DNA of 64,000 nt, from contig QXPY01000004.1 of assembly GCA_003583745.1 (NCBI GenBank), positions 1-64,000 of the forward strand. The letters are read 5' to 3'. Positions 1-64,000 of this stretch are shown here, piece after piece; positions within the stretch are counted from its first letter, which is position 1, and each line of letters begins with the position of its first letter. Under the pieces are notes generated by a model, which saw only the letters and a list, made by a program, of their open reading frames with translations, searched no databases and was not told the DNA's origin. The position numbers and the translations under genes were made by a program. The stretch is from Rhodocyclales bacterium GT-UBC (GTDB lineage: Bacteria > Pseudomonadota > Gammaproteobacteria > Burkholderiales > Rhodocyclaceae).

Positions 1-117
1 TTCGCCGACCGGCTCCAGCCAGCGCGTCACATCGCGCTCCAGCCACTCCAGCGCGATCCGATTGCGCTGGAGTGGCTGGAGCGCGATGTGACGCGCTGGC
101 TGGAGCCGGTCGGCGAA
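1..117. repeat. Perfect 54-bp inverted repeat (fold-back palindrome) at the sequence end
   Basis: Bases 1-54 are the exact reverse complement of bases 64-117, separated by a 9-base spacer (55-63). The right arm continues smoothly into unique sequence and into a reading frame that ends at 132, whereas the left arm runs off the edge of the window. A perfect long palindrome lying exactly at a sequence end is typical of a fold-back read or assembly artefact at a contig terminus; a genuine cruciform is the less likely alternative. Confidence 0.9.
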
Positions 118-132
118 TTGCGCCGGAAGTAG
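61..132 (+). CDS. C-terminal end of an unidentified protein (partial)
   Basis: An open frame runs through 61-132 and ends at TAG 130-132. The last residues read like a normal amphipathic C-terminus, with two Trp residues and a basic end (ELRRK). The frame is also open through the left palindrome arm to base 1, but that part is the reverse complement of the same gene and is probably not real protein. Too little remains to name a family. It could be the last gene before the efflux operon. Confidence 0.35.
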   Translation: MALEWLERDVTRWLEPVGELRRK

Positions 133-288
133 GTTCGCCGACCCAAGGCCGGAATCGCGCGCCCCGCCGCTTGGCCGAGCGGGGCGGGATGCTGGCCGAG
201 TGCTCCCATTTACGTTTATTTACACCCGCCAGAGGCGGATTAACCTGGGCGGCCGGGACAATGGCGGCCCGGAGGTTAGCTTTTGCCC

Positions 289-1743
289 ATGAAATTTCAA
301 TTATCCCGAGTTGCGCTTGTCCTGATGCTGAGTACCGCGCTGGGCGGTTGTTCCCTGCTGCAGGTCGGGCCGGATTACCGACTGCCCGCCTTGAGCCTGC
401 CTGGCAAGTGGTTCCAGGCTGACGACACCGCCTTGCCGGCGCCGGCGAAAGCAGTCGACCTGGCCGAGTGGTGGAAGCAGCTGGCCGATCCCCAGCTCGA
501 TGCGCTGATTGAGCGCGCCTTGCACGGCAGCCTGGATTTGCGGGCGGCCCAGGCCCGCTTGCGGCAGGCCCGCGCCAGCCGGGATCTGGCGGTTGCCGGC
601 CTGGCGCCTAGTGTCAGTGCCTCGACCGGCGCGACGCGCAGCAAGAGCAGTGAGGCGGTCAGCGGCAAAGTGTCGGGCAAGACGCTTTACGATGCCGGCT
701 TCGATGCCAGTTGGGAGCTGGATGTCTTTGGCGGCACCCGGCGCGGCATCGAGGCGGCCAGCGCCGACCAGGCGGCCAGTCAGGCCAGCCTCGACAACGC
801 ACGGGTCTCGCTGGTTGCCGAAGTGGCGCTCAATTACATCGAATTGCGTGGCTACCAGAGCCGCCTGGCGATTGCCCGTGCCAACCTCGTCAGCCAGAGC
901 GAGACGCTGGAAATCACCCGCTGGCGCAATCGGGCCGGCTTGGCTACCGCCCTGGATGTCGAACAGGCATTGACCACCCGCGAGCAAACCCGGGCCAGCA
1001 TTCCCGACCTGCAAAGCAGCCTGGTCCAGGCGGAGAACCGGCTTGCCGTGCTGCTCGGCCAGAACCCCGGCACGCTGCATGCGGAACTGGCGGCAGTCCG
1101 GCCCTTGCCCGACGCGCCGGCGCGGATCGCCAGCGGCATCCCGGCCAACGTGCTGCGTCAGCGCCCTGACCTGATTGCTGCCGAACGGACGTTGGCGGCG
1201 GAAACGGCGCGGGTCGGGCAAAAGATGGCAGCGCGTTTTCCCAGTCTCAGCCTGAGCGGTTCTTTCGGCTGGCAGGCCTACAGCTTCGGCGCCCTGGGCG
1301 GAAGCGACAGCCTGGTACGGGCGCTGGGCGGTACGCTGGCGGCAACGCTGTTCGACGGTGGGCGTTTGCGCCGCCAGGTCGAGGTGCAGAACGCCGTGCA
1401 GGAGCAGGCTTTGGTGGCCTATGAAAGCAGCGTGCTGACGGCGCTGGAAGAAGTCGAAAATGCGCTGGCGGCCCATGCGGCCGGTCGCGAGCGGGTCGAG
1501 GCCCGCCGTCAGGCGGCCGAAGCGGCGCGCAATGCGGCGCGGCTGGCCCGCCAGCTTTACGAATCCGGCCTGACCGACTTCCAGAAAGTCCTGGAAACCG
1601 AGCGCACCCTGCTGACGGCCGAAGACAGCCTGGCCAATGCCGAAACCACCGTGCTGACCAGCCTGATCCAGCTTTACAAGGCACTGGGCGGCGGCTGGCA
1701 AGCCGGCGGCAGCGGCAACCAGAACAACGCGGAAAACACTTGA
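289..1743 (+). CDS. Efflux outer-membrane lipoprotein, TolC/NodT family
   Basis: This is the outer-membrane channel of a tripartite efflux system. The N-terminus is a lipoprotein signal: a hydrophobic stretch followed by lipobox LGGC, with the acylated Cys at residue 21 counted from ATG 289. The rest (about 484 aa, normal for the family) is the duplicated OEP domain, with the usual long Ala/Glu/Arg-rich helices near 70-110, 160-240 and 370-450. A GGAGG at 271-275 sits 7 nt before an in-frame TTG at 283 and 13 nt before ATG 289, so translation may start at either. It ends next to the adaptor gene (1746), and an ABC ATPase and permease follow, so the four genes form one export operon. The substrate cannot be told from sequence. 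Confidence 0.9.
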   Translation: MKFQLSRVALVLMLSTALGGCSLLQVGPDYRLPALSLPGKWFQADDTALPAPAKAVDLAEWWKQLADPQLDALIERALHGSLDLRAAQARLRQARASRDLAVAGLAPSVSASTGATRSKSSEAVSGKVSGKTLYDAGFDASWELDVFGGTRRGIEAASADQAASQASLDNARVSLVAEVALNYIELRGYQSRLAIARANLVSQSETLEITRWRNRAGLATALDVEQALTTREQTRASIPDLQSSLVQAENRLAVLLGQNPGTLHAELAAVRPLPDAPARIASGIPANVLRQRPDLIAAERTLAAETARVGQKMAARFPSLSLSGSFGWQAYSFGALGGSDSLVRALGGTLAATLFDGGRLRRQVEVQNAVQEQALVAYESSVLTALEEVENALAAHAAGRERVEARRQAAEAARNAARLARQLYESGLTDFQKVLETERTLLTAEDSLANAETTVLTSLIQLYKALGGGWQAGGSGNQNNAENT

Positions 1744-1745
1744 TC

Positions 1746-3035
1746 ATGAATTCGACTCCCGACAACACCGGCGCAGCCCTGCTCGCCCAACTCAACAAGG
1801 CGCCGAAAGGCTTTTTGCCCAGTGGCCGCAAGCGCTGGCTGATCGGTGGCGGCGCGCTCGCCCTGCTGCTGGCGCTCGTTTTGCTGCTGGGCGGCGACAA
1901 GGGGCCGACCGGGCAGTTCATCAGCGAAGAAGTGGTGAGCGGCAAGTTGCTGGTCACCGCCTCGGCCAGCGGCACCTTGCAGCCGACCAAGTCGGTCGAC
2001 GTCGGCAGCGAATTGTCCGGAACGCTGGCCAGCGTGCTGGTGCAGGAAAACGACGTGGTCAAGAAAGGCCAGTTGCTGGCCCAGCTCGATACCGCCAAGC
2101 TCAAGGATGCGGTTGCCAAGTCGGCAGCGGCGGTGGCTTCGGCCGAGGCGGCAGTGGCCCAGGCGCAGGCGACGGTGGCCGAGGCGCGTGCCTCGCTGTC
2201 GCGGATGCGGCAGGTGGCGGAGTTGTCCGGCGGCAAGGTGCCGGCCAAGACCGAGCTGGAAACGGCGGAAGCGACCTTGCTGCGGGCCAATGCCAATGAG
2301 GCCAGCGCCCGGGCGGATGTAATCCAGGCGCGGGCGACGCTGAAGACCGACGAAACCAATCTGGGCAAGGCGACCATCCGTTCGCCGGTCGATGGTGTCG
2401 TGCTGACCCGCAAGGTCGAGCCGGGCCAGACCGTCGCAGCGACGATGACGACGCCGGTGCTGTTCTCGCTGGCCGAGGATCTCTCCAAGATGGAGTTGCA
2501 GGTCAAGGTCGACGAAGCCGATGTCGGCAACGTCAAGAATGGCCAGCAAGCCACCTTTACCGTCTCGGCCTGGCCGGGCCGCAAATTCCCGGCCAGCATC
2601 CAGCGGGTCGGCATTGGTTCGACGACGACCGACAACGTGGTGACCTACAAGACCATCCTGCAGGTCAATAACGACGATCTGGTGCTGCGCCCGGGCATGA
2701 CGGCGACGGCCAGCATTGTCACGGCCGAGCGCGAGAACGCCTTGCTGGTGCCCAACGCAGCCTTGCGTTTTACCCCGCCGACGCTGGGCGGCGGGCCGCA
2801 GCGCAGTTTCGTTTCGCGTCTGCTGCCCGGGCCGCCGCCTGACATGACGAAGAAGCGCCCGGCCGCGACGCCTGTTCAGAGTGGCGAGGCGCGGGTCTGG
2901 GTGAAGGGCGAAGAAGGCCCGCAGCCACTGGCGATCAAGACCGGGGTCAGCAATGGCCGGCAGACCGAAGTGCTGGGCGGCGAATTGAAAGCCGGCATGA
3001 TGGTGATCACCGACTACCAGGAAGCCAAAAAGTGA
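1746..3035 (+). CDS. macA: Periplasmic adaptor (membrane fusion protein) of MacA type
   Basis: Links the inner-membrane ABC permease to the outer-membrane channel. About 429 aa: cytoplasmic N-terminus, one transmembrane helix at about 31-50, a split biotinyl/lipoyl-like barrel around an Ala-rich alpha-hairpin (about 115-205), then beta-barrel and membrane-proximal domains ending in GMMVITD. The hairpin and barrel motifs (RSPVDGVVL, VEPGQTV) are those of HlyD/MacA adaptors. ATG 1746 follows the previous stop (1741-1743) by two bases; an in-frame TTG at 1740 is an alternative start. The following ATPase and separate FtsX-like permease argue for a MacAB-like pump rather than an RND pump. The gene symbol is by analogy. 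Confidence 0.85.
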   Translation: MNSTPDNTGAALLAQLNKAPKGFLPSGRKRWLIGGGALALLLALVLLLGGDKGPTGQFISEEVVSGKLLVTASASGTLQPTKSVDVGSELSGTLASVLVQENDVVKKGQLLAQLDTAKLKDAVAKSAAAVASAEAAVAQAQATVAEARASLSRMRQVAELSGGKVPAKTELETAEATLLRANANEASARADVIQARATLKTDETNLGKATIRSPVDGVVLTRKVEPGQTVAATMTTPVLFSLAEDLSKMELQVKVDEADVGNVKNGQQATFTVSAWPGRKFPASIQRVGIGSTTTDNVVTYKTILQVNNDDLVLRPGMTATASIVTAERENALLVPNAALRFTPPTLGGGPQRSFVSRLLPGPPPDMTKKRPAATPVQSGEARVWVKGEEGPQPLAIKTGVSNGRQTEVLGGELKAGMMVITDYQEAKK

Positions 3036-3075
3036 TGTTCGGCAAGCCGGCGAAGGGTAATGACGGGATGTCGCG

Positions 3076-3786
3076 ATGAGCCAGCCCCTGATCGAATTGC
3101 GCGCCATCACCAAGACCTACGGTCAGGGCCAGGCGGCGTTTCAGGCCTTGCGCGGGGTCGATCTGCAAATCGAGGCCGGCGAGTTCGTGGCCGTGATGGG
3201 GCCGAGTGGCTCGGGCAAGTCGACGGTGATGAACCTGCTCGGCTGTCTCGATACCCCGGGCAGCGGCGAATACCTGTTTCAGGGCATCCACGTCGAGCAG
3301 CTCGACCGCAACCAGCGGGCCTTGCTGCGCCGGCAATGCCTGGGCTTCGTCTTCCAGGGCTTCAACCTGCTGGCCCGGACGTCGGCACAGGAAAATGTCG
3401 AGTTGCCCTTGCTCTATCGCGGCGAACCGGCCGAGGTCCGGCATGCCGCCGCCCTGGCGGCGCTGGCCAAGGTCGGCCTGGCCGAGTGGGCGCATCACAC
3501 CCCGGCCGAGCTGTCGGGCGGCCAGCAGCAACGGGTGGCGATTGCCCGGGCGATCGTCACCAACCCGCTGGTCCTGCTTGCCGACGAGCCGACCGGCAAC
3601 CTCGACAGCCAGCGCAGCCACGAAATCATGGAGCTGCTGGTCAGGCTCAACCAGGAGCAGGGCATTACCGTGCTGATGGTGACCCACGAACCGGACATGG
3701 CGCGCTATGCCCGCCGTATCGTGCATTTCGTCGACGGCCTGGTGCATCGCGACGAACGTAATCCGGAGGCCGCGCCATGTTGCTGA
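3076..3786 (+). CDS. ABC transporter ATP-binding protein, MacB/LolD type
   Basis: Cytoplasmic ATPase that drives the MacB-type permease encoded next. 236 aa, one nucleotide-binding domain: Walker [10 protein letters not shown] at 42-50, Q-loop in [12 protein letters not shown] signature LSGGQQQ near 146-152, Walker [12 protein letters not shown] near 166-176 and the switch His in VMVTHEPD. The GNLD after Walker B is typical of the LolD/MacB/FtsE group. E. coli MacB has ATPase and permease in one chain; here they are separate and overlap by 10 bp in different frames. Both have complete domain ends, so this is a normal two-gene arrangement and not a frameshift. Confidence 0.93.
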
Positions 3787-4985
3787 ACGCATTGCTGCTG
3801 GCCCTGCGCGAGATCCGGCGCAACCTGCTGCGCTCCTTCCTGACCGTGCTCGGCATCGTCATCGGGGTCGCCGCAGTGATCACCATGGTGACGCTGGGCA
3901 ATGGCGCAACCCGCATGGTGGCCGACCAGATCGCCAGCCTGGGCAGCAACCTGCTGATGGTGATGCCAGGCCAGCGCCTGGGGCCGGGTCGGGATAGCGC
4001 CGGGGCGCCGAAGTTCAAGATTGCCGATATCGAAGCCATCGAGCAGCAGGTCAATGGCCTGAAAGCCGTGGCACCGGTGGTGGGCAGCGCGGTGACGCTG
4101 GTCGCCGGGACGCAGAACTGGTCATCCACGGTGAGCGGCACGACCAACGACTATTTTGTCGTCGGCAACTGGCGGCTGGCCGCCGGGCGGCTGTTTTCCG
4201 AGGATGAGGACCGGGCCGGCAAGGCGGTGTGCATCATCGGCAATACCGTCAAGAAAGAGCTGTTCGGCAATCAGAGCCCGCTCGGCAGCAGCATCCGGGT
4301 CAAGACCTTCGACTGCGAGGTGATCGGCCTGCTCGCCGCCAAGGGGCAGGGCGGCATGGGGCAGGACCAGGACGATACGGTGCTGATGCCCTTGCGTACC
4401 GCACAACGCCGGCTGACCGGGACGCTGGATATCGGCAACGTGATGGTTTCGCTCAAGGACGGCACCAATTCGACCGTGGCCATGGCGCAGCTGCGCAGCC
4501 TGTTGCGCGAGCGGCGCAAGCTGGCCGACAACGTCGATGACAACTTCAACGTGATGGATACCAAGCAGATCGCCGAAACGCTGTCCGGCACGATCGGCAC
4601 CATGACGGCGCTGCTTGGTGCGGTGGCGGCGGTCAGCCTGCTGGTCGGCGGTATCGGAATCATGAACATCATGCTGGTCTCGGTGACCGAACGGACGCGC
4701 GAAATCGGCATCCGGCTGGCCATCGGCGCGCTGGAGCACGAGGTGCTGTTGCAGTTCCTGATCGAGGCCGTCGCCCTGTCGGCCTTCGGCGGGCTGGTTG
4801 GCATCGCGCTCGCCTTCGTCGCCTGTCTGGGCTTGTCGGCGCTGATGCGCATGCCTTTCCTGTTCAACCCCGGCATCAACCTGACCGCCTTCTTCTTCTC
4901 GGCGGCGATTGGCGTCATCTTCGGCTTCGTCCCGGCTCGCCGGGCGGCGCGGCTCGATCCGATCGAGGCGTTGCGCCACGAGTAA
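3777..4985 (+). CDS. ABC transporter permease, MacB/FtsX family
   Basis: Inner-membrane partner of the ATPase at 3076-3786. 402 aa with the MacB topology: one helix near residues 20-42, a large periplasmic MacB_PCD domain (about 45-265), then three helices near 275-305, 325-350 and 365-385, ending in the conserved [15 protein letters not shown] tail. Mechanotransmission-type permeases of this kind move substrate from periplasm through the outer-membrane channel rather than across the inner membrane. Last gene of the operon. A 14-nt-loop inverted repeat (5019-5026/5041-5048) lies downstream but has no T-tract, so the end of transcription is unclear. Confidence 0.92.
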
Positions 4986-5066
4986 AGCGCCGAGCGGAGG
5001 GCATGGCTCTGCGATAATGCCCGGTCTGTGCCCAACGAACGACCGGGCGTCATCTGGAGAAGCCGT

Positions 5067-5810
5067 ATGAATCCGACCCTCGAACTCCTGCATTCGCACC
5101 GCAGCGACCGTTCTTTCACCGATCAGCCTTTGAGCGAAGCCGAGCTCGATGCCATTGTCGAGGCCGCCTATCGCGGCCCGACCTCGATCAACGGCCAGCA
5201 GGTGTCGCTGGTTGTCGTCCGCGATCCGGCCCGCCGTGCCCGCCTGGCCGAGATCGCCGGCGGCCAGCCGTGGATTGCCAAGGCACCGGTATTCATCACG
5301 GTGCTGATCGATTTCAACAAGACCGCCAAAGCGGTTGCCGCTGCCGGCGAACGGCAGGTGGTGCATGAAAGCGTCGAGGGCTTTGGCGTCGGGGCGGTCG
5401 ATGCCGGGATCGCCCTGGCCAACCTGATGCTGGCGGCCCGCGCCCAGGGCTTGGGGGTGGTGCCGATCGGCGGCATTCGCAAGGATGCGCAGGCGGTGAT
5501 CGACCTGCTGCAACTGCCGTCGCTGACTTATCCGATCTGCGGCGTGGCGATCGGTCATGTTGCCCAGCCGGCGCAGCAGAAGCCGCGCCTGCCGATCCAG
5601 ACTTTCCGGCATGAGGAAACGTATGACGCGCAGGCCTTGTCGCCGACGGTCATCGCTGCCTACGATGCGACGATCACCGATTACTGGCAGCGTATCGGGC
5701 GCAGTGACGGCTTGCCGTGGAGTCGCAACCTGGCCAACGTCTACAAGCTGGTCTATTACCGCAATACCAAGCCGATGGCCGCCAAACAGGGTTTCCTCAA
5801 TGACAAGTAG
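5067..5810 (+). CDS. Nitroreductase-family NAD(P)H-dependent flavin oxidoreductase (NfsA-like)
   Basis: 247 aa, close to NfsA/FRP-type oxygen-insensitive nitroreductases. The N-terminal HRSDRSF motif (FMN phosphate binding), the RGPTSINGQ segment and the GIRKD motif match this family. Expected to be a soluble FMN dimer reducing quinones, nitroaromatics or flavins with NADPH; the real substrate is unknown. ATG 5067 is chosen because GGAGA (5056-5060) lies 6 nt upstream and homologues begin here; a longer in-frame reading from 5028 has no such support. Followed 9 nt later by a Cys-cluster protein gene. Confidence 0.88.
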   Translation: MNPTLELLHSHRSDRSFTDQPLSEAELDAIVEAAYRGPTSINGQQVSLVVVRDPARRARLAEIAGGQPWIAKAPVFITVLIDFNKTAKAVAAAGERQVVHESVEGFGVGAVDAGIALANLMLAARAQGLGVVPIGGIRKDAQAVIDLLQLPSLTYPICGVAIGHVAQPAQQKPRLPIQTFRHEETYDAQALSPTVIAAYDATITDYWQRIGRSDGLPWSRNLANVYKLVYYRNTKPMAAKQGFLNDK

Positions 5811-5819
5811 GGCGGTTTC

Positions 5820-6062
5820 GTGATTGATTGCCGCCCCAACTGCGGGGCGTGCTGCATTGCGCCTTCGATCAGTTCCTTGCACAAGCCCGCCGGCGTACCC
5901 TGCCGGCATCTCGATGCCGTCCTGCGCTGCACGATTTTTGGTCGGCCGGAGCGTCCCGCTTGTTGCAGCGGATTGCAGCCGTCGGTCGAGATGTGCGGCA
6001 ATTCGCGCGAACATGCGCTCAACTGGCTGGCGGATCTCGAGGTGCAGACCTCGCCGCGATAG
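5820..6062 (+). CDS. YkgJ-family cysteine-cluster protein
   Basis: Small protein of 80 aa starting at GTG 5820. Eight or more Cys are arranged as in the YkgJ/UPF0153 family: CxxxCxxCC near the N-terminus (residues 4-12), a further Cys in GVPC, and later single Cys in the LRC, ACC and EMC segments. The segment [16 protein letters not shown] is a family hallmark. The Cys set is thought to bind zinc or an Fe-S cluster; the function of the family is not established. The short length is normal for the family. It follows the nitroreductase by 9 bp and is probably co-transcribed with it. Confidence 0.85.
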
Positions 6063-6101
6063 TAGAATGCGGCCTCTCCAACTTGCACCAGGCTTTGCCC
6101 C

Positions 6102-6926
6102 ATGGATGTCATCCTTCTACTGAAAGCCCTGATCCTCGGTGTCGTCGAGGGGCTGACCGAGTTTCTGCCGATCTCGTCGACCGGCCACCTGATTCTCGCC
6201 GGCGATTTGCTGGATTTCAACGACGATCGCGGCAAATTGTTCGAAATCGTCATCCAGTCGGGCGCCATTCTCGCCGTCGTCTGGGAATATCGGCAACGTA
6301 TCGCCGGGGTCATCGGCGGTCTGGGAAAAAACCGGCTGGCCAACCGACTGGTGCTGAACCTGGCCATCGCCTTCATGCCGCTGGCCGTGCTCGGCCTGTT
6401 GTTCAAGAAGGCGATCGAGGCGCATCTGTTCAAGCCGGTGCCGGTGGCGCTGGCCTTCATCGTCGGGGCCTTTTTCATTCTCTGGGCCGAGAAGCGCGAG
6501 CACCGGATTCGCGTCCAGACGGTCGATGACATGACGCCGCTCGATGCCCTCAAGCTCGGCCTGGCCCAGGCGGCGGCGCTGATTCCCGGGACCTCGCGGT
6601 CCGGTGCGACGATCATCGGCGGCCTGCTGTTCGGCCTGTCGCGCAAGGCGGCGACCGAGTTTTCCTTCTTCCTCGCCATCCCGACGCTGTTCGCCGCTAC
6701 CGCCTACAACCTGTACAAGGAGCGTGCCCTGCTCAATGCCGACGATATCGGCATGTGGGCGGTCGGTTTCGTTTCTGCCTTCGTCTCGGCCTTCCTCTGC
6801 GTGCGCTGGCTGCTGCGCTATATCTCCAGCCATGATTTCACCGCCTTCGCCTGGTACCGTATCGTCTTCGGCATCGTGGTACTGGCCACCTGGCATTTCG
6901 GCTGGGTCGAGTGGTCGGTGCATTGA
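6102..6926 (+). CDS. uppP: Undecaprenyl-diphosphate phosphatase UppP (BacA)
   Basis: Integral membrane enzyme that dephosphorylates undecaprenyl diphosphate so that the lipid carrier can be reused for peptidoglycan and other envelope polymers; it gives some bacitracin tolerance. 274 aa, the normal length. Both active-site motifs are intact: [14 protein letters not shown] at 16-29 (catalytic Glu and His) and PGTSRSGAT near 161-169. About seven or eight hydrophobic helices are seen. A second envelope gene, mtgA, lies 4 kb downstream on the same strand. Confidence 0.96.
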
Positions 6927-6928
6927 GC

Positions 6929-7507
6929 GTGGCGGTCTTGAAAGCGCCGGGCATTATCTATCTGCACGGCTTCTGCTCCTCGCCGGCGTCCTGGAAATCG
7001 CGTCTGCTCGCCGAGGAGATGGCGCGTCGCGGCCTGGTCGGGCATTTCGCTTGCCCGCAGTTGTCGCCGGTACCGGCCGAGGCGGTGGCCGCCGCTGGCC
7101 GACTGATCGAACAGGCCGGCGGGCCGGTCACCCTGGTTGGCTCGTCGCTGGGCGGGCATTACGCCAATTATCTGGCGGAGAAATACGATCTCAAGGCGGT
7201 GCTGATCAATCCGGCCGTGGTCGAGTCGCTCGATCTGTCGCTGTTTCTTGGCGAGCATGCCAATTTCCATAGCGGCGAGCCCTTTACCTTTACCGCGGAG
7301 CATGCCGGGCAGCTGGAAAGCCAGGTGAGGCAGCCGCTGCCGGACCGCTATTGGCTGCTGCTGGAGGAGGGTGACGAGGTGCTGGATTGGCGCCAGGCAC
7401 AAGCCTTCTATGCCGGTTGCCGGCAAAGCATCCTGCCCGGCGGCGATCACGGCTTCACGAGGTTTCCCGACTTTGTGTCGCAACTCATTGAATTTGCCGG
7501 GTTATAA
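6929..7507 (+). CDS. YqiA/YcfP-family alpha/beta-hydrolase
   Basis: About 192 aa, an alpha/beta-hydrolase esterase of the YqiA family. Seen: IIYLHGFCSSPASWKS at the start (oxyanion region), nucleophile elbow GSSLGG (Ser near residue 72), acid in EEGDEVLD and the His in GGDHGF. Probably a small cytosolic esterase with short acyl substrates; physiological role unknown. The start is uncertain: GTG 6911, TTG 6923 (overlapping the uppP stop) and GTG 6929 are all in frame and none has a good ribosome-binding site; 6929 best fits where homologues begin. Probably translationally coupled to uppP. Confidence 0.82.
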   Translation: MAVLKAPGIIYLHGFCSSPASWKSRLLAEEMARRGLVGHFACPQLSPVPAEAVAAAGRLIEQAGGPVTLVGSSLGGHYANYLAEKYDLKAVLINPAVVESLDLSLFLGEHANFHSGEPFTFTAEHAGQLESQVRQPLPDRYWLLLEEGDEVLDWRQAQAFYAGCRQSILPGGDHGFTRFPDFVSQLIEFAGL

Positions 7508-7508
7508 T
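7503..7508 (+). promoter_or_regulatory. Possible -10 element (TATAAT) just before the RNase II-family gene
   Basis: A perfect TATAAT lies at 7503-7508, only 6 nt before ATG 7515. No clear -35 hexamer is found 16-18 nt upstream. If used, transcription would begin at or next to the start codon, giving a nearly leaderless mRNA. It overlaps the end of the upstream coding sequence and may be chance. Confidence 0.25.
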
Positions 7509-7514
7509 CCGCCG

Positions 7515-9416
7515 ATGAATGTATTGTTTGAAGAAGATGGCGGCTTCAAGGCCGGCAGCATCATGGCCGACAACGACAGTTCGTTGCAGGTCGAGTTGCC
7601 CACCGGCAAGCGCAGCAAGATCAAGGCCGCAACGGTATTGTTACGTTTCGACAAGCCCTCGGCGGCCGCCTTGCTGGAACAGGCTACGCCGCTGGCCGAA
7701 GAGATCGAACCGGATTTCCTGTGGGAGTGCGTGAACGATGGCGAATTTTCGTTTCTGGATTTTGCCCGTGATTACTACGGACACGAGCCCGCTCCGGTCG
7801 AAGCGGCGGCGGTGCTGCTTGCCGTGCACGCCGCGCCCGTCTATTTCCACCGCAAAGGCAAGGGCCGCTTCCGCAAGGCGCCTCCCGACATTCTCGCAGC
7901 TGCTCTGGCCAGTCTTGAAAAAAAACGTCAGCAAGCGCTGGCGATTGAAGGCTGGATCAACGCGCTGAAGGAATTCCGGCTGCCGCCGGAAATCGGTGCG
8001 CTGACCGACGCCCTGCTTTACGCACCGGACCGCAACAAACCGGAAACCAAGGCTTTCGAGGCCGCCTGCGCCGAAACCGGTCTGTCGGCGGCGCAGATGC
8101 TGTTCAAGTGTGGCGCGATCAAGTCGGCGTATTTCCTGCACTACCGGCGCTTCCTGCACGAGCAGTTCCCCAAGGGTGTCAATTTCCCGGCGCTCGATGC
8201 GCCGAAGTTGCCGCGCGACCTGCCGCGTGCCGACGTGCGTGCCTTCTCGATCGACGATGCCAATACCACCGAGATCGACGATGCGCTGTCGGTGGTCAAG
8301 CTGCCCGGCATCGGTTCGCGCATCGGCATCCACATCGCGGCGCCCGGCCTGGCCATCGAGCATGGCTCGCCGCTCGACGGCGTGGCCCGTGCCCGCCTGT
8401 CCACGGTCTACATGCCGGGCAACAAGATCACCATGCTGCCCGATGCCGTGGTCCAGAACTACACGCTGGCCGGCGGCGTCGATTGCCCGGCGGTGTCGCT
8501 CTACCTGACGGTCAACGAGTCGCTGGAAATCGTCAGCCACGAATCGCGGCTGGAAATGGTCCATATCGCGGCCAACCTGCGGCATCACGAGATCGAACCC
8601 TGGTTCAATGCCGAAACGATCAACGGGCCTTTGCCCGATGCGCCGTTCAAGGATGAACTGGTTCATCTCTGGCACTTCGCCAACGCCTGCGAAGGCCGGC
8701 GCGGCAAGCCGTCGGCGATGCAGGGCATCAACGACTACAATTTCGAGATCGTCGGCGATCTGGCCGACCCGGACGCCTGTACCGTCGGTATTTCCGAGCG
8801 CAAGCGCGGCAGCCCGCTCGACAAGCTGGTGGCCGAGCTGATGATCGTCGCCAACTCGACCTGGGGCGGCCTGCTCGCCGAAAAGAATGTTGCCTGCCTG
8901 TATCGGGCGCAGACCCAGGGCAAGGTGCGCATGACGACCTCGCCGCTGCCGCACGAAGGCCTCGGCGTGCCGCAGTACGCCTGGATGACTTCGCCGCTGC
9001 GCCGCTACTGCGACCTGGTCAACCAGTGGCAGCTGATCGCCTGCCTGCGCGGCGAGACGCCGGCTTTTGCCCAGAAGTCGGCCGAGTTGTTCGGTGCAAT
9101 GCGCGATTTCGAACTGACCTATGCGGCTTACGCCGAATTCCAGCGTCTGATGGAGCGCTACTGGTGCCTGCGCTGGCTGCAGCAGAACGGCTTGAGCGAG
9201 ATCGACGCCACCGTGCGTCGCGAGCAGAGCGTCAAGCTCGACCATCTGCCGGTGGTGCTGCGCGTGCCTTCCCTGCCGAGCGATCTGGCGCCGGGGCAGC
9301 GCGTGCGGCTGTCGATCGAGCAGATCGACCTGCTGGCGCCCGAACTGGTTTGCCGTTTCCTCAGCCTGCTCGGCGAACCTGCGGCGGCGCTTGCCGTGGA
9401 GGAGGAAGAGCAGTGA
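7515..9416 (+). CDS. RNase II/RNB-family exoribonuclease
   Basis: 633 aa. Processive 3'-5' exoribonuclease of the RNB family. The catalytic acidic cluster is seen in the segment DDANTTEIDDALSV (near residues 250-263). The Arg-containing SPLRRYCDLVNQWQL motif that closes the active site is near 490-505. Compared with E. coli RNase II the N-terminal cold-shock domains are divergent, and the C-terminal S1-like domain is short; RNase R is longer (over 750 aa). So this is an RNase II-like member rather than RNase R. ATG 7515 fits homologue starts. It overlaps the next gene by 4 bp (GTGA). Confidence 0.88.
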   Translation: MNVLFEEDGGFKAGSIMADNDSSLQVELPTGKRSKIKAATVLLRFDKPSAAALLEQATPLAEEIEPDFLWECVNDGEFSFLDFARDYYGHEPAPVEAAAVLLAVHAAPVYFHRKGKGRFRKAPPDILAAALASLEKKRQQALAIEGWINALKEFRLPPEIGALTDALLYAPDRNKPETKAFEAACAETGLSAAQMLFKCGAIKSAYFLHYRRFLHEQFPKGVNFPALDAPKLPRDLPRADVRAFSIDDANTTEIDDALSVVKLPGIGSRIGIHIAAPGLAIEHGSPLDGVARARLSTVYMPGNKITMLPDAVVQNYTLAGGVDCPAVSLYLTVNESLEIVSHESRLEMVHIAANLRHHEIEPWFNAETINGPLPDAPFKDELVHLWHFANACEGRRGKPSAMQGINDYNFEIVGDLADPDACTVGISERKRGSPLDKLVAELMIVANSTWGGLLAEKNVACLYRAQTQGKVRMTTSPLPHEGLGVPQYAWMTSPLRRYCDLVNQWQLIACLRGETPAFAQKSAELFGAMRDFELTYAAYAEFQRLMERYWCLRWLQQNGLSEIDATVRREQSVKLDHLPVVLRVPSLPSDLAPGQRVRLSIEQIDLLAPELVCRFLSLLGEPAAALAVEEEEQ

Positions 9417-10303
9417 GTTTTGCCAAGCCGAGCCTGCTGCAGCGAATAACTGCCTTGTTTCCTGTGGTTTCGCCACTGGCGATGGGGATTGGGATTTCGC
9501 TAGTTTTCCACAGTACGGTACTGGCTGTTCATTTCAAGTTCCCCGATGCGGCGAATTCGATGCGCGAGAAGGCGCTCGACATCATCCTGGTCAATGCCAA
9601 ATCGGCCCGCAAGCCGCACGACGCCCAGGCGCTGGCTCAGGCCAACCTCGATGGAGGCGGCAATACCGACGAAAACCGGCGAGCCAAGACGCCGTTGCCG
9701 CCAACCCTGCATCAGGTTGCCGGTAGCGAATTGCAGCAAATGCAACGGCGTGTGCAGGAACTGGAGGCGGCACAGCAGAAGATGCTGACCCAGATGCGCA
9801 GTTCGCGCAGTGTGGCTTCGAGTTCTTCGGCGGCCGAACAACCCGCACCGACTCCGGCCGTCAGCGGACTCGACCTGGCCGAATCGGCGCGGGCGATGGC
9901 CCGCCTCGAGGGCGAAATCAACAAGGCAGCGGAAGAGTACAGCAAGCGGCCGCGCAAGAAGTTTATCGGGGCGCGCACCGAGGAGTATCGTTTTGCCCAA
10001 TACATTGAGGACTGGCGGCAGAAAATCGAGCGTATCGGGACCTTGAATTACCCTGAGGCGGCGCGCGGCAAACTCTACGGCTCGCTGGTGCTGACCGTGG
10101 CGATCGGCGCCGATGGGCAGGTTTCACGTATCGACATCAACCGCTCTTCCGGCTACAAGTTGCTGGATGATGCGGCACGACGCATTGTGCAAATGGCCGG
10201 GCCGTACTCGCCGTTTCCGCCGGATATCCGGCGCGACACCGACATGCTGGAAATCACCCGTACCTGGTATTTCACCCAGGGCGACCAATTGTCTGCCAAA
10301 TGA
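9413..10303 (+). CDS. TonB C-terminal-domain protein (energy transducer TonB-like)
   Basis: 296 aa. N-terminal membrane anchor near residues 20-42, a long Gln/Ser/Lys-rich, partly coiled-coil periplasmic linker (about 60-190) and a TonB C-terminal domain (about 205-290; [23 protein letters not shown], with [11 protein letters not shown]). Such proteins pass proton-motive-force energy to outer-membrane receptors, or, as in TolA-like paralogues, act in envelope maintenance. No exbB/exbD is adjacent. The linker is not Pro-Lys rich as in canonical TonB, so a TolA-like or specialised role is possible. Starts at GTG 9413 preceded by a strong GGAGGAGGAAGAG inside the upstream gene. Confidence 0.8.
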
Positions 10304-11124
10304 CCGATCTTTACGCTGTTTTCGGCAACCCGATTGCCCATTCCAAGTCGCCGGCGATCCACGCGGCGTTTGCCCGGGCGACTGGCCAGGACTTGCGCTA
10401 CGAGGCGCGTCTCGCTGCACTTGATGGCTTTGCCGCGGCAGTTGCCGAATTCATCGGCGAGGGTGGGCGAGGGGCGAACGTTACCGTGCCCTTCAAGGAA
10501 GAGGCTTTCCGCTTGTGTTCTCGGCTCAGTGAGCGGGCGGCGCGGGCCGGGGCGGTGAATACCCTGATTTGCTGTGATGGGGTGATTGCGGGCGACAATA
10601 CCGATGGGGCTGGATTGGTTCGAGACATCACCCACAATCTCGGTTATGTCCTGGCCGGCAAGCGGATTTTGCTGCTGGGGGCCGGTGGCGCGGCGCGCGG
10701 GGTGATTGCCCCCTTGCTGGCTGGAGAGCCGGCGGCGTTGACCATCGCCAATCGTTCCGCCGACAAGGCCGAGGTTCTGGCGGCTGCCTTTGCCGACCTC
10801 GGGCAGGTCGAAGGTGGAGGTCTTGGGAACTTGGCCGGGCGAAGCTTCGATCTGGTTATCAACGCGACTTCCGCCAGCTTGTCCGGGGCGCGACTGGATT
10901 TGCCGGACGGCCTCTTTGCGCCAGCCAGCCTGGCTTACGACATGATGTATGGCAAGGGCGAGACGCCCTTTTTGGCGCAGGCGCGCGAGCAGGGGGCTGC
11001 ACGTCGTGCCGACGGGCTCGGCATGTTGGTCGAGCAAGCTGCGGAGGCTTTCTGTCTCTGGCGCAACTGCCGCCCCGATACGGCCGGGGTGTTGGCCGAA
11101 CTGCGGGCCGGTCTGGCCGGATGA
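10300..11124 (+). CDS. aroE: Shikimate dehydrogenase
   Basis: Reduces 3-dehydroshikimate to shikimate with NADPH in aromatic amino-acid synthesis. 274 aa. Shikimate-binding motif [12 protein letters not shown] at 9-20, the catalytic Lys in [10 protein letters not shown], Asn/Asp of the active site in GDNTDGAGL, and the Rossmann loop GAGGAARGV near 127-135 are all present. Starts at ATG 10300 overlapping the previous stop by 4 bp and overlaps mtgA by 4 bp, so it lies inside a tightly coupled operon from the RNase gene to mtgA. Confidence 0.97.
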
Positions 11125-11816
11125 AAGCCTTCGGCCGCTGGCTCAAGTGGGCCACGTTGGCATTGCTCGGCCTGTTTCTGCTTTGGCAGTTGTGGTTGTT
11201 GGGATGGGTGTTGTTCTGGGGGGGGGTGAATCCTGGTACGACCCGTTTCATGGAAATTCGTCTGAGCGAGCTGCGGGAAAAGAAGCCCGATGCCCAATTG
11301 GTGCAGCAGTGGGTGCCTTATGAGCGGATTTCGCCGCATCTGAAACGAGCAATCATCGCGGCAGAAGACGCCAAGTTCGTCGATCACGAAGGCTTCGACT
11401 GGGAAGGTATCCAGAAGGCGCTGGAAAAAAACCAGAAAAAGCATCGCTTTGCGGCGGGCGGCTCGACCATCAGCCAGCAATTGGCGAAAAATCTGTTCCT
11501 GACGCCGAACAAGTCCTATTTGCGCAAGGCGGAAGAGGCGATCATCACCTTGATGCTGGAGAACCTCTGGTCGAAGCAGCGCATCTTCGAGGTCTATCTC
11601 AATGTGATCGAGTGGGGCAACGGCATCTTCGGCGCCGAGGCGGCAGCCCGTCATTACTACGGCGTTGCCGCAGCGCAGTTGGGGCCCGAACAGGCGGCCC
11701 GGCTGGCAGGCATGGTGCCCAATCCGCGTTACTACGACCGGAATCGCAATGCACCTGGTTTGGGACGCAAGGCGGCCATCATTCTGGGCCGGATGCCGTC
11801 TGCCGAAATTCCCTGA
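11121..11816 (+). CDS. mtgA: Monofunctional peptidoglycan glycosyltransferase
   Basis: GT51-family enzyme that polymerises lipid II into glycan strands at the outer face of the inner membrane. 231 aa with an N-terminal membrane helix at about 12-33 and no transpeptidase domain. Motif 1 [15 protein letters not shown] carries the catalytic Glu; motif 2 [15 protein letters not shown] and the later segment [18 protein letters not shown] carry the second Glu. Length and motif order are normal for MtgA. Last gene of the aroE operon. Confidence 0.95.
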
Positions 11817-11825
11817 AGTCGCGTT

Positions 11826-11874
11826 TTGAGCGATGGTTTGCGGTGCTAAAATCCGGGCTTCGATTTTGCACCGC
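11826..11874 (+). promoter_or_regulatory. Candidate corA promoter overlapped by an imperfect inverted repeat
   Basis: TTGAGC (11826-11831), 15 nt, then TAAAAT (11847-11852). An inverted repeat spans the -10: left arm 840-853 and right arm 862-874 of the 11-kb block (14 and 13 nt) pair fully except for one bulged T, around an 8-nt spacer. It could be an operator or, if transcription starts further upstream, a hairpin in the corA leader ending 14 nt before the ATG. Confidence 0.45.
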
Positions 11875-11888
11875 ACCATTGGTTCGCG

Positions 11889-13274
11889 ATGAACGAAGAA
11901 GACAACACGCTGAACGAAGTTGATGAGCTGAAGGATCAGCTGGCCGAGGTGCAAAATCTTCTGGCCAAGCATCGGCTCGTCGAAGATATGGTGCGTCGTC
12001 AGGAAATGCCGCGGCATGACCTGGTCGAGGGCATGGTGCAGAAACAGCATATTACCGAGTTGCGAGCGCTCTTTACGCGGCTGCCGCGCGTTTCGGTTGC
12101 CCTGATCCTCTCCGCCTTGTCGGAAGAGGAGCGTCTGGTGGCCTGGAAGGAAGTCGAGGAAGAGTATCAGGACGACATCCTCGAACTGTTGTCCGATGAA
12201 ATTCGTGAGGCATTGGTCGGAGATGGCCATCGCCCTAGCCGCAAGATCATGGTGAACGCATTTGGCCTGCAGGAAGGTCGGCTCAAGCAGATCACCGTCG
12301 AACGCTCGACCGACTTCACCAACATCAAGCCGATCTGGGTCGACTTGGTGGCGCCGACGCCGCGCGTCCGCGACTGGGTGGGGCAGCAGTTCGGCCTCGA
12401 GTTGCCCGATCCGAAGAGCCTGACCGACCTCGAGGCCAGCGCCCGCTTCTACATCGAGGACAATGGCGAACTGCACCTGCATTCCGACTTCCTGCTCGAT
12501 ATGGCGGACGAGTCGCGTAACGTCGCAGTGGCCTTCATCCTGCACGACGACATCCTGTTTTCCGTGCGTTCGGAGGAGTTGCCGGTTTTCCGTCTGCAAC
12601 GTCACCGGGCTCGCACCCGTCCTGGCTATGTAACCGACGCCAAGGATGTGCTGTTGGATCTTTACGCCGCCGATGCCGAATATTCCGCCGACGCGCTGGA
12701 AGACGTCTATGCCTCGCTGGAGGCGGTTGCCAAGCACGTCTTGTCGACGCATCTGCCCGACGAGGAAGCCGGTGCAATGCTGGCCGATATCGCCAAGCAG
12801 GAAGACTTGAACGGACGCATTCGACGCAACGTACTGGATACCCGGCGGGCCGTTTCCTTCCTGATGCGCGGCAAGCTGCTGTCGGCTGCACAGCAGGAAG
12901 ACGCACGTCAGATCATGCGCGATATCGAGTCACTCGACGGTCATACCTCGTTCTTGTTCGGCAAGATCAACTTCCTGATGGATGCCGTCGTCGGCTTCAT
13001 CAATATCAACCAGAATCAGCGGGTGTCGAAGCTGACCAAGCTGTCTATCGTCTTCATGCCGATCAACATCGTCGCCGGTATCGGTGGCATGTCGGAGTTT
13101 TCGATGATGACTTCCGGCATCCCCTGGCCGATCGCCTATGGTGTCTTCACGGTCGGTATGGGCTTCGTCGGTTGGTTGACTTACCTGGCTTTGCGCCAGG
13201 GCGAACGGCGCGAAGCACGTCGTAAATTGCAGGAAGCCACCCAGTTGAATGGGCGCCCGGGTTCGGGCGCTTGA
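11889..13274 (+). CDS. CorA-like magnesium/divalent-cation transporter with MgtE-N-like N-terminal domain
   Basis: 461 aa. The N-terminal part (about 20-120: HDLVEGMVQ..., RLPRVSVALILSALSEEERL, LLSDEIREALV) is Leu-rich and resembles the MgtE N domain. The rest is a CorA funnel with a long helical stalk and two C-terminal helices (about 385-405 and 415-435). The pore-loop signature, normally GMN after the first helix, reads GGMSEF here, so the Asn is Ser. Homologues in related bacteria are annotated as CorA-family, so the protein is probably functional but the selectivity may differ. It has its own candidate promoter and a convergent neighbour (hemL) 38 bp beyond its stop. Confidence 0.85.
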   Translation: MNEEDNTLNEVDELKDQLAEVQNLLAKHRLVEDMVRRQEMPRHDLVEGMVQKQHITELRALFTRLPRVSVALILSALSEEERLVAWKEVEEEYQDDILELLSDEIREALVGDGHRPSRKIMVNAFGLQEGRLKQITVERSTDFTNIKPIWVDLVAPTPRVRDWVGQQFGLELPDPKSLTDLEASARFYIEDNGELHLHSDFLLDMADESRNVAVAFILHDDILFSVRSEELPVFRLQRHRARTRPGYVTDAKDVLLDLYAADAEYSADALEDVYASLEAVAKHVLSTHLPDEEAGAMLADIAKQEDLNGRIRRNVLDTRRAVSFLMRGKLLSAAQQEDARQIMRDIESLDGHTSFLFGKINFLMDAVVGFININQNQRVSKLTKLSIVFMPINIVAGIGGMSEFSMMTSGIPWPIAYGVFTVGMGFVGWLTYLALRQGERREARRKLQEATQLNGRPGSGA

Positions 13275-13283
13275 GGCAATGAA

Positions 13284-13304
13284 GCCAGCCTCGGTGAGGC
13301 TGGC
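13284..13304. terminator. Hairpin between convergent corA and hemL
   Basis: A perfect 9-bp stem (13284-13292 with 13296-13304) and a 3-nt loop lie in the 38-bp gap between convergent genes. It is placed to stop transcripts from both sides, but neither side has a real T-tract, so termination strength is uncertain. Confidence 0.55.
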
Positions 13305-13312
13305 GTTCCCGA

Positions 13313-14596
13313 TTATTTCAAGGTCGCAAAATAGGCGTCGGCTGCGGCAATCGTCGAGGCAATGTCCGCATCGCTATGGGCGGCGGAGACGAAGCCGGCT
13401 TCGAAGGCAGATGGCGCGAAGTAGTGGCCGGCGTCGAGCATGGCGTGGAAGAAGCGGTTGAAGGCTTCCTTGTCGCAGGCCAGCACGGCATCGTAGGTGG
13501 CCGGGCAGCGTTCGGCGAAGTAGAGGCCGAACATGCCGCCGATGTTCTGGGCCGAGAACGCAATGCCATGTTTCTTGGCTGTAGCGACCAGTCCGTCGCA
13601 CAGGGCTTGGGTCTTGGCGGTCAGGCTTTCGTAGAAGCCCGGCGCCTGGATCAGCTTCAAGGTAGCGAGACCGGCGGCTGTGGCAATCGGGTTGCCGGAC
13701 AGTGTGCCGGCCTGGTAGACCGGGCCGAGCGGAGCGATTTTTTCCATGATCTCGCGCTTGCCGCCGAAGGCGCCCATCGGCATGCCGCCGCCGACGATCT
13801 TGCCGAAGGTGGACAGGTCCGGCGTGATGCCGAACAGGCCTTGGGCGCTCTTCGGGCCGACGCGGAAGCCGGTCATCACTTCATCGAAAATCAGTACTGC
13901 GCCGTATTGCGCGGTCAGCTCGCGCATCGCCTTCAAGAATTCCGGCGTCGGTGCGATCAGGTTCATGTTGCCGACCACCGGCTCGACGATGACAGCGGCG
14001 ATCTTGTCGCCGTGGGCCTTGAAGGCTTCGGCCAGCCCCTGCGGGTCGTTATAGCTGAGTACCATGGTGGTTTCGACGGTACCGGCCGGCACGCCGCCCG
14101 AGGACGGATTGCCGAAGGTCAGCAGACCGGAGCCGGCCTTGACCAGCAGGCTGTCGGCGTGGCCGTGGTAGCAGCCTTCGAACTTTACCAGGATGTCGCG
14201 GCCGGTGTAGCCCCGCGCCAGGCGGATGGCGCTCATTGTCGCTTCGGTGCCGGAGGAGACCAGACGCACCATATCCATCGAGGGGACCAGGTCGCACAGC
14301 AGGTCGGCGATCTCGACTTCCTTCTCGGTTGGAGCGCCAAAGGAGAGGCCATCGACCACGGCGGCCTGGACGGCCGCGATCACTTCCGGATGGGCATGGC
14401 CGAGGATCATCGGCCCCCAGGAGCCGACGTAATCGACGTACCACTTGCCATCGGCGTCCTGAACGCGGGGGCCGACGCCTTTCTGGAAGAAGCAGGGGGT
14501 GCCGCCGACCGAACGGAAGGCGCGGACCGGTGAATTGACGCCGCCGGGAATGTGGCGTTGGGCGCGTTCGAAAAGTTGCTGGTTGCGTGAGCTCAT
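13313..14596 (-). CDS. hemL: Glutamate-1-semialdehyde 2,1-aminomutase
   Basis: PLP enzyme converting glutamate-1-semialdehyde to 5-aminolevulinate, the C5 route into haem. 427 aa, normal length. Seen: the N-terminal [13 protein letters not shown], the substrate/PLP region [27 protein letters not shown] with the PLP-binding Asp, and the Schiff-base Lys in [17 protein letters not shown]. Start ATG at 14596; the start overlaps the thiE stop by 4 bp, giving an operon thiD-thiE-hemL on the minus strand. Confidence 0.97.
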
Positions 14597-15225
14597 GGTT
14601 GGGCTTCCTCGAATAGGCGTTGATAGGCGGCAGCGCGCGCCGTGATGTCGGGTGCGCTGAACAGGTCGGTGATGACGGCGAGCAGGTCGGCGCCAGCGGA
14701 AATCAGTGGGGCGGCATTGGCTAGCGTGATGCCGCCAATGGCGCAACTGGCAGTGGCCAGTTCGCGCTTGCTCTGGGTGAACAATTCGATCGGGGCGCGG
14801 ATCGCATCGGGTTTGGTCGGCGACGGATAAACGGCGCCAAAGGCGAAGTAGTCGACGCCGGCGGCGCAGGCCTGGCGGGCGGCGTCGATGTCGGCATAGC
14901 TGGAGGCGCCGAGTATCTTCCGCGGGCCGAGCATGGCGCGGGCGGCCTTCAGATTGCCGTCCTCGGCGCCGAGGTGGGCGCCATCGGCATCGACCAGTGC
15001 GGTGAGTGACAGGTCGTCGTTGATCAGCAGCGTGGCAGCGTGGCGCCGGGTCAGCTGGCGCAGGGCGCGGGCACGGGCGACGCGCTCGGGCATCGGGCTG
15101 GTCTTGTCGCGAAACTGGACGATGCGACAGCCGCCGAGCAGGGCGGCTTCGACATCGTGCAACAGTCGTGTGCCATCGGCGGTGTCGGGCGTGATGGCGT
15201 ACAGGCCACGTAGACTAACTGGCAT
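14593..15225 (-). CDS. thiE: Thiamine-phosphate synthase
   Basis: Couples HMP-diphosphate and thiazole phosphate to thiamine phosphate. 210 aa TIM barrel, the normal length. Motifs: LYAITPD at the start, QFRDK (diphosphate/Mg binding), [15 protein letters not shown], and C-terminal GGITLANA. The ATG at 15225 lies inside the last codons of thiD (11-bp overlap), so translation is coupled. thiD upstream makes the HMP-diphosphate substrate. No TPP riboswitch was seen upstream of thiD. Confidence 0.95.
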
Positions 15226-16090
15226 CGGGTTTGGCCTCGCTGTCGTTGTTTTTGGTGCTGTCGTCTTCTTCGCCGCGCGCCCAGAAAAAGCGGTCGGGAA
15301 TGAATTGTCCCATGCCGGCACGGAACCCGTTGGCCAGTGTTTGCCAGGTGTAGTCCTGGGCGTCGCGCACGGCGTCCTCGATGCTGGCGCCACCTGCAAC
15401 GCAGCCGGCGATGGCCGAGGCCAGCGTGCAGCCCGAGCCGTGGTAGCTGCCCGGCAGTCGCTCCCAGTTGTCGCGTCGAATCACTCCTTCTGCTCCGTAC
15501 AGCGTATTGATGACCTGGGGGGTGCTTTCGTGGGTGCCGGTGATCAGGACGTACTGGGCACCCATCTCGATCAGGCGTTGGGCGCAGACTTCAATCGACG
15601 GTTCGCCGTCGTCATCGGCGCTTTCCGCCAGGCGGCGGGCCTCCGGGGCATTGGGGGTGAGCAACGTGGTTTGCGGCAGCAGCAGTTCGCGCATGGCCGA
15701 AATGATATCTTCGCCGGAAAACTCGTCGCCCCGGCCGGAGGCCAGCACCGGGTCGAAAATCAGGGGGATTTCCGGGTAGTCGGAAAGAATCTCGGCGACG
15801 GTGACGACGTTTTCAACGCTGCCCAGTACGCCGATTTTGAAGGCCGCAACCGGCATGTCTTCCAATACTGTCCGCGCTTGTTGCTCGAGCAGTTCGGCGC
15901 TGACCGGGTGTACGCTCTCGACGCCGACCGTGTCCTGGACGGTTAACGCGGTGAGAGCCGTGACCGGGTGGCAGCCGAGGCTGGCCAAGGTGAGCAGGTC
16001 AGCCTGAATGCCGGCGCCGGAGGATGGGTCGCTGGCAGCAAAGACCAGAACCAGCGGAGGGCTGGGCGAAGCATTGGGTTTTGTGGTCAT
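15215..16090 (-). CDS. thiD: Hydroxymethylpyrimidine/phosphomethylpyrimidine kinase
   Basis: Ribokinase-fold kinase that phosphorylates HMP and then HMP-phosphate for thiamine synthesis. 291 aa. Motifs: [16 protein letters not shown] at the N-terminus, [17 protein letters not shown], the anion-hole/catalytic segment [17 protein letters not shown] charged, low-complexity C-terminal tail of about 20 residues ([16 protein letters not shown]) extends beyond the usual kinase end. First gene of the thiD-thiE-hemL operon. ATG at 16090 chosen by homology; no clear Shine-Dalgarno. Confidence 0.95.
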
Positions 16091-16277
16091 GGCGTTTCGC
16101 CCGCAGAAGGAGCGAATGGTGCAGAAATGGAAGGCGTGGATTTTATCTGAATCCGTTCCGGGCGAGTCCGTCGTCGAATCGCGCAAACAGTACGTGTCGA
16201 GGGCTGTTCATTTGATACTTCCGTAGTATGATGCGGCGATAGTTAAAGTGCCCCACAAGGGGCCAGGGGACAGGAAA

Positions 16278-16688
16278 TTGGCTGATTTATCCAGACTGCG
16301 TGGCGTCAGGGTTATGGTCATTGACGACAGCAATACGATACGGCGCAGCGCCGAGATATTTCTCGTGCAGGCCGGGTGTCAGGTCGTTCTCGCCGAAGAT
16401 GGCTTTGATGCATTGGCAAAAATTGCCGATCATCAACCCAACGTGATTTTTTGCGACATCATGATGCCCCGGCTCGATGGCTACCAAACCTGCTCGCTGA
16501 TCAAGAAAAACGCCCGTTTCAAGGCGACGCCGGTGATCATGCTGTCCTCCAAAGATGGTCTGTTCGATCGGGCGCGTGGCCGCATGGTCGGTTCAGATCA
16601 ATACCTGACCAAGCCGTTTACCAAGGACAGCCTCCTGCAGACGGTGGCAACCTTCGCGTTGCCGGCGGAAAAAGAAATCAATCTGTAA
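16278..16688 (+). CDS. pilG: Response regulator PilG (twitching motility)
   Basis: Single CheY-like receiver domain, 136 aa, first gene of the Chp chemosensory cluster. Acidic pocket in VMVIDDSNTIRRSAE, phospho-acceptor Asp in FCDIMMPRLDGY, Thr/Ser switch in MLSSKDG and Lys in LTKPF. PilG is phosphorylated by the ChpA kinase and in Pseudomonas promotes pilus extension and cAMP signalling. Start TTG 16278 is preferred: it follows AGGGGACAGGAAA, and the protein then begins LADLSRLRG as homologues do; an upstream GTG (16248) is a poorer choice. Confidence 0.93.
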   Translation: MADLSRLRGVRVMVIDDSNTIRRSAEIFLVQAGCQVVLAEDGFDALAKIADHQPNVIFCDIMMPRLDGYQTCSLIKKNARFKATPVIMLSSKDGLFDRARGRMVGSDQYLTKPFTKDSLLQTVATFALPAEKEINL

Positions 16689-16703
16689 GTTTAGGGAGAA
16701 CAT

Positions 16704-17069
16704 ATGCCCGTCAAAAATATTCTCGTCGTCGACGATTCGCCGACCGAACGCTTTTTTACCGTTGATGTATTGACCAAGGCGGGTTACCTGGTTACGACCG
16801 CCGAAAATGGTGAAGAGGGGATTGCCAAGGCCAAGGCCCAGAAGCCGGACCTGATCCTGATGGATGTCGTGATGCCAGGCCTGAATGGCTATCAGGCAAC
16901 CCGGACTTTGACGCGAGACGAACAAACCAAGGGCATTCCGGTGATCGTCTGTACCTCGAAAGGGCAGGAAACCGACAAGATCTGGGGGTTGCGCCAAGGC
17001 GCAGTTGACTATCTGGTCAAACCGCTCAATCCCGAAGAGCTTCTTCAACGAGTTGCAGCTTTGCCCTGA
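16704..17069 (+). CDS. pilH: Response regulator PilH
   Basis: Second single-domain receiver of the Chp system, 121 aa. Acid pocket ILVVDDSPTERFF, phospho-Asp in LILMDVVMPGLNGYQ, CTSKGQ switch region and Lys in YLVKPLNPEELL. PilH competes with or drains phosphate from PilG in twitching control. RBS AGGGAGAA precedes ATG 16704 at the right distance. Lies 15 bp after pilG and 5 bp before pilI. Confidence 0.94.
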   Translation: MPVKNILVVDDSPTERFFTVDVLTKAGYLVTTAENGEEGIAKAKAQKPDLILMDVVMPGLNGYQATRTLTRDEQTKGIPVIVCTSKGQETDKIWGLRQGAVDYLVKPLNPEELLQRVAALP

Positions 17070-17074
17070 TCTAA

Positions 17075-17587
17075 ATGGCCAAAAAAACCAGTCTTCGCGA
17101 TTTTCAGGCGTATTTGGCGGATCGTCTGACGACCGCGGCGCAGGGCAAGGGCGGTGTTTCTTGGCTGGGTATCCAGGCTGGGGATGAAAACTGGCTGGTC
17201 GACCTGTCCGATAGCGGTGAGATCGTGCAGGCGCCGCAAGTGGCTGGAGTGCCGCTGACACGTCCCTGGTTTGCCGGAATCGCCAATATTCGGGGCAATC
17301 TCTATGCCGTTACCGATTTTTCGGTGTTTCGTGGCGGCGTTCCGACGCCGCACAATACGAATGCTCGGCTGTTGCTGGTCGGGGTCAAGCATGGCTCGAA
17401 TGCGGCGTTGCTCGTTTCGCGCATGCTGGGGCTGAAAAACCCTGAGGATTTCGCGGTTGAACCGGCTTCGCCGGACGTGCCGGCCTGGGGGGCGGTGCGT
17501 TATCGGGACAGGCAAGGCCATCTATGGCACAAGCTTTCGGTACGCGAACTATTGGCCGATCAAGATTTCATGAATATCGGGGTTTGA
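17075..17587 (+). CDS. pilI: CheW-like adaptor PilI
   Basis: 170-aa protein with a CheW domain (about 30-165; VSWLGIQAGDENWLVDLSDSGEIVQAP, with WFAGIANIRGNLYAVTDF). Couples the transducer PilJ to the ChpA kinase at the inner membrane. Located between pilH and pilJ as in Pseudomonas and other pilus chemosensory clusters. Starts 5 bp after the pilH stop, without a strong Shine-Dalgarno, so probably coupled. Confidence 0.92.
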   Translation: MAKKTSLRDFQAYLADRLTTAAQGKGGVSWLGIQAGDENWLVDLSDSGEIVQAPQVAGVPLTRPWFAGIANIRGNLYAVTDFSVFRGGVPTPHNTNARLLLVGVKHGSNAALLVSRMLGLKNPEDFAVEPASPDVPAWGAVRYRDRQGHLWHKLSVRELLADQDFMNIGV

Positions 17588-17626
17588 TTTCGGGACCTTA
17601 ATCCCGGACCCCAAGCGGAGGATTCC

Positions 17627-19786
17627 ATGGCTTTCAGTTTCAAACTGCCCAAATTTGGGGCTGGTTCTAATGATGGAAAATCAATTCTGACGGTGTCGGA
17701 TGCGATGGAGCCAGAACGAGGTGCGGCTGTTCGCAAGCTGGCCTTGCCTGATTTTTTGGCCAAGCAGCCCGTTATCCAGCAAATGAAAACCCTCGGCGGC
17801 ATATTTGTCGGTTTGTTGTTGCTGATTGCTGCATTGGTTTTTCACGATAACCGTGAATCCACCCACGGAACGGCTTATGTTTCAGCCTCGGGTGAAATGC
17901 GCATGCTTTCGCAGCGTCTGGCAAAAGCCTCGTCGTTGGCGCTGCAAGGCAATACCGTGGCTTTCGCCCAACTCAAGGAGTCGCGCGACACCTTTAGCCA
18001 ACTGCTTGAGCGCCTGTCGTCAGGTGGTGAGATTGGCGGGGTTAGCGTGCCAGCTTCTCCCGATTCCGTGCAGCCGCAAATTGCATCGCTGACCGAGCGT
18101 TGGTCGGAAACCGAAAAGGATGCCGCCACCGTGATCGGCCAGGAGAAGACTCTTGTTGAGCTGGGCAAGAGCGTGGCTCTGATCGATAACAAAAATGCCG
18201 TGATGTTGGAACTTACCGAGCAAATCGCAGCCATGAAGCTGCAGTCCGGAAGTTCGGCTCGCGAAATCGCGGCGGCCAATCAGTTGGTGATGCTGACGCA
18301 GCGTACCGCCAAGAATGCATCTGCACTGCTGGTGGGGGACGAAATCAATCCCGAAGTCGCCTTCTTGTTGGGCAAGGATACCAATGCTTTCCGCGATATT
18401 CTCGCCGGATTGAGCAAGGGGAGCGAAGCATTGCGTTTGTCGGGCAGCAATGATGCCGATACGCGCGAGAAGTTGAAGGAGCTTGACGGAGCGTTCAAGG
18501 AGTATCAGGACGCGATCGGCAGTATTCTCGGCAATATGCAGCCCTTGGTCTTGTCCAAGCAGGCGGGCGCGCGAATTTTCCGGGAGAGCGAGGAATTGCT
18601 GAAGGCGACCGATGCGCTGGCAGCCGGTTACCAGGAGGCTTTGGGCGAGCGTGCCTTGTACATCGTCGTGCTGATCGTGCTGACGATTCTGGCGTTGGCC
18701 GCACTTGCCCTGCTCGCCAAAATTTATCTTGCCGACACCAGCCGTCGGGCACTGGATGCCGAATTGCAACGCCAGTCTTCCGAACAAACCAATCGCGAAA
18801 ATCAGGACGCCATTCTGCGCCTGATGAACGAACTGGGCGACCTCGCCGACGGCGACCTGACCGTGACCGCAACGGTGTCCGAGAACATCACCGGCGCCAT
18901 CGCCGACTCGATCAACTACACGATTGAAGAACTGCGTGTGCTGGTCGGCCGGATCAACGACGCGGCTAATCGGGTGACGGCTGCCACCGAAATCGCTCGC
19001 CAGACTTCGGCCGAGCTGCTTGATGCAGCAGGGCGTCAATCGGCTGAAATTCAGGAAGTCGGTCAGTCGGCCCTGGAAATGGCCCGTTCGATGAGCCAGG
19101 TTTCCGGCAACGCCACGCAATCGGCCCAGGTTGCCCGGCAATCGCTGATGGCTGCAGAAAAGGGGACCCAGGCGGTACATGACTCGATCAAGGGCATGAA
19201 CGAAATTCGTAACCAGATTCAGGAAACCTCGAAGCGGATCAAACGTCTCGGTGAAAGCTCGCAGGAGATCGGCGAAATCGTCGAGCTGATTTCCGACATT
19301 ACCGAACAGACCAACGTGCTGGCGTTGAACGCCGCCATCCAGGCTGCATCGGCCGGCGATGCAGGGCGCGGCTTTACCGTGGTTGCGGAAGAAGTTCAGC
19401 GTCTGGCTGAACGTTCTGCCGAGGCGACCAAGCAGATCGCGGCCATTGTGAAGACCATTCAGTCGGATACGCAAGATGCCGTTTCGGCAATGGAGCAATC
19501 CACTCAGGGGGTGGTTGAAGGTGCGAAGCTTTCCGATGCCGCTGGTCAGGCGCTGACCGAGATCAGTCAGGTGTCGCGCGACCTGGCCGAACTGATTCAG
19601 GATATTTCGAGTTCTACCCAGACCCAGGCTAATTCGGCAACCCAGGTGGCAACGCTGATGCAGGATATCTTGCGCGTGACCGAGCAAACAACTGCCGGTA
19701 CCCAGCGTACTGCAGAAGCGGTTGATGAGCTCACCGCACTGGCTTCGGAACTGAAGGGTTCGGTTGCTGGCTTCAAGGTAGATTGA
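17627..19786 (+). CDS. pilJ: Methyl-accepting chemotaxis protein PilJ
   Basis: 719 aa. Membrane receptor of the Chp system that senses pilus/surface state. One helix at about 47-67, a periplasmic PilJ-type sensor (about 68-340), a second helix at about 343-365, a HAMP-like linker and a cytoplasmic signalling hairpin. The hairpin tip (about 555-600) reads [19 protein letters not shown] followed by [12 protein letters not shown]; the Q in place of the usual E is characteristic of PilJ-type receptors. A GGAGG lies upstream of ATG 17627. The 39-bp gap before it holds only a weak 5-bp hairpin. Confidence 0.94.
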
Positions 19787-19808
19787 CCGATATCGATCGC
19801 GAGAGACT

Positions 19809-22800
19809 ATGAACGCGGCAACTGAATTTGATTTGGGCCCTCTCAACTGGGTCAAGGCTGAGATTGATCTGGCTCTGGAACGCGCCGAGGAGGCGTTAAG
19901 CCTTTATGAGTCCGCCGCCGACATCACGCAACTCAAGTTCTGCCGCACACATGTGCATCAGGTGCATGGTGCCTTGTCCATGGTCGGGCTGGATGGTGTG
20001 ACGCAGGTGACAGAGGCATTGGAGGCGCTGTTGCTGGCGATCGACGAATCTCGTGTCGAAGCTGGCGAAGATGCACTGAAGGCCTTGCACCTGGCATTTA
20101 CCGGCCTGGCTGTCTATCTCGACGAATTGGTTGCTGGCGAGTCCAACCAACCCTTGCGCTTGCTGCCTGTATACATGGCTCTATCCGAGGCTCGCGGAGT
20201 GAAGACGGCACGGGCCAGTGACCTGTTTTTTCCGGATTTGTCGCTGCGGCCGCCGAAGCGGGGTAATCAGAATGCAGGGCTGAAGCCCGAGGATTTGCGC
20301 AAGGTGCTCAAGTCCGAGCGCATGCGTTATCAAAAGGGCTTGCTCAAATGGCTGAAGAGTCCGGCCGAGGCGGAATCCGGTCGGCAGCTGATGCTGGCGG
20401 CACTGGCTGCGATTGAGGCGACCCAGGAGACCCCTGCAGCGCGTTCCTTCTGGTGGGCTGCGCAAGCTTTCATCGAAGCATTGGGAGATCCGGCTGTATC
20501 GGCCGAGAGCACCGTGTACCAGGTGAGTTCGCGGATCGATCTGCAGATTCGCCGTTTGCTTGAAGGCTCCAACAGCCTTGCTGAACGCCTGATGCGCGAG
20601 GCCCTGTTTCATGTTGCCCAGGCTCCCGCCTCGAATAGTCCGTTGGTTGCGCAGGTCCAGTCGGTATTTGGTCTGGCTCATTTGGTGCCGATGGAAGCAG
20701 CCGTCAGTGTCGACCAACCGAAGGAGGCCGTTTTGCGCAGGTTGCGCGAAGCCTTGGCCAGTACCGAGGAATCCTGGAACAAGGTGTGTAGCGGCAGCCC
20801 CGGGGCGATGAACGGCTTTGCCGAACATGCCAAGACAACGGCTGTCTTGACTGAGGATATTGGTCAAACGGATCTTAAGCGCCTAGGTCAGGGCTTGGGT
20901 GCCATCGCCGGATGGTTGGCCGAAGGGGGCAATCGCTATTCGGACACGGTTGCGATGGAAGTGGCGACCGCTATTCTTTTGTTGCAGAACGCCCAGGAGA
21001 ACTTCAAGCGGCTGGGAACCGATTTCGCGCAACAGGTCGATCTGATGGTCGCCCGTCTCTATGCTTGCATTGCTGGTAAACCTGCCAGTGAAGAGGGAAT
21101 TCCTCTGCTTGATGAAATGACCCGGCGGGCGCAGGAAAAACTGCTTATCGGTCAGGTGGCACGTGAAATCCAGAACAATCTGGCTCAAGTCGAACAGGCC
21201 TTGGATGCGTTTTTCCGCGATAGCGCCAAGCGTCAGGATCTTCTCGTTCTGGAGAGCCCCCTCAAGCAGATTGCCGGCGCCCTGGCAATGCTTGGGCACA
21301 TGGGGGCGGTCGGTAGTATCAAGGCGTGCAGCGAGTCGATCAGGCGTTTTGCCGAAGCGGACTACCAACCGGTTGCAGCTGATTTTGAAGACGTGGCGCA
21401 GCAACTTTCGTTGTTGGGATTCTTCGTTGATGCCTTGAATAGCGGTGAAACCGATTTCGAAGCTTTTGTCGCACGCATCAAGGGTGAAAAGCCGGAGGAG
21501 TCCGAGGACGAGGCCGAAGACGAGCCTGAGTGGGCGCCCTCGGTGGAAATCCAATTAGCGCAGCAGACCAAGGAAACCCAGGCGTTGGCCGAAGCTTTCC
21601 TTGAAGCGCCGGCTGATCTCCGGTTGCAAGAAGAGCTGAAGCAGAATCTGCAGGCGATCCAGAAAGATGCTGATCTGGTTGCCGATCACGCCTTGGGGGA
21701 GACCGCCAAGGCAGCGCTCGAGGCCTTGCAGGCGGGGGATGTGATGAGTGCCGATGTCGGCGCCGTTCTCTCGGGGCTGAAATCGGCGCAGGCGGATGTG
21801 CCGCAGCCGTCAGCCGAGACTTTGCAATTGGCACAGTCTAGCCATGAAGAAATCGACGCTGAGTTGCTCGAGATTTTCCTCGAGGAGGCCAAGGAGGTCT
21901 TGGCTACGATCGAGGAGCAGTCGGCCGTCTTAACCGCCGATCCACATGATATTGAGGCCTTGACGACCATACGTCGCTCAGCCCATACCCTGAAGGGAAG
22001 TGGCCGGATGGTTGGTTTGCGTGATCTCGGGGAAGCAGCCTGGGAGCTGGAGCAAACCTTGAATCTCTGGTTGCGTCAGGATATGGCGGTGACACCCGAG
22101 TTGATCGAGTTGATTGTTCGCGGCCATGGATTGTTCTCGAACTGGGTGAAGCATCTGGAGGGAACTCAGGATAATGCACCCGATCCGTCAGCCTTGATTG
22201 CCGCGGCTTGTCGCTTGCGTGGCGTCGACGTGGCTGAGCCCGTGCCGGCACAGCAGTCAAGCACCGCGACAGTGCCGAGTGTCGAAGTGCCTGCCGTCGC
22301 CTCGAATGAGTCGCAACTCTCCGGAACGACCTTGCGCATTGAGCTTCCGGAGCCCGATGCCGATGAGGTGGCTCCTTCGTTCGTGCTTGATCTGCCAACG
22401 CTTGACGATGTGATTTTGGCCCCTGCGGAAGAGCCGGTTCCCGAGCCTGAAGCCATTACGGTAGTGGTCGAGCCTGTTACTGCCGATGTGCCGGATACTT
22501 TGCCAGCGCCGGAGAACGAGCCGGCTGTCATCGAAGAAACTTCTATAGAACCGGGACTGCCGCCTTCAGTCAGTGCTTCGCCAACCCTCTATGACATTTT
22601 CCGGGAGGAGGCGCGCGGCCACTTGCAGACCTTGCTCGATAGCTATGACATGCTGGAAGGCAATCCTGGCGGTCCGACTACTTTTGAAATGACCCGTGCG
22701 GCCCATACCCTTGGTGGGATTGCCGCAACGGTGGGCCTGATGCCGCTGCACCACCTGGCCATCGCACTGGAGCATGCGCTCTTGCGGCGCGATGGCTCGG

Positions 22801-25358
22801 CTCATCCGGCCAGCATCGAGGGCCTGGAAACGGTGCGTCGCTCGATCATGACCCTGGAAGGCATGTTCGTCGCGCTGGCCGATCAGCAGGCCCCGGACGA
22901 GCAACCGCAGTTGATCGATGCCCTGGGTGAAATTTACCCGGTGGCGACGCATCATGAGCCATTGCATGGCGGTGACGAACCGGTTCTGGCCGAAGTGATA
23001 CCCTTGCCTGTGGCAGTCAGTGCCGAAGCTGCACCCCTTGAAGATTCGCCGACCCCGGTCGTCGCCCCGCTCTTGCCGCAATTGACTGACGAGTTGGATG
23101 AACAGCTTCTGCCCATTTTTCTTGAAGAGGCGGTTGATCAGCTTCGCGATCTGACGGTGCAGTCCAGAGCCTGGCGAGCTGATTTGGAGAGTGCCGAGCC
23201 GCCGCACGCCATTGCTCGTCTTCTGCACACGTTCAAGGGTAACGCCCGGATGGCCGGTGCGATGAACTTGGGCGAACTGACTCACTTACTGGAAACACGT
23301 GTCGAAGAAGCCGTGCGGGCTGGCAATGTCAGTGCGCTCTTCATCGATGAAATCGAGAATGGTTGCGATGCCTTGGCGCAAGCGGTTGAGCGCTTGCGGG
23401 CAGGGCCGCAGGCCCCCGTTGAAGCACAGCCGGTAGCGGGCAACGAGGCTTTGCCGGGTGAGGGAGGGGCGCCTGCTGCCCCATCGACTGTTGGTGGCGA
23501 TGCAGATAGCGAGGGTGAAGGCAGCGGACAGAAGGCGACACTACGCGTACGGGCCGACCTGATCGACCGACTGGTGAATGAGGCCGGCGAGTTGTCGATC
23601 GCGCGGACCCGGATCGAGGGCGAAATGCGTAGCCTCAAGGGTTCCTTGCTTGATCTGACCGAAAATGTCATTCGTCTGCGCCGGCAGTTGCGCGAAATCG
23701 AAATTCAGGCGGAAGGGCAAATTCAATCGCGGGTTGCCCAGACCCCAGACGGAGGGGCCGACTTTGATCCTCTCGAACTGGACCGTTTCACGCGCTTCCA
23801 GGAACTTACGCGGTTCATGGCCGAATCGGTCAACGACGTGGCAACCGTACAGCAGAATTTGCTGAAGAACCTTGATGATGCGAATGCGGCCATTCTTGCC
23901 CAGTCACGCCTGAATCGGAGTTTGCAACAAGAGCTGATGGGGGTGCGCATGGTGCCCTTCGCCAGCCAGTCCGAACGCTTGTATCGTATCGTTCGGCAAA
24001 CTGCCAAGGATGCCGGCAAACGAGCCAATCTGGATATTGTCGGCGGACAGGTTGAAATCGACCGCTCGGTGCTCGACAAGGTCATGGCTCCGCTTGAGCA
24101 TATGTTGCGTAACGCAGTCACGCACGGTGTTGAGGAAAAGGCGCAACGAGCCGCAGCCGGTAAGCCGGAGGCAGGCGAAATTACCATTACGCTTAGCCAG
24201 GAGGGCAATGAAATCATCCTGGCCATGTCGGATGACGGCAAGGGACTCGATAGCGCGCGGATTCGTCGTCGCGCTGAGGAGTTGGAGCTATTGCAGCCCG
24301 GACAGGTAGTCGATGAGGCTGCCTTGTATGATTTCATTTTCCAGCCGGGTTTTTCGACGGCGACCGAATTGACGCAGTTGGCCGGGCGTGGTGTCGGCAT
24401 GGACGTGGTCAAGACCGAGGTTGCTGCCTTGGGCGGTCGTATTGAAATCATTTCCCAGTCCGGATTGGGGACGACTTTCCGTCTCTATTTGCCGCTGACC
24501 CTGGCTGTTACTCAGACGTTGCTGGTTCGTGTAGGCACCCAAGTTTATGCCGTACCCTCGACGATGATCGAGCAAGTCCTTGAGTTGAAGGACAAGCCGC
24601 TTGCCGCATTGCGGGAAAAGGGCGAGGCGGAGTGGCAAGGCAATCGTTACCCCTTCCATTTCCTGCCGCATCTTCTTGGCCATGGTGATGCCGTGCCTGA
24701 GTTACATCGGCAATATTGGGTATTGCTCTTGCGTTCGGGTAGCCAACGCGTTGCCGTTCAGGTTGATGAACTGAAGGGTAATCAGGAAGTCGTGGTCAAG
24801 AATATTGGAGCCCAGTTGGCACGGGTGGTCGGCGTGGCCGGGGCAACGGTATTGGGTGATGGTCGAGTTGTCTTGATTCTGAATCCGGTTGCGTTGGCCA
24901 GTCGGAGTTCGGTGATCAGCGTGCAGCATGTGGTTCCGACACCGGTCGCGGCTGAACCAGCGGAGCCGGTGGCAGCGGTATTGCCGACGGTAATGGTGGT
25001 CGACGACTCCTTGACCGTGCGCAAAATCACGAGCCGGTTGCTGACGCGCGAGGGTTATCAGGTGGTGCTCGCCAAGGACGGCGTCGATGCTTTGGAGCAG
25101 TTGATCGACGTGATGCCGGATGTGGTGCTCTCCGACATCGAAATGCCGCGCATGGATGGTTTCGATTTATTGCGCAATATTCGCGCCGACGAGCGCCTGC
25201 AACACTTGCCGGTGATCATGATTACTTCGCGTACGGCAGATAAGCATCGCAACTACGCATTGGAAATCGGAGCCAATCACTATCTTGGTAAACCATATGA
25301 TGAAGATGAATTGTTGCGCTTGATTGCTGCTTTCATTCAAGCCAAGGCAGTGCATTAG
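19809..25358 (+). CDS. chpA: ChpA-type hybrid histidine kinase
   Basis: 1849-aa CheA-like kinase that controls twitching motility through PilG/PilH. Order seen: an N-terminal Hpt-like module with HQVHGALSMVG (His about 52); an Hpt-like module near 490 with IAGALAMLGHMGAVG and no phospho-His; Hpt with AHTLKGSGRM (His about 724); Hpt with AHTLGGIA (about 965); Hpt with LHTFKGNARM (about 1140). Then CheA dimerisation helices (DLIDRLVNEAGELSIAR, about 1255), HATPase with N box MLRNAVTHG (about 1435) and GRGVGMDVV, a CheW domain (about 1560-1690) and a C-terminal receiver (VVDDSLTVRK about 1732, phospho-Asp in LSDIEMPRMDG about 1776). Acidic linkers separate the Hpt modules. The stop overlaps that of convergent phrB by 4 bp. 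Confidence 0.95.
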   Translation: MNAATEFDLGPLNWVKAEIDLALERAEEALSLYESAADITQLKFCRTHVHQVHGALSMVGLDGVTQVTEALEALLLAIDESRVEAGEDALKALHLAFTGLAVYLDELVAGESNQPLRLLPVYMALSEARGVKTARASDLFFPDLSLRPPKRGNQNAGLKPEDLRKVLKSERMRYQKGLLKWLKSPAEAESGRQLMLAALAAIEATQETPAARSFWWAAQAFIEALGDPAVSAESTVYQVSSRIDLQIRRLLEGSNSLAERLMREALFHVAQAPASNSPLVAQVQSVFGLAHLVPMEAAVSVDQPKEAVLRRLREALASTEESWNKVCSGSPGAMNGFAEHAKTTAVLTEDIGQTDLKRLGQGLGAIAGWLAEGGNRYSDTVAMEVATAILLLQNAQENFKRLGTDFAQQVDLMVARLYACIAGKPASEEGIPLLDEMTRRAQEKLLIGQVAREIQNNLAQVEQALDAFFRDSAKRQDLLVLESPLKQIAGALAMLGHMGAVGSIKACSESIRRFAEADYQPVAADFEDVAQQLSLLGFFVDALNSGETDFEAFVARIKGEKPEESEDEAEDEPEWAPSVEIQLAQQTKETQALAEAFLEAPADLRLQEELKQNLQAIQKDADLVADHALGETAKAALEALQAGDVMSADVGAVLSGLKSAQADVPQPSAETLQLAQSSHEEIDAELLEIFLEEAKEVLATIEEQSAVLTADPHDIEALTTIRRSAHTLKGSGRMVGLRDLGEAAWELEQTLNLWLRQDMAVTPELIELIVRGHGLFSNWVKHLEGTQDNAPDPSALIAAACRLRGVDVAEPVPAQQSSTATVPSVEVPAVASNESQLSGTTLRIELPEPDADEVAPSFVLDLPTLDDVILAPAEEPVPEPEAITVVVEPVTADVPDTLPAPENEPAVIEETSIEPGLPPSVSASPTLYDIFREEARGHLQTLLDSYDMLEGNPGGPTTFEMTRAAHTLGGIAATVGLMPLHHLAIALEHALLRRDGSAHPASIEGLETVRRSIMTLEGMFVALADQQAPDEQPQLIDALGEIYPVATHHEPLHGGDEPVLAEVIPLPVAVSAEAAPLEDSPTPVVAPLLPQLTDELDEQLLPIFLEEAVDQLRDLTVQSRAWRADLESAEPPHAIARLLHTFKGNARMAGAMNLGELTHLLETRVEEAVRAGNVSALFIDEIENGCDALAQAVERLRAGPQAPVEAQPVAGNEALPGEGGAPAAPSTVGGDADSEGEGSGQKATLRVRADLIDRLVNEAGELSIARTRIEGEMRSLKGSLLDLTENVIRLRRQLREIEIQAEGQIQSRVAQTPDGGADFDPLELDRFTRFQELTRFMAESVNDVATVQQNLLKNLDDANAAILAQSRLNRSLQQELMGVRMVPFASQSERLYRIVRQTAKDAGKRANLDIVGGQVEIDRSVLDKVMAPLEHMLRNAVTHGVEEKAQRAAAGKPEAGEITITLSQEGNEIILAMSDDGKGLDSARIRRRAEELELLQPGQVVDEAALYDFIFQPGFSTATELTQLAGRGVGMDVVKTEVAALGGRIEIISQSGLGTTFRLYLPLTLAVTQTLLVRVGTQVYAVPSTMIEQVLELKDKPLAALREKGEAEWQGNRYPFHFLPHLLGHGDAVPELHRQYWVLLLRSGSQRVAVQVDELKGNQEVVVKNIGAQLARVVGVAGATVLGDGRVVLILNPVALASRSSVISVQHVVPTPVAAEPAEPVAAVLPTVMVVDDSLTVRKITSRLLTREGYQVVLAKDGVDALEQLIDVMPDVVLSDIEMPRMDGFDLLRNIRADERLQHLPVIMITSRTADKHRNYALEIGANHYLGKPYDEDELLRLIAAFIQAKAVH

Positions 25359-26764
25359 GTTTTTTTGACTACGGCGTAGCGGGCCAGGGTTTTGTCCCTG
25401 GCCTGAGCATGCTCGACGATCGGTCCCGGATAATCGCGGCCGATCACTACCCCCAGCGCTTCCTGCTCGATTCGTCCCATCTGCCAGGGGGCATGGATAT
25501 ATTTATCCGGAACCTTGGCCAATTCAGGCACGTAGCGCCGAATGAAGCGGCCTTCCGCATCGAATTTCTCTGATTGAGTAATCGGATTGAAAATCCGGAA
25601 GTAGGGTTGTGCATCGCATCCACTGGATGCGGCCCATTGCCAGCCGCCGTTGTTGGCCGATAGATCGAAATCGTTCAGCTGCTCGGCGAAATACTGCTCG
25701 CCGAGCCGCCAGTCGATGCCGAGATCCTTGCTCAGGAAAGAGGCAACGACCATGCGCAGGCGATTGTGCATCCAGCCGCTATGCTTGAGCTGGCGCATCG
25801 CCGCATCGACCAGTGGGTAGCCGGTGTGTCCTTCGCACCAGGCGGCAAAGCCCTCGGGCCAGTTTTCCCAAGTAATCGCATCGTATTCGGGCTTGAAGGC
25901 GTGGCCGACCACGTGCGGGAAATGGTCGAGGATCATGAAGTAGAAGTCGCGCCAGATCAGCTCGCTGAGCCAGGTTTCCGCTCCGGGTTGAACGGCCTGG
26001 TGAACCAGCTCGCGAATCGAGATGGTGCCGAAGCGCAGATGAACCGACAGGTAGGAGACTCCCTTGATGGCAGGGAAGTCGCGCAACGTGCCATAGCGTT
26101 TGATGCGCCCGGCGGCGAATTCTTCCCACAAGGCGCGGGCCCCCGACATGCCGGGCTGGATGCCCAGTTCGCCGAGGTCACTGGTGGCAAAGCCGATGCT
26201 CGACAAATCTGGGATGCCCGCCTCTGTCGTAGTGGCCAGCCGCCCAATGCAGGGGTGAGGGGCGTGATCGCCTGGCGTCAGACGCTTCAACCAGCTGTTC
26301 TTGTAGGGTGTAAACACGGTATAGGGCTTGCCGCTCTGGGTGAGCACCTCGTCGCCGTCGAAGATAGCCTGGTCCTTGAACGCATGGAAACCGATACCCC
26401 GGGCATGCAGGCCGGCGGCTACTGCGCTGTCGCGCAGCTTGGCGGCCGGTTCGTAATCGCGATTGGTGAAGACGGCATTGACCCCCAGCGCTTCGGCCAG
26501 CGCCGGGATTTCCTGCTCGGCCCAGCCGTGGCGGACGATCAGGCCGCCGCCGCGGGCCCGCAATGCCGCGTCGAGCTCGACCAGCGAAGCATGGATGAAA
26601 TGGACGCGCCGGTCGTTCCGGTTACTCAGCAAGTCGAGAATTTTCGTATCGAAGACGAAGGCACAGAAAACCTGGCGGGCTTCGGCGAGAGCCGCGCTGA
26701 GCGCTGCGTGGTCATGGTCGCGCAGGTCGCGGCGGAACCAGACGAGGGCTTTTTCATTGTTCAT
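25355..26764 (-). CDS. phrB: Deoxyribodipyrimidine photolyase (CPD, class I)
   Basis: Flavoprotein that repairs cyclobutane pyrimidine dimers with blue light. 469 aa, normal length. N-terminal Rossmann-like antenna domain begins [17 protein letters not shown]; the C-terminal FAD domain has [29 protein letters not shown] and the signature [18 protein letters not shown] followed by [12 protein letters not shown]. The WAASSGCDA form is typical of CPD photolyases rather than cryptochromes. Divergent from yqgE with only 38 bp between start codons. Confidence 0.96.
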
Positions 26765-26802
26765 GGTTGGTTTGTACCTCGACGACGATTAAAATTCCAG
26801 CT

Positions 26803-27363
26803 ATGGACAACGTCAATCTGACCGATAACTTTCTCATCGCCATGCCTGCGCTGGAGGATCCGTATTTCTCCAATGCGCTGGTCTATATCTGCGAACACAA
26901 CGAAAATGGTGCGTTGGGCATTATCGTCAACCGGCCGATAGACATGAATCTGGGAGGCTTGTTCGAGAAGATCGACATCAAGCTGGAAGCGACCGAATTG
27001 GCCAAACTGCCGGTTTATTTCGGTGGTCCGGTGCAGCTTGATCGCGGCTTCGTCCTGCATCGGCCGGTTGGCCAGTGGCAGTCGACGCTGGCGGTGAATG
27101 GCGAGGTCGGCCTGACCAGTTCGCGCGATGTCCTGGCTTCGGTCGGCTCAGCCGGTTTGCCGGCGGAAATTCTGGTCACGCTGGGGTATGCGGGTTGGGA
27201 TGCCGGACAGCTTGAAGACGAATTGGCTCAGAATTCCTGGCTGACGGTTCCGGCAAAAGCCAGCATCCTCTTCGATTTGCCGCCGGAGGAACGCTTGCCG
27301 GCTGCCATGCAGAAACTGGGAATCAGTTTCACCCAGCTTTCCGACGTGGCCGGGCATGCCTGA
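26803..27363 (+). CDS. yqgE: YqgE/AlgH family protein (UPF0301)
   Basis: 186 aa. Conserved family of uncertain function, named AlgH for an early link to alginate regulation in Pseudomonas. Hallmarks: [20 protein letters not shown] at the N-terminus, [27 protein letters not shown] and the [15 protein letters not shown] segment. It lies directly before ruvX (8-bp overlap), the usual pairing in beta- and gammaproteobacteria. ATG 26803 is chosen by homology; a longer reading from 26767 has no support. Confidence 0.93.
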
Positions 27364-27790
27364 AGGCACCGTCCTGGCCTTTGATTTCGGCGAAAAACGG
27401 ATCGGTGTCGCGACCGGCGAGACCTTGTTGGGCAGTGCCCATCCGCTGACTGTCATTCATGCCGAGTCGAACGACGAGCGCTTCGCCGCCATCGGCAAGT
27501 TGATTGCAGAATGGCAGCCAGTACAACTGGTCGTCGGACTGCCGACCCATGCCGACGGCACCCCCCATGAAATGACTCGCCTGGCGACCAAGTTCGCCGA
27601 GCGCCTGAAACGCCGTTTCAACCTGCCGGTCGGTTTTGCCGACGAACGCATGACTTCGCTCGATGCCGAAGCGCGTCTGCGCGAGACCGGCCGCAACAGC
27701 AAGTCCGCCAAGCCGCTGCTCGATGCCGTGGCGGCTCAACTCATTCTTCAAACCTGGTTCGAAAGCCCGCACCATGTCCTCTCTACCTAA
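27356..27790 (+). CDS. ruvX: RuvX/YqgF, Holliday-junction-resolvase-like nuclease for pre-16S rRNA 5' maturation
   Basis: 144 aa RNase H-fold protein. In E. coli YqgF/RuvX acts in processing the 5' end of 16S rRNA. Active-site acids are in [15 protein letters not shown] (Asp near 9), the [11 protein letters not shown] segment, DERMTSLDA and [10 protein letters not shown]. It overlaps yqgE by 8 bp and pyrR by 17 bp; overlaps of this size support co-transcription and translational coupling. Confidence 0.95.
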
Positions 27791-28283
27791 TCCCTTGCCC
27801 GATGCCGAAGCGCAGTGTCGCCAACTGGCCGATCTGATTCGTCCGCAGTTGCATCGCAATCCTGCCCTGGTCGGCATTTTCAGCGGCGGCGTCTGGATCG
27901 CTGAACGCCTGAAGGAATTGCTCGGCCTGTCGGAGGATATCGGCATGATCGACGTCTCCTTCTACCGCGACGACTTCGCCGAGAAGGGGCTGCATCCGCA
28001 ATGCAAGCCGACGGTCATCCCCTTCGATGTCGAAGGCCGCCATATCATCCTGATCGATGACGTGCTCTATACCGGCCGGACGACACGGGCGGCGATCAAC
28101 GAACTGTTCGACTACGGTCGCCCGGCGGCGGTCGATCTGGCGGTGCTGGCTGACCGTGGAGGGCGCGAACTACCAATCGGCGCGACCTACGGGGTGTGGA
28201 ATGTCGAACTGAGCGGCAAGCAAAGCCTGGTGCTGGCGCGCCAGGATGACGGGCAACTGGCGTGGAGACTGGAAAATGCATAA
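27774..28283 (+). CDS. pyrR: PyrR, pyrimidine operon regulator / uracil phosphoribosyltransferase homologue
   Basis: 169 aa type I phosphoribosyltransferase. PRPP loop [15 protein letters not shown] near residues 97-111 and [14 protein letters not shown] near 30-43 match PyrR. In Gram-positives PyrR binds pyr mRNA and attenuates transcription; in proteobacteria it is usually a UPRTase-like protein next to pyrB with less clear regulatory function. No PyrR-type antiterminator structure is seen before pyrB, since pyrR and pyrB overlap by 8 bp. Confidence 0.9.
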
Positions 28284-29235
28284 TCCGCAGTTGAACAAGA
28301 ACGGTGAGCTGATTCACCTGATGTCGATCGAGGGGCTGCCGCAGCCCATCATCAAGCAGATTCTCGATACCGCCGAATCCTTCATGGAAGTCTCGGCGCG
28401 GGAAGTCAAAAAAGTGCCGTTGCTGCGCGGCAAGAGCGTATTCAACCTGTTCTTCGAGAATTCGACGCGGACTCGTACCACCTTCGAGATTGCCGCCAAG
28501 CGCCTGTCCGCCGACGTGATCAATCTCGATATCAACAAGTCGTCGACCGCCAAGGGCGAGACCCTGCTCGATACCATCGACAACCTGTGCGCCATGCACG
28601 CCAACCTGTTTGTCGTTCGCCACGCCTCGAGCGGTGCGCCTTACCTGATCGCCGAACATCTGCAACGGATCGGGCGCGACGACGTGCATGTGGTCAATGC
28701 CGGCGACGGTCGCCATGCCCACCCGACGCAGGGCTTGCTCGACATGTACACCATCCGGCATTACAAGAAGGACTTCACGCAGTTGCGCGTCGCCATCGTC
28801 GGCGACATCCTGCATTCGCGCGTGGCCCGTTCGGACATTCATGCGCTGACCACGCTCGGCGTGCCGGAAGTCCGGGCCATCGGGCCGGAGACCTTGTTGC
28901 CCAAGCATCTCGACAAGCTCGGTGTGCAGGTATTCCACGACATGAACGAAGGCCTCAAGGATTGCGACGTGATCATCATGCTGCGCCTGCAGAACGAGCG
29001 CATGAACGGCGCCTTGCTGCCCTCGGCCGGCGAGTACTTCCGCCACTATGGCCTGACGCCGCAGAAGTTGGCGCTGGCCAAGCCGGATGCCATCGTGATG
29101 CACCCGGGCCCGATGAATCGGGGGGTCGAAATCCATTCGGCGGTGGCCGACGGTTCGCAGGCCGTCATCCTGCCCCAGGTTACCTTCGGTATTGCCGTGC
29201 GCATGGCCGTGATGAGCATTGTTGCGGGGAATTGA
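28276..29235 (+). CDS. pyrB: Aspartate carbamoyltransferase catalytic subunit
   Basis: Carbamoyl phosphate + aspartate to carbamoyl-aspartate, the committed step of pyrimidine synthesis. 319 aa. Carbamoyl-phosphate loop [13 protein letters not shown] near 57-69, substrate loop with [24 protein letters not shown] and C-terminal [11 protein letters not shown]. No pyrI regulatory subunit follows; instead a dihydroorotase-like gene starts 1 bp after the stop, the arrangement of class A ATCases in which a PyrC' partner is needed. ATG 28276 follows GGAGACTGGAAA. Confidence 0.97.
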
Positions 29236-29236
29236 G

Positions 29237-30484
29237 ATGAACATTGAAATCAGGAATGGTCGCGTCATCGATCCGCAGGCCGATATCGACCGCAACGCCA
29301 CGCTGTATATCGCTGACGGGCGGATTGCCGGTCTGGGCGAGGCGCCGGCCGGCTTTGTTGCCGGTCAAAGCATCGATGCCGCCGGTTGTGTCGTCTGCCC
29401 CGGGCTGATCGACCTCGGCGCCCGCTTGAACAGTATCGAGGCCGAACTGGCCGCTGCCGTGGCCGGCGGGGTGACCTCGGTGGTCGTGCCGCCGGATGCC
29501 GATCCGCCACTCGACGAGCCGGAACTGGCTGACCGTCTGGTGCATCGCGGTACCGAAATCGGCAAGGCCCGCGTCCTGCCGCTCGGTGCGTTGACTCTGG
29601 GGCTGAATGGCGAACGCCTGGCAGAACTGGCCGGCCTCAAGAAAGCCGGGTGTGTCGCCTTCTCGCAGGCCAACAAACCGGTGGTCGATACCGAAGCCCT
29701 GCTGCGCGCCATGGAGTACGCCGCCACCTTCGGTTTTGCCGTCTGGCTGCAGCCGCAGGATTACTGGCTGTCGCGCAACGGTATCGCCCATGAAGGCGAA
29801 GTGGCAAGCCGCCTCGGTCTGGCCGGTATTCCGGTGGCAGCCGAAACCATTGCCATTGCCACCATCGTGCAACTGGTCCGCGATACCGGGTGCCGCGTGC
29901 ATCTGACGCGCCTGTCTTCGGCGGCCGGGGTGGCCTTGCTCAAGGCGGCGCGAGCCGAGGGCTTGCCGGTGACGGCGGATGTCGGCGTGCATCACCTGCT
30001 GCTGACTGAAAACGATATTGGCTTCTTCAATCCGCATGCCCGTTTCTGCCCGCCTTTGCGTGCCCAAGGCGACCGTCAGGCGCTGTCGGATGCGGCTGCG
30101 TCGGGGTTGCTCGCGTTGTGTTCGGACCATACGCCGGTTGGTGCCGACGACAAGTTGTTGCCTTTCGGTGAGGCCAAGCCGGGGGCAACCGGGCTTGAAG
30201 TCCTGCTGCCGTTGACCCTGAAATGGGCCGAGGCGGCCAAGCTGACCTTGCCGCAGGCGCTGGCCCGGATTACTTCGGCGCCGGCCGAAGTACTCGGCAT
30301 GACCGCCGGCAACCTTGCGGTGGGCGCGGCGGCGGATGTCTGCATTTTCGATCCGCAGGCCACTTGGCAACTGACACCGGAAGCCCTGAAGAGCCGTGGC
30401 AAGAATTCGCCGTGGCAGGGCTACATGATGACCGGCAAGGTCAGGACCACGCTGGTGGGGGGCAAAGTCGTATTCGGCGGGTAA
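29237..30484 (+). CDS. PyrC'-type dihydroorotase homologue, probably inactive
   Basis: 415 aa, amidohydrolase-superfamily protein of the class I dihydroorotase group. Active enzymes carry DxHxHxR after PGLID; here the sequence is PGLIDLGARLNS, so both metal-binding His are replaced (Gly61, Arg63). Later motifs are partly kept (LCSDHTPVGADDK). In Pseudomonas the equivalent PyrC' is catalytically dead and serves as a structural partner of PyrB in a dodecameric ATCase; the same role is inferred here. The true pyrC would then be elsewhere. It begins 1 bp after pyrB, so expression is coupled. Confidence 0.88.
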   Translation: MNIEIRNGRVIDPQADIDRNATLYIADGRIAGLGEAPAGFVAGQSIDAAGCVVCPGLIDLGARLNSIEAELAAAVAGGVTSVVVPPDADPPLDEPELADRLVHRGTEIGKARVLPLGALTLGLNGERLAELAGLKKAGCVAFSQANKPVVDTEALLRAMEYAATFGFAVWLQPQDYWLSRNGIAHEGEVASRLGLAGIPVAAETIAIATIVQLVRDTGCRVHLTRLSSAAGVALLKAARAEGLPVTADVGVHHLLLTENDIGFFNPHARFCPPLRAQGDRQALSDAAASGLLALCSDHTPVGADDKLLPFGEAKPGATGLEVLLPLTLKWAEAAKLTLPQALARITSAPAEVLGMTAGNLAVGAAADVCIFDPQATWQLTPEALKSRGKNSPWQGYMMTGKVRTTLVGGKVVFGG

Positions 30485-30503
30485 CCCTTGCCTGACTCCT
30501 GTG

Positions 30504-30532
30504 TTAATTTGAATGTCATATTCAATTAGAAT
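30504..30532 (+). promoter_or_regulatory. Candidate comEA promoter in an AT-rich gap
   Basis: TTAATT (30504-30509), 17 nt, then TAGAAT (30527-30532) lie in an unusually AT-rich stretch between pyrC' and comEA. A dyad TTGAAT-N5-ATTCAA (30509-30525) sits between the hexamers and could be an operator. The gap 30485-30606 otherwise shows no gene. Confidence 0.4.
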
Positions 30533-30606
30533 ATTTCAGCCGGGCTTCCACCCGGGTGAAATGCTTCTGCTCGATTAATGACTTTCCTGCTCAGGAGGAT
30601 GTTTCA

Positions 30607-30897
30607 ATGAAACGTTTCGTAGCATTTGTTCTCGCCTCTGCCGCCAGCCTCAGCATGGCTTACGCCGCGGTCAATCTGAATACCGCGACCGTCGAGGAGC
30701 TCGATGCCGTCAAGGGGATCAGCCCGGCAAAGGCAGCGGCCATTGTCGATTACCGGACCAAGAACGGTCCGTTCAAGTCATTGGATGACTTGAAGTCGGT
30801 CAAGGGGTTTGGCGAGAAAAGCGTGGCCAAGCTGCAAGGCGAATTGACGGTGGATGATTCGGCGCCTGCGGCTAAGAAGAAAACCGCCAAGAAGTAA
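30607..30897 (+). CDS. comEA: ComEA-like helix-hairpin-helix DNA-binding protein
   Basis: 96 aa, secreted small HhH protein. Signal peptide about 1-20 ending in AYAA; then one ComEA-type HhH domain: VNLNTATVEELDAVKGISP, KAAAIVDYRTKNGPFKSLDDL, SVKGFGEKSVAKL. The C-terminus is Lys/Ala rich (AKKKTAKK). In naturally competent bacteria periplasmic ComEA binds incoming double-stranded DNA and ratchets it through the pilus secretin; this fits the pilus genes in the window, but competence is not shown. Strong RBS (AGGAGG) 9 nt before the ATG; a terminator follows. Confidence 0.9.
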   Translation: MKRFVAFVLASAASLSMAYAAVNLNTATVEELDAVKGISPAKAAAIVDYRTKNGPFKSLDDLKSVKGFGEKSVAKLQGELTVDDSAPAAKKKTAKK

Positions 30898-30913
30898 GGT
30901 GATGGTCCCAACG

Positions 30914-30948
30914 AAAACGGCGGCTCAGGCCGCCGTTTTTGTTTTTGC
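30914..30948 (+). terminator. Rho-independent terminator after comEA
   Basis: 11-bp perfect stem (30914-30924 with 30929-30939), TCAG loop, then a T-rich run (30936-30948). The 3' side of the stem is flanked by A residues on the other strand (AAAA at 30914-30917), so it can also serve the convergent yggU operon. Confidence 0.9.
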
Positions 30949-30950
30949 TT

Positions 30951-31244
30951 TCAAGGCTCAGCGAATTGCTCAATGGCCTTGATTGAACCGCCGACGATTT
31001 CCAGCACCTTGCGGCGGGAGGTTTGGCCGCTTTTCAGGTTGACGGCTGATTTGGCCAATCCCAGCGTTTCTGCGACAAAACGAACCAGTGCTTCATTGGC
31101 CTTGCCGTCGACCGGCGGCGCAGCCAGGCGGATTTTCAGTGCGTCGCCATGCCGGCCGGCAAATTCGGTTTTCTTGGCGCCGGGCTGGATATGCAGGGTC
31201 AGGGTGATCCGGCCATCGGCAGCCAGGCGATACCATTCGCTCAC
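30951..31244 (-). CDS. yggU: YggU/DUF167 family protein
   Basis: 97 aa, last gene of the yggS-proC-yggT-yggU operon. DUF167 hallmarks: LTLHIQPGAKKTEFAG, LKIRLAAPPVDGKANEALVRFVAETL, SGQTSRRKVLEI. Small soluble protein of unknown function, widespread next to yggT and proC. GTG start at 31244 overlaps the yggT stop (GTGA), so translation is coupled. Confidence 0.92.
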   Translation of the reverse strand: MSEWYRLAADGRITLTLHIQPGAKKTEFAGRHGDALKIRLAAPPVDGKANEALVRFVAETLGLAKSAVNLKSGQTSRRKVLEIVGGSIKAIEQFAEP

Positions 31245-31774
31245 AGGAACATCAGGGCTGCCTGCAGCAGCAGGATGGCAACCAGCGGGGAAAGATCGAT
31301 GCCGGAGATCAGCGGCACGATACGGCGAATCGGGTCGAGGATCGGCCGGGTCAGCTGGTAGGCAGGGGCAGCCAGAGGCGAATAGGGATTGACCCAGGAG
31401 AGGACCGCCTGCAGGATCAGTGCGCCGATCAGGATGTAGACCGCCAGGCGCAGCAGCGCCTTGACCGCAAACCAAAGTACCATCAGGCTGATGCTGGCGG
31501 CATCGGGCAGGAAGTCGCGGCTGGAGAGTGCAATGAACAGCGCCGAGAAGAGCAGTTGCAGGGCCAGCGCGGCGAGCAGGCTGGCCCAGTCGAAGCCGCC
31601 GACGCCGGGAATGATCCGGCGCAGCGGTTTGACCGCCCAGTTGGTCAATGCGACGACGAAATTGCCGATCTGGCCGGCGAACGAGACCCGCATCGCCTGC
31701 ATCATGAAACGCAGCAAAAAGATGGTGCAAAAGAAGCTGACGACCGCGTCGAGCAGGAAATAAAGGGCTTGCAT
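31241..31774 (-). CDS. yggT: YggT family membrane protein
   Basis: 177 aa, duplicated YggT domain. About four hydrophobic helices (near 5-27, 62-85, 95-118, 155-175). Each half ends with the family motif PLRRIIPGVGGFDWASL and PIRRIVPLISGIDLSPL. Function not well defined; linked in the literature to osmotic stress and, in plastids, to nucleoid/cytochrome assembly. Its start overlaps the proC stop. Confidence 0.92.
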   Translation of the reverse strand: MQALYFLLDAVVSFFCTIFLLRFMMQAMRVSFAGQIGNFVVALTNWAVKPLRRIIPGVGGFDWASLLAALALQLLFSALFIALSSRDFLPDAASISLMVLWFAVKALLRLAVYILIGALILQAVLSWVNPYSPLAAPAYQLTRPILDPIRRIVPLISGIDLSPLVAILLLQAALMFL

Positions 31775-32586
31775 CAGGCAGCCCCGAGCAGCTTGCCGAG
31801 TTCCTGGCCGCGTGCTTCGGCGGCCTTGACGCCGGCGATGATGCCTTCCTTGACGCCTTGCTCGGCCATCGTGCGCAGTGCGGCTTCGGTCGTGCCGCCC
31901 TTGGAGGTGACGCGCTCGCGCAATACTGAAGCCGGTTCGCTCGATTGCGCGGCCAGGGCGGCGGCACCCTGCACCGTCTCGATGGCCAGCAGTCTGCCCT
32001 GTTCGGCGGTGAAGCCGAGATCGGCTGCGGCTTCTTGCAGTGCTTCGATGAACAGGAAAACATAGGCCGGGCCACTGCCCGACAAGGCGGTGACACCATC
32101 CATCTTGCCTTCGTCGTCGATCCAGACCGTGGTGCCGACCGCACGCAGGACGCGGTCAGCCGCCGCACGCTCATCGGCGGAGACTTCCGGCAGGGGGCAC
32201 AGGCCGGTGATACCGGCGCCGATCAAGGCCGGGGTGTTCGGCATGCAGCGCACGATCTTGCGGTGGCCGCCGAGGAAACGCGATAGCGTTTCCAGATCGA
32301 GCCCGGCGGCGATGCTGACGACCAGGGCCTGGCCCAGCTTGTCGTGCAGCACAGCGACGGCCTCCTTCATTTGTTGCGGCTTGACGGCCAGTAGCAGCAG
32401 GTCGCCGGCGGTGCTCAATTCGCTGGCTGCGGCAACGCATTGGATGCCATAGCTGGCGGCCAGCTTGCTGCGGGCCTCGCTGCCCGGATCGATGACCGTA
32501 ATGTCGCCGGCTGCGAAGCCCTGTTTCAGCATGCCGCCGATCAGCGCGTTGGCCATGTTGCCGCCGCCAAGGAAGGTAATTTTCAT
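31774..32586 (-). CDS. proC: Pyrroline-5-carboxylate reductase
   Basis: NAD(P)H reduction of pyrroline-5-carboxylate to proline. 270 aa. Rossmann motif FLGGGNMANALIGG at the N-terminus, LLAVKPQQM, MPNTPALIGAGITGL and the C-terminal dimer/active region ALSGSGPAYVFLFIEAL and RVTSKGGTTEAAL. Overlaps yggS by 4 bp. Confidence 0.97.
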   Translation of the reverse strand: MKITFLGGGNMANALIGGMLKQGFAAGDITVIDPGSEARSKLAASYGIQCVAAASELSTAGDLLLLAVKPQQMKEAVAVLHDKLGQALVVSIAAGLDLETLSRFLGGHRKIVRCMPNTPALIGAGITGLCPLPEVSADERAAADRVLRAVGTTVWIDDEGKMDGVTALSGSGPAYVFLFIEALQEAAADLGFTAEQGRLLAIETVQGAAALAAQSSEPASVLRERVTSKGGTTEAALRTMAEQGVKEGIIAGVKAAEARGQELGKLLGAA

Positions 32587-33272
32587 GCGTAGTTTCTTTC
32601 ACCAAAAATGGCCGTGCCGATGCGGACGATGGTCGCACCCTCGGCAATGGCTGCTTCGAGATCGTGGGACATGCCCATCGACAAGGTATCGAGCGGCATG
32701 CCCGCCGCCCGGATATGTTCGTAGATTTCCCGCAATTGACGGAAAGGCGCACGCTGCGCCGCATCGTCGTCGGTCGGCTCGGGAATCGCCATCAGGCCGC
32801 GCAGGCGAAGCCCGGGCAAGCGGCTGACCGCCTGGCACAGGGCCAGCGCTTCTTCCGGCGCGCAGCCGCTTTTGCTCGCCTCGCCGGAGACATTGATCTG
32901 GATGCACACCTGAAGTGGCGGCAGATCTGCCGGGCGTTGGCTGGCCAGGCGTTCGGCGATTTTCAGGCGGTCGATCGAGTGTACCCAGGCGAAATGTTCG
33001 GCGACGAGGCGCGTCTTGTTGCTTTGCAAGGGGCCGATGAAGTGCCAGTCGAGTCCGAGTTGTTGCGTGGCAACGGCTTTCTCGGCTCCCTCTTGCACAT
33101 AGTTTTCACCGAAGGCGCGTTGTCCTGCCGCTGCGGCATCCTGCACATGGGAGAGCGGCCAGGTCTTGCTGACGGCGAGCAGCTGAATGCTTTCCGGCCT
33201 TCTGCCAGCGGCCTTTGCCGCATCGGCGATACGCCTTTGGACTGCTTGCAGGTTGGTGGCGATTGCGCTCAT
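32583..33272 (-). CDS. yggS: YggS-family pyridoxal-phosphate homeostasis protein
   Basis: 229 aa, single-domain TIM-barrel PLP protein (PLPHP/PROSC family). PLP Lys36 in LLAVSKTWP; phosphate site GMSHDLEAAIAEGATIVRIGTAIFG near the C-terminus. It binds PLP and helps balance vitamin B6 and amino-acid pools; no catalytic activity is known. First gene of the minus-strand operon, divergent from pilT with 66 bp between the two starts. Confidence 0.96.
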   Translation of the reverse strand: MSAIATNLQAVQRRIADAAKAAGRRPESIQLLAVSKTWPLSHVQDAAAAGQRAFGENYVQEGAEKAVATQQLGLDWHFIGPLQSNKTRLVAEHFAWVHSIDRLKIAERLASQRPADLPPLQVCIQINVSGEASKSGCAPEEALALCQAVSRLPGLRLRGLMAIPEPTDDDAAQRAPFRQLREIYEHIRAAGMPLDTLSMGMSHDLEAAIAEGATIVRIGTAIFGERNYA

Positions 33273-33299
33273 AATCCTTTGGAATCACGTCTGCTTCCC

Positions 33300-33305
33300 A
33301 GTATA
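33300..33305 (-). promoter_or_regulatory. Possible -10 of the yggS operon
   Basis: TATACT on the minus strand in the yggS-pilT divergent gap, 27 nt before the yggS start codon. The -35 is weak (TTGATG at 15-nt spacing). Confidence 0.35.
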
Positions 33306-33338
33306 CACGCGCCAAACGCGCATCAAGGACGATCCCGC

Positions 33339-34382
33339 ATGGACATCACCGAACTGCTGGCCTTCAGCGTCAAGAACAAGGCCTCCGACCTCCATTTGTC
33401 TTCCGGCCTGCCGCCGATGATCCGCGTGCATGGCGACGTGCGGCGCATCAACCTGCCGGCGATGGAGCACAAGGACGTTCATGGCATGGTGTACGACATC
33501 ATGAACGACGGCCAGCGCAAGGTGTATGAAGAAACGCTGGAGTGCGACTTTTCTTTCGAAATTCCCAATCTGGCCCGTTTTCGGGTCAATGCCTTCAATC
33601 AGCAGCGGGGGGCCGGGGCTGTTTTCCGGACCATTCCCTCCAAGGTGCTGACGCTCGAAGAGCTGAATTGCCCAAGAATCTTCAAGGATATCGCCGAGTA
33701 CCCTCGGGGCATCGTTTTGGTTACAGGCCCGACCGGTTCGGGTAAATCGACGACGCTGGCGGCGATGGTCAATCACATCAATGAAAACGATTACGGCCAT
33801 ATCCTGACCGTCGAGGATCCGATCGAATTCGTCCACGAGGCCAAGAAGTGCCTGATCAACCAGCGCGAGGTCGGGCCGCATACGCTGTCCTTCTCGAATG
33901 CCTTGCGCTCGGCCCTGCGCGAGGATCCGGACGTCATCCTGGTGGGCGAAATGCGCGACCTGGAAACCATTCGGCTGGCGCTGACTGCAGCGGAAACCGG
34001 GCACCTGGTGTTCGGTACGCTGCATACGTCGTCAGCGGCCAAGACTATCGACCGGGTGGTCGACGTGTTTCCGGCCGCCGAAAAGGAAATGGTCCGCTCG
34101 ATGCTGTCCGAATCCTTGCGTGCAGTCATCTCGCAAACGCTGCTCAAGACCAAGGATGGGACTGGTCGGGTGGCGGCGCACGAGATCATGATCGGCACGC
34201 CGGCCATCCGCAATTTGATCCGCGAAAACAAGATCGCCCAAATGTATTCGGCGATCCAGACCGGTCAGAACTTCGGCATGCAGACGCTCGACCAGAATCT
34301 GGCCGACATGGTCCGGCGCAATATTGTTTCCAGTTCGGAAGCTCGCAACAAGGCGGCCAACAAGGATGCATTCCCGGCTTGA
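33339..34382 (+). CDS. pilT: Type IV pilus retraction ATPase PilT
   Basis: 347-aa hexameric ATPase at the pilus base that powers retraction for twitching and DNA uptake. Walker A GPTGSGKST at 130-138; Asp box ILTVEDPIEFVHE; Walker B region VILVGEMRDLETI; His box GHLVFGTLHTSS. The retraction-specific AIRNLIRE motif is intact near residue 290. ATG 33339 by homology; the preceding 66 bp are shared with divergent yggS. pilU follows after 31 bp. Confidence 0.98.
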   Translation: MDITELLAFSVKNKASDLHLSSGLPPMIRVHGDVRRINLPAMEHKDVHGMVYDIMNDGQRKVYEETLECDFSFEIPNLARFRVNAFNQQRGAGAVFRTIPSKVLTLEELNCPRIFKDIAEYPRGIVLVTGPTGSGKSTTLAAMVNHINENDYGHILTVEDPIEFVHEAKKCLINQREVGPHTLSFSNALRSALREDPDVILVGEMRDLETIRLALTAAETGHLVFGTLHTSSAAKTIDRVVDVFPAAEKEMVRSMLSESLRAVISQTLLKTKDGTGRVAAHEIMIGTPAIRNLIRENKIAQMYSAIQTGQNFGMQTLDQNLADMVRRNIVSSSEARNKAANKDAFPA

Positions 34383-34413
34383 TCCGGGATGACTTACAAG
34401 AGAGGGATTGGGG

Positions 34414-35550
34414 ATGGAACGCGATCAGGCAATGAAGTTCATGCACGACCTGCTGCGCCTGATGGCGCAGAAAAAAGGGTCGGACCTTTTCATCACGGCG
34501 GGTTTCCCGCCGGCGATCAAGATTGACGGCAAGATCACGCCGGTCTCCAATCAGGTGTTGACGGCGTCGCATACGGCGGAACTGGCCCGTTCGATCATGA
34601 ATGATCGGCAAGCAGCCGAATTCGAAGCGACCAAGGAGTGCAATTTCGCTATCTCTCCGGCCAGCATCGGTCGTTTCCGGGTCAATGCCTTCGTCCAGCA
34701 AGGGCGTATGGGCGTGGTTTGCCGCACCATCAACATGAGCATTCCCAAACTCGATGAACTCGGTTTGCCGCCGGTTCTAAAGGATATCGCGATGACCAAG
34801 CGGGGGCTGGTCATCTTCGTGGGCGGCACGGGTACCGGGAAGACGACTTCACTGGCCGCCGTGGTCGACTATCGTAACGAGAACTCGTACGGTCACATCA
34901 TCACGATCGAGGACCCGATCGAATACGTGCACGAACACAAGAACTGCATCGTCACGCAGCGTGAAGTCGGCGTCGATACCGACGACTGGGGGCCGGCGCT
35001 GAAGAATACCCTGCGCCAGGCTCCCGACGTGATCCTGATGGGCGAAATCCGCGATCGCGACACCATGGATTACGCCATTGCCTTTGCCGAAACCGGTCAC
35101 CTTTGTCTGGCTACGCTGCACGCCAATAGCGCCAACCAGGCGATTGACCGGATCATCAACTTTTTCCCGGAAGAGCGTCGTCAGCAATTGCTGATGGACC
35201 TTTCCCTGAATTTGCGCGGCATGGTTTCGCAGCGCCTGCTACCCAAGAAGGACGGCAAGGGGCGGGTGGCGGCCATCGAGGTCATGCTCAATTCACCGCT
35301 GATTTCTGACTTGATTTTCAAGGGCGATGTTCACGAGATCAAGGAAATCATGAAAAAGTCCCGCGAACTGGGCATGCAGACTTTCGACCAGGCCCTATTC
35401 GATCATTACGAGGCGGGGCGTATCACCTATGAGGATGCCTTGCGCAATGCCGATTCCTTGAACGACCTGCGTCTGCAAATCAAGCTCAACGGCAAGGAAT
35501 CGAAAGATCGCGACCTGACGACCGGCATCGGTCATCTGGATATTGTCTGA
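34414..35550 (+). CDS. pilU: PilT-like ATPase PilU
   Basis: 378 aa, accessory retraction ATPase that works with PilT. Walker A GGTGTGKTT near 137-145, Asp box ITIEDPIEYVHEHK, Walker B VILMGEIRDRDTM, His box GHLCLATLHANS. The C-terminal tail beyond the ATPase core (about 345-378) is the usual PilU extension. Start ATG 34414 is preferred to the in-frame TTG 34408; an AGAGGGA lies upstream. Confidence 0.97.
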   Translation: MERDQAMKFMHDLLRLMAQKKGSDLFITAGFPPAIKIDGKITPVSNQVLTASHTAELARSIMNDRQAAEFEATKECNFAISPASIGRFRVNAFVQQGRMGVVCRTINMSIPKLDELGLPPVLKDIAMTKRGLVIFVGGTGTGKTTSLAAVVDYRNENSYGHIITIEDPIEYVHEHKNCIVTQREVGVDTDDWGPALKNTLRQAPDVILMGEIRDRDTMDYAIAFAETGHLCLATLHANSANQAIDRIINFFPEERRQQLLMDLSLNLRGMVSQRLLPKKDGKGRVAAIEVMLNSPLISDLIFKGDVHEIKEIMKKSRELGMQTFDQALFDHYEAGRITYEDALRNADSLNDLRLQIKLNGKESKDRDLTTGIGHLDIV

Positions 35551-35569
35551 CCAATTTCTGGGAGCTGTC

Positions 35570-36256
35570 ATGAAGCGCATGTTCAAACCGGTAGTTGCCC
35601 TGGCTTTCTCCCTGCTGACCGCGCTGGCCCAGGCTGGCGGGTTGGACGCGATCTCGACCGGCGATGCCAGTGCCGGGGTCAAGGAGGCGCTGGCCAAGGG
35701 GGCGGATTACGCCGTCGCTTCGCTCGGCAAGGATGGCGGCTTTCTCGGCAACAGCAAGGTGAAGATTCCCCTGCCAGGCTATTTGCAAAAAGCCGAGAAG
35801 GGGCTGCGCATGTTCGGCATGGGCAAGCAGGCCGACCAACTCATCGAGACCATGAATCATGCGGCGGAGCAGGCGGTGGCCGAAGCCAAGCCGATTCTGG
35901 TCGATTCGATCAAGAAGATGAGTCTGCAGGATGCCAAGGGAATTCTGACCGGAGGCGATGATAGCGTGACGCAGTACTTCAAGCGGACCTCGACCGAGCA
36001 ACTGACGGCCAAATTCATGCCCATCGTCAAGGCGTCGACCAAGAAACTCGATCTGGCTGGGCAGTACAACAGTTTTGCCGGCAAGGCAGCGAGCAGTGGC
36101 CTGATCGATCAGAAGGATGCCGACCTCGACGGCTACGTCACGCAAAAGGCCATGGATGGCCTGTTTGCAATGATTGCGGAGGAAGAAAAGCGGCTGCGGG
36201 CTAATCCGCTTGGCGCTGGAAGCGAAGTGCTGAAGAAGGTTTTCGGTGCGCTTTGA
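35570..36256 (+). CDS. DUF4197 family exported protein
   Basis: 228 aa. Signal peptide about 1-23 (hydrophobic core LALAQAGG end), then an all-helical domain matching DUF4197: ASAGVKEALAKGADYAVASLGK, DGGFLGNSKVKIPLPGYL, DAKGILTGGDDSVTQYFKR. Predicted periplasmic; function unknown. GGGAGC 8 nt before the ATG. Its place 19 bp after pilU suggests co-transcription, though the family is also found apart from pili. Confidence 0.85.
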   Translation: MKRMFKPVVALAFSLLTALAQAGGLDAISTGDASAGVKEALAKGADYAVASLGKDGGFLGNSKVKIPLPGYLQKAEKGLRMFGMGKQADQLIETMNHAAEQAVAEAKPILVDSIKKMSLQDAKGILTGGDDSVTQYFKRTSTEQLTAKFMPIVKASTKKLDLAGQYNSFAGKAASSGLIDQKDADLDGYVTQKAMDGLFAMIAEEEKRLRANPLGAGSEVLKKVFGAL

Positions 36257-36283
36257 TTAAAGCCTAGTAGTAATGATGCCGTA

Positions 36284-36304
36284 GACAGGCTCAAGGAGCC
36301 TGTC
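36284..36304 (+). promoter_or_regulatory. Hairpin enclosing the Shine-Dalgarno of the next gene
   Basis: A perfect 9-bp stem (36284-36292 with 36296-36304) and a 3-nt AAG loop. The Shine-Dalgarno AAGGAG (36293-36298) is split between the loop and the 3' arm, and the start codon (36305) follows the stem at once. In RNA it would hide the ribosome-binding site. It could instead end the upstream transcript, but it has no T-tract. Confidence 0.6.
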
Positions 36305-36622
36305 ATGAAACTCAACCGCCTGGACTCGACGACGCAGCATTTTTCCCGGGAATCCGTGGAACGCGTTCGGCATGTTGCCGAAGAGCAGGTGCGGCGGGTC
36401 GAGGCCTGCGAAGGACTGGAAGGGGATCGCCAACGCAGCCTGCAACAAGAGTTGGCCGAGGTCGATCAGAAGGCATTGGGGCCGTTTCTTGGACGGGAGC
36501 AGGTGTTGCAGGAGGCACGTCAGCTTGCGGCTGAGCTGACCTCGCTGGGCGACGAGGCAGATCGGCTGATCAAGCCGGTGGATTTGCCGGCGGGCAGTTT
36601 GGGAATCGACGATTCGGTCTGA
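36305..36622 (+). CDS. Small helical hypothetical protein
   Basis: 105 aa, no family recognised. Strongly charged and predicted mostly alpha-helical (SRESVERVRHVAEEQVRRVEA, QRSLQQELAEVDQKAL, LQEARQLAAELTSLGDEADRL). No signal peptide, membrane segment or Cys. Codon use and GC match neighbours, and the start has a good AAGGAG, so it is likely real. The unusual feature is the hairpin covering that ribosome-binding site. It sits between the DUF4197 gene and rep. Confidence 0.65.
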   Translation: MKLNRLDSTTQHFSRESVERVRHVAEEQVRRVEACEGLEGDRQRSLQQELAEVDQKALGPFLGREQVLQEARQLAAELTSLGDEADRLIKPVDLPAGSLGIDDSV

Positions 36623-36634
36623 ATAAGTGCTTGA

Positions 36635-36663
36635 TTTCCAGTCGCTAAGGGCTGGGTTAAAAT
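36635..36663 (+). promoter_or_regulatory. Candidate rep promoter
   Basis: TTTCCA (36635-36640), 17 nt, TAAAAT (36658-36663). The expected start near 36670 lies just before a GC-rich hairpin (36681-36702) that would be in the leader of rep. Confidence 0.45.
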
Positions 36664-36680
36664 AGTGGCAACCTATCCAA

Positions 36681-36702
36681 GCGCCCCGCTTCGCCGGGGC
36701 GC
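36681..36702 (+). terminator. GC-rich hairpin before rep
   Basis: 8-bp stem (36681-36688 with 36695-36702) with a 6-nt loop, followed by TGTCATTTTCC. It could end the upstream transcript or act as a leader hairpin of rep. The T-tract is poor. Confidence 0.5.
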
Positions 36703-36720
36703 TGTCATTTTCCGGAAGCC

Positions 36721-38712
36721 ATGTCAGGTCTCAATCCCCAGCAGCGCGAAGCCATCCATTATCTCGACGGTCCCTTGCTGGTGCTGGCGGGGGCGGGGTC
36801 GGGCAAGACCCGGGTGATCACGCAGAAAATCGCCTACCTGGTGCAGGATTGCGGCTTCCAGCCGCGCAATGTGGCGGCGATCACCTTCACTAACAAGGCC
36901 GCCAAGGAAATGCAGGAGCGGATTGGCAAGATTCTCTCCAAACCGCTTGCCGACCAGTTGCAGATTTCGACCTTTCATTCGCTGGGCGTGCGTATCCTGC
37001 GCGAGGAAGCCAAGGCGCTGGGCTACAAGCCGCGTTTCTCGATTTTTGATTCGGCCGATTGCGCCGGCATCATCAGCGAAGCTGCGAAGACCGTGGATAA
37101 GGCGACGCTGCGTATCCTGCAGTCGATCATCTCGAACTGGAAGAATGCGTTGGTGACGCCGGAGGCGGCGCTTGGCCTGGCGCGCGACGAGCACGAGAGC
37201 CTGGCGGCGCATGCTTTCCTGACCTACGAGGCGACGCTGAAGGCTTATCAGGCGGTCGATTTCGATGACTTGATCGGCCTGCCGGTCTATCTGTTCCGCA
37301 ATCATCCCGAGATCGCCGACAAGTGGCAGAACCGCCTGCGCTACCTGCTGGTCGACGAGTATCAGGACACCAATGCCTGCCAGTACCAGTTGCTCAAATT
37401 ACTGACCGGCGTGCGCGCCCAATTTACCGCGGTGGGTGACGACGATCAGGCAATCTACGGCTGGCGGGGCGCCGACATCGACAACCTGAAGAAGCTTCCG
37501 GCCGAGTTTCCGGCACTGAAGGTGATCAAGCTGGAGCAGAACTATCGCTCCACGGTCACCATCCTGAAGGCGGCGAACAACGTCATTGCCAATAACGAGA
37601 AGCTGTTCGACAAGAAGCTCTGGTCGGAACTGGGCATGGGCGATCCGATCCACGTCACCGCTTGTCGCGACAACGATGCCGAAGCCGAAGGCGTGGTCAT
37701 GAAACTGCAGGCGCACCGTTTCGAGAACCGCACCAAGTTCAAGGACTACGCCATCCTCTACCGCTCGAACCATCAGGCGCGGACCTTCGAGGAATACCTG
37801 CGCGACCATCGCATTCCTTACCTGCTGTCGGGCGGCAAGTCGTTCTTCGACAAGGCGGAAATCAAGGACATCATTTCCTACCTGCGCCTGTTGACCAACG
37901 AGGACGATGACCCTGCCTTCATTCGCGCCGCCACCACGCCGAAACGCGGGATTGGCGCGGCAACCCTGCAAGTGCTTGGCTCCTACGCCGGCGAACGCCA
38001 TATTTCGCTGTTCCAGGCGGCTTTCGAGGAAGGTTTTGCGCAGCGGGTCCAGGCGCGCCAGCTCGACCCCTTGCTTGAGTTCTGTCACTTCATCAATCGG
38101 ACCCAGGAGCGCGCCGTGCGTGAACCGGCGCACCAGGTTTTGCCGGATTTGATCAAGGCGATTGATTACGAGACCTATCTCTACGACCTGGAGGGCGAGC
38201 GGACGGCGCAAACCCGTTGGGGCAACGTCTGCGAATTTGCCAACTGGCTGAACCGGAAAGGCGAGATGGACGGCAAGACGCTGATCGAGCTGACGCAGAG
38301 CATTGCGCTGATCAACATGCTCGACAAGCAGAACGAAGAGGAAGTCGATGCCGTGCAATTGTCGACGCTGCATGCTTCAAAGGGTCTGGAGTACAAGAAT
38401 GTCTTTCTGGTCGGCGTCGAGGAGGGCATCCTGCCGCACCGCGAATCGACTGATCCGACCAAGATCGAGGAAGAGCGACGCTTGATGTATGTCGGCATCA
38501 CCCGGGCCCAGTATTCGCTGCATATCTCCTACTGCGAACGACGCAAGCAGGCGCGTGAGTACATTCCCTGCGAACCGTCGCGCTTCATCGATGAAATGGG
38601 CAAGGAAGATGTCCGTTTCTCGGGGGGCAAGGAAGACAAGATGCCGGACAAGGCGACTGGCAGTGCCCGGCTCGATGCGATGAAGGCCATGCTGGCCAGC
38701 AAAAAAACTTAA
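36721..38712 (+). CDS. rep: ATP-dependent DNA helicase Rep (UvrD/Rep superfamily 1)
   Basis: 663 aa 3'-5' helicase that removes obstacles ahead of replication forks. Walker A AGAGSGKTRV at 22-31, motif Ia ITFTNKAAKEM, Walker B LVDEYQDTN, motif III AVGDDDQAIYGWRGAD, motif IV LEQNYRS, motif V LSTLHASKGLEYKNVF, motif VI RRLMYVGITRA. Length and the YGWRGAD form fit Rep rather than UvrD or PcrA. Single gene with its own candidate promoter. Confidence 0.95.
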   Translation: MSGLNPQQREAIHYLDGPLLVLAGAGSGKTRVITQKIAYLVQDCGFQPRNVAAITFTNKAAKEMQERIGKILSKPLADQLQISTFHSLGVRILREEAKALGYKPRFSIFDSADCAGIISEAAKTVDKATLRILQSIISNWKNALVTPEAALGLARDEHESLAAHAFLTYEATLKAYQAVDFDDLIGLPVYLFRNHPEIADKWQNRLRYLLVDEYQDTNACQYQLLKLLTGVRAQFTAVGDDDQAIYGWRGADIDNLKKLPAEFPALKVIKLEQNYRSTVTILKAANNVIANNEKLFDKKLWSELGMGDPIHVTACRDNDAEAEGVVMKLQAHRFENRTKFKDYAILYRSNHQARTFEEYLRDHRIPYLLSGGKSFFDKAEIKDIISYLRLLTNEDDDPAFIRAATTPKRGIGAATLQVLGSYAGERHISLFQAAFEEGFAQRVQARQLDPLLEFCHFINRTQERAVREPAHQVLPDLIKAIDYETYLYDLEGERTAQTRWGNVCEFANWLNRKGEMDGKTLIELTQSIALINMLDKQNEEEVDAVQLSTLHASKGLEYKNVFLVGVEEGILPHRESTDPTKIEEERRLMYVGITRAQYSLHISYCERRKQAREYIPCEPSRFIDEMGKEDVRFSGGKEDKMPDKATGSARLDAMKAMLASKKT

Positions 38713-38850
38713 CTGTCCGGTGACAGGGCGTTACAGCGGGTTACGCTGCTTCTGACATCTGGGCGCTGGGTGAAGGCGTTATTCGCTACAAGGCTGCGCA
38801 AGATTGCAAAGCCGGAGCAAATACCGAATAAATCACTCAGGAGATTCAAA

Positions 38851-39144
38851 ATGACCAAGCAACTTATTGCACTCGCCATCGCAGCAGCTTTTGGTATCGC
38901 CCATGCGGCCGACGTCAAACCGGCCGGCACCGAAAACAAGGCCACAGCAGCTTCCGTAGCGACCGTCAAAGCCGAAGCACCAAAGGCCGAGGTCAAGGCT
39001 CCGGAAGCCAAACCGGCCATTGCCGCTCCGACAACAGGCGAAGTGAAAGGCGACGCCGCAAAGCCGGTAGACAAGAAGGCCAAGAAGATGAAGAAGGCCG
39101 CCAAGCCAGCCGCTGAGCCGGTCAAGGCAGAAACGGCCAAGTAA
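38851..39144 (+). CDS. Small Lys/Ala/Pro-rich exported protein
   Basis: 97 aa. Clear signal peptide about 1-19 (cleavage after AHA), then a low-complexity mature part rich in Lys, Ala, Pro and Glu, with repeated KAEAPKAEVKAPEAK-like and PVDKKAKKMKKAAKPA-like segments. No Cys or aromatic residues in the mature part. Predicted periplasmic and disordered; no family recognised. Good RBS (CAGGAGA) 8 nt before ATG 38851. A terminator follows at 39199. Similar composition is seen in the comEA tail of this genome, but the two are not homologous. Confidence 0.75.
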   Translation: MTKQLIALAIAAAFGIAHAADVKPAGTENKATAASVATVKAEAPKAEVKAPEAKPAIAAPTTGEVKGDAAKPVDKKAKKMKKAAKPAAEPVKAETAK

Positions 39145-39198
39145 CCGCGCCAGGCATTCCGCAGTGCCGGTGAAGGCCTGCCAAAAGCCAATTCGGTC

Positions 39199-39220
39199 AA
39201 GGCGCCCTGGTGGCGCCTTT
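39199..39220 (+). terminator. Rho-independent terminator after the Lys/Ala-rich protein gene
   Basis: 8-bp stem (39199-39206 with 39212-39219), 5-nt loop, short T-run (39218-39222). Confidence 0.7.
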
Positions 39221-39253
39221 GTTATATTGGCGTCTGAGTCAGGGGCTGGACGA

Positions 39254-39281
39254 AAAAAAGGAGGCCGAAGCCTCCTTTTTT
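39254..39281. terminator. Bidirectional terminator between the exported-protein and cytochrome genes
   Basis: 12-bp stem (39254-39265 with 39270-39281) with a CGAA loop, flanked by an A-run on the left and a T-run on the right. It has a T-tract in both directions and ends the convergent cytochrome c gene 13 bp beyond its stop. Confidence 0.88.
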
Positions 39282-39294
39282 GTTGTCCGGTGAA

Positions 39295-39744
39295 TTACTT
39301 GGCCAGGCCGATCAGGTGATCGACTGCAGCCTTGACTTCTGCGTCGCTCAGGTCGGCTGCGCCGCCGCGAGCCGGCATCGCGTTCTTGCCGTTCAGTGCG
39401 CTGGTGTACAAGGCATCCTTGCCTTGCGCGATACGCGGCGCCCAAGCAGCCTTGTCGCCAGCCTTCGGTGCGCCGGCGGCGCCGGTGTTGTGGCAGGCAC
39501 CACAGACGGTATTGAAAACGGTCGGGCCATCCTTCGGCGCGCCGGCGGCGGCCGGTGCGGCGGCCTTGGTCAGTTCGAACTTGGCGACCGGCTGGATGCG
39601 GATATCAGCTTCGTCATTGCCACCGGCTGTGTCGGCAGCAGAAGTCGACTTTTTCATGGTCAGCGGGAAAATGACGGCGATCAGGACGATAGCGATCCCG
39701 ATCACGGCCCACATGATGCTTTTGGATGAGTGCTGCTCGGCCAT
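39295..39744 (-). CDS. Membrane-anchored class I c-type cytochrome (cytochrome c5-like)
   Basis: 149 aa. N-terminal membrane helix at about 10-30 (uncleaved anchor), a 40-residue Ala/Pro-rich linker, then a cytochrome c5-like domain with the haem motif CGACH (about 83-87) and a likely axial Met in AMPARGG. The domain would lie in the periplasm and carry electrons between membrane complexes and terminal reductases. Its own promoter (-10 at 39781-39786) and terminator make it a single-gene unit. The partner is unknown; the formate dehydrogenase genes nearby feed quinone, not this cytochrome directly. Confidence 0.9.
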   Translation of the reverse strand: MAEQHSSKSIMWAVIGIAIVLIAVIFPLTMKKSTSAADTAGGNDEADIRIQPVAKFELTKAAAPAAAGAPKDGPTVFNTVCGACHNTGAAGAPKAGDKAAWAPRIAQGKDALYTSALNGKNAMPARGGAADLSDAEVKAAVDHLIGLAK

Positions 39745-39780
39745 GCTGATTACCTCAATGCGCAAAAATAAAAGTGCGTA

Positions 39781-39786
39781 ATTATA
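39781..39786 (-). promoter_or_regulatory. -10 element of the cytochrome c gene
   Basis: Perfect TATAAT on the minus strand, 37 nt before the cytochrome start codon and just beyond the terminator at 39811-39838. The -35 is weak. Confidence 0.5.
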
Positions 39787-39810
39787 ACGGCTTACTTTTG
39801 GCATATGGGC

Positions 39811-39838
39811 AAAAAAAACCCCGCTCGCAGCGGGGTTT
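39811..39838 (-). terminator. Rho-independent terminator of the candidate sRNA
   Basis: 10-bp GC-rich stem (39816-39825 with 39829-39838), 3-nt loop, and eight consecutive T on the minus strand (39818-39811). The plus strand lacks a T-tract, so the terminator works for minus-strand transcripts. Confidence 0.9.
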
Positions 39839-39937
39839 GAAGTTCTCGAAAGGGGGTTTCGAGAGGAGGGGTTCAATGCACGATTGCAGTGTACGTTCCC
39901 CGGAGCGCCCCGTCTGTCGTGCTTTCGTAGCCTTGTG
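39811..39937 (-). ncRNA. Candidate small RNA with C-rich anti-Shine-Dalgarno segments
   Basis: Minus strand, between two terminators and with no credible gene. A perfect -35 TTGACA (39970-39965) is followed after 15 nt by TACATT (39949-39944), so a start near 39937 is expected. The transcript of about 125 nt would contain: a long-range stem (39917-39922 with 39878-39883, 6 bp); an unpaired CCCCTCC (39871-39865); an 8-bp stem (39857-39864 with 39844-39851) with a CCCCC apical loop; and a terminator stem of 10 bp (39829-39838 with 39816-39825) plus eight T. CCCCTCC is complementary to Shine-Dalgarno sequences, as in C-rich-loop riboregulators. No Rfam family recognised. Confidence 0.6.
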
Positions 39938-39964
39938 TAACAGAATGTAGCTGCGGTGCAGCAA

Positions 39965-39970
39965 TGTCAA
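39965..39970 (-). promoter_or_regulatory. -35 element (TTGACA) of the candidate sRNA
   Basis: Consensus TTGACA on the minus strand, about 30 nt downstream of the terminator of the 60-aa gene. Possible -10 hexamers are TACATT at 15 nt or CATTCT at 17 nt. Confidence 0.5.
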
Positions 39971-40000
39971 TGGAATTTTCGGGTTGTGGGCCGGAAATGC

Positions 40001-40039
40001 GAAAAACCTCCCGCCTCGCCGGGCTGGCGAACGGGAGGT
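40001..40039 (-). terminator. Terminator of the 60-aa protein gene
   Basis: 8-bp stem (40006-40013 with 40032-40039) with an inner hairpin, ending on the minus strand in TTTTT (40005-40001). It lies 50 bp after the stop of the 60-aa gene. Confidence 0.75.
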
Positions 40040-40089
40040 CTTCCGGTTGAGCTGAACGTCCTGATCGCAGCGGGAAACTCCCGCCCGGA

Positions 40090-40272
40090 TCAGTGCTCGA
40101 TCTTGCAGATTTCGACGGCGCTGGTCGGGATCTGGTAGTCGGCGGCCAGTTGGGACTTCGCGATCTCTTCGATGGCGATGCCTTCGCTCAGGGCGAAGCG
40201 GCGCGCGCCAGAGTAATCCTGGGGCAGTCCGGCACGGTCCTGGGTGATCCGATAGTGGATTTTGACGTTCAT
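40090..40272 (-). CDS. Conserved-looking small protein, 60 aa
   Basis: 60 aa, no family recognised. Begins MNVKIHYRITQDRAGLPQDY and ends EICKIEH; mixed beta/alpha, no signal or membrane segment, one Cys near the end. Convincing as a gene: GGAGC at 7-nt spacing before the ATG, a promoter (TTGCGC-N16-TATACT), a terminator 50 bp downstream, and normal codon use. The KIHYRI start and even spacing suggest a small cytosolic dimer-type fold, but function is unknown. It is a single-gene unit between mobA and the candidate sRNA. Confidence 0.75.
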   Translation of the reverse strand: MNVKIHYRITQDRAGLPQDYSGARRFALSEGIAIEEIAKSQLAADYQIPTSAVEICKIEH

Positions 40273-40315
40273 TGCTGTGCTCCTTTTACGGCTGTTTTTT
40301 TATCCTGCGGGCCGA

Positions 40316-40343
40316 AGTATAGGAGGCTGATGGTGCGGCGCAA
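40316..40343 (-). promoter_or_regulatory. Promoter of the 60-aa protein gene
   Basis: Minus strand: TTGCGC (40343-40338), 16 nt, TATACT (40321-40316). The expected start near 40309 gives a leader of about 37 nt. Confidence 0.55.
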
Positions 40344-40374
40344 TAGTGGTTTACCACAATGTGGCGAAATCGTG

Positions 40375-40971
40375 TCAGCTTGGCTGCAGGTCTGCCAAAG
40401 TGTTGAAGTTGCGGAAGCTTTCCGGCTGGTCGTCGAAGTCGACTTCGATTGCCCCTTGTCTGGCACACCAGTCCATGACCTTGCGGCCGCCGCTTGCGAG
40501 AAAGTCGCGCAGGTCGTTGCGCAAGGCCGTGCGGCATAGACAGAATACTGGATGAACGCGGCCGCCGCTGCGGGCGATGGCGACATCGCTACGCTGCGCC
40601 AGCAAGGCCGAATGAAGGCGGGAAACCAGGTCAAGGGGCAAGTAGGGCGAGTCGCAGGGGGCGGTGACGACCCACTCGCTTTGCGCTTGGCTGAGTGCAG
40701 CGTGCAGGCCGGCCAGCGGACCGGCAAAGTCCGGAACCAGATCGGAAAAGATCGGGTAGCCCAGGCTGGCGTATTGCGCCTGGCTGCGATTGGCGTTGAT
40801 CATCAATTGATCGACTTGCGGCGCCAGTCGATCGGCAACATGGCGAACCAGCGGTCGGCCGTCCAGCATCTGCAGGCCTTTGTCCACGCCACCCATGCGG
40901 CGACCGAGGCCGCCGGCCAGAATGACGCCGGTGATGAGGTCGGCCAGCATCAATAGACCAGGGTTCGCCAT
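40375..40971 (-). CDS. mobA: Molybdenum cofactor guanylyltransferase MobA
   Basis: Adds GMP to molybdopterin to make the bis-MGD cofactor needed by the formate dehydrogenase encoded 9 kb away. 198 aa. N-terminal nucleotide motif LAGGLGRRMGGVDKGL, VTAPCDSPYLP with the metal-binding Asp, and HPVFCLCRTAL. Start at 40971 overlaps the DsrE-like gene by 22 bp; a second in-frame ATG at 40950 (MLADLITGV) may be the true start. It ends the run selB, tRNA-Sec, gcvH-like, dsrE-like, mobA. Confidence 0.94.
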   Translation of the reverse strand: MANPGLLMLADLITGVILAGGLGRRMGGVDKGLQMLDGRPLVRHVADRLAPQVDQLMINANRSQAQYASLGYPIFSDLVPDFAGPLAGLHAALSQAQSEWVVTAPCDSPYLPLDLVSRLHSALLAQRSDVAIARSGGRVHPVFCLCRTALRNDLRDFLASGGRKVMDWCARQGAIEVDFDDQPESFRNFNTLADLQPS

Positions 40972-41324
40972 GCCGGGTCGAGCGAGCGGGCGACAAATGC
41001 TGTCGCGCCGGCCGCCGAACAGCCCGGTAAAAATTGCTCATCGGGCTCGACCCAGGCTGCCGTGGCCATGCTGCAGGCGAGCAGGCTGACGCCCTCGGCA
41101 GACGCTTCGTCGAGAAAGTCGCCGAGCGATTTCTCGTGGTTGGGTGTTGGGAACAGTCGCGTGGCGACGCCCGTCACCAACAGGCGGACGGCCGGGCCGG
41201 CGAAATGGATTTCGACCTCGGCATCGAGGGCGCGGGCGGCCAGTGCGTGCACCAGCGGCGTGACGCAAAGTGCCGGTTGGTCGGGCGTCGCAGCCCAGAG
41301 CAGGATGGCCAGTTTGTCAGTCAA
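40950..41324 (-). CDS. DsrE-like sulfur-relay-fold protein
   Basis: 124 aa starting at TTG 41324, overlapping the GcvH-like stop by 8 bp. The start (KLAILLWAATPDQPALCVTPLVHALAAR), the AEVEIHFAGPAVRLL strand and a later SLLACSMATAAW segment fit the DsrE/DsrF/peroxiredoxin-like fold. Cys residues are at LCVTP (about 19), LLACS (about 84) and LPGCS (about 101); Cys84 lies in the position of the persulfide-carrying Cys of DsrE-type proteins. Such proteins carry sulfur or, possibly, selenium. Cytosolic. Its place in the Sec/formate dehydrogenase cluster suggests a role in chalcogen delivery, which is inference. Confidence 0.75.
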   Translation of the reverse strand: MTDKLAILLWAATPDQPALCVTPLVHALAARALDAEVEIHFAGPAVRLLVTGVATRLFPTPNHEKSLGDFLDEASAEGVSLLACSMATAAWVEPDEQFLPGCSAAGATAFVARSLDPAWRTLVY

Positions 41325-41751
41325 GGCGGGCTTCCGGTTCCAGTTGCAGCACATGCCGGCGATAAGCGGCGGCATCGACCAGGCCGGCCAGTTCTTCCGC
41401 CCAGCGGGTTGGTTGAGCGCGGGCCATCCAGCCGGCACCATAGGGGTCGAGATTGAGCAAGCGGGGCTGCTCTTCGGCGGCTTCGTTGCCTTCGAGCAAA
41501 ATGAAGGAGATCGGCGCGTGCACGGCCACCACCGTCTTGCGCGATTCGACGGTACCCATGCCGCGGTCGATCGCGACTTCGGCGCCGCGCGGCTTGGCGG
41601 TGAAGGCAATGAGTTGTCCGGCGAGAAAAATGCCGAAGCTGCTGGCGCCGATCAACACCTCGCCGTCGGCTTGCGCCTGCACCCACATGTCGTGGCGCGG
41701 GCAGTAGAGCCGGTCGTCGGGAATGCTGCCGTGGAAGGGTTGGTGGGCCAT
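41317..41751 (-). CDS. GcvH-like lipoyl-domain protein
   Basis: 144 aa. Matches glycine-cleavage H protein throughout: IPDDRLYCPRHDMWVQ, IGASSFGIFLAGQLIAF, lipoyl motif VESRKTVVAVHAP with probable lipoyl-Lys72, NEAAEEQPRLLNLDPYGAGWM. No gcvT or gcvP is near, so it is not an ordinary glycine cleavage subunit. Related stand-alone H-like proteins (LbpA) carry lipoate in the sHdr sulfur-oxidation pathway alongside DsrE proteins; here a DsrE-like gene overlaps it. The ATG is 14 nt from the 3' end of tRNA-Sec, with no Shine-Dalgarno in that gap. Confidence 0.8.
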   Translation of the reverse strand: MAHQPFHGSIPDDRLYCPRHDMWVQAQADGEVLIGASSFGIFLAGQLIAFTAKPRGAEVAIDRGMGTVESRKTVVAVHAPISFILLEGNEAAEEQPRLLNLDPYGAGWMARAQPTRWAEELAGLVDAAAYRRHVLQLEPEARLD

Positions 41752-41765
41752 TAGTCGCGGGAAAG

Positions 41766-41861
41766 TGGCGGAAGAGAGCAGGAGTCGAACCTACCAAGGC
41801 TTGTCTGACAAGCCCTACCGGTTTTGAAGACCGGTCGCCCCACCGGGGAACGATCTCTTCC
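41766..41861 (-). tRNA. selC: Selenocysteine tRNA (tRNA-Sec, anticodon TCA)
   Basis: 96 nt including an encoded CCA (41768-41766). 8-bp acceptor stem starting GGAAGAGA (41861-41854) paired with 41777-41770, discriminator G at 41769, long variable arm, T-loop GGTTCGACTCC, anticodon TCA at 41827-41825 in loop CTTCAAA. The 8-bp acceptor and UCA anticodon identify tRNA-Sec. It lies 5 nt after the selB stop and 14 nt before the GcvH-like gene, so it is probably cut from a polycistronic transcript. Confidence 0.96.
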
Positions 41862-41866
41862 GTTGT

Positions 41867-43759
41867 TCATGAGCCGAATTGGGCTGGTGTGCCGCGCAGC
41901 ACATGGGTGTCGCGGACCCGGCGAGTGTAGCCGATACGGTCGAAGAATTCGAGAATGTGGATGGCGACTTTGCGCCCGCCGCCAATCTCGTCACGCAGTG
42001 CTGCAGCCCGGGTCAGGCCGTCGCGGGCTTCGATGGCGGCAACCCGGTGCGCCAGGTCGGCAACGGCCTCGGCCGTGAAATAGTGGTCGTGGGCCACCGG
42101 GTAAGCTTCGCCGATCCGTGCGACGCGTTTGAAAAGCGAGCGCACGCTCTCTTCGCCGATCCCGGTGGCCTTGGCGATGTCACGGACGCGCGGTGGGCAA
42201 TAGGGGGCGGCGTCGAGTAGCGGTTTCAGCGTCAGCCAGAGGTCGCGGTCGGTCGACGCCATCTGGATGCGATGTTCAGGCAGATGTAGCCAGGCGTGGG
42301 TCTGGGTGATGCGCCCGTCGGCCAGTGGTTCGGCCAGGAGGCTGTCGAAGGCGGCACGGGACAAGGTGGGCAGGGTCAGGCGGCGCAGGCGATCCCGTTC
42401 GACGCCGGGCATGTCGGGGGCGCGTTCATGTTCGCCGGCCAGCGCTGCGAGCAGCGCGTCGCCCAACGCCTGCCAGCGGGCGGCGGAAAAGACGGTATTG
42501 CCGACCTGCTTCAGGGCGAGGCGGCGAACCAACTCGTCCAGCGTTGCGGTATCTAGGTTGCGGTTGAGGGCGTACTGGACGAGATCAACGCCGGCCGGCT
42601 GCTGTTCGGTGGCCAGACGCAGCGCAATCGCCGGATCGTCCTCGGCCAGGGCTGCCAGCATGGCCAGGCGTTCCGGGCTGCGTTTCTTGCGATTGGGCGG
42701 GAAGATGTCGAGGACCCGACCGCCGCCGATGGTATGGCGCGCCGAGGCGTCGCGCAGGATGAAGCGGTCGCCGGCCAGCGCGCCGACCTCGCGGTCGAGC
42801 ATGATCTGCGCCCAGGCTTCGCCGCCCGGCACAATCTCGTTGCTGCCCAGCAAGGCGACCCTGGCCGGCACGTCTTCGGCACCGAGGTGGAGATGCACGG
42901 GGGTCCAATGCTGTAGCGCCGGCTGGCTGGCCAGTACTCGGATGCGGGCGTCGAAGCGGCGGAGCGGGGCGTGCAGCGCTGCACTCAGTGCCCACATGCC
43001 GCGCTCGACCTCGTTCTTTTCGAGGCCGGCCAAGGCGAGGGCGATACGTTGACCGGCGTGGCCGGTTTCGGACGGGCTATCCTGGACACGCAGGCTGCGG
43101 ACGCGAGCCGTCTTGCCGGGTGGCGAGAGCAGCAGGCTGTCGCCGACCTTGACCTCGCCCGAGAAGGCGGTGCCGGTGACGACGGTACCGATGCCGCCGA
43201 GCGTGAAGCAGCGGTCGATGGCGAGGCGGAAGCCGCCCTGCTGAACGGGGGCGGCCTGAGCGGCGGCAGCGGCATCAAGGTGCTGGCGCAGCTCGGCAAT
43301 ACCCTGGCCGTTGCTGGCCGCAACCGGGAAGAGCGGGGCATCGGCCAGCGCGCTGCCGGCCAGCAGCGCACGGATCTCGGCTTCGGCAGCCGCCTGGCGT
43401 TCGCGGCTCACCAGGTCGATTTTGGTCAGGGCGATGGCACCCCGGCGCAGGTCGAGCAATTCGATGATTTCGAGATGTTCGCGGGTCTGCGGCATCGGGC
43501 CGTCGTCGGCCGCAATGACCAGCAACGCGAAATCGATGCCGGTCGCCCCGGCCAGCATGTTGTGGATCAGCTTTTCATGGCCCGGTACATCAATGAAACC
43601 GAGCACGCCGCCTTGCGCCAGGGGGGCGTAGGCGTAGCCCAGGTCGACGGTAATGCCGCGCGCCTTTTCTTCCTTCAGGCGGTCGCAATCGACGCCGGTC
43701 AGGGCTTTGACCAGCGTCGTCTTGCCATGGTCGATATGGCCGGCGGTACCGATGATCAT
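41867..43759 (-). CDS. selB: Selenocysteine-specific elongation factor SelB
   Basis: 630 aa, delivers Sec-tRNA-Sec to UGA by binding GTP, tRNA and the SECIS hairpin. N-terminal GTPase: G1 [15 protein letters not shown]3 DVPGHE, G4 TKID. EF-Tu-like domains 2 and 3 follow (about 170-340), and the C-terminal part (about 380-630) holds the winged-helix repeats that bind the mRNA hairpin. Length is normal. Start ATG at 43759, 12 bp after the FMN reductase gene; tRNA-Sec follows the stop by 5 nt. Confidence 0.97.
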
Positions 43760-43771
43760 GGCGCTGCTCCG

Positions 43772-44323
43772 TCAGGCCAGGCTGAAGCAGGTTTGCGCTG
43801 CCGCCAATGCCGCGCTGTCGGCCAGTACCGCATCGGGCGCACCGCCCTTGCCCCACAGCGGTTCCTGCCATTGCAGGCCGAGGAATTCGGCGCACAGGCG
43901 GTAGCTGTCGAACATGGCTTGCGCCTTTTCGCGGTTGCCGCTGGTGGCGATGACCCACAGGCGTTTGCCGGCCATGCGTTCCTTGAAATCGAGACCGGGG
44001 ACGCGCAGCCAGCCGCTCCAGTGGTCGAGGTAGGTCTTGAGCGGCGAGGGGATGGAGAACCAGTACACCGGCGAGACGAAGACGAGATCGGTGGCGGCCA
44101 GGGTCTGGTCGAGCAGGAGGCGGGCATCGCCTTCCGGCATCGGGTAGGTGCCGGCGGTATGACGCAGGTCGACGAATGGCGGCAGCGCCAGTTCCGCCAG
44201 CTTGAGCCAGTGCTGTTCGGTGCCGGCCGGCAGCCCCGCGGCGGCGTGGCGGGCGAGGGTTTCGCTGTTGCCGACGTGGCCGGGCTCGCGGGTGCTGGCG
44301 TTGAGGAAGAGGAAGTGGGACAT
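43772..44323 (-). CDS. Flavodoxin-fold NAD(P)H-dependent (FMN) oxidoreductase
   Basis: 183 aa. Flavodoxin-like quinone/FMN reductase family (NQO/KefF-like). FMN loop [36 protein letters not shown] as the isoalloxazine-contact motif, and [10 protein letters not shown]. Soluble, probably a dimer, NAD(P)H electron donor. Substrate unknown. It is 12 bp before selB and may supply low-potential electrons to the neighbouring maturation steps, but this is only inferred from position. Confidence 0.87.
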
Positions 44324-44398
44324 AAAAACGATCAGTGAAGAAAAATGGCGTTCATTCTGGCATGCCCGATCCGGCGAGCGGATCGGGCGGCGGCCGGT

Positions 44399-45742
44399 TT
44401 AGCCGAACATGTCCTCGTACATGCGGCCGGCCCAGGCAAAGTCCTCGCTCACCACTTCGGCGCGGCGCAGGTTGTCATCGTCCTGGTCCTGAACGATGAC
44501 GCCCTTGTCGTTGACCCAGTACTTGAAGCGGACGGCGATATCTTCGCGCGGCTCGGTATTGACCATCATGAAGCAGAGGTTGTCGGGCAGGTCGTACTTC
44601 GGCTCGCGGCCCTTGACCCGCTCGCTGATGTACTTGGCGACGATCCTGGCATGGGCGTTGGCGACGTGGCCGGCCTTCGGGTAGAAGCGGAACAGCGGCG
44701 AAACGACGCCGACCGAATCGCCGATCACATACACGTCCGGGTCATCCTTCATGTTCAGCATGAAGGGATCGACGCCGGCCCAGCCGGTCGGCTTGCCTTC
44801 CTCGTTCTTGCCGATCACGCCGGCCTTCCACGCCATGTCGCCGGCCTGGTGCGGGGCCATCAGGATGGAATGGTCGAAGCGGAAATCGCCGACGGCGGTC
44901 TTGATCTTCTTGTTGAACGGATCGACTTCCTGGATGACGGCCTTGGGGACATAGACGATCTGGTCGGCGTACAACTCGCGGAAGGCGTCCTGGAAGCCGC
45001 CGGTGATGGGCGCCGGGCTGGGCTTGGGGTCGAGGATGGTGATCTTGCCCTTGATCTTGCGCTGCTTGAACAGGCCGGCGATCAGGCAGGCGCGCTCGTA
45101 GGGCGAGGGCGGGCAGCGGTGCGGCGGCGGCGGCAGGGTCATCACCAGGTCGCCGCCGGTGAAGTTCTGGATGCTCTGTTTGAGGCGGAAGTGCTCGGCA
45201 TTCGGAATGTAAGCGGCGGGGAACATGGCCTTGGTGTACTCGGCCGCCTTGCGGTCATTGCCGAACCAGGCCTCATAGTTGTAGCGGATGCCGCTGCCGA
45301 GGATCAGGTAGTCGTAATCGACCCAGCCCTGGGCGGTGATGACGCGCTTCTTCTCGCGTTCGAAACCGGTGACTTCGGTCTGGATGAAGGTGTAGCCGTA
45401 CTTTTGCGCCACCGGCAGGTAGCTGAAGGTGAGGAACTGGGCATCGACGACATCGACCAGCCACTTGTTGCTCATCGGGCAGGAGAAGAAGACCGGGTTA
45501 CGTTCGAGCAGCACCACATCGAGCGTCGGATCAAGCTTGCGCAGGTACTTGGCAGCGGTGACGCCACCCCAGCCGCCGCCGCAAATGACGACGCGCTTGC
45601 CGGTCGCCTTGGGCAACAGCGGGTCGGACTGCATGTTGATCAGGAAAGGCAGCGGGCTGGTCGGCTGGGCGAGGGCTGTCGATGCCGCCGTGGCCCCCAG
45701 AGCCGCTCCGGCGGCGAGAAATTGCCGGCGATTGAGTGTCAT
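44399..45742 (-). CDS. Tat-exported FAD oxidoreductase, flavocytochrome c sulfide dehydrogenase-like
   Basis: 447 aa. Tat signal LNRRQFLAAGAALGATAAS, then VVICGGGWGGVTAAKYLRKLDP (FAD loop). Two Cys typical of FccB are kept: the CPPSPYERA motif (about 213) and the C-terminal DNLCFMMVNTEP (about 393), with the FCSD-type flavin-binding C-terminal domain. No haem subunit (FccA/SoxE) is adjacent. Periplasmic; expected to oxidise sulfide, polysulfide or related chalcogen species and pass electrons to a separate acceptor. ATG 45742 is chosen because GGAGA lies 5 nt upstream. Why it sits among Sec genes is unknown. Confidence 0.85.
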   Translation of the reverse strand: MTLNRRQFLAAGAALGATAASTALAQPTSPLPFLINMQSDPLLPKATGKRVVICGGGWGGVTAAKYLRKLDPTLDVVLLERNPVFFSCPMSNKWLVDVVDAQFLTFSYLPVAQKYGYTFIQTEVTGFEREKKRVITAQGWVDYDYLILGSGIRYNYEAWFGNDRKAAEYTKAMFPAAYIPNAEHFRLKQSIQNFTGGDLVMTLPPPPHRCPPSPYERACLIAGLFKQRKIKGKITILDPKPSPAPITGGFQDAFRELYADQIVYVPKAVIQEVDPFNKKIKTAVGDFRFDHSILMAPHQAGDMAWKAGVIGKNEEGKPTGWAGVDPFMLNMKDDPDVYVIGDSVGVVSPLFRFYPKAGHVANAHARIVAKYISERVKGREPKYDLPDNLCFMMVNTEPREDIAVRFKYWVNDKGVIVQDQDDDNLRRAEVVSEDFAWAGRMYEDMFG

Positions 45743-45816
45743 GTCGTCTCCATTCAATTAACCACCCGGGCACGGAGATGTCCGGATTTACAGGGTGACG
45801 CCTCGCGGCGTCGGAA

Positions 45817-45860
45817 GAAAACGGCAGGCGGTACGCAGACCGCCCGGCGAGGCCGTTTTC
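45817..45860 (-). terminator. Terminator after selA
   Basis: Nested hairpin: outer 9-bp stem (45817-45825 with 45852-45860) and inner 6-bp stem (45827-45832 with 45839-45844), ending on the minus strand in CCGTTTTCTTCC. It directly abuts the selA stop and separates selA from the flavoprotein gene. Confidence 0.7.
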
Positions 45861-47256
45861 AGAGCTTCAAAGATTGCAGCTGGGCGGCGAAGCGGGCTTC
45901 GTCCTTGTCTTCCAGGCAACGCAAGTCGAGATGATACGCATCGTCGCGGAGATAGCCGATGACCGGTATCGGCAGGCCGCGGAAGGCCGCCTCGATCTGC
46001 AGCAACACCTTGCCCGGCCGGCGGGCTGGCGGGCGGATGCAGAGGGCAGCCGAAGGCAGGCGCTCGACGGGCAAGGCGCCGCTGCCGATCTGGCTGCTGC
46101 ACGGGCTGACCTCGACTTGGGCCAAGGAGCCGAGGGCATTTTGCACGGCCGGCAGCAGGCGTTGGCCGAGGGCCTCGATCTCGTTGGTTGGCCGGGTCAG
46201 CAGGCGCAGCGTCGGCAGCCGCTGGCGCAGGCGGTCGGGGTCGAGGTAAAGGCGCAGCGTCGCTTCCAGCGCGGCCAGCGTCGTCTTGCCGACGCGCAGG
46301 GCGCGCTTCAGCGGGTTCTTCTTGATCTTGGCGATCAGGTCCTTGCGACCGACGATCAGACCGGCCTGCGGGCCGCCCAGCAACTTGTCGCCGGAGAAGG
46401 TGACGATATCGGCGCCGGCCGCCAGGGCCTGTTGTGGGGTCGGTTCGGCCGGCAGGCCGTAGGCGGCGAAATCGCACAGCGTGCCGCTGCCCAGGTCGAT
46501 GACGAAGGGCAGGCCGGCATCATGGGCGATGCCGGCGATTTCGCGTTCCTCGACCGACTTGGTGAAGCCGGTCACCGCGTAGTTGCTGGTATGCACCTTC
46601 ATCAACAAGGCCGTTTTCGGGCCGATTGCCTCGGCGTAGTCCTTGGCATGGGTGCGGTTGGTGGTGCCGATTTCGTGCAGCCGCACCTGGGCCCGGCGCA
46701 TCACGTCCGGGATGCGGAAGGCGCCGCCGATCTCGACCAGTTCGCCGCGCGAGACCACGGCTTCCTTGCCTTGGGCCAGGGCGTTGAGGGTGAGCAGCAC
46801 GGCGGCGGCATTGTTGTTGACCACGGTGGCGGCAATTTCCGGCGAGCCGCCGGCGACGATTTCGGCGAGCAGCGCCGAGACCAGGTCGTCGCGATCGCCC
46901 CGGCCGCCACTGGCGAGGTCGTACTCCAGCGCACAGGGGGCGCGGGCGGCCTCGACCATCAGCGCGATCGCCTCTTCGGCCAGTTGGGCACGGCCGAGAT
47001 TGGTGTGCAGCACGGTGCCGGTCAGGTTGAAGACCGGTCGCAGATTGGCCCGCGCGGCGCCCGCCGCCCTCAGGCGAATGGCCGCCAGCAGAGCCTCTTC
47101 GCCAGGCAGCGGCAGGCCGTGCTTGATGCCTTCCCGGGCCGCCGCCAGTTCGGCGCGGGTGCTGCCGGTGACCAGTTGCCGGCCATGGGTTTCGATGAGT
47201 TCACCGAGTTGTTGCAGCAGTCGGTCGACGGAGGGGAGATGCGTTTTTTCGTTCAT
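45859..47256 (-). CDS. selA: L-seryl-tRNA(Sec) selenium transferase
   Basis: 465-aa PLP enzyme that converts Ser-tRNA-Sec to Sec-tRNA-Sec using selenophosphate. N-terminal tRNA-binding helices ([17 protein letters not shown]), [16 protein letters not shown], and the PLP Lys in [16 protein letters not shown]. Length is normal for the bacterial enzyme. Transcribed from the fdhE side; a terminator follows. selD, which makes selenophosphate, is not in the window. Confidence 0.97.
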
Positions 47257-47296
47257 GGGCCTTCACCCGTACCGGGTAGAAAGGTGGATCAAAAGT

Positions 47297-48202
47297 CTAT
47301 TGAGCAGCGCCGCCAATCAACAGCAGATTGGGGCCGGAGCGTTCGTAACCGGCTTCGTCCACCAGCAGGTCGAGGGCCAGCGTGGCGAGGTCGTCGGCGA
47401 CCGGGTCGACCAGCGGATCCTTGCTCTGGTAGGCGATCTTCAGGTAGCTCTTGCAGCTGTCGCAGGTTTCGGCCCGGATGCTGTCCTTGCCGCCTTCGAT
47501 CTGGTGCTGCGAAACCGCCTTGTCGCTGTCGCAGGCGGTACACATCGCCCGGCTGACGTTCCATTCGGTATTGCACAACGAGCAGTGCAGGTAGCGCAGG
47601 TTGTTTACCGCCGGCGAGAGGCGGACGATGCTGCTCACCGGCAGGCTGCCGCAACAGGGACAGACGCCGTGCGGTTCGAGGCGGCGCAGCTGGGCGGCAT
47701 CGAGCTGGCTGGCGAGGGCGGTAAACATCACTTGCAGCGCGGCGGCGACGTAGGGCAGGCGGGCCAGTTGTTCGGCGTTGGCTTCGCCGCTCTGCAAGGC
47801 ATCGGTCAGGCGGTCGAGTTCGTCGTCGCTGGCCGTCGCCAGCGTCTCCAGCGCAGCCCGGGCGGTGGGCGGCGCATCTGCTTGCAGCTCGGCGGCGATC
47901 TGGCGCGCTACGCCGTGCCAGGCGGTTGGCAGTGTCTGGGTGTCGAGCAGCGGCATGCCATGGGTGTGCGCCCGGCTGAGCGCCTCGGCGTCGGGCAGCG
48001 GCAAGTCGGCGAGGCCTTGCAGTGCCGTGTGTTGAGCGGCCGTCAGGCGGCCGAGGAAGCGCAGCCAGTCAGCCAGGCTGTGTTCGTTGGCGAGGCTGGC
48101 GAAGCGCTCGGCGCGCTCGGCAAAAATCGTCTTGCGGGCGGGCAGCAGGAAGAGCGGGGTGTCTTCGCTGGGGGGATGAAAATCGATCGGTTGGCTTTGC
48201 AT
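47297..48202 (-). CDS. fdhE: Formate dehydrogenase accessory protein FdhE
   Basis: 301 aa, needed for maturation of respiratory formate dehydrogenases; rubredoxin-like. Four CxxC pairs are seen in the C-terminal half: CPCCGS, CSLCNT, CTACDS, CDSCKS, which bind iron. The N-terminus (SLADWLRFLGRLTAAQH) is helical. Start MQSQPIDFH at 48202 is preferred to the upstream extension because homologues begin there and the extension runs into the fdnI terminator. It stands between selA (41 bp) and the fdnGHI operon. Confidence 0.93.
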   Translation of the reverse strand: MQSQPIDFHPPSEDTPLFLLPARKTIFAERAERFASLANEHSLADWLRFLGRLTAAQHTALQGLADLPLPDAEALSRAHTHGMPLLDTQTLPTAWHGVARQIAAELQADAPPTARAALETLATASDDELDRLTDALQSGEANAEQLARLPYVAAALQVMFTALASQLDAAQLRRLEPHGVCPCCGSLPVSSIVRLSPAVNNLRYLHCSLCNTEWNVSRAMCTACDSDKAVSQHQIEGGKDSIRAETCDSCKSYLKIAYQSKDPLVDPVADDLATLALDLLVDEAGYERSGPNLLLIGGAAQ

Positions 48203-48263
48203 GGCAACTCTGTGGGATCGGGGCGCAGTCAGTGTCGCTGCGCCATCCGGTGAATGCAATAGG

Positions 48264-48300
48264 GGAAAAACCGTCATCGCCGCGCAGGCGGCGATGACGG
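48264..48300 (-). terminator. Strong Rho-independent terminator of the fdnGHI operon
   Basis: 13-bp perfect stem (48271-48283 with 48288-48300), GCAG-type 4-nt loop, then five T on the minus strand (48270-48266). It begins 12 bp after the fdnI stop and separates the structural operon from fdhE-selA. Confidence 0.92.
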
Positions 48301-48312
48301 GTCAGGCGCGTG

Positions 48313-48933
48313 TTACTTGCCGGTGACCTGGCGATACCAGCCACGGTGGTGCTGCTTGGCCCAGGCGCGGGTGACCGTGCCGTACCACATGGCACGGACC
48401 GTTCCCTTGACCCAGATCGCGGCATAGACGTGCACCATGATCAGGCCGATCATCACCGCCGCCGCCGCGGCATGCACCACGGCGCCGAGGCGGACCAGGG
48501 TGATGTCGAAGCCGAACCAGGCACGCCAGATGAGCAGGCCGGAGACCGTCATCAGCAACATGCACACGGCCAGCGCCCAGAACATGACTTTCTGGCCGCC
48601 GTTGTACTTGCCCTGTTCCGGCATGTCGTGGTCGTTGCCATCCACCATGTTCTTCGCCTTGGCCAGCCACTCCTTGTCGGCCGGCGTCATCTTGTTGAGA
48701 TGCTTGAAGCGCAGGAAGATGACCAGGAAGGCCAGCGCCATGATCACCCCGAGGTAGGGGTGGATGATGCGGGCCCAGACCGGACCGCCGAACAGCTGGG
48801 TGAGCGGGAAGAAGGCCGGGTGGAAGAAAGCCAGGCCGGACAGCGCGAGCAGGATGAAGCTGATGCCCACCGTCCAGTGATTGGCCCGTTCGGATGCGTT
48901 GTAGCGTTTCAGGTCTTTCGGATCGCGGATCAT
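48313..48933 (-). CDS. fdnI: Formate dehydrogenase-N gamma subunit (cytochrome b556)
   Basis: 206-aa membrane subunit that takes electrons from the beta subunit and reduces quinone at the inner membrane. Four hydrophobic helices (about 20-40, 52-75, 113-135, 150-172), with His ligands expected in [28 protein letters not shown] and [14 protein letters not shown]-terminus [14 protein letters not shown] is the FdnI/FdoI type. Overlaps fdnH by 4 bp. Confidence 0.95.
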
Positions 48934-49832
48934 TTGGCAGCCTCCTCTTCACGGTCTTCGCGTTCGATCTCGTCCTCGATCTCTTTCGAGACCTCGTTCG
49001 GACCCTTGGTCACGTAATGGAACAGGCTGCCCAGTGCGACACCGGCCAGGGCCAGCGTGGCGAGCGGCTTGGTGAAGCCCTTCCAGATCGAGACCAGCGG
49101 GCTGATCGACGGGTTTTCCGGCAGGCCGCTGTAGAGATTCGGCTGGTCGGCATGGTGCAGCACGTACATGACGTGCGTCCCGCCCACCCCTTCCGGATCG
49201 TACAGGCCGGCCTTGTCGTAACCGCGTTCCTTGAGGTCGGCGATGCGCGTCTCGGCGTAATCCTTCATGTCCTCCTTCGAACCGAACTGGATGGCGCCGG
49301 TCGGGCACGACTTGACGCAAGCCGGCGACTGGTTGACGGCAACCCGGTCAGAACAGAGCGAGCACTTGTAGGCTTTCTTGTCCTTTTCCGAGATGCGCGG
49401 CACGTTGAACGGGCAGCCGGTGACGCAGTAGCCGCAGCCGATGCAGTTTTCCTCGTGGAAATCGACAATCCCGTTGGCGTACTGGATGATCGCGCCCGGC
49501 GACGGGCACGCCTTGAGGCAGCCCGGGTCGGAGCAGTGCATGCAGCCGTCCTTGCGGATCAGCCATTCCAGCTTGTCGTTTTGTTCGACTTCCGAGAAGC
49601 GCATCACGGTCCAGGCCTGGGCCGAGAGGTCGGTCGGGTTGTCATAGACCCCGATGTTGTTGCCGACTTCCGGACGCAGGTCGTTCCATTCCATGCAGGC
49701 CGACTGGCACGCCTTGCAGCCGATGCAGGCCGAGACGTCGATCAGCTTGGCGATCTCGATGGTCTGGCGCGCCTGGGTCGAAGGCGTGGTGGTCGCGGAG
49801 CGCTGTTTGATGTCTAGCGATTGCAATGCCAT
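48930..49832 (-). CDS. fdnH: Formate dehydrogenase-N beta subunit (iron-sulfur)
   Basis: 300 aa, periplasmic electron-transfer subunit with four [4Fe-4S] clusters. Cys motifs in order: [35 protein letters not shown], and [22 protein letters not shown]-terminal membrane helix (about 254-275) anchors it to the gamma subunit. No signal peptide is present; as in E. coli it would be exported together with the Tat-bearing alpha subunit. 11 bp after fdnG. Confidence 0.96.
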
Positions 49833-49843
49833 AACAGTTCTCC

Positions 49844-52800
49844 TTAGATCTTCTCGATGTTGACGAGGAATGACTTGAATTCCGGCGTCTGCGTGTTGGC
49901 ATCACCGACGAACGGCGTCAGGGTGTTGGACAGGAAGCCCATCTTGGCCTGACCCTTGAAGCCCCAGTGAATGGGGATGCCGACGTGGTGCACCTTCTGG
50001 CCGTTGACGTTCAGTCCCTTGATCCGCTTGGTGACCACCGCCACGGCCTTGATGTGACCGCGGTTGGAGCGCACCTTGACCTTGTCGCCGCTGGCAATGC
50101 CTTTCTCCTTGGCCAGTTCCTCGCCGATTTCGACAAACTGTTCCGGCTGCAGGATCGCGTTGATCTTGGCGTGCTTGGTCCAGTAGTGGAAATGCTCGGT
50201 CAGGCGGTAGGTCGTTGCGGCATACGGGAAGTCCTTGGCATTGCCGAATACTTCCATGTCGCCCTTGAACACGCGGGCGGCCGGATTGCTGATCGCCTTG
50301 GGATTGGTGTTCATCGGGTTGGTGCCGATCGGTGTTTCGAACGGTTCGTAATGTTCCGGGAAGGGGCCTTCCGCCATCTTGTCGACGGCGAAGAAGCGGG
50401 CGATGCCCTCCGGGTTCATGATGAACGGCCCCATGCCGTCGGCCGGGTTGGAGTCGGCCTTGAAGTCGGGGATGTCCGAACCGGTCCACGCCGTACCGTT
50501 CCACCAGATCTGCTTGCGCTTCGGATTGAACGGCTTGCCGTTGGTGTCGGCCGAGGCGCGGTTGTACAGGATGCGCCGGTTGGCCGGCCAGGCCCACGAC
50601 CAGTTCAGCGTCTGGCCATTGCCCCACGGGTCGGAATTGTCGCGCCGCGCCATGTTGTTGCCGGCCTGCGTCCACGAACCGCAGAAGATCCAGCAGCCGC
50701 TGGTCGTCGTGCCGTCGTCGCGCAACTGGGCGAAGCCGTCCAGTTGTTCGCCGGCCTTGCGGATCAGCTTGGTCGGGTCCTTCGGGTCGTAGAGGTCGAC
50801 CAGCGCGCGGCCGTTGTACTCCTTGGCCACTTCGTCCGGGGCCGGCTCTTCCGGGTTCTTGTAGTTCCAGGTGAGGTTGAGCAGGGCATCCGGGAAGGCG
50901 CCGCCCTTTTCCTTGTACATCGCCTTGAGCTTCAAGTAGATGCCGGCCATGATCGCCGGGTCGGTCTTCGCCTCGCCCGGGGGTTCGGCGCCCTTCCAGT
51001 GCCATTGCAGCCAGCGGCCGGAGTTGACCAGCGAACCGTCTTCCTCGGCAAAGCAGGTGGAGGGCAGGCGGAATACCGTGGTCTGGATCTGAGACGGATC
51101 GACATCGTTGTATTCGCCGAAATTCTTCCAGAATTCGGAAGTCTCCGTCGCCAACGGATCGATCACCACCAGATACTTCAGCTTGGCCAGCGCCGCGCCC
51201 AGCTTGGCCTTGTTCGGGAACGAGGCGAGCGGGTTGAAGCCCTGGCAGAAATAGCCGGCCATCTTGCCCTGGTACATATTGTCGAAGACCTGGAGGACGT
51301 CGTGCATCTTGTCCAGTTTGGGCAGGAAGTCGAAAGCCCAGTTGTTGTCCTTGGTGGCGGCATCACCGAACCAGGCCTTCATCAGGCTGACGTGGAACTT
51401 CTCGTAGTTCTGCAGGTAGGACATCTGGTTCGGGCGCAACGGCTTCGGTGCCCGCTTGGCGATGTAGGTCGCGTAGTCGGTTTCCTTCTCGCCCGGCAGG
51501 GTCAAATAACCCGGCAGCAGGTTCGACATCAGGCCGAGGTCGGTCAGGCCCTGGATGTTGGAGTGACCGCGCAGCGCGTTCATGCCGCCACCGGCGACAC
51601 CGATGTTGCCGAGCAGCAGCTGCACCATGGCGCCGGTGCGGATCATCTGCGAACCCTGCGAGTGCTGCGTCCAGCCCAGTGCGTACATGATGGTCATGGT
51701 CCGGTCGCCGCTGGCGGTGGACGCCATCAGTTCGCAAACCTTGGTGAAGGCGGCCTGCGGCGTGCCGCAGATCTTCTCGACCATTTCCGGCGTGTAGCGG
51801 CTGTAGTGCTGCTTCATCAGCTGGTAGACGCAACGCGGGTCCTGCAGCGTCGGGTCGGTCTTAACGTAGCCGTCTTCACCCTTGACGTAGTTCCAGGTGG
51901 ATTTGTCGTAGCTGCGCTTTTCGCCGTTGTAGCCCGAGAACAGGCCATTGTCGAAGGTATAGCCCTCGCTCACCAGGAACGAGAAGTCGGTGTAAGCCTT
52001 GACGTATTCGTGATGAATCTTGTCGTTGGTCAGCAGGTAATTGATGACGCCGCCCAGGAAGGCGATGTCGGTGCCGGTACGGATCGGCGCATAGAAGTCG
52101 GCGACCGAAGCGGTGCGCGTAAAGCGCGGGTCGACCACGACCAGCTTGGCCTTGTTCTGCTTCTTCGCTTCAATAACCCACTTGAACCCAACCGGGTGTG
52201 CTTCGGCGGCATTGCCCCCCATCACCAGCACGATATCGGCATTCTTGATATCGACCCAGTGATTGGTCATTGCGCCACGGCCGAATGTCGGAGCCAGACT
52301 GGCTACCGTCGGGCCGTGTCAAACACGTGCCTGGTTGTCGAATGCAATCGCGCCGAGGGAGCGGATGACCTTGTGGGTGATGTAACCGGATTCGTTGCTG
52401 GATGCGGAGGCGGCGAGGAAGCCGGTGCTCAGCCAGCGATTGACGGTGGCGCCGTCGGCGTTCTTGGCGATGAAGTTAGCGTCGCGATCTTCCTTCATCA
52501 GCGTGGCGATGCGGGTGAAGGCTTCATCCCAGGAAATGCGCTTCCATTCCTTGCTGCCGGCTTCGCGCACTTCCGGGTGCTTGAGACGGTTCGGGCTATG
52601 CACGAAGTCGAGCAGGCCGGCGCCCTTCGGGCACAGTGCGCCGCGATTGACCGGGTGATCCGGGTCGCCTTCGATGTGCATGATTTCCGCATGGACATTC
52701 TTCGACTTGTCGCCGATCGAATACATCAGGATGCCGCAGGCTACCGAGCAGTACGGACAGGTGTTCCGTGTCTCGGTGGCGCGAGCCAGCTTGTAAGTCC

Positions 52801-52906
52801 GCACTTCCGCCAGCGCAGCGGTGGGCGAGAAGCCCATCATCGCAATCGATGATCCACCGAGGCCAGCGGCGCAGACTCTGAAAAACTGTCGCCGTGTGAC
52901 GTTCAT
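49844..52906 (-). CDS. fdnG: Formate dehydrogenase-N alpha subunit, selenoprotein (UGA-encoded Sec196)
   Basis: 1020-aa bis-MGD molybdenum or tungsten enzyme that oxidises formate in the periplasm. Tat signal [15 protein letters not shown] at residues 4-18. [4Fe-4S] motif begins CPYCSVACG (about 50-58). In-frame TGA at 52321-52319 encodes residue 196 and is followed by [21 protein letters not shown], identical in form to E. coli FdnG, whose Sec is also residue 196. Reading TGA as stop would give two pieces (195 and 808 aa). Everything needed to decode it (selA, selB, tRNA-Sec) is nearby. RBS GGAGGA before ATG 52906. The operon has a sigma-54 promoter. Confidence 0.97.
52289..52321 (-). promoter_or_regulatory. 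SECIS-type hairpin following the fdnG UGA codon
   Basis: On the mRNA (minus) strand the UGA (52321-52319) is followed by a hairpin: CGG (52308-52306) pairs with CCG (52291-52289); U52305 is bulged; AGCC (52304-52301) pairs with GGCU (52295-52292); loop AGUCU (52300-52296). A bulged U and a GU in the apical loop are the determinants SelB recognises in E. coli. Distance from UGA also fits. Confidence 0.85.
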
Positions 52907-52952
52907 TGTTGATTCCTCCAGGATGCGACCCTATGTCGCTATGGCAGTCTAG

Positions 52953-52968
52953 CGCAACCTCCGTGCCA
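52953..52968 (-). promoter_or_regulatory. Sigma-54 (RpoN) promoter of fdnGHI
   Basis: Minus strand TGGCACGGAGGTTGCG (52968-52953). It matches the sigma-54 consensus TGGCACG-N4-TTGC with GG and GC separated by exactly 10 nt. It lies 46 nt before the fdnG start codon, with an expected start near 52942. The orientation fits fdnG. Confidence 0.85.
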
Positions 52969-53021
52969 TTATGAGTAAGTCGTTGAACATTGGGAGATTG
53001 GCTTTTTCTGGATGTGCCCAA

Positions 53022-53071
53022 AGTGGGACATTTTGTCCGTGCCGCTTAAGCAATGGACAAAATGTCCCACT
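53022..53071. promoter_or_regulatory. Paired palindromic activator sites upstream of the sigma-54 promoter
   Basis: A perfect 17-bp inverted repeat: left arm 53022-53038, right arm 53055-53071. Each arm is itself a palindrome GGACA-N3-TGTCC. The centre is about 80 bp upstream of the -24 element, a usual distance for enhancer-binding proteins. The regulator is not in the window. The rest of the gap (53072-53258) is AT-rich and holds a weak 8-bp repeat (GCAATCAA ... TTGATTGC). Confidence 0.8.
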
Positions 53072-53258
53072 GCTGAGCGTGCCTGGATTATGGGCGAGTC
53101 TCGCCAGATTCAAGATGAAGCAATCAAACCGGATTTGGTTTTCAAATATTTTTTAATATTCATTCAAGTCTTTCCCGGTTTATCAAACAGAGGTTGATTG
53201 CGTAGAGTGCTGCCATTGCAATCCCGTGTTCGTCGCCTACCGCCAAGAGGATCAACTC

Positions 53259-54368
53259 ATGAGCCAATTGTTTTCGCCCTGCCCGATCGGCAAGCTGCGC
53301 TTGCCCAACCGTATCGTCATCGCCCCGATGTGCCAGTACTCGGCGGAAGCCGGCGTCGCTACCGACTGGCACGTCATGCATTACGGCAACCTGAGTCATT
53401 CCGGGGCGGGGCTGTTGATCATCGAAGCCACTGCAGTTGAACCCGAGGGGCGAATTTCGCCGGCCGACCTCGGCCTCTGGTCTGAGGCGACGGAAGCCGG
53501 GCTCAAGCGAGTCGTGACCGCCGTGCGCCGCTATTCGAACATGCCGGTGGCGATTCAACTGGCACACGCCGGGCGCAAGGCCTCCAACCAGGTGCCCTGG
53601 GTCGGTGGTGGCCAGGTCCCGGCGGCCGAAGGCGGCTGGCCAACGGTGGCGCCTTCGGCGCTGCCCTTCCAGCCGCAGGAGACGCCGCCGCTGACGCTCG
53701 ATGCGGCCGGCTTGCAGCGGGTGATCGATGCCTTTGTCGGCGCCGCCCGCCGGGCGGCGAGCATCGGTATCGATGCCATCGAAATCCATGCCGCCCACGG
53801 TTACCTGCTGCATCAGTTCCTGTCGCCGCTGAGCAACCAGCGCGACGACGAATACGGCGGTGCGCTGGAGAACCGCCTGCGTTTCCCGCTCGCTGTCTTT
53901 GCCGCGGTACGTGCTGCCGTGCCGGAGATGGCGGTCGGTATCCGCATTTCGGCCACCGACTGGGTCGAGGGCGGCTGGGATCTGGCGCAAAGCATCGTTT
54001 TTGCCCGCGCCCTGCAGCACCAGGGCTGCGATTTCATTCACGTGTCGAGCGGCGGTCTGTCGCCGCAGCAACAGATCGTTCCCGGACCCAATTACCAGGT
54101 GCCGTTCGCCACGGCGATCCGGCGTGAAACCGGTCTGCCGACCATGGCCGTCGGCCTGATTACCGAGGCCGAACAGGCCGAAGCGATCATTGCCGAAGGG
54201 CAGGCCGATTTCGTCGCACTGGCCCGCGGCATCCTGTTCGACCCCCGTTGGCCCTGGCATGCCGCCGCCAAACTCGGCGCCCAGGTCGACGTGCCACCGC
54301 AATTCTGGCGCTCGCTACCGCACGGCGCCGGCAAGCTGTTCGGGGAAATGAAGAGCGGCGCGCGTTAG
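53259..54368 (+). CDS. NADH:flavin oxidoreductase, Old Yellow Enzyme family (YqjM-like)
   Basis: 369-aa FMN TIM-barrel ene-reductase of the thermophilic-like/YqjM group. IVIAPMCQYSAEAGVATDWH carries the redox-tuning Cys; QLAHAGRKAS and EIHAAHGYLLHQFLSP carry the His pair that binds substrate; the C-terminal part has the FMN-phosphate segment AVGLITEAEQAE and ALARGILFDPRWPWHAA. It reduces activated C=C bonds; physiological substrate unknown, often a detoxification role. ATG 53259 follows AGAGG. A strong hairpin terminates it. Confidence 0.93.
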   Translation: MSQLFSPCPIGKLRLPNRIVIAPMCQYSAEAGVATDWHVMHYGNLSHSGAGLLIIEATAVEPEGRISPADLGLWSEATEAGLKRVVTAVRRYSNMPVAIQLAHAGRKASNQVPWVGGGQVPAAEGGWPTVAPSALPFQPQETPPLTLDAAGLQRVIDAFVGAARRAASIGIDAIEIHAAHGYLLHQFLSPLSNQRDDEYGGALENRLRFPLAVFAAVRAAVPEMAVGIRISATDWVEGGWDLAQSIVFARALQHQGCDFIHVSSGGLSPQQQIVPGPNYQVPFATAIRRETGLPTMAVGLITEAEQAEAIIAEGQADFVALARGILFDPRWPWHAAAKLGAQVDVPPQFWRSLPHGAGKLFGEMKSGAR

Positions 54369-54381
54369 ACGCTAAAGGGAA

Positions 54382-54419
54382 AAGGCCAGTCAGGGTAGAT
54401 GATTGCCCTGACTGGCCTT
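54382..54419 (+). terminator. Terminator after the Old Yellow Enzyme gene
   Basis: 14-bp perfect stem (54382-54395 with 54406-54419) with a 10-nt loop, 13 bp after the stop. Followed by only a few T, so it may also act for the convergent gene. Confidence 0.75.
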
Positions 54420-54459
54420 GTTGTCGGTGCTCGCCCCTTGCTGGCCGGGGCGGTGAGGC

Positions 54460-54816
54460 CTAGTCGCGTCTGACCAGCACGTAGGGACTGTGGAACTTCG
54501 CATCCTTGGCTTCGGAGACGGCATAGCTGCTGCCGGGAGTCGGTAGCTTGATCCGTCCGGTGGTTTCAGCGATACCGCCTTCCGTCGTGGTTTCCTTCAT
54601 GTCGAGGATGAGGGGTTCCGGTGCCACCAGGCGAAGTTCGATGGTGGTTCCGGGCTGACCGATAGGGCTGAAGCGGGTGCTTGAATTCGGGCCGACCAGT
54701 GAAACGGATTGCTTCAGTTCGCCGGCCAGGTAAACATCGACCTTGACCGGGTCGGCGGCGAAGGCGGGCGAAGCGAGGGGCAGCAGGGCGGCAACAAGCA
54801 GAGGGAGGGATTTCAT
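54460..54816 (-). CDS. Exported hypothetical protein
   Basis: 118 aa. Signal peptide about 1-20 (cleavage after AFA). The mature part is beta-rich with no Cys (VKVDVYLAGELKQSVSL, TTIELRLVAPEPLIL, AVSEAKDAKFHSPYVLVRRD). No family recognised; size and composition suggest a small periplasmic beta-sandwich protein. Convergent with the Old Yellow Enzyme gene. The 244-bp gap after it (54817-55060) shows no gene or clear promoter. Confidence 0.7.
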   Translation of the reverse strand: MKSLPLLVAALLPLASPAFAADPVKVDVYLAGELKQSVSLVGPNSSTRFSPIGQPGTTIELRLVAPEPLILDMKETTTEGGIAETTGRIKLPTPGSSYAVSEAKDAKFHSPYVLVRRD

Positions 54817-55060
54817 GACGGCGTTCCGACGAGAGGGGGCAGACGAGGTGCGCGGGCACGGGCTCGCGCAAAGCGCGAAATCTTACTGCCTGTTTACTCA
54901 AATTTCCGTCACAAATTGTAATTTCCCTCGGCCGGTACTGCCTGACCCAAAGCCATGATGACAATCGACTTTTGGTGACGGAACTCCGGTTGTATTAATG
55001 GTCAAATCGCAAGCGCTGTCTTTCCGGTCAGCGACAGATGATTTCTACGGGAGAACTGGC

Positions 55061-55345
55061 ATGTCGAAAATCATTCACCTGCTTTTGCTGTCGTTCTTCA
55101 CGGCCGTACTGGGCGAGACGGTGTTTTTCGCCGTGATCGATCCGCAGCTGCTCTACCTCTTCGGTGAGCCGGTGTCCTGGCCGCGGGAGGTGGTTTATTC
55201 GGTCGGCTTTTTCATGTTCTGGAGCCTGACTGCTCTGACCGCCGGCTTGGTTGCGCTGATGCTCAAGCCGGCCGAGGAGGTCAATCGCTTGCCGCATTCC
55301 AAGCCCTCGTCAGCGTCTTCCGGGCGTCGCCTGGGGGCGACCTGA
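55061..55345 (+). CDS. Small membrane protein, two predicted helices
   Basis: 94 aa. Two hydrophobic helices (about 4-28 and 45-68; IIHLLLLSFFTAVLGETVFFAV and VVYSVGFFMFWSLTALTAGL) and a Ser/Lys-rich cytosolic tail. No family recognised, no Cys. GGGAG upstream of the ATG supports the start. It lies before the Fur-box-controlled iron operon but on a separate unit, since the Fur box is inside the following gap. Confidence 0.7.
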   Translation: MSKIIHLLLLSFFTAVLGETVFFAVIDPQLLYLFGEPVSWPREVVYSVGFFMFWSLTALTAGLVALMLKPAEEVNRLPHSKPSSASSGRRLGAT

Positions 55346-55410
55346 GTCGGTCATTCGTTTGCGGCGCCAGCAACGCGACAAGGATTGACGCGGTATGGTG
55401 AGTGTTGGAA

Positions 55411-55429
55411 AATAAGAACTATTCTCAAT
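55411..55429 (+). promoter_or_regulatory. Fur box upstream of the fecI-like gene
   Basis: AATAAGAACTATTCTCAAT at 55411-55429, an imperfect palindrome of the Fur type (TGAGAAT-N2-ATTCTCA on the other strand with two mismatches). It lies 60 bp before the sigma-factor start, where Fur repression would act under iron-replete conditions. Confidence 0.7.
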
Positions 55430-55488
55430 AGCCAGCCAGCCAATATTCCGGCAGCCAGCCAAGGTCCCTTGCCGTCTCTGGAGCCCTC

Positions 55489-56007
55489 GTGTCTGCCGCT
55501 CACCTTGTTGCCCATCTGTATGTCGACCACTATGCCTGGTTGCATGGCTGGCTACGTCGCAAGATCGGTTGTACGCACCTGGCCGCCGATCTGACCCAGG
55601 ACACGTTTGTGCGTGTGCTGGGTGGGCGCGAGGTGGCGCAGCTCAACGAACCGCGAGCCTACCTGATGACTCTTGCCCAGCGGGTGCTGTTCAGCTTCTG
55701 GCGGCGCCGTGATCTGGAACAGGCCTGGCTTGAGGCGCTGGCCCAGCAAACGGAAAGCCAGGCGCCATCGGCCGAGGACTATGCCTTGGTGCGTGAAGCC
55801 ATTGAAACCCTGGATCGATTGCTGGCCGGCTTGCCTTTACGGGCTCGCCGGGTTTTCCTGATGAATCGCCTGGATGAGCTGAGCTATCCCGAAATTGCCC
55901 GGCAGATCGGTGTGTCGCTGGCGACGGTCGAGCGCGATATGAAGCGGGCGCTGACCCAGTGCTGGCTGGTCGGTCTCGATCGTGGCGCGACAGCTTGGCC
56001 GACATGA
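55489..56007 (+). CDS. FecI-family ECF sigma factor
   Basis: 172 aa. Sigma region 2 (LVAHLYVDHYAWLHGWLRRKIG, ADLTQDTFVRVL) and region 4 (IETLDRLLAGLPLRARRVFLMNRLDELSYPEIARQIG, SLATVERDM). The FecI/PvdS-like iron-starvation group. It would direct transcription of the receptor gene when released by the FecR-like protein after ligand binding. Starts at GTG 55489; overlaps the fecR-like gene by 4 bp. Confidence 0.92.
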   Translation: MSAAHLVAHLYVDHYAWLHGWLRRKIGCTHLAADLTQDTFVRVLGGREVAQLNEPRAYLMTLAQRVLFSFWRRRDLEQAWLEALAQQTESQAPSAEDYALVREAIETLDRLLAGLPLRARRVFLMNRLDELSYPEIARQIGVSLATVERDMKRALTQCWLVGLDRGATAWPT

Positions 56008-56981
56008 ATGCCGCGGCGCTCGACCCAATTGCGGAAGCGGCGATCGACTGGTTGGTCCGCCTGAATTCCGGTTGCGTCGGGGCCGACGAGCAATTGGCTT
56101 TTGCCCGCTGGCTGCAGGCGGATCCGCGCCATGAGGCGGTCTGGCGAGAGATGGCAGGCGTGCTGGAGCAACCGGTTGCCGCGATCAGGCAGGCCGAGGC
56201 CCGTCAGCCCGGGCAGCAGCGCGCAGCCCACCTGGTACTGGGGGCGCCGGCACGACGCAAGGCCTTGCGCAGTAGTGCGGCAGGGCTTTTGCTGCTTGGG
56301 TTGGGCGGCTACGTCCTGCATCGCCAGCAACCGCTGGAGGCGCTGTTGGCTGATATGCATACGGCAACGGGGGAGCGACGGCGGGCGGTTTTGGCCGATG
56401 GCAGCGTCTTGCTGCTCGACGCGCGCAGCGCAGTCAATATTGATTTCGGTGCTCAGGTGCGCTTGCTAAACCTGCGACAAGGCCAGATTCTGGTCGAGGC
56501 CGCTGCCGCTCCCGGGCGTCCGCTGATCGTGCGCACCGAGCATGGCGAGGCGCGCGCCCTTGGCACTCGTTTCGTCGTGCGACGCGGTGAGGCCGGCAGC
56601 GAACTCGCGGTACTCGATCATAGCGTCCAACTCACTGCCGCCAACGGCAGCCGACACAATTTCGCGGCAGGACGCGCGGCGCGTTACGACGCACAGGGCA
56701 TTGTCCCGCTGGCTGACTCCGCCGCGGCGCTGGCGGCCTGGTCGCAGGGGTTGCTCGATGTGCGGGATCGCCCCATGGGCGAGGTGATAGCCGCGCTGCG
56801 CTCATATCAGCGCGGCTATCTGCGGATCTCGCCGCAAGCCGCGGCTTTGCGCGTCTTTGGCGTTTTTCCACTGGATGATCCGGATGCGACGCTGGCCTCG
56901 CTTGCCGAAACCCAGCCGATTGTCATCCGGCGTTTCGCTGGCTTGCTGACCCGGATCGAGCACCGTAACGAGATCAGCTGA
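56004..56981 (+). CDS. FecR-family anti-sigma / sensor protein
   Basis: 325 aa. N-terminal cytosolic DUF4880-like segment (AAIDWLVRLNSGCVGADEQLAFARWLQADPRHEAVW), one membrane helix near 85-105, then the periplasmic FecR domain (about 115-230; HTATGERRRAVLADGSVLLLDARSAV, EHGEARALGTRFVVRR) and a C-terminal STN-like domain with FPLDDPDATLASL. It senses the loaded receptor and controls the sigma factor. Immediately follows it and precedes the receptor. Confidence 0.92.
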   Translation: MNAAALDPIAEAAIDWLVRLNSGCVGADEQLAFARWLQADPRHEAVWREMAGVLEQPVAAIRQAEARQPGQQRAAHLVLGAPARRKALRSSAAGLLLLGLGGYVLHRQQPLEALLADMHTATGERRRAVLADGSVLLLDARSAVNIDFGAQVRLLNLRQGQILVEAAAAPGRPLIVRTEHGEARALGTRFVVRRGEAGSELAVLDHSVQLTAANGSRHNFAAGRAARYDAQGIVPLADSAAALAAWSQGLLDVRDRPMGEVIAALRSYQRGYLRISPQAAALRVFGVFPLDDPDATLASLAETQPIVIRRFAGLLTRIEHRNEIS

Positions 56982-57069
56982 TTTCCAAAAAAAGTTGAGG
57001 GGTTTGGCCGGCCTCGTGCGACATGGGAGATGAAAGCTCTTTTTATCCTCCCTTCCCGTCGAGAGTCTC

Positions 57070-59514
57070 ATGAACCTGCCGCATCACCTCAATGCCCGTC
57101 AGTCGCGTCCCTGGTACGCGGCCATCGCCCTATCCTTCGTTCTCGCCGGCCCGCAGGCGTTCGCACAGAGCGCGGCGCCAGCCGCTCGTTCGGTCGACAG
57201 TGCAAGCCGCAACTGGAACTTGCCGGCAGCCCCCTTGGCGGACACGCTGGCCGGTATCGCGCGTGAAGGCGGGCTGCGTCTTTCCGCCGATCCGGCCTTG
57301 GTTGCCGGCAGGACGGCGGCAGCGGTGCATGGCAAATTGACCCCGGCGGATGCGGCCCGCCAGGCTTTGCTCGGTACCGGCCTGGAATTGGTGGTGACCG
57401 AAGGCGGGACCTTGAGCCTGCGTTCGGCGCCGGTCCGGGTCAAGGAAGGCGAGGCGACCCTGAAGCCGATGACGGTAACGGCCGCCCAAGCCGCCGAAGG
57501 GAGCGTCGAGCGCGGTTATGTCAGCAAGAAGATCTCCCCGGTCGGCCCCTGGGAAGGGCGTAGCCTGCTCGACACGCCCTATGCGATCAGTGCGGTATCG
57601 GCCGAGCTGATCGAAAACATTCAGGCCAGTTCGCCGGACCAGATTTTCAAGATGAACCCGACGACGCAGCTGACCTGGCCGACCCTGCAGAACGAAAATC
57701 CCTACGTCTATTTGCGCGGTTTCCAGAGTTCGACCTCGGCGCGCAACGGCTTGCCGCGCGAAACCTACGGTCACGGCACCTCGACCGAGGATGTCGAACG
57801 GGTCGAAATCCTCACCGGCTTGTCCGGCTTTCTCTATGGCGCGGGGAATGTGGGCGGCATCATCAACTACGTGTCCAAACGCCCGACCAAGGAGCGCTTC
57901 AACGCTCTGACCGCCGGCTATACAGGTGGCGAGAACGGCTACCTGCACGGTGATTTTGGCGGCCCGATCGATGCCGAAGGGCGTTTCGGCTATCGCATCA
58001 ACGCGGTGGTCCAGGATGGCGAAACGCGGGTCGACCAGTTCAATCTCAAGAAGAATTTCCTCAGTGCCGCCTTTGACTGGCATGCAACGGATCGCCTGCT
58101 GATCCAGGTCGATGCCTCGAAGCGCGATTTCCGCTCGCAGCGCCAACCCTACTGGTACATGGCGAACGGCGTGGCGCGGCCGAGTGCCGATGCGCTCGAT
58201 CCGACCAAGCTGTGGTCGCAGCCCTGGACTTACACGGACGTGGACAGCAGCCGGCTGGGGGCCAATGTGCGCTGGGAAATCAACGACGCCTTGACCCTGC
58301 GCGGTTCTTATCTTGATCAGAACGACGTGCGCAAGTTCGCCTATGCCGACAATACCGTGCGCGCCAACGGGACCTACAGCCAGACCGGCGTCCTGGCCGC
58401 GCCGCAGGAGCAGAAAACCGTCGCCTACAGCGGCTTTGCCGATTTTGCCGTAAGCACCGGCATGCTCCGTCACAAACTGACCGCGGGTTACATCTCAACG
58501 GCCTGGCGACGCTACGATTACACCGACAACGGCAGCAGCATCGCCACGCTGAGCGGCGCCAGCCTCGGCTCGCCGAGCTATGTCGGCGAGCCGGCCTGGG
58601 GTAGCGTCGGCCAGGGGCGCAAGTGGGAGCGCCTGTCCTACCAGAAGAACAGCTTGATGATCGGCGACGATATCGCCTTCAACGAGCGCTGGTCGCTGCT
58701 GGCCGGCATCAACCGTTCGACCATCGACAACGAAATGACCTGGGCCAGCCCCAGCGCCGCCAAGACCAGCTACCGGAAAAGCGCCACCACGCCGACCGTG
58801 TCGCTGGTCTACAAGCCGGTCGAGCAGGTGACCACCTACGCCAGTTACATGGAGTCGCTCGAACAAGGCGGCACCGCCGATCTGACCTACGGCGGTTATG
58901 CGGTGACCAACGCCGGCGCCATTCTCGACCCGCTGATGAGCGAGCAGATCGAAGTCGGCGCCAAGGCCGAGCTGGGCGGCATGCTGCTGACCGGCGCCCT
59001 GTTCCAGATCGACAAGGGCTTGCAGTATTACGACCTGAGCACCCCGACGCGGCCGACCTACGTGCAGAACGGCCGCCAGGTCCATAAGGGGATCGAGCTG
59101 ACCGCCACCGGCAAACTCACCCGCAACCTGACCTTGATCGGCGGCCTGACCCTGCTTGACCCCCGCATCAAGCAAAACAAGCAGAGCCCGGCTCTCGAAG
59201 GGAAGCGTCCGATCGGCGTGGCCGACCGCATGTTCAAGCTGTACGCCGAATACGCCCTGCCCGGCATGCCGAATCTGGTGATCAACGGCGGATTCAACTA
59301 TGTCGGCGACGCCTACGGCGATAACGCCAACACCGACCGCATGCCGGGCTATACCCTGGTCGACGTCGGCATGCGCTATACGCTGGCGGCCGGCGACTAC
59401 CCGCTGACCCTGCGCCTCAACGTCAATAACCTGACCGACAAGCGTTACTGGGTTAACCAGTATTACCTCGGCGATGCCCGCACGGTCGTGATGTCGGCCA
59501 ACATCCGCTTCTGA
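57070..59514 (+). CDS. TonB-dependent siderophore receptor with N-terminal signalling (STN) domain
   Basis: 814 aa outer-membrane receptor. Signal peptide about 1-32 (cleavage near AFAQS), STN domain about 45-120 (NWNLPAAPLADTLAGIAREGGLRLSAD, HGKLTPADAARQALLGTGLELV), TonB-dependent plug (about 150-275; RSLLDTPYAISAVSAELIEN, YGAGNVGGIINYVSKRP) and a 22-strand barrel ending in ARTVVMSANIRF. STN plus FecIR confirm a surface-signalling receptor. The substrate is probably a ferric hydroxamate or catecholate siderophore, not decidable here. Confidence 0.95.
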   Translation: MNLPHHLNARQSRPWYAAIALSFVLAGPQAFAQSAAPAARSVDSASRNWNLPAAPLADTLAGIAREGGLRLSADPALVAGRTAAAVHGKLTPADAARQALLGTGLELVVTEGGTLSLRSAPVRVKEGEATLKPMTVTAAQAAEGSVERGYVSKKISPVGPWEGRSLLDTPYAISAVSAELIENIQASSPDQIFKMNPTTQLTWPTLQNENPYVYLRGFQSSTSARNGLPRETYGHGTSTEDVERVEILTGLSGFLYGAGNVGGIINYVSKRPTKERFNALTAGYTGGENGYLHGDFGGPIDAEGRFGYRINAVVQDGETRVDQFNLKKNFLSAAFDWHATDRLLIQVDASKRDFRSQRQPYWYMANGVARPSADALDPTKLWSQPWTYTDVDSSRLGANVRWEINDALTLRGSYLDQNDVRKFAYADNTVRANGTYSQTGVLAAPQEQKTVAYSGFADFAVSTGMLRHKLTAGYISTAWRRYDYTDNGSSIATLSGASLGSPSYVGEPAWGSVGQGRKWERLSYQKNSLMIGDDIAFNERWSLLAGINRSTIDNEMTWASPSAAKTSYRKSATTPTVSLVYKPVEQVTTYASYMESLEQGGTADLTYGGYAVTNAGAILDPLMSEQIEVGAKAELGGMLLTGALFQIDKGLQYYDLSTPTRPTYVQNGRQVHKGIELTATGKLTRNLTLIGGLTLLDPRIKQNKQSPALEGKRPIGVADRMFKLYAEYALPGMPNLVINGGFNYVGDAYGDNANTDRMPGYTLVDVGMRYTLAAGDYPLTLRLNVNNLTDKRYWVNQYYLGDARTVVMSANIRF

Positions 59515-59525
59515 GGGACGGCCTG

Positions 59526-59810
59526 ATGTCGCATGCTTTCGCGCCGGGCCGGCGAGCCATCGCGTGGCGCCTGGCGGCCGCCCTGCTGGCCGGCTATGCC
59601 GCCTCCAACGGCCTGGCCATCGGTCTCGCCGCCTTGCTGCCCGGCGGCAAGGCCGAGGCGGTGCTGGCCGCGACCATGCTCAGCTTCCTCCTCTACGCGC
59701 TTGCCGTACTCTGGGCCTTCGCCGCGCGCACGCCCGGCCTGGCCTGGCTGGGCCTGCTGCTGCTCGGCGGGCTCGGCCTGCTGCCCTACCTGTGGCTCGA
59801 TCTCCGATGA
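59526..59810 (+). CDS. DUF3649-family small membrane protein (iron uptake associated)
   Basis: 94 aa, three hydrophobic helices (about 15-37, 45-67, 70-90), matching the DUF3649 pattern found between siderophore receptors and PepSY proteins. Function unknown. Starts 12 bp after the receptor stop and overlaps the PepSY gene by 4 bp. Confidence 0.75.
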   Translation: MSHAFAPGRRAIAWRLAAALLAGYAASNGLAIGLAALLPGGKAEAVLAATMLSFLLYALAVLWAFAARTPGLAWLGLLLLGGLGLLPYLWLDLR

Positions 59811-61369
59811 AAAGCCATTTCCGGACCATCATGGCCTGGCTGCACACCTGGGCCGGCTTGCCCTGCGGCTGGCTGCTCTACCTGATTTTCCTGAGCGGTT
59901 CAATCGGCTATCTCGATACCGAAATCGATCGCTGGATGAATCCGCATTTTCAGATTGGCGTCCACGACGAAACCGCCGACCAGCGTGCCGCGACGGCGCT
60001 GGCGCGGCTGCAGGAACGGGCCGCCGGGGCGGCGCGCTGGTTCATCGTCTTGCCGACCGACCGCAACGACCCGCTGGTGCGCATTCTATGGACACCCCAA
60101 GCCGAGCCGTCCGGCGCCACGCCGCGCGCCGGCTCGGCGCTGCTTGATCCGGCCAGCGGGCAGCCCCTGACCAGCCAGCACAGCCTGGGTGGCCAGTTTC
60201 TCTACCGCCTGCATTACCAGTTGCATTACCTGCCCTTGCCGCTGGCCTACTGGCTGGTTGGCCTCTGTTCGCTGGCCATGCTGGTGGCACTGATCACCGG
60301 CGTCATCGTGCACAAGAAAATCTTCGTCGAGTTCTTCACCTTCCGCCCCGGCAAGGGCATCCGTTCCTGGCTCGACTTCCACAACCTGCTGTCGGTGTCC
60401 TCCTTGCCCTTCCAGTTGATGATCACCTATTCCGGGCTGGTCTTCTTCGCTTTCACCTACATGCCTCTGGTCGTCGTGGCGCATTACGGGCTCGACCCGG
60501 CCGGCCGGGATAGTTTTGCCAGCGCCGCGTTTGAAGCGGGCGAAAGCTATCCGCGCAGCGGCACGCCGCACGAACTGGCGCCGCTGGGGCCGATGCTGCG
60601 CCAGGCCGAAGCGCGTTGGGGCGTCGGGCGGGTCAATGGTATCGATATCCGCCAGCCCGGCGATGCCGATGCCCGGGTCCTGCTCCGGCCGAACCAGGAT
60701 TCGCCCTTGCGGAGCACGGAGATCATGGTGTTCGACGGGCGTAACGGTGCACTGCTCGGCATTCGTCCCGCCGTCGGTGGCGTCGCCAAGGCCATGCATG
60801 ACCTCCTGCTCGGCTTGCACGAGGGACTGTATGCCGGTCCATGGCTGCGTGCCTTGTACGTGCTGTCGGGCCTGGCCGGCGCCGGCATGATCGCCAGCGG
60901 CCTGATCCTGTGGGCCGAGAAGCGCCGGCTGCGTGTCGAGCGGACGAGCGGGCGCGCCCACGCCGGTCTGCGTCTGGTCGAACGGCTCAACGTCGGGACC
61001 CTTCTCGGTTTGCCCATCGCCATCGCCGCCTATTTCTGGGCCAATCGACTGCTTCCCGCGGGCTGGCCGCCGCGGGCGGCCTGGGAGGGCCATGTCCTGT
61101 TCATCGTCTGGGGCTTGTGTCTGCTGCATGCGGCGTGGCGCCCGGTCGATCGGGCTTGGCGGGAGCAGGCGTGGGGAGCGGCGCTGGCTTATGCAGCGAT
61201 TCCGCTGCTCAATGTCCTGACTTGTGTGCGCCATGCGCCGTCCACCTGGCTGGCCGGGGATTGGGTCTTCGCCGGCTTCGACCTGGCGACCCTGGCGGTC
61301 GGCCTCGCCTTTGCCGCGCTTGCCCGGCGACTGGGCCGACGCCAGCCGGCCGAGGGGCTCCGGGCATGA
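59807..61369 (+). CDS. PepSY-associated membrane protein, probable inner-membrane ferric-siderophore reductase
   Basis: 520 aa. N-terminal helix typical of the PepSY_TM family (MAWLHTWAGLPCGWLLYLIFLSGSIGYL), PepSY domains in the periplasm, a second helix near 145-168, third near 200-222, and three to four more toward the C-terminus (about 355-490). Conserved HTWAG and HNLLSVSSLPF segments. Relatives reduce periplasmic siderophore iron or act as siderophore-linked permease partners. Overlaps the preceding and following small membrane genes by 4 bp each. Confidence 0.85.
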   Translation: MKSHFRTIMAWLHTWAGLPCGWLLYLIFLSGSIGYLDTEIDRWMNPHFQIGVHDETADQRAATALARLQERAAGAARWFIVLPTDRNDPLVRILWTPQAEPSGATPRAGSALLDPASGQPLTSQHSLGGQFLYRLHYQLHYLPLPLAYWLVGLCSLAMLVALITGVIVHKKIFVEFFTFRPGKGIRSWLDFHNLLSVSSLPFQLMITYSGLVFFAFTYMPLVVVAHYGLDPAGRDSFASAAFEAGESYPRSGTPHELAPLGPMLRQAEARWGVGRVNGIDIRQPGDADARVLLRPNQDSPLRSTEIMVFDGRNGALLGIRPAVGGVAKAMHDLLLGLHEGLYAGPWLRALYVLSGLAGAGMIASGLILWAEKRRLRVERTSGRAHAGLRLVERLNVGTLLGLPIAIAAYFWANRLLPAGWPPRAAWEGHVLFIVWGLCLLHAAWRPVDRAWREQAWGAALAYAAIPLLNVLTCVRHAPSTWLAGDWVFAGFDLATLAVGLAFAALARRLGRRQPAEGLRA

Positions 61370-61692
61370 CCGCCAGCCTGCTCGCCGGTCAGATGTTGTG
61401 TGCCTTGAGCGCCCTGCTGCTCGGCATGCCGGCCCATCGCCAGCGGCTGGCCGTGGGGGCGGCGGGGCGGTGGCGCTGGCGTGCGCTTGGCCTGTTCGGC
61501 TTGCTGCTGGCTGGGGTCGATAGTTGTCGCTGGCTGGGGACCGGCACGGGCCTGGTTGCCTGGTGCGGCTGGCTGATGCTCGATACCTTTTGTCTCGCCT
61601 TGCTGCTCGCCTATCGACCGCGCTGGCTCGTCCGCCTGCTGCCGCTGGCCGCTGCCCTGGTCGTCGTGCTGCCCTGGTTCATCGCAGCCTAG
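61366..61692 (+). CDS. DUF3325-family small membrane protein
   Basis: 108 aa, about three or four hydrophobic helices, matching the DUF3325 type that ends iron-uptake operons with DUF3649 and PepSY proteins. Overlaps the PepSY gene by 4 bp, so it is translated with it. Convergent with rhlE, with a 20-bp gap and no visible terminator. Confidence 0.72.
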   Translation: MTASLLAGQMLCALSALLLGMPAHRQRLAVGAAGRWRWRALGLFGLLLAGVDSCRWLGTGTGLVAWCGWLMLDTFCLALLLAYRPRWLVRLLPLAAALVVVLPWFIAA

Positions 61693-61712
61693 ACGATTCG
61701 GAGCGGCAGCGT

Positions 61713-63044
61713 TCAGCGCCCGCGCGGCGGGCTTTTGCGGGCGCCGCTCGTGGCCTTGCCGGCCGGACGGCGGCCGCCTGACCTGGCCGGGGCGTCGTCG
61801 AAGCCGACCCAGTTGCTGGGGACGCCTTTCGAACTGCGGCCGGTCTTGACCTTGGGCTTTTTCGGCTTCTTGACCAGTTGCCCGGCACCGTTGGTCATCG
61901 GGACGCGGTGGTCCGGTTCGAAACCGGGTTCTTCCTCGCGTTCCAGCGTCTGCTTGGTCAGCGTTTCGATGGCGGCGAGCAGCGGCGCCTCGTCGGCGCA
62001 GACCAGCGAAATGGCTTCGCCGGTGGCGCCGGCCCGGCCGGTACGACCGATGCGGTGGATGTAGTCTTCGGCGACGATGGGCAGGTCGAAATTGACCACC
62101 TGCGGCAGGTCGTCGATATCCAGGCCGCGGGCCGCGACATCGGTGGCGACCAGGATCTGCACCTCGCCGGCCTTGAAGCTTTCCAGGGCGCGCAGGCGCG
62201 ACGCTTGCGGCTTGTCGCCGTGAATCGCATCGGCCTTGATCTTCTTGGCGAGCAGCGCATCGACCAGCTCGTCGGCACCGCGCTTGGTCTTGACGAAAAC
62301 CAGCACCTGCCCCCAGCGGCGATCCTTGAGCATGAACAGGAAAAGCTCGGTCTTGCGCTTCTTGTCCACCGGCACGGCCCATTGCTTGACGCTCTTGACC
62401 GTGCTGTTGCGCGGGCTGACCTCGATCGACAGCGGGTCGCGCAGGCGGCCCTTGGCCAGGCTGCGGATTTCATCGGAGAAGGTGGCGGAGAAAAGCAGGG
62501 TCTGGCGCTGTTTGGGCAAGGCCGCAAAGACGGTGTCGAGTTCGCGGGCGAAGCCGAGGTCGAGCATGCGGTCGGCTTCGTCGAGGATCAGCGTCTGCAC
62601 CTGCTTGAACTTGATGGCATTCTGGCTGAACAGGTCGAGCAGGCGGCCGGGGGTGGCGACCAGCACATCGACGCCACGGCGCAGGCGCATCATCTGCGGA
62701 TTGATGCTGACCCCACCGTAGGCCGCATAAGTGCTGACCGGCAGGTGTTCGGCGTACTGACGAAAGCTCGATTGCACCTGCTCGGCCAGTTCTCGGGTCG
62801 GTACCAGGACGAGGGCGCGGATGCAGTTGCTGCCGACCTTGTCTTCGCTCTCGGCGAGGCGTTGCAGCAAGGGCAGCGCAAAACCGGCGGTCTTGCCGGT
62901 GCCGGTCTGGGCGGCGGCCATCACGTCGCGGCCTGCCAGGACGGCGGGAATAGCCTTGGCCTGAATCGGGGTCGGCGTCTTGTAGCCAAGGCCGTCGAGG
63001 GCCTGAAGGAGCGGGGCGGCAAGGCCGAGGGAGGCGAAGGTCAT
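61713..63044 (-). CDS. rhlE: DEAD-box RNA helicase, RhlE-like
   Basis: 443 aa. Q motif (FASLGLAAPLLQALDGLGYKTPTPIQ), Walker A AAQTGTGKTAGF, PTRELAEQ, Walker B LDEADRMLDLGF, SATFSDEI, and motif VI HRIGRTGRAGATGEA. C-terminal tail is basic (Lys/Arg/Gly rich), as in RhlE, which acts in ribosome maturation and RNA turnover. Start at 63044 by homology with MTFASLGL. Confidence 0.94.
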   Translation of the reverse strand: MTFASLGLAAPLLQALDGLGYKTPTPIQAKAIPAVLAGRDVMAAAQTGTGKTAGFALPLLQRLAESEDKVGSNCIRALVLVPTRELAEQVQSSFRQYAEHLPVSTYAAYGGVSINPQMMRLRRGVDVLVATPGRLLDLFSQNAIKFKQVQTLILDEADRMLDLGFARELDTVFAALPKQRQTLLFSATFSDEIRSLAKGRLRDPLSIEVSPRNSTVKSVKQWAVPVDKKRKTELFLFMLKDRRWGQVLVFVKTKRGADELVDALLAKKIKADAIHGDKPQASRLRALESFKAGEVQILVATDVAARGLDIDDLPQVVNFDLPIVAEDYIHRIGRTGRAGATGEAISLVCADEAPLLAAIETLTKQTLEREEEPGFEPDHRVPMTNGAGQLVKKPKKPKVKTGRSSKGVPSNWVGFDDAPARSGGRRPAGKATSGARKSPPRGR

Positions 63045-63139
63045 GGTATCCGGGAGCAAAGGCAAAGGGCGGAGTTTACCCGCTTATCCGGGCCGCCATC
63101 GTCTGCCGCGCTGCGCCAGGCTTCTCGCCGCCTCGGGCT

Positions 63140-64000
63140 TCAGCCGAAACGGCGTGCCGCGTCGACGGCCAGGCCGGCGCCAATGCTGCCGAACAGATCG
63201 CCCTCGACCGCCCGGGCCTTGGGCAGCTGGGCGGCGATGCGCTGGCGCAAGGCCGGGATGCCGCTGGAGCCGCCGGTAAAGAAGATGCTGTCGATGCGTT
63301 CGGCCGCGATGCCGGCTTGCGGCAGCAGGCTGGCCACCGTGGCTTCGACCTTGTCGACCAGTTGCGTGCTGGCCAGCTCGAATTCGAGCCGGCTCAGCGT
63401 ATGCATCTCGCCGGGCGAGAAGGCGTCGAGCGGCAAGGTCGCCTCGGCCTGGTCGGAGAGGGCGATCTTGGCCTGTTCGACCTGATGCGCCAGCCAGTGG
63501 CCGGCCTTGTTCTCGATCAGGGCGAGCAGGCGCTGCAGGCGCTCCGGCTCCAGCGCATCGATGTAGAGCCGTTGCTGCTCGGCCCATACCTGGCGGGTGT
63601 AGGCGAAATTGATGGTGTGCCAGGTGGCCAGATTGAAATAGAGACTGGCCGGCATCTCGCGGCCGTTCTTCAGCGTGCTGCGGTAGCCGAGCAAGGGCAT
63701 GACGCTGGCCAGGCTGAGCTGGCGGTCGAAATCGGTGCCGCCGATATGCACCCCGCCATTGGCCAGCACGTCGGCCCGGCGGTCCGCCGCGCGGGCTCGT
63801 TCTGGCGACAGGCGGACGATCGAGAAATCGGAAGTGCCGCCGCCGATGTCGGCGATCAGCACGATCTCTTCGCGCTGCAGCGTGGTTTCGTAATGGTAGG
63901 CGGCGGCAATCGGTTCGAACTGGAAGCTGATGTCGCGAAAGCCGACGCTGCGGGCGATCTCGCCCAAGGTATCTTCCGCGACCTGGTCGGCGGCGGCGTT
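63140..64000 (-). CDS. Hsp70-family protein (DnaK-like/YegD-like), 5' end outside the window
   Basis: At least 286 aa, frame open to the window edge. Phosphate 2 motif LIADIGGGTSDFSIVRL, adenosine motif IFFTGGSSGIPALRQRI, and nucleotide-linked segment QFEPIAAAYHYE. There is no long substrate-binding C-terminal domain: the protein ends at DAARRFG soon after the ATPase core, as in YegD-type Hsp70 relatives. True start is beyond 64000. Confidence 0.88.
   Translation of the reverse strand, partial: NAAADQVAEDTLGEIARSVGFRDISFQFEPIAAAYHYETTLQREEIVLIADIGGGTSDFSIVRLSPERARAADRRADVLANGGVHIGGTDFDRQLSLASVMPLLGYRSTLKNGREMPASLYFNLATWHTINFAYTRQVWAEQQRLYIDALEPERLQRLLALIENKAGHWLAHQVEQAKIALSDQAEATLPLDAFSPGEMHTLSRLEFELASTQLVDKVEATVASLLPQAGIAAERIDSIFFTGGSSGIPALRQRIAAQLPKARAVEGDLFGSIGAGLAVDAARRFG

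Follow-up and report, generated by a model that had tools for sequence, protein, structure and literature searches.

Double-hairpin 'toxic' sRNAs occur widely in Betaproteobacteria, and little is known about how they are controlled. Their toxicity was reportedly first described by Kimelman in 2012, according to papers that cite that work. In enteric bacteria, OmrA/OmrB and MicF are trans-acting sRNAs under the control of OmpR.

The accessible text on B. cenocepacia describes double-hairpin sRNAs of family RF02278 (ncS03, ncS05, ncS27 and ncS62) as ~60-70 nt long, with an unpaired C/U-rich 5′ tract, a hairpin 1 and a terminator. They are present in several copies per genome, and their CU-rich unpaired tracts are complementary to ribosome-binding sites (RBSs), which they are predicted to cover. 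Overexpression of ncS27 slowed growth, and the authors state that it is not known what governs how these sRNAs accumulate (PMC5688073). In the same source, NmsR of Neisseria is described as homologous sRNAs with CU-rich unpaired tracts pairing with RBSs; the likeness to the RNA reported here is drawn from that description, and NmsR sRNAs differ in being arranged in tandem (PMC5688073). According to the available part of a preprint, S17S, the short form of B. pertussis S17, is a 67-nt relative of RF02278 that arises by processing of a longer precursor containing a 32-aa ORF; it co-purifies with Hfq, represses BP2158 in a reporter via RBS pairing, and showed no clear toxicity in E. coli (PMC11722255, preprint). 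In the open-access literature, which leaves most subscription journals outside, the accessible texts yielded no paper that deals with the RNA reported here or with regulation of RNAs of this kind by RstA, and no RstA-controlled anti-Shine-Dalgarno sRNA.

Here we analyzed a window of 64,000 nucleotides from Rhodocyclales bacterium GT-UBC, in which 39881-39811 on the minus strand is a stand-alone, strongly conserved regulatory-RNA gene of ~71 nt. The gene is delimited by conservation, fold z-score and a covariance model, and its predicted 5′ end (+1 near 39881) is placed from the -10 element. From 5′ to 3′, the RNA would carry an unpaired GAACCCCUCCU (39874-39864) as anti-Shine-Dalgarno site 1, in which the conserved CCCCUCC contains CCUCC, the anti-Shine-Dalgarno core. 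Hairpin 1 follows (39864-39844), with 8 bp in the form TCTCGAAA-CCCCC-TTTCGAGA and a loop at 39856-39852 that is a possible site 2, and then an intrinsic terminator with eight T, AAACCCCGCTGCGAGCGGGGTTTTTTTT (39838-39811). The hairpin with its CCCCC loop and the CCCCTCC immediately upstream, both pointed out in the sequence-only reading, were found on direct reading and are part of the conserved 71-nt core; the terminator it named is present too and is also a scan match. Conservation, structure, retention without the neighboring cytochrome in three genomes and weak reciprocal kinship with RF02278, published members or relatives of which act at RBSs, give good support to an independent gene for an sRNA whose unpaired C-tracts are complementary to Shine-Dalgarno (SD) sequences. 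The sequence-only reading had proposed such a unit and taken it for an anti-SD sRNA: its gene, C-tracts and terminator stand, but its promoter, 5′ end and long-range stem were not borne out.

The window RNA has the layout of RF02278 (unpaired C/U 5′ tract, hairpin 1, terminator), but it differs by having a hairpin 1 that is short, perfectly paired and closed by a CCCCC loop, by another promoter, and by GAACCCCUCCU in place of the 5′ UGUCUCCUCCA-type sequence, which is absent. Rfam at gathering threshold returned nothing in the sRNA stretch. A permissive search of the stretch gave 16 matches up to E 10, with RF02278 (Betaproteobacteria toxic sRNA) at 21.8 bits, below its gathering threshold of 50. 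As Trp_leader (22.7 bits) and anti-hemB (21.6 bits; best E 0.0075) are about level with it, the permissive score of the window alone does not single out RF02278; these two families were set aside because the analysis went further with RF02278 alone, for which reciprocal matches and matches to orthologs were obtained. The RF02278 model finds seven window orthologs at 29.2-32.7 bits (60 genomes, 36 of them of the genus). Conversely, our covariance model R1, which was built from the RNA types A and B described below, matches 19 of 24 RF02278 loci at E <= 1, 13 of them below 0.01 and the best at 4.2e-5, scores to which the shared terminator and C-tracts may contribute. Since the gathering score is not reached, we file the RNA as a new subfamily that would act like the double-hairpin sRNAs and not as an RF02278 member; it adds a clear conserved RNA below the threshold of Rfam. 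The genome itself has five RF02278 matches, three above the cut-off. One of these copies (L081, G000:C1:4008-4071; 64.4 bits) has the S17-type sequence TGTCTCCTCCACCCTCCTCCTTTGGTG and no RstA-type box.

The candidate operator of the window gene (39949-39915, minus strand) reads TACATTCTGTTACACAAGGCTACG and then GACA, i.e., TACA/TACA/TACG/GACA repeats at a spacing of 10, 10 and 11 bp, and its TACATTCTGTTACA at 39949-39936 is an exact TACA-N6-TACA. The RstA box has been published as TACATNTNGTTACA, with TACA-N6-TACA as its classic form in the accessible text (PMC4117788), and on this comparison the predicted switch resembles a site to which a stress-sensing regulator of RstA type would bind. The box is found with at most one mismatch in 56 of the 57 orthologs and exactly in 6, compared with 2.6% and 0.11% in shuffles. 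It also occurs at -75 to -35 of the non-S17-type RF02278 copies of the genus (at most one mismatch in 14 of 23 and none in 6, with shuffles at 2.9% and 0.13%), two of which (L214 and L215) have identical upstream sequence. The S17-type copies of the genus differ in this respect from the window, with a box in 0 of 11; the split into S17-type and other copies was made after inspection and the stretches compared differ (110 and 40 nt). Plain GTTACA stands upstream of only 6 of 37 RF02278 copies. Within the genome itself, the operator pattern has three exact sites, a match that is partly circular as the pattern was drawn after the window site and L082 were known, and beyond these there is no enrichment (16 sites with up to two mismatches, 14 in the reversed control). 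A scan with a three-repeat pattern (34 versus 52 in the control) is uninformative because this pattern misses the window's own site. One of the three exact sites (L103, G000:C13:21303-21321) lies upstream of an ORF starting MIRNPNTESTQFLQ. A site with two mismatches (L104, G000:C2:255376-255394) lies near an ORF starting MNKSLIALALIGAF, which presumably resembles a porin signal peptide.

The RNA has relatives of three types. The window orthologs constitute type A, while type B (L058-L062 and L064) has the same promoter layout and a different terminator. Type C (e.g., L063, L065 and L067-L069) shares the core, which stands directly 3′ of a small ORF, and is closer in layout to S17 than the window RNA is. 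Paralogues with an identical promoter layout stand at other loci. Model R1 matches in 22 of 150 family genomes and scores 47.4-56.5 bits against five type C loci. At nine A/B-type loci, the kinase and regulator genes in the vicinity turned out to be distant homologues (~25-37% identity) and were set aside.

A type C copy is present in the genome itself at C7:169828-169906. In the surrounding stretch (L142, G000:C7:164500-170500), positions 2759-5410 carry, behind DnaK-/DnaJ-like ORFs, an RstA-like regulator and an RstB-like kinase. Past the kinase come a GTTACA element, ORFs of 36 and 60 aa (no Pfam or NCBIfam match for either), the type-C anti-SD RNA and a terminator. RstA and RstB clearly lead the NCBIfam matches of the regulator and kinase, yet the scores stay below the equivalog cut-offs (299.5 versus 330 for the regulator, 328.3 versus 478 for the kinase). 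Fourteen type C loci lie behind an RstA-RstB-like pair, with the kinase inside the fetched stretch in 13 of them and, at the fourteenth (G142), ~1.5 kb upstream in a wider stretch. For 9 of the 13 the core was located, and in 7 of these 9 GTTAC[AG] lies 427-436 nt upstream of it.

An exact-hairpin scan of a collection of 84,980 genomes gave 103 stretches, and the 80 of these among the matches listed come mostly from Dechloromonas, Azonexus and relatives. Among the matches listed (80 of 103), 53 have the A/B promoter with GTTAC, and 23 are type C with a kinase match 438-916 nt away on the same strand, the same small ORF in 23 of 23 and the regulator gene also inside the stretch in 17. As type C was defined in this survey by the kinase match, its independent evidence is the constant distance, the strand and the small ORF alone. 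Three other listed matches have a terminator, i.e., L257 and L274 (each with its own TACA-repeat promoter) and L284 (type C near the stretch end). L257 and L274, on named beta-proteobacterial contigs, are distant relatives of the RNA with a longer terminator and a TACA-repeat promoter (TACATTTCTTTACA in L257). A match in the archaeon Halopiger (L293) has no terminator and was taken as chance.

Relative to the enteric RstA regulon as described in the accessible text, the TACA-N6-TACA direct repeats are shared and an RstAB-like pair borders a paralogue, but the window has three to four repeats that abut the -35, and the regulator scores under the equivalog cut-off. The same sRNA gene and mode of action could also be combined with an operator that belongs to another OmpR/PhoB-family regulator, OmpR/RisA-like and not RstA. 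Direct-repeat sites are common to OmpR-family regulators, and GTTACA is the RisA ChIP-seq consensus in B. pertussis (391 of 430 peaks), where the accessible text also places RisA binding near sRNA genes (PMC11019879). However, the spacing in the window fits TACA-N6-TACA, and an RstAB-like pair stands in physical linkage with the type-C paralogue; we regard a regulator of this other kind as unlikely, though still worth keeping in mind. Under RstA-type control, a response regulator of the OmpR/PhoB family, for which the RstA-like protein of the lineage is the likeliest candidate, would bind the TACA repeats at 39949-39915 and activate a promoter with a poor -35 of its own (CAGACG/TACACT). As the paralogue ends a small operon behind the kinase gene of the RstAB-like system, several anti-SD RNAs are probably under the joint control of that system. 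The likeness to OmrA/OmrB and MicF is that of a trans-acting sRNA under an OmpR-family regulator, which is predicted here, and is drawn by mode and not by sequence.

The predicted fold of the 71-nt core has two hairpins and leaves the 5′ end open, at -24.5 kcal/mol (z -4.78), which 0 of 200 shuffles equal. Like this core, the longer RNA drawn in the sequence-only reading folds better than chance (z = -1.95; 6 of 200 shuffles as good). The alignment rows comprised 68 cores from 70 loci (L066 and L070 gave no script match), 66 of them distinct; dropping the odd rows L013 and L037 together with five type C cores left the 59 rows of alignment A2. Across these rows the two-hairpin fold pairs in 98.5% of cells, compared with 20.5-57.0% in slid controls, and CCCTCC is unchanged in all 59 aligned A/B rows. 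The covariance analysis gave 17 cells altered on both sides versus 3.5 in shuffles, and the A-U pair closing hairpin 1 becomes U-A in 11 rows. As the stem columns are mostly invariant, this covariation rests on two pairs, and two further measures over the 59 rows (pairs changed on both sides; further pair types) were not above shuffles. The window, itself one row of model R1, scores 89.2 bits against it. A terminator scan gave 6 terminator-like sites in 1.8 kb compared with 2.6 in shuffles, the terminator at 39838 among them. ORFs that cross the sRNA stretch run through spacer of variable sequence. The fusion of type C to an mRNA end and the invariance of most stem columns would suit a merely conserved terminator with flanking DNA sites and no functional RNA. 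This is very improbable, as the unpaired CCCCTCCTCTCG upstream of the terminator is invariant or almost so, and each of types A and B comes with a promoter of its own at fixed spacing.

Conservation was assessed with the 210-base stretch 39990-39781 (minus strand) in 100 genomes, 61 of which gave a match. Within the genus 57 of 60 genomes matched (own included), and the three without a match are assemblies that are 70, 79 and 89% complete. Among 40 genomes of other families, the 4 matches covered the terminator only. The orthologs are related by descent, so their counts are not independent. The same cytochrome adjoins downstream in 54 of the 57 orthologous loci and the 60-aa gene in 21 of 57; as neither neighbor is always present, the RNA gene is independent of both. 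The frequent adjacency of the cytochrome might suggest that the hairpins act in cis on that gene, as its leader or attenuator. However, the cytochrome has its own TATAAT past the terminator at 39786-39781, as the sequence-only reading had noted (TATAAT-like in 52 of the 57; missing in L042, L043, L045, L051 and L054), same-promoter paralogues stand elsewhere, and the RNA is kept at three loci where no cytochrome is detectable (L043, L045 and L054). We rejected a leader and consider it extremely improbable.

The 60-aa ORF (40090-40272, minus strand) has relatives in the 21 loci with 57-78% identity besides its own copy and no match in Pfam or NCBIfam, and direct reading found the terminator-like stem previously placed behind it at 40039-40001. 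Elsewhere, the window contains parts of the selenocysteine system as identified by Rfam models, i.e., a predicted tRNA-Sec at 41770-41861 (minus strand; RF01852, 71.5 bits) and a SECIS_3 element at 52266-52324 (minus strand; RF01989, 85.4 bits).

All 57 orthologs have a -10-like hexamer exactly 18 nt past ACAGAC. In the window this is TACACT (39893-39888), preceded by the poor -35 CAGACG (39916-39911) within a conserved CGACAGAC block. Mean pairwise identity is 0.94 in this block and 0.85 in the hexamer, compared with 0.35 in the 18-base spacer and 0.27 further upstream. Being free in sequence and fixed in length, the spacer resembles a promoter spacer, and the conserved promoter, as predicted from this geometry, is CAGACG/TACACT. 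Its position places the 5′ end near 39881, not near 39937 as claimed before, and thus gives an RNA of ~71 nt. At scan threshold, no sigma-70-like promoter was found in 1.8 kb. A longer RNA that starts from a TTGACA -35 and closes with a 6-bp long-range stem, as drawn in the sequence-only reading, is extremely improbable: the TTGACA at 39970-39965 and the complementary 6-mers are present in the genome itself, but among the 57 orthologs the window alone has TTGACA upstream, all six pairs are possible in 11 of 57, mean pairing over the orthologs is 0.681 versus 0.677 +/- 0.011 for shuffled partners, and the conserved promoter lies in between.

The ~71-nt RNA would end at the strong terminator, and its U-tail could load Hfq. 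The genome has hfq (Hfq 103.1 bits), and with the 8-U tail, encoded by the eight T of the terminator, a predicted Hfq dependence is plausible. The unpaired GAACCCCUCCU, perhaps together with the CCCCC loop, would pair with SD regions and block translation, comparable to RF02278 and B. pertussis S17; the window RNA should thereby probably repress translation at SD sequences, silencing genes by covering their RBSs. Complement searches in the genome itself gave 661 versus 355 and 39 versus 11 matches relative to the reversed pattern, an excess that can be explained by SD and G-rich sequence. In 76 genus genomes the exact 14-nt complement had 13 matches versus 5 in the control. The target search by the complement of the C-tract, proposed earlier with SD sites in mind, revealed no conserved target in the genome itself or in the 76 genus genomes: among the 14-nt complement loci read, no gene was common to more than three genomes, one ORF being common to two related genomes and another to three. 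A chemotaxis-receptor-like ORF of the genome itself (L235; assigned by reading the sequence) did not recur among the complement loci read.

Collectively, we find it fairly probable that the window RNA represents a new subfamily of anti-SD sRNAs, for which a response regulator of RstA type is the probable activator. For a group of sRNAs whose control is poorly known, the conserved operator of RstA type found on one branch, together with the paralogue at an RstAB-like locus, names a candidate regulator. More tentatively, and somewhat short of an even chance in our view, one RstAB-like system in Dechloromonas/Azonexus-type bacteria may command a whole set of anti-SD RNAs, i.e., the window sRNA, the type-B paralogues, some RF02278 copies and the 3′-end RNA of the operon behind rstB, and on signal apply a graded translation brake to many mRNAs with strong SD sequences. 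The parts of such an RstAB-anti-SD circuit are known, and the circuit itself would be new.
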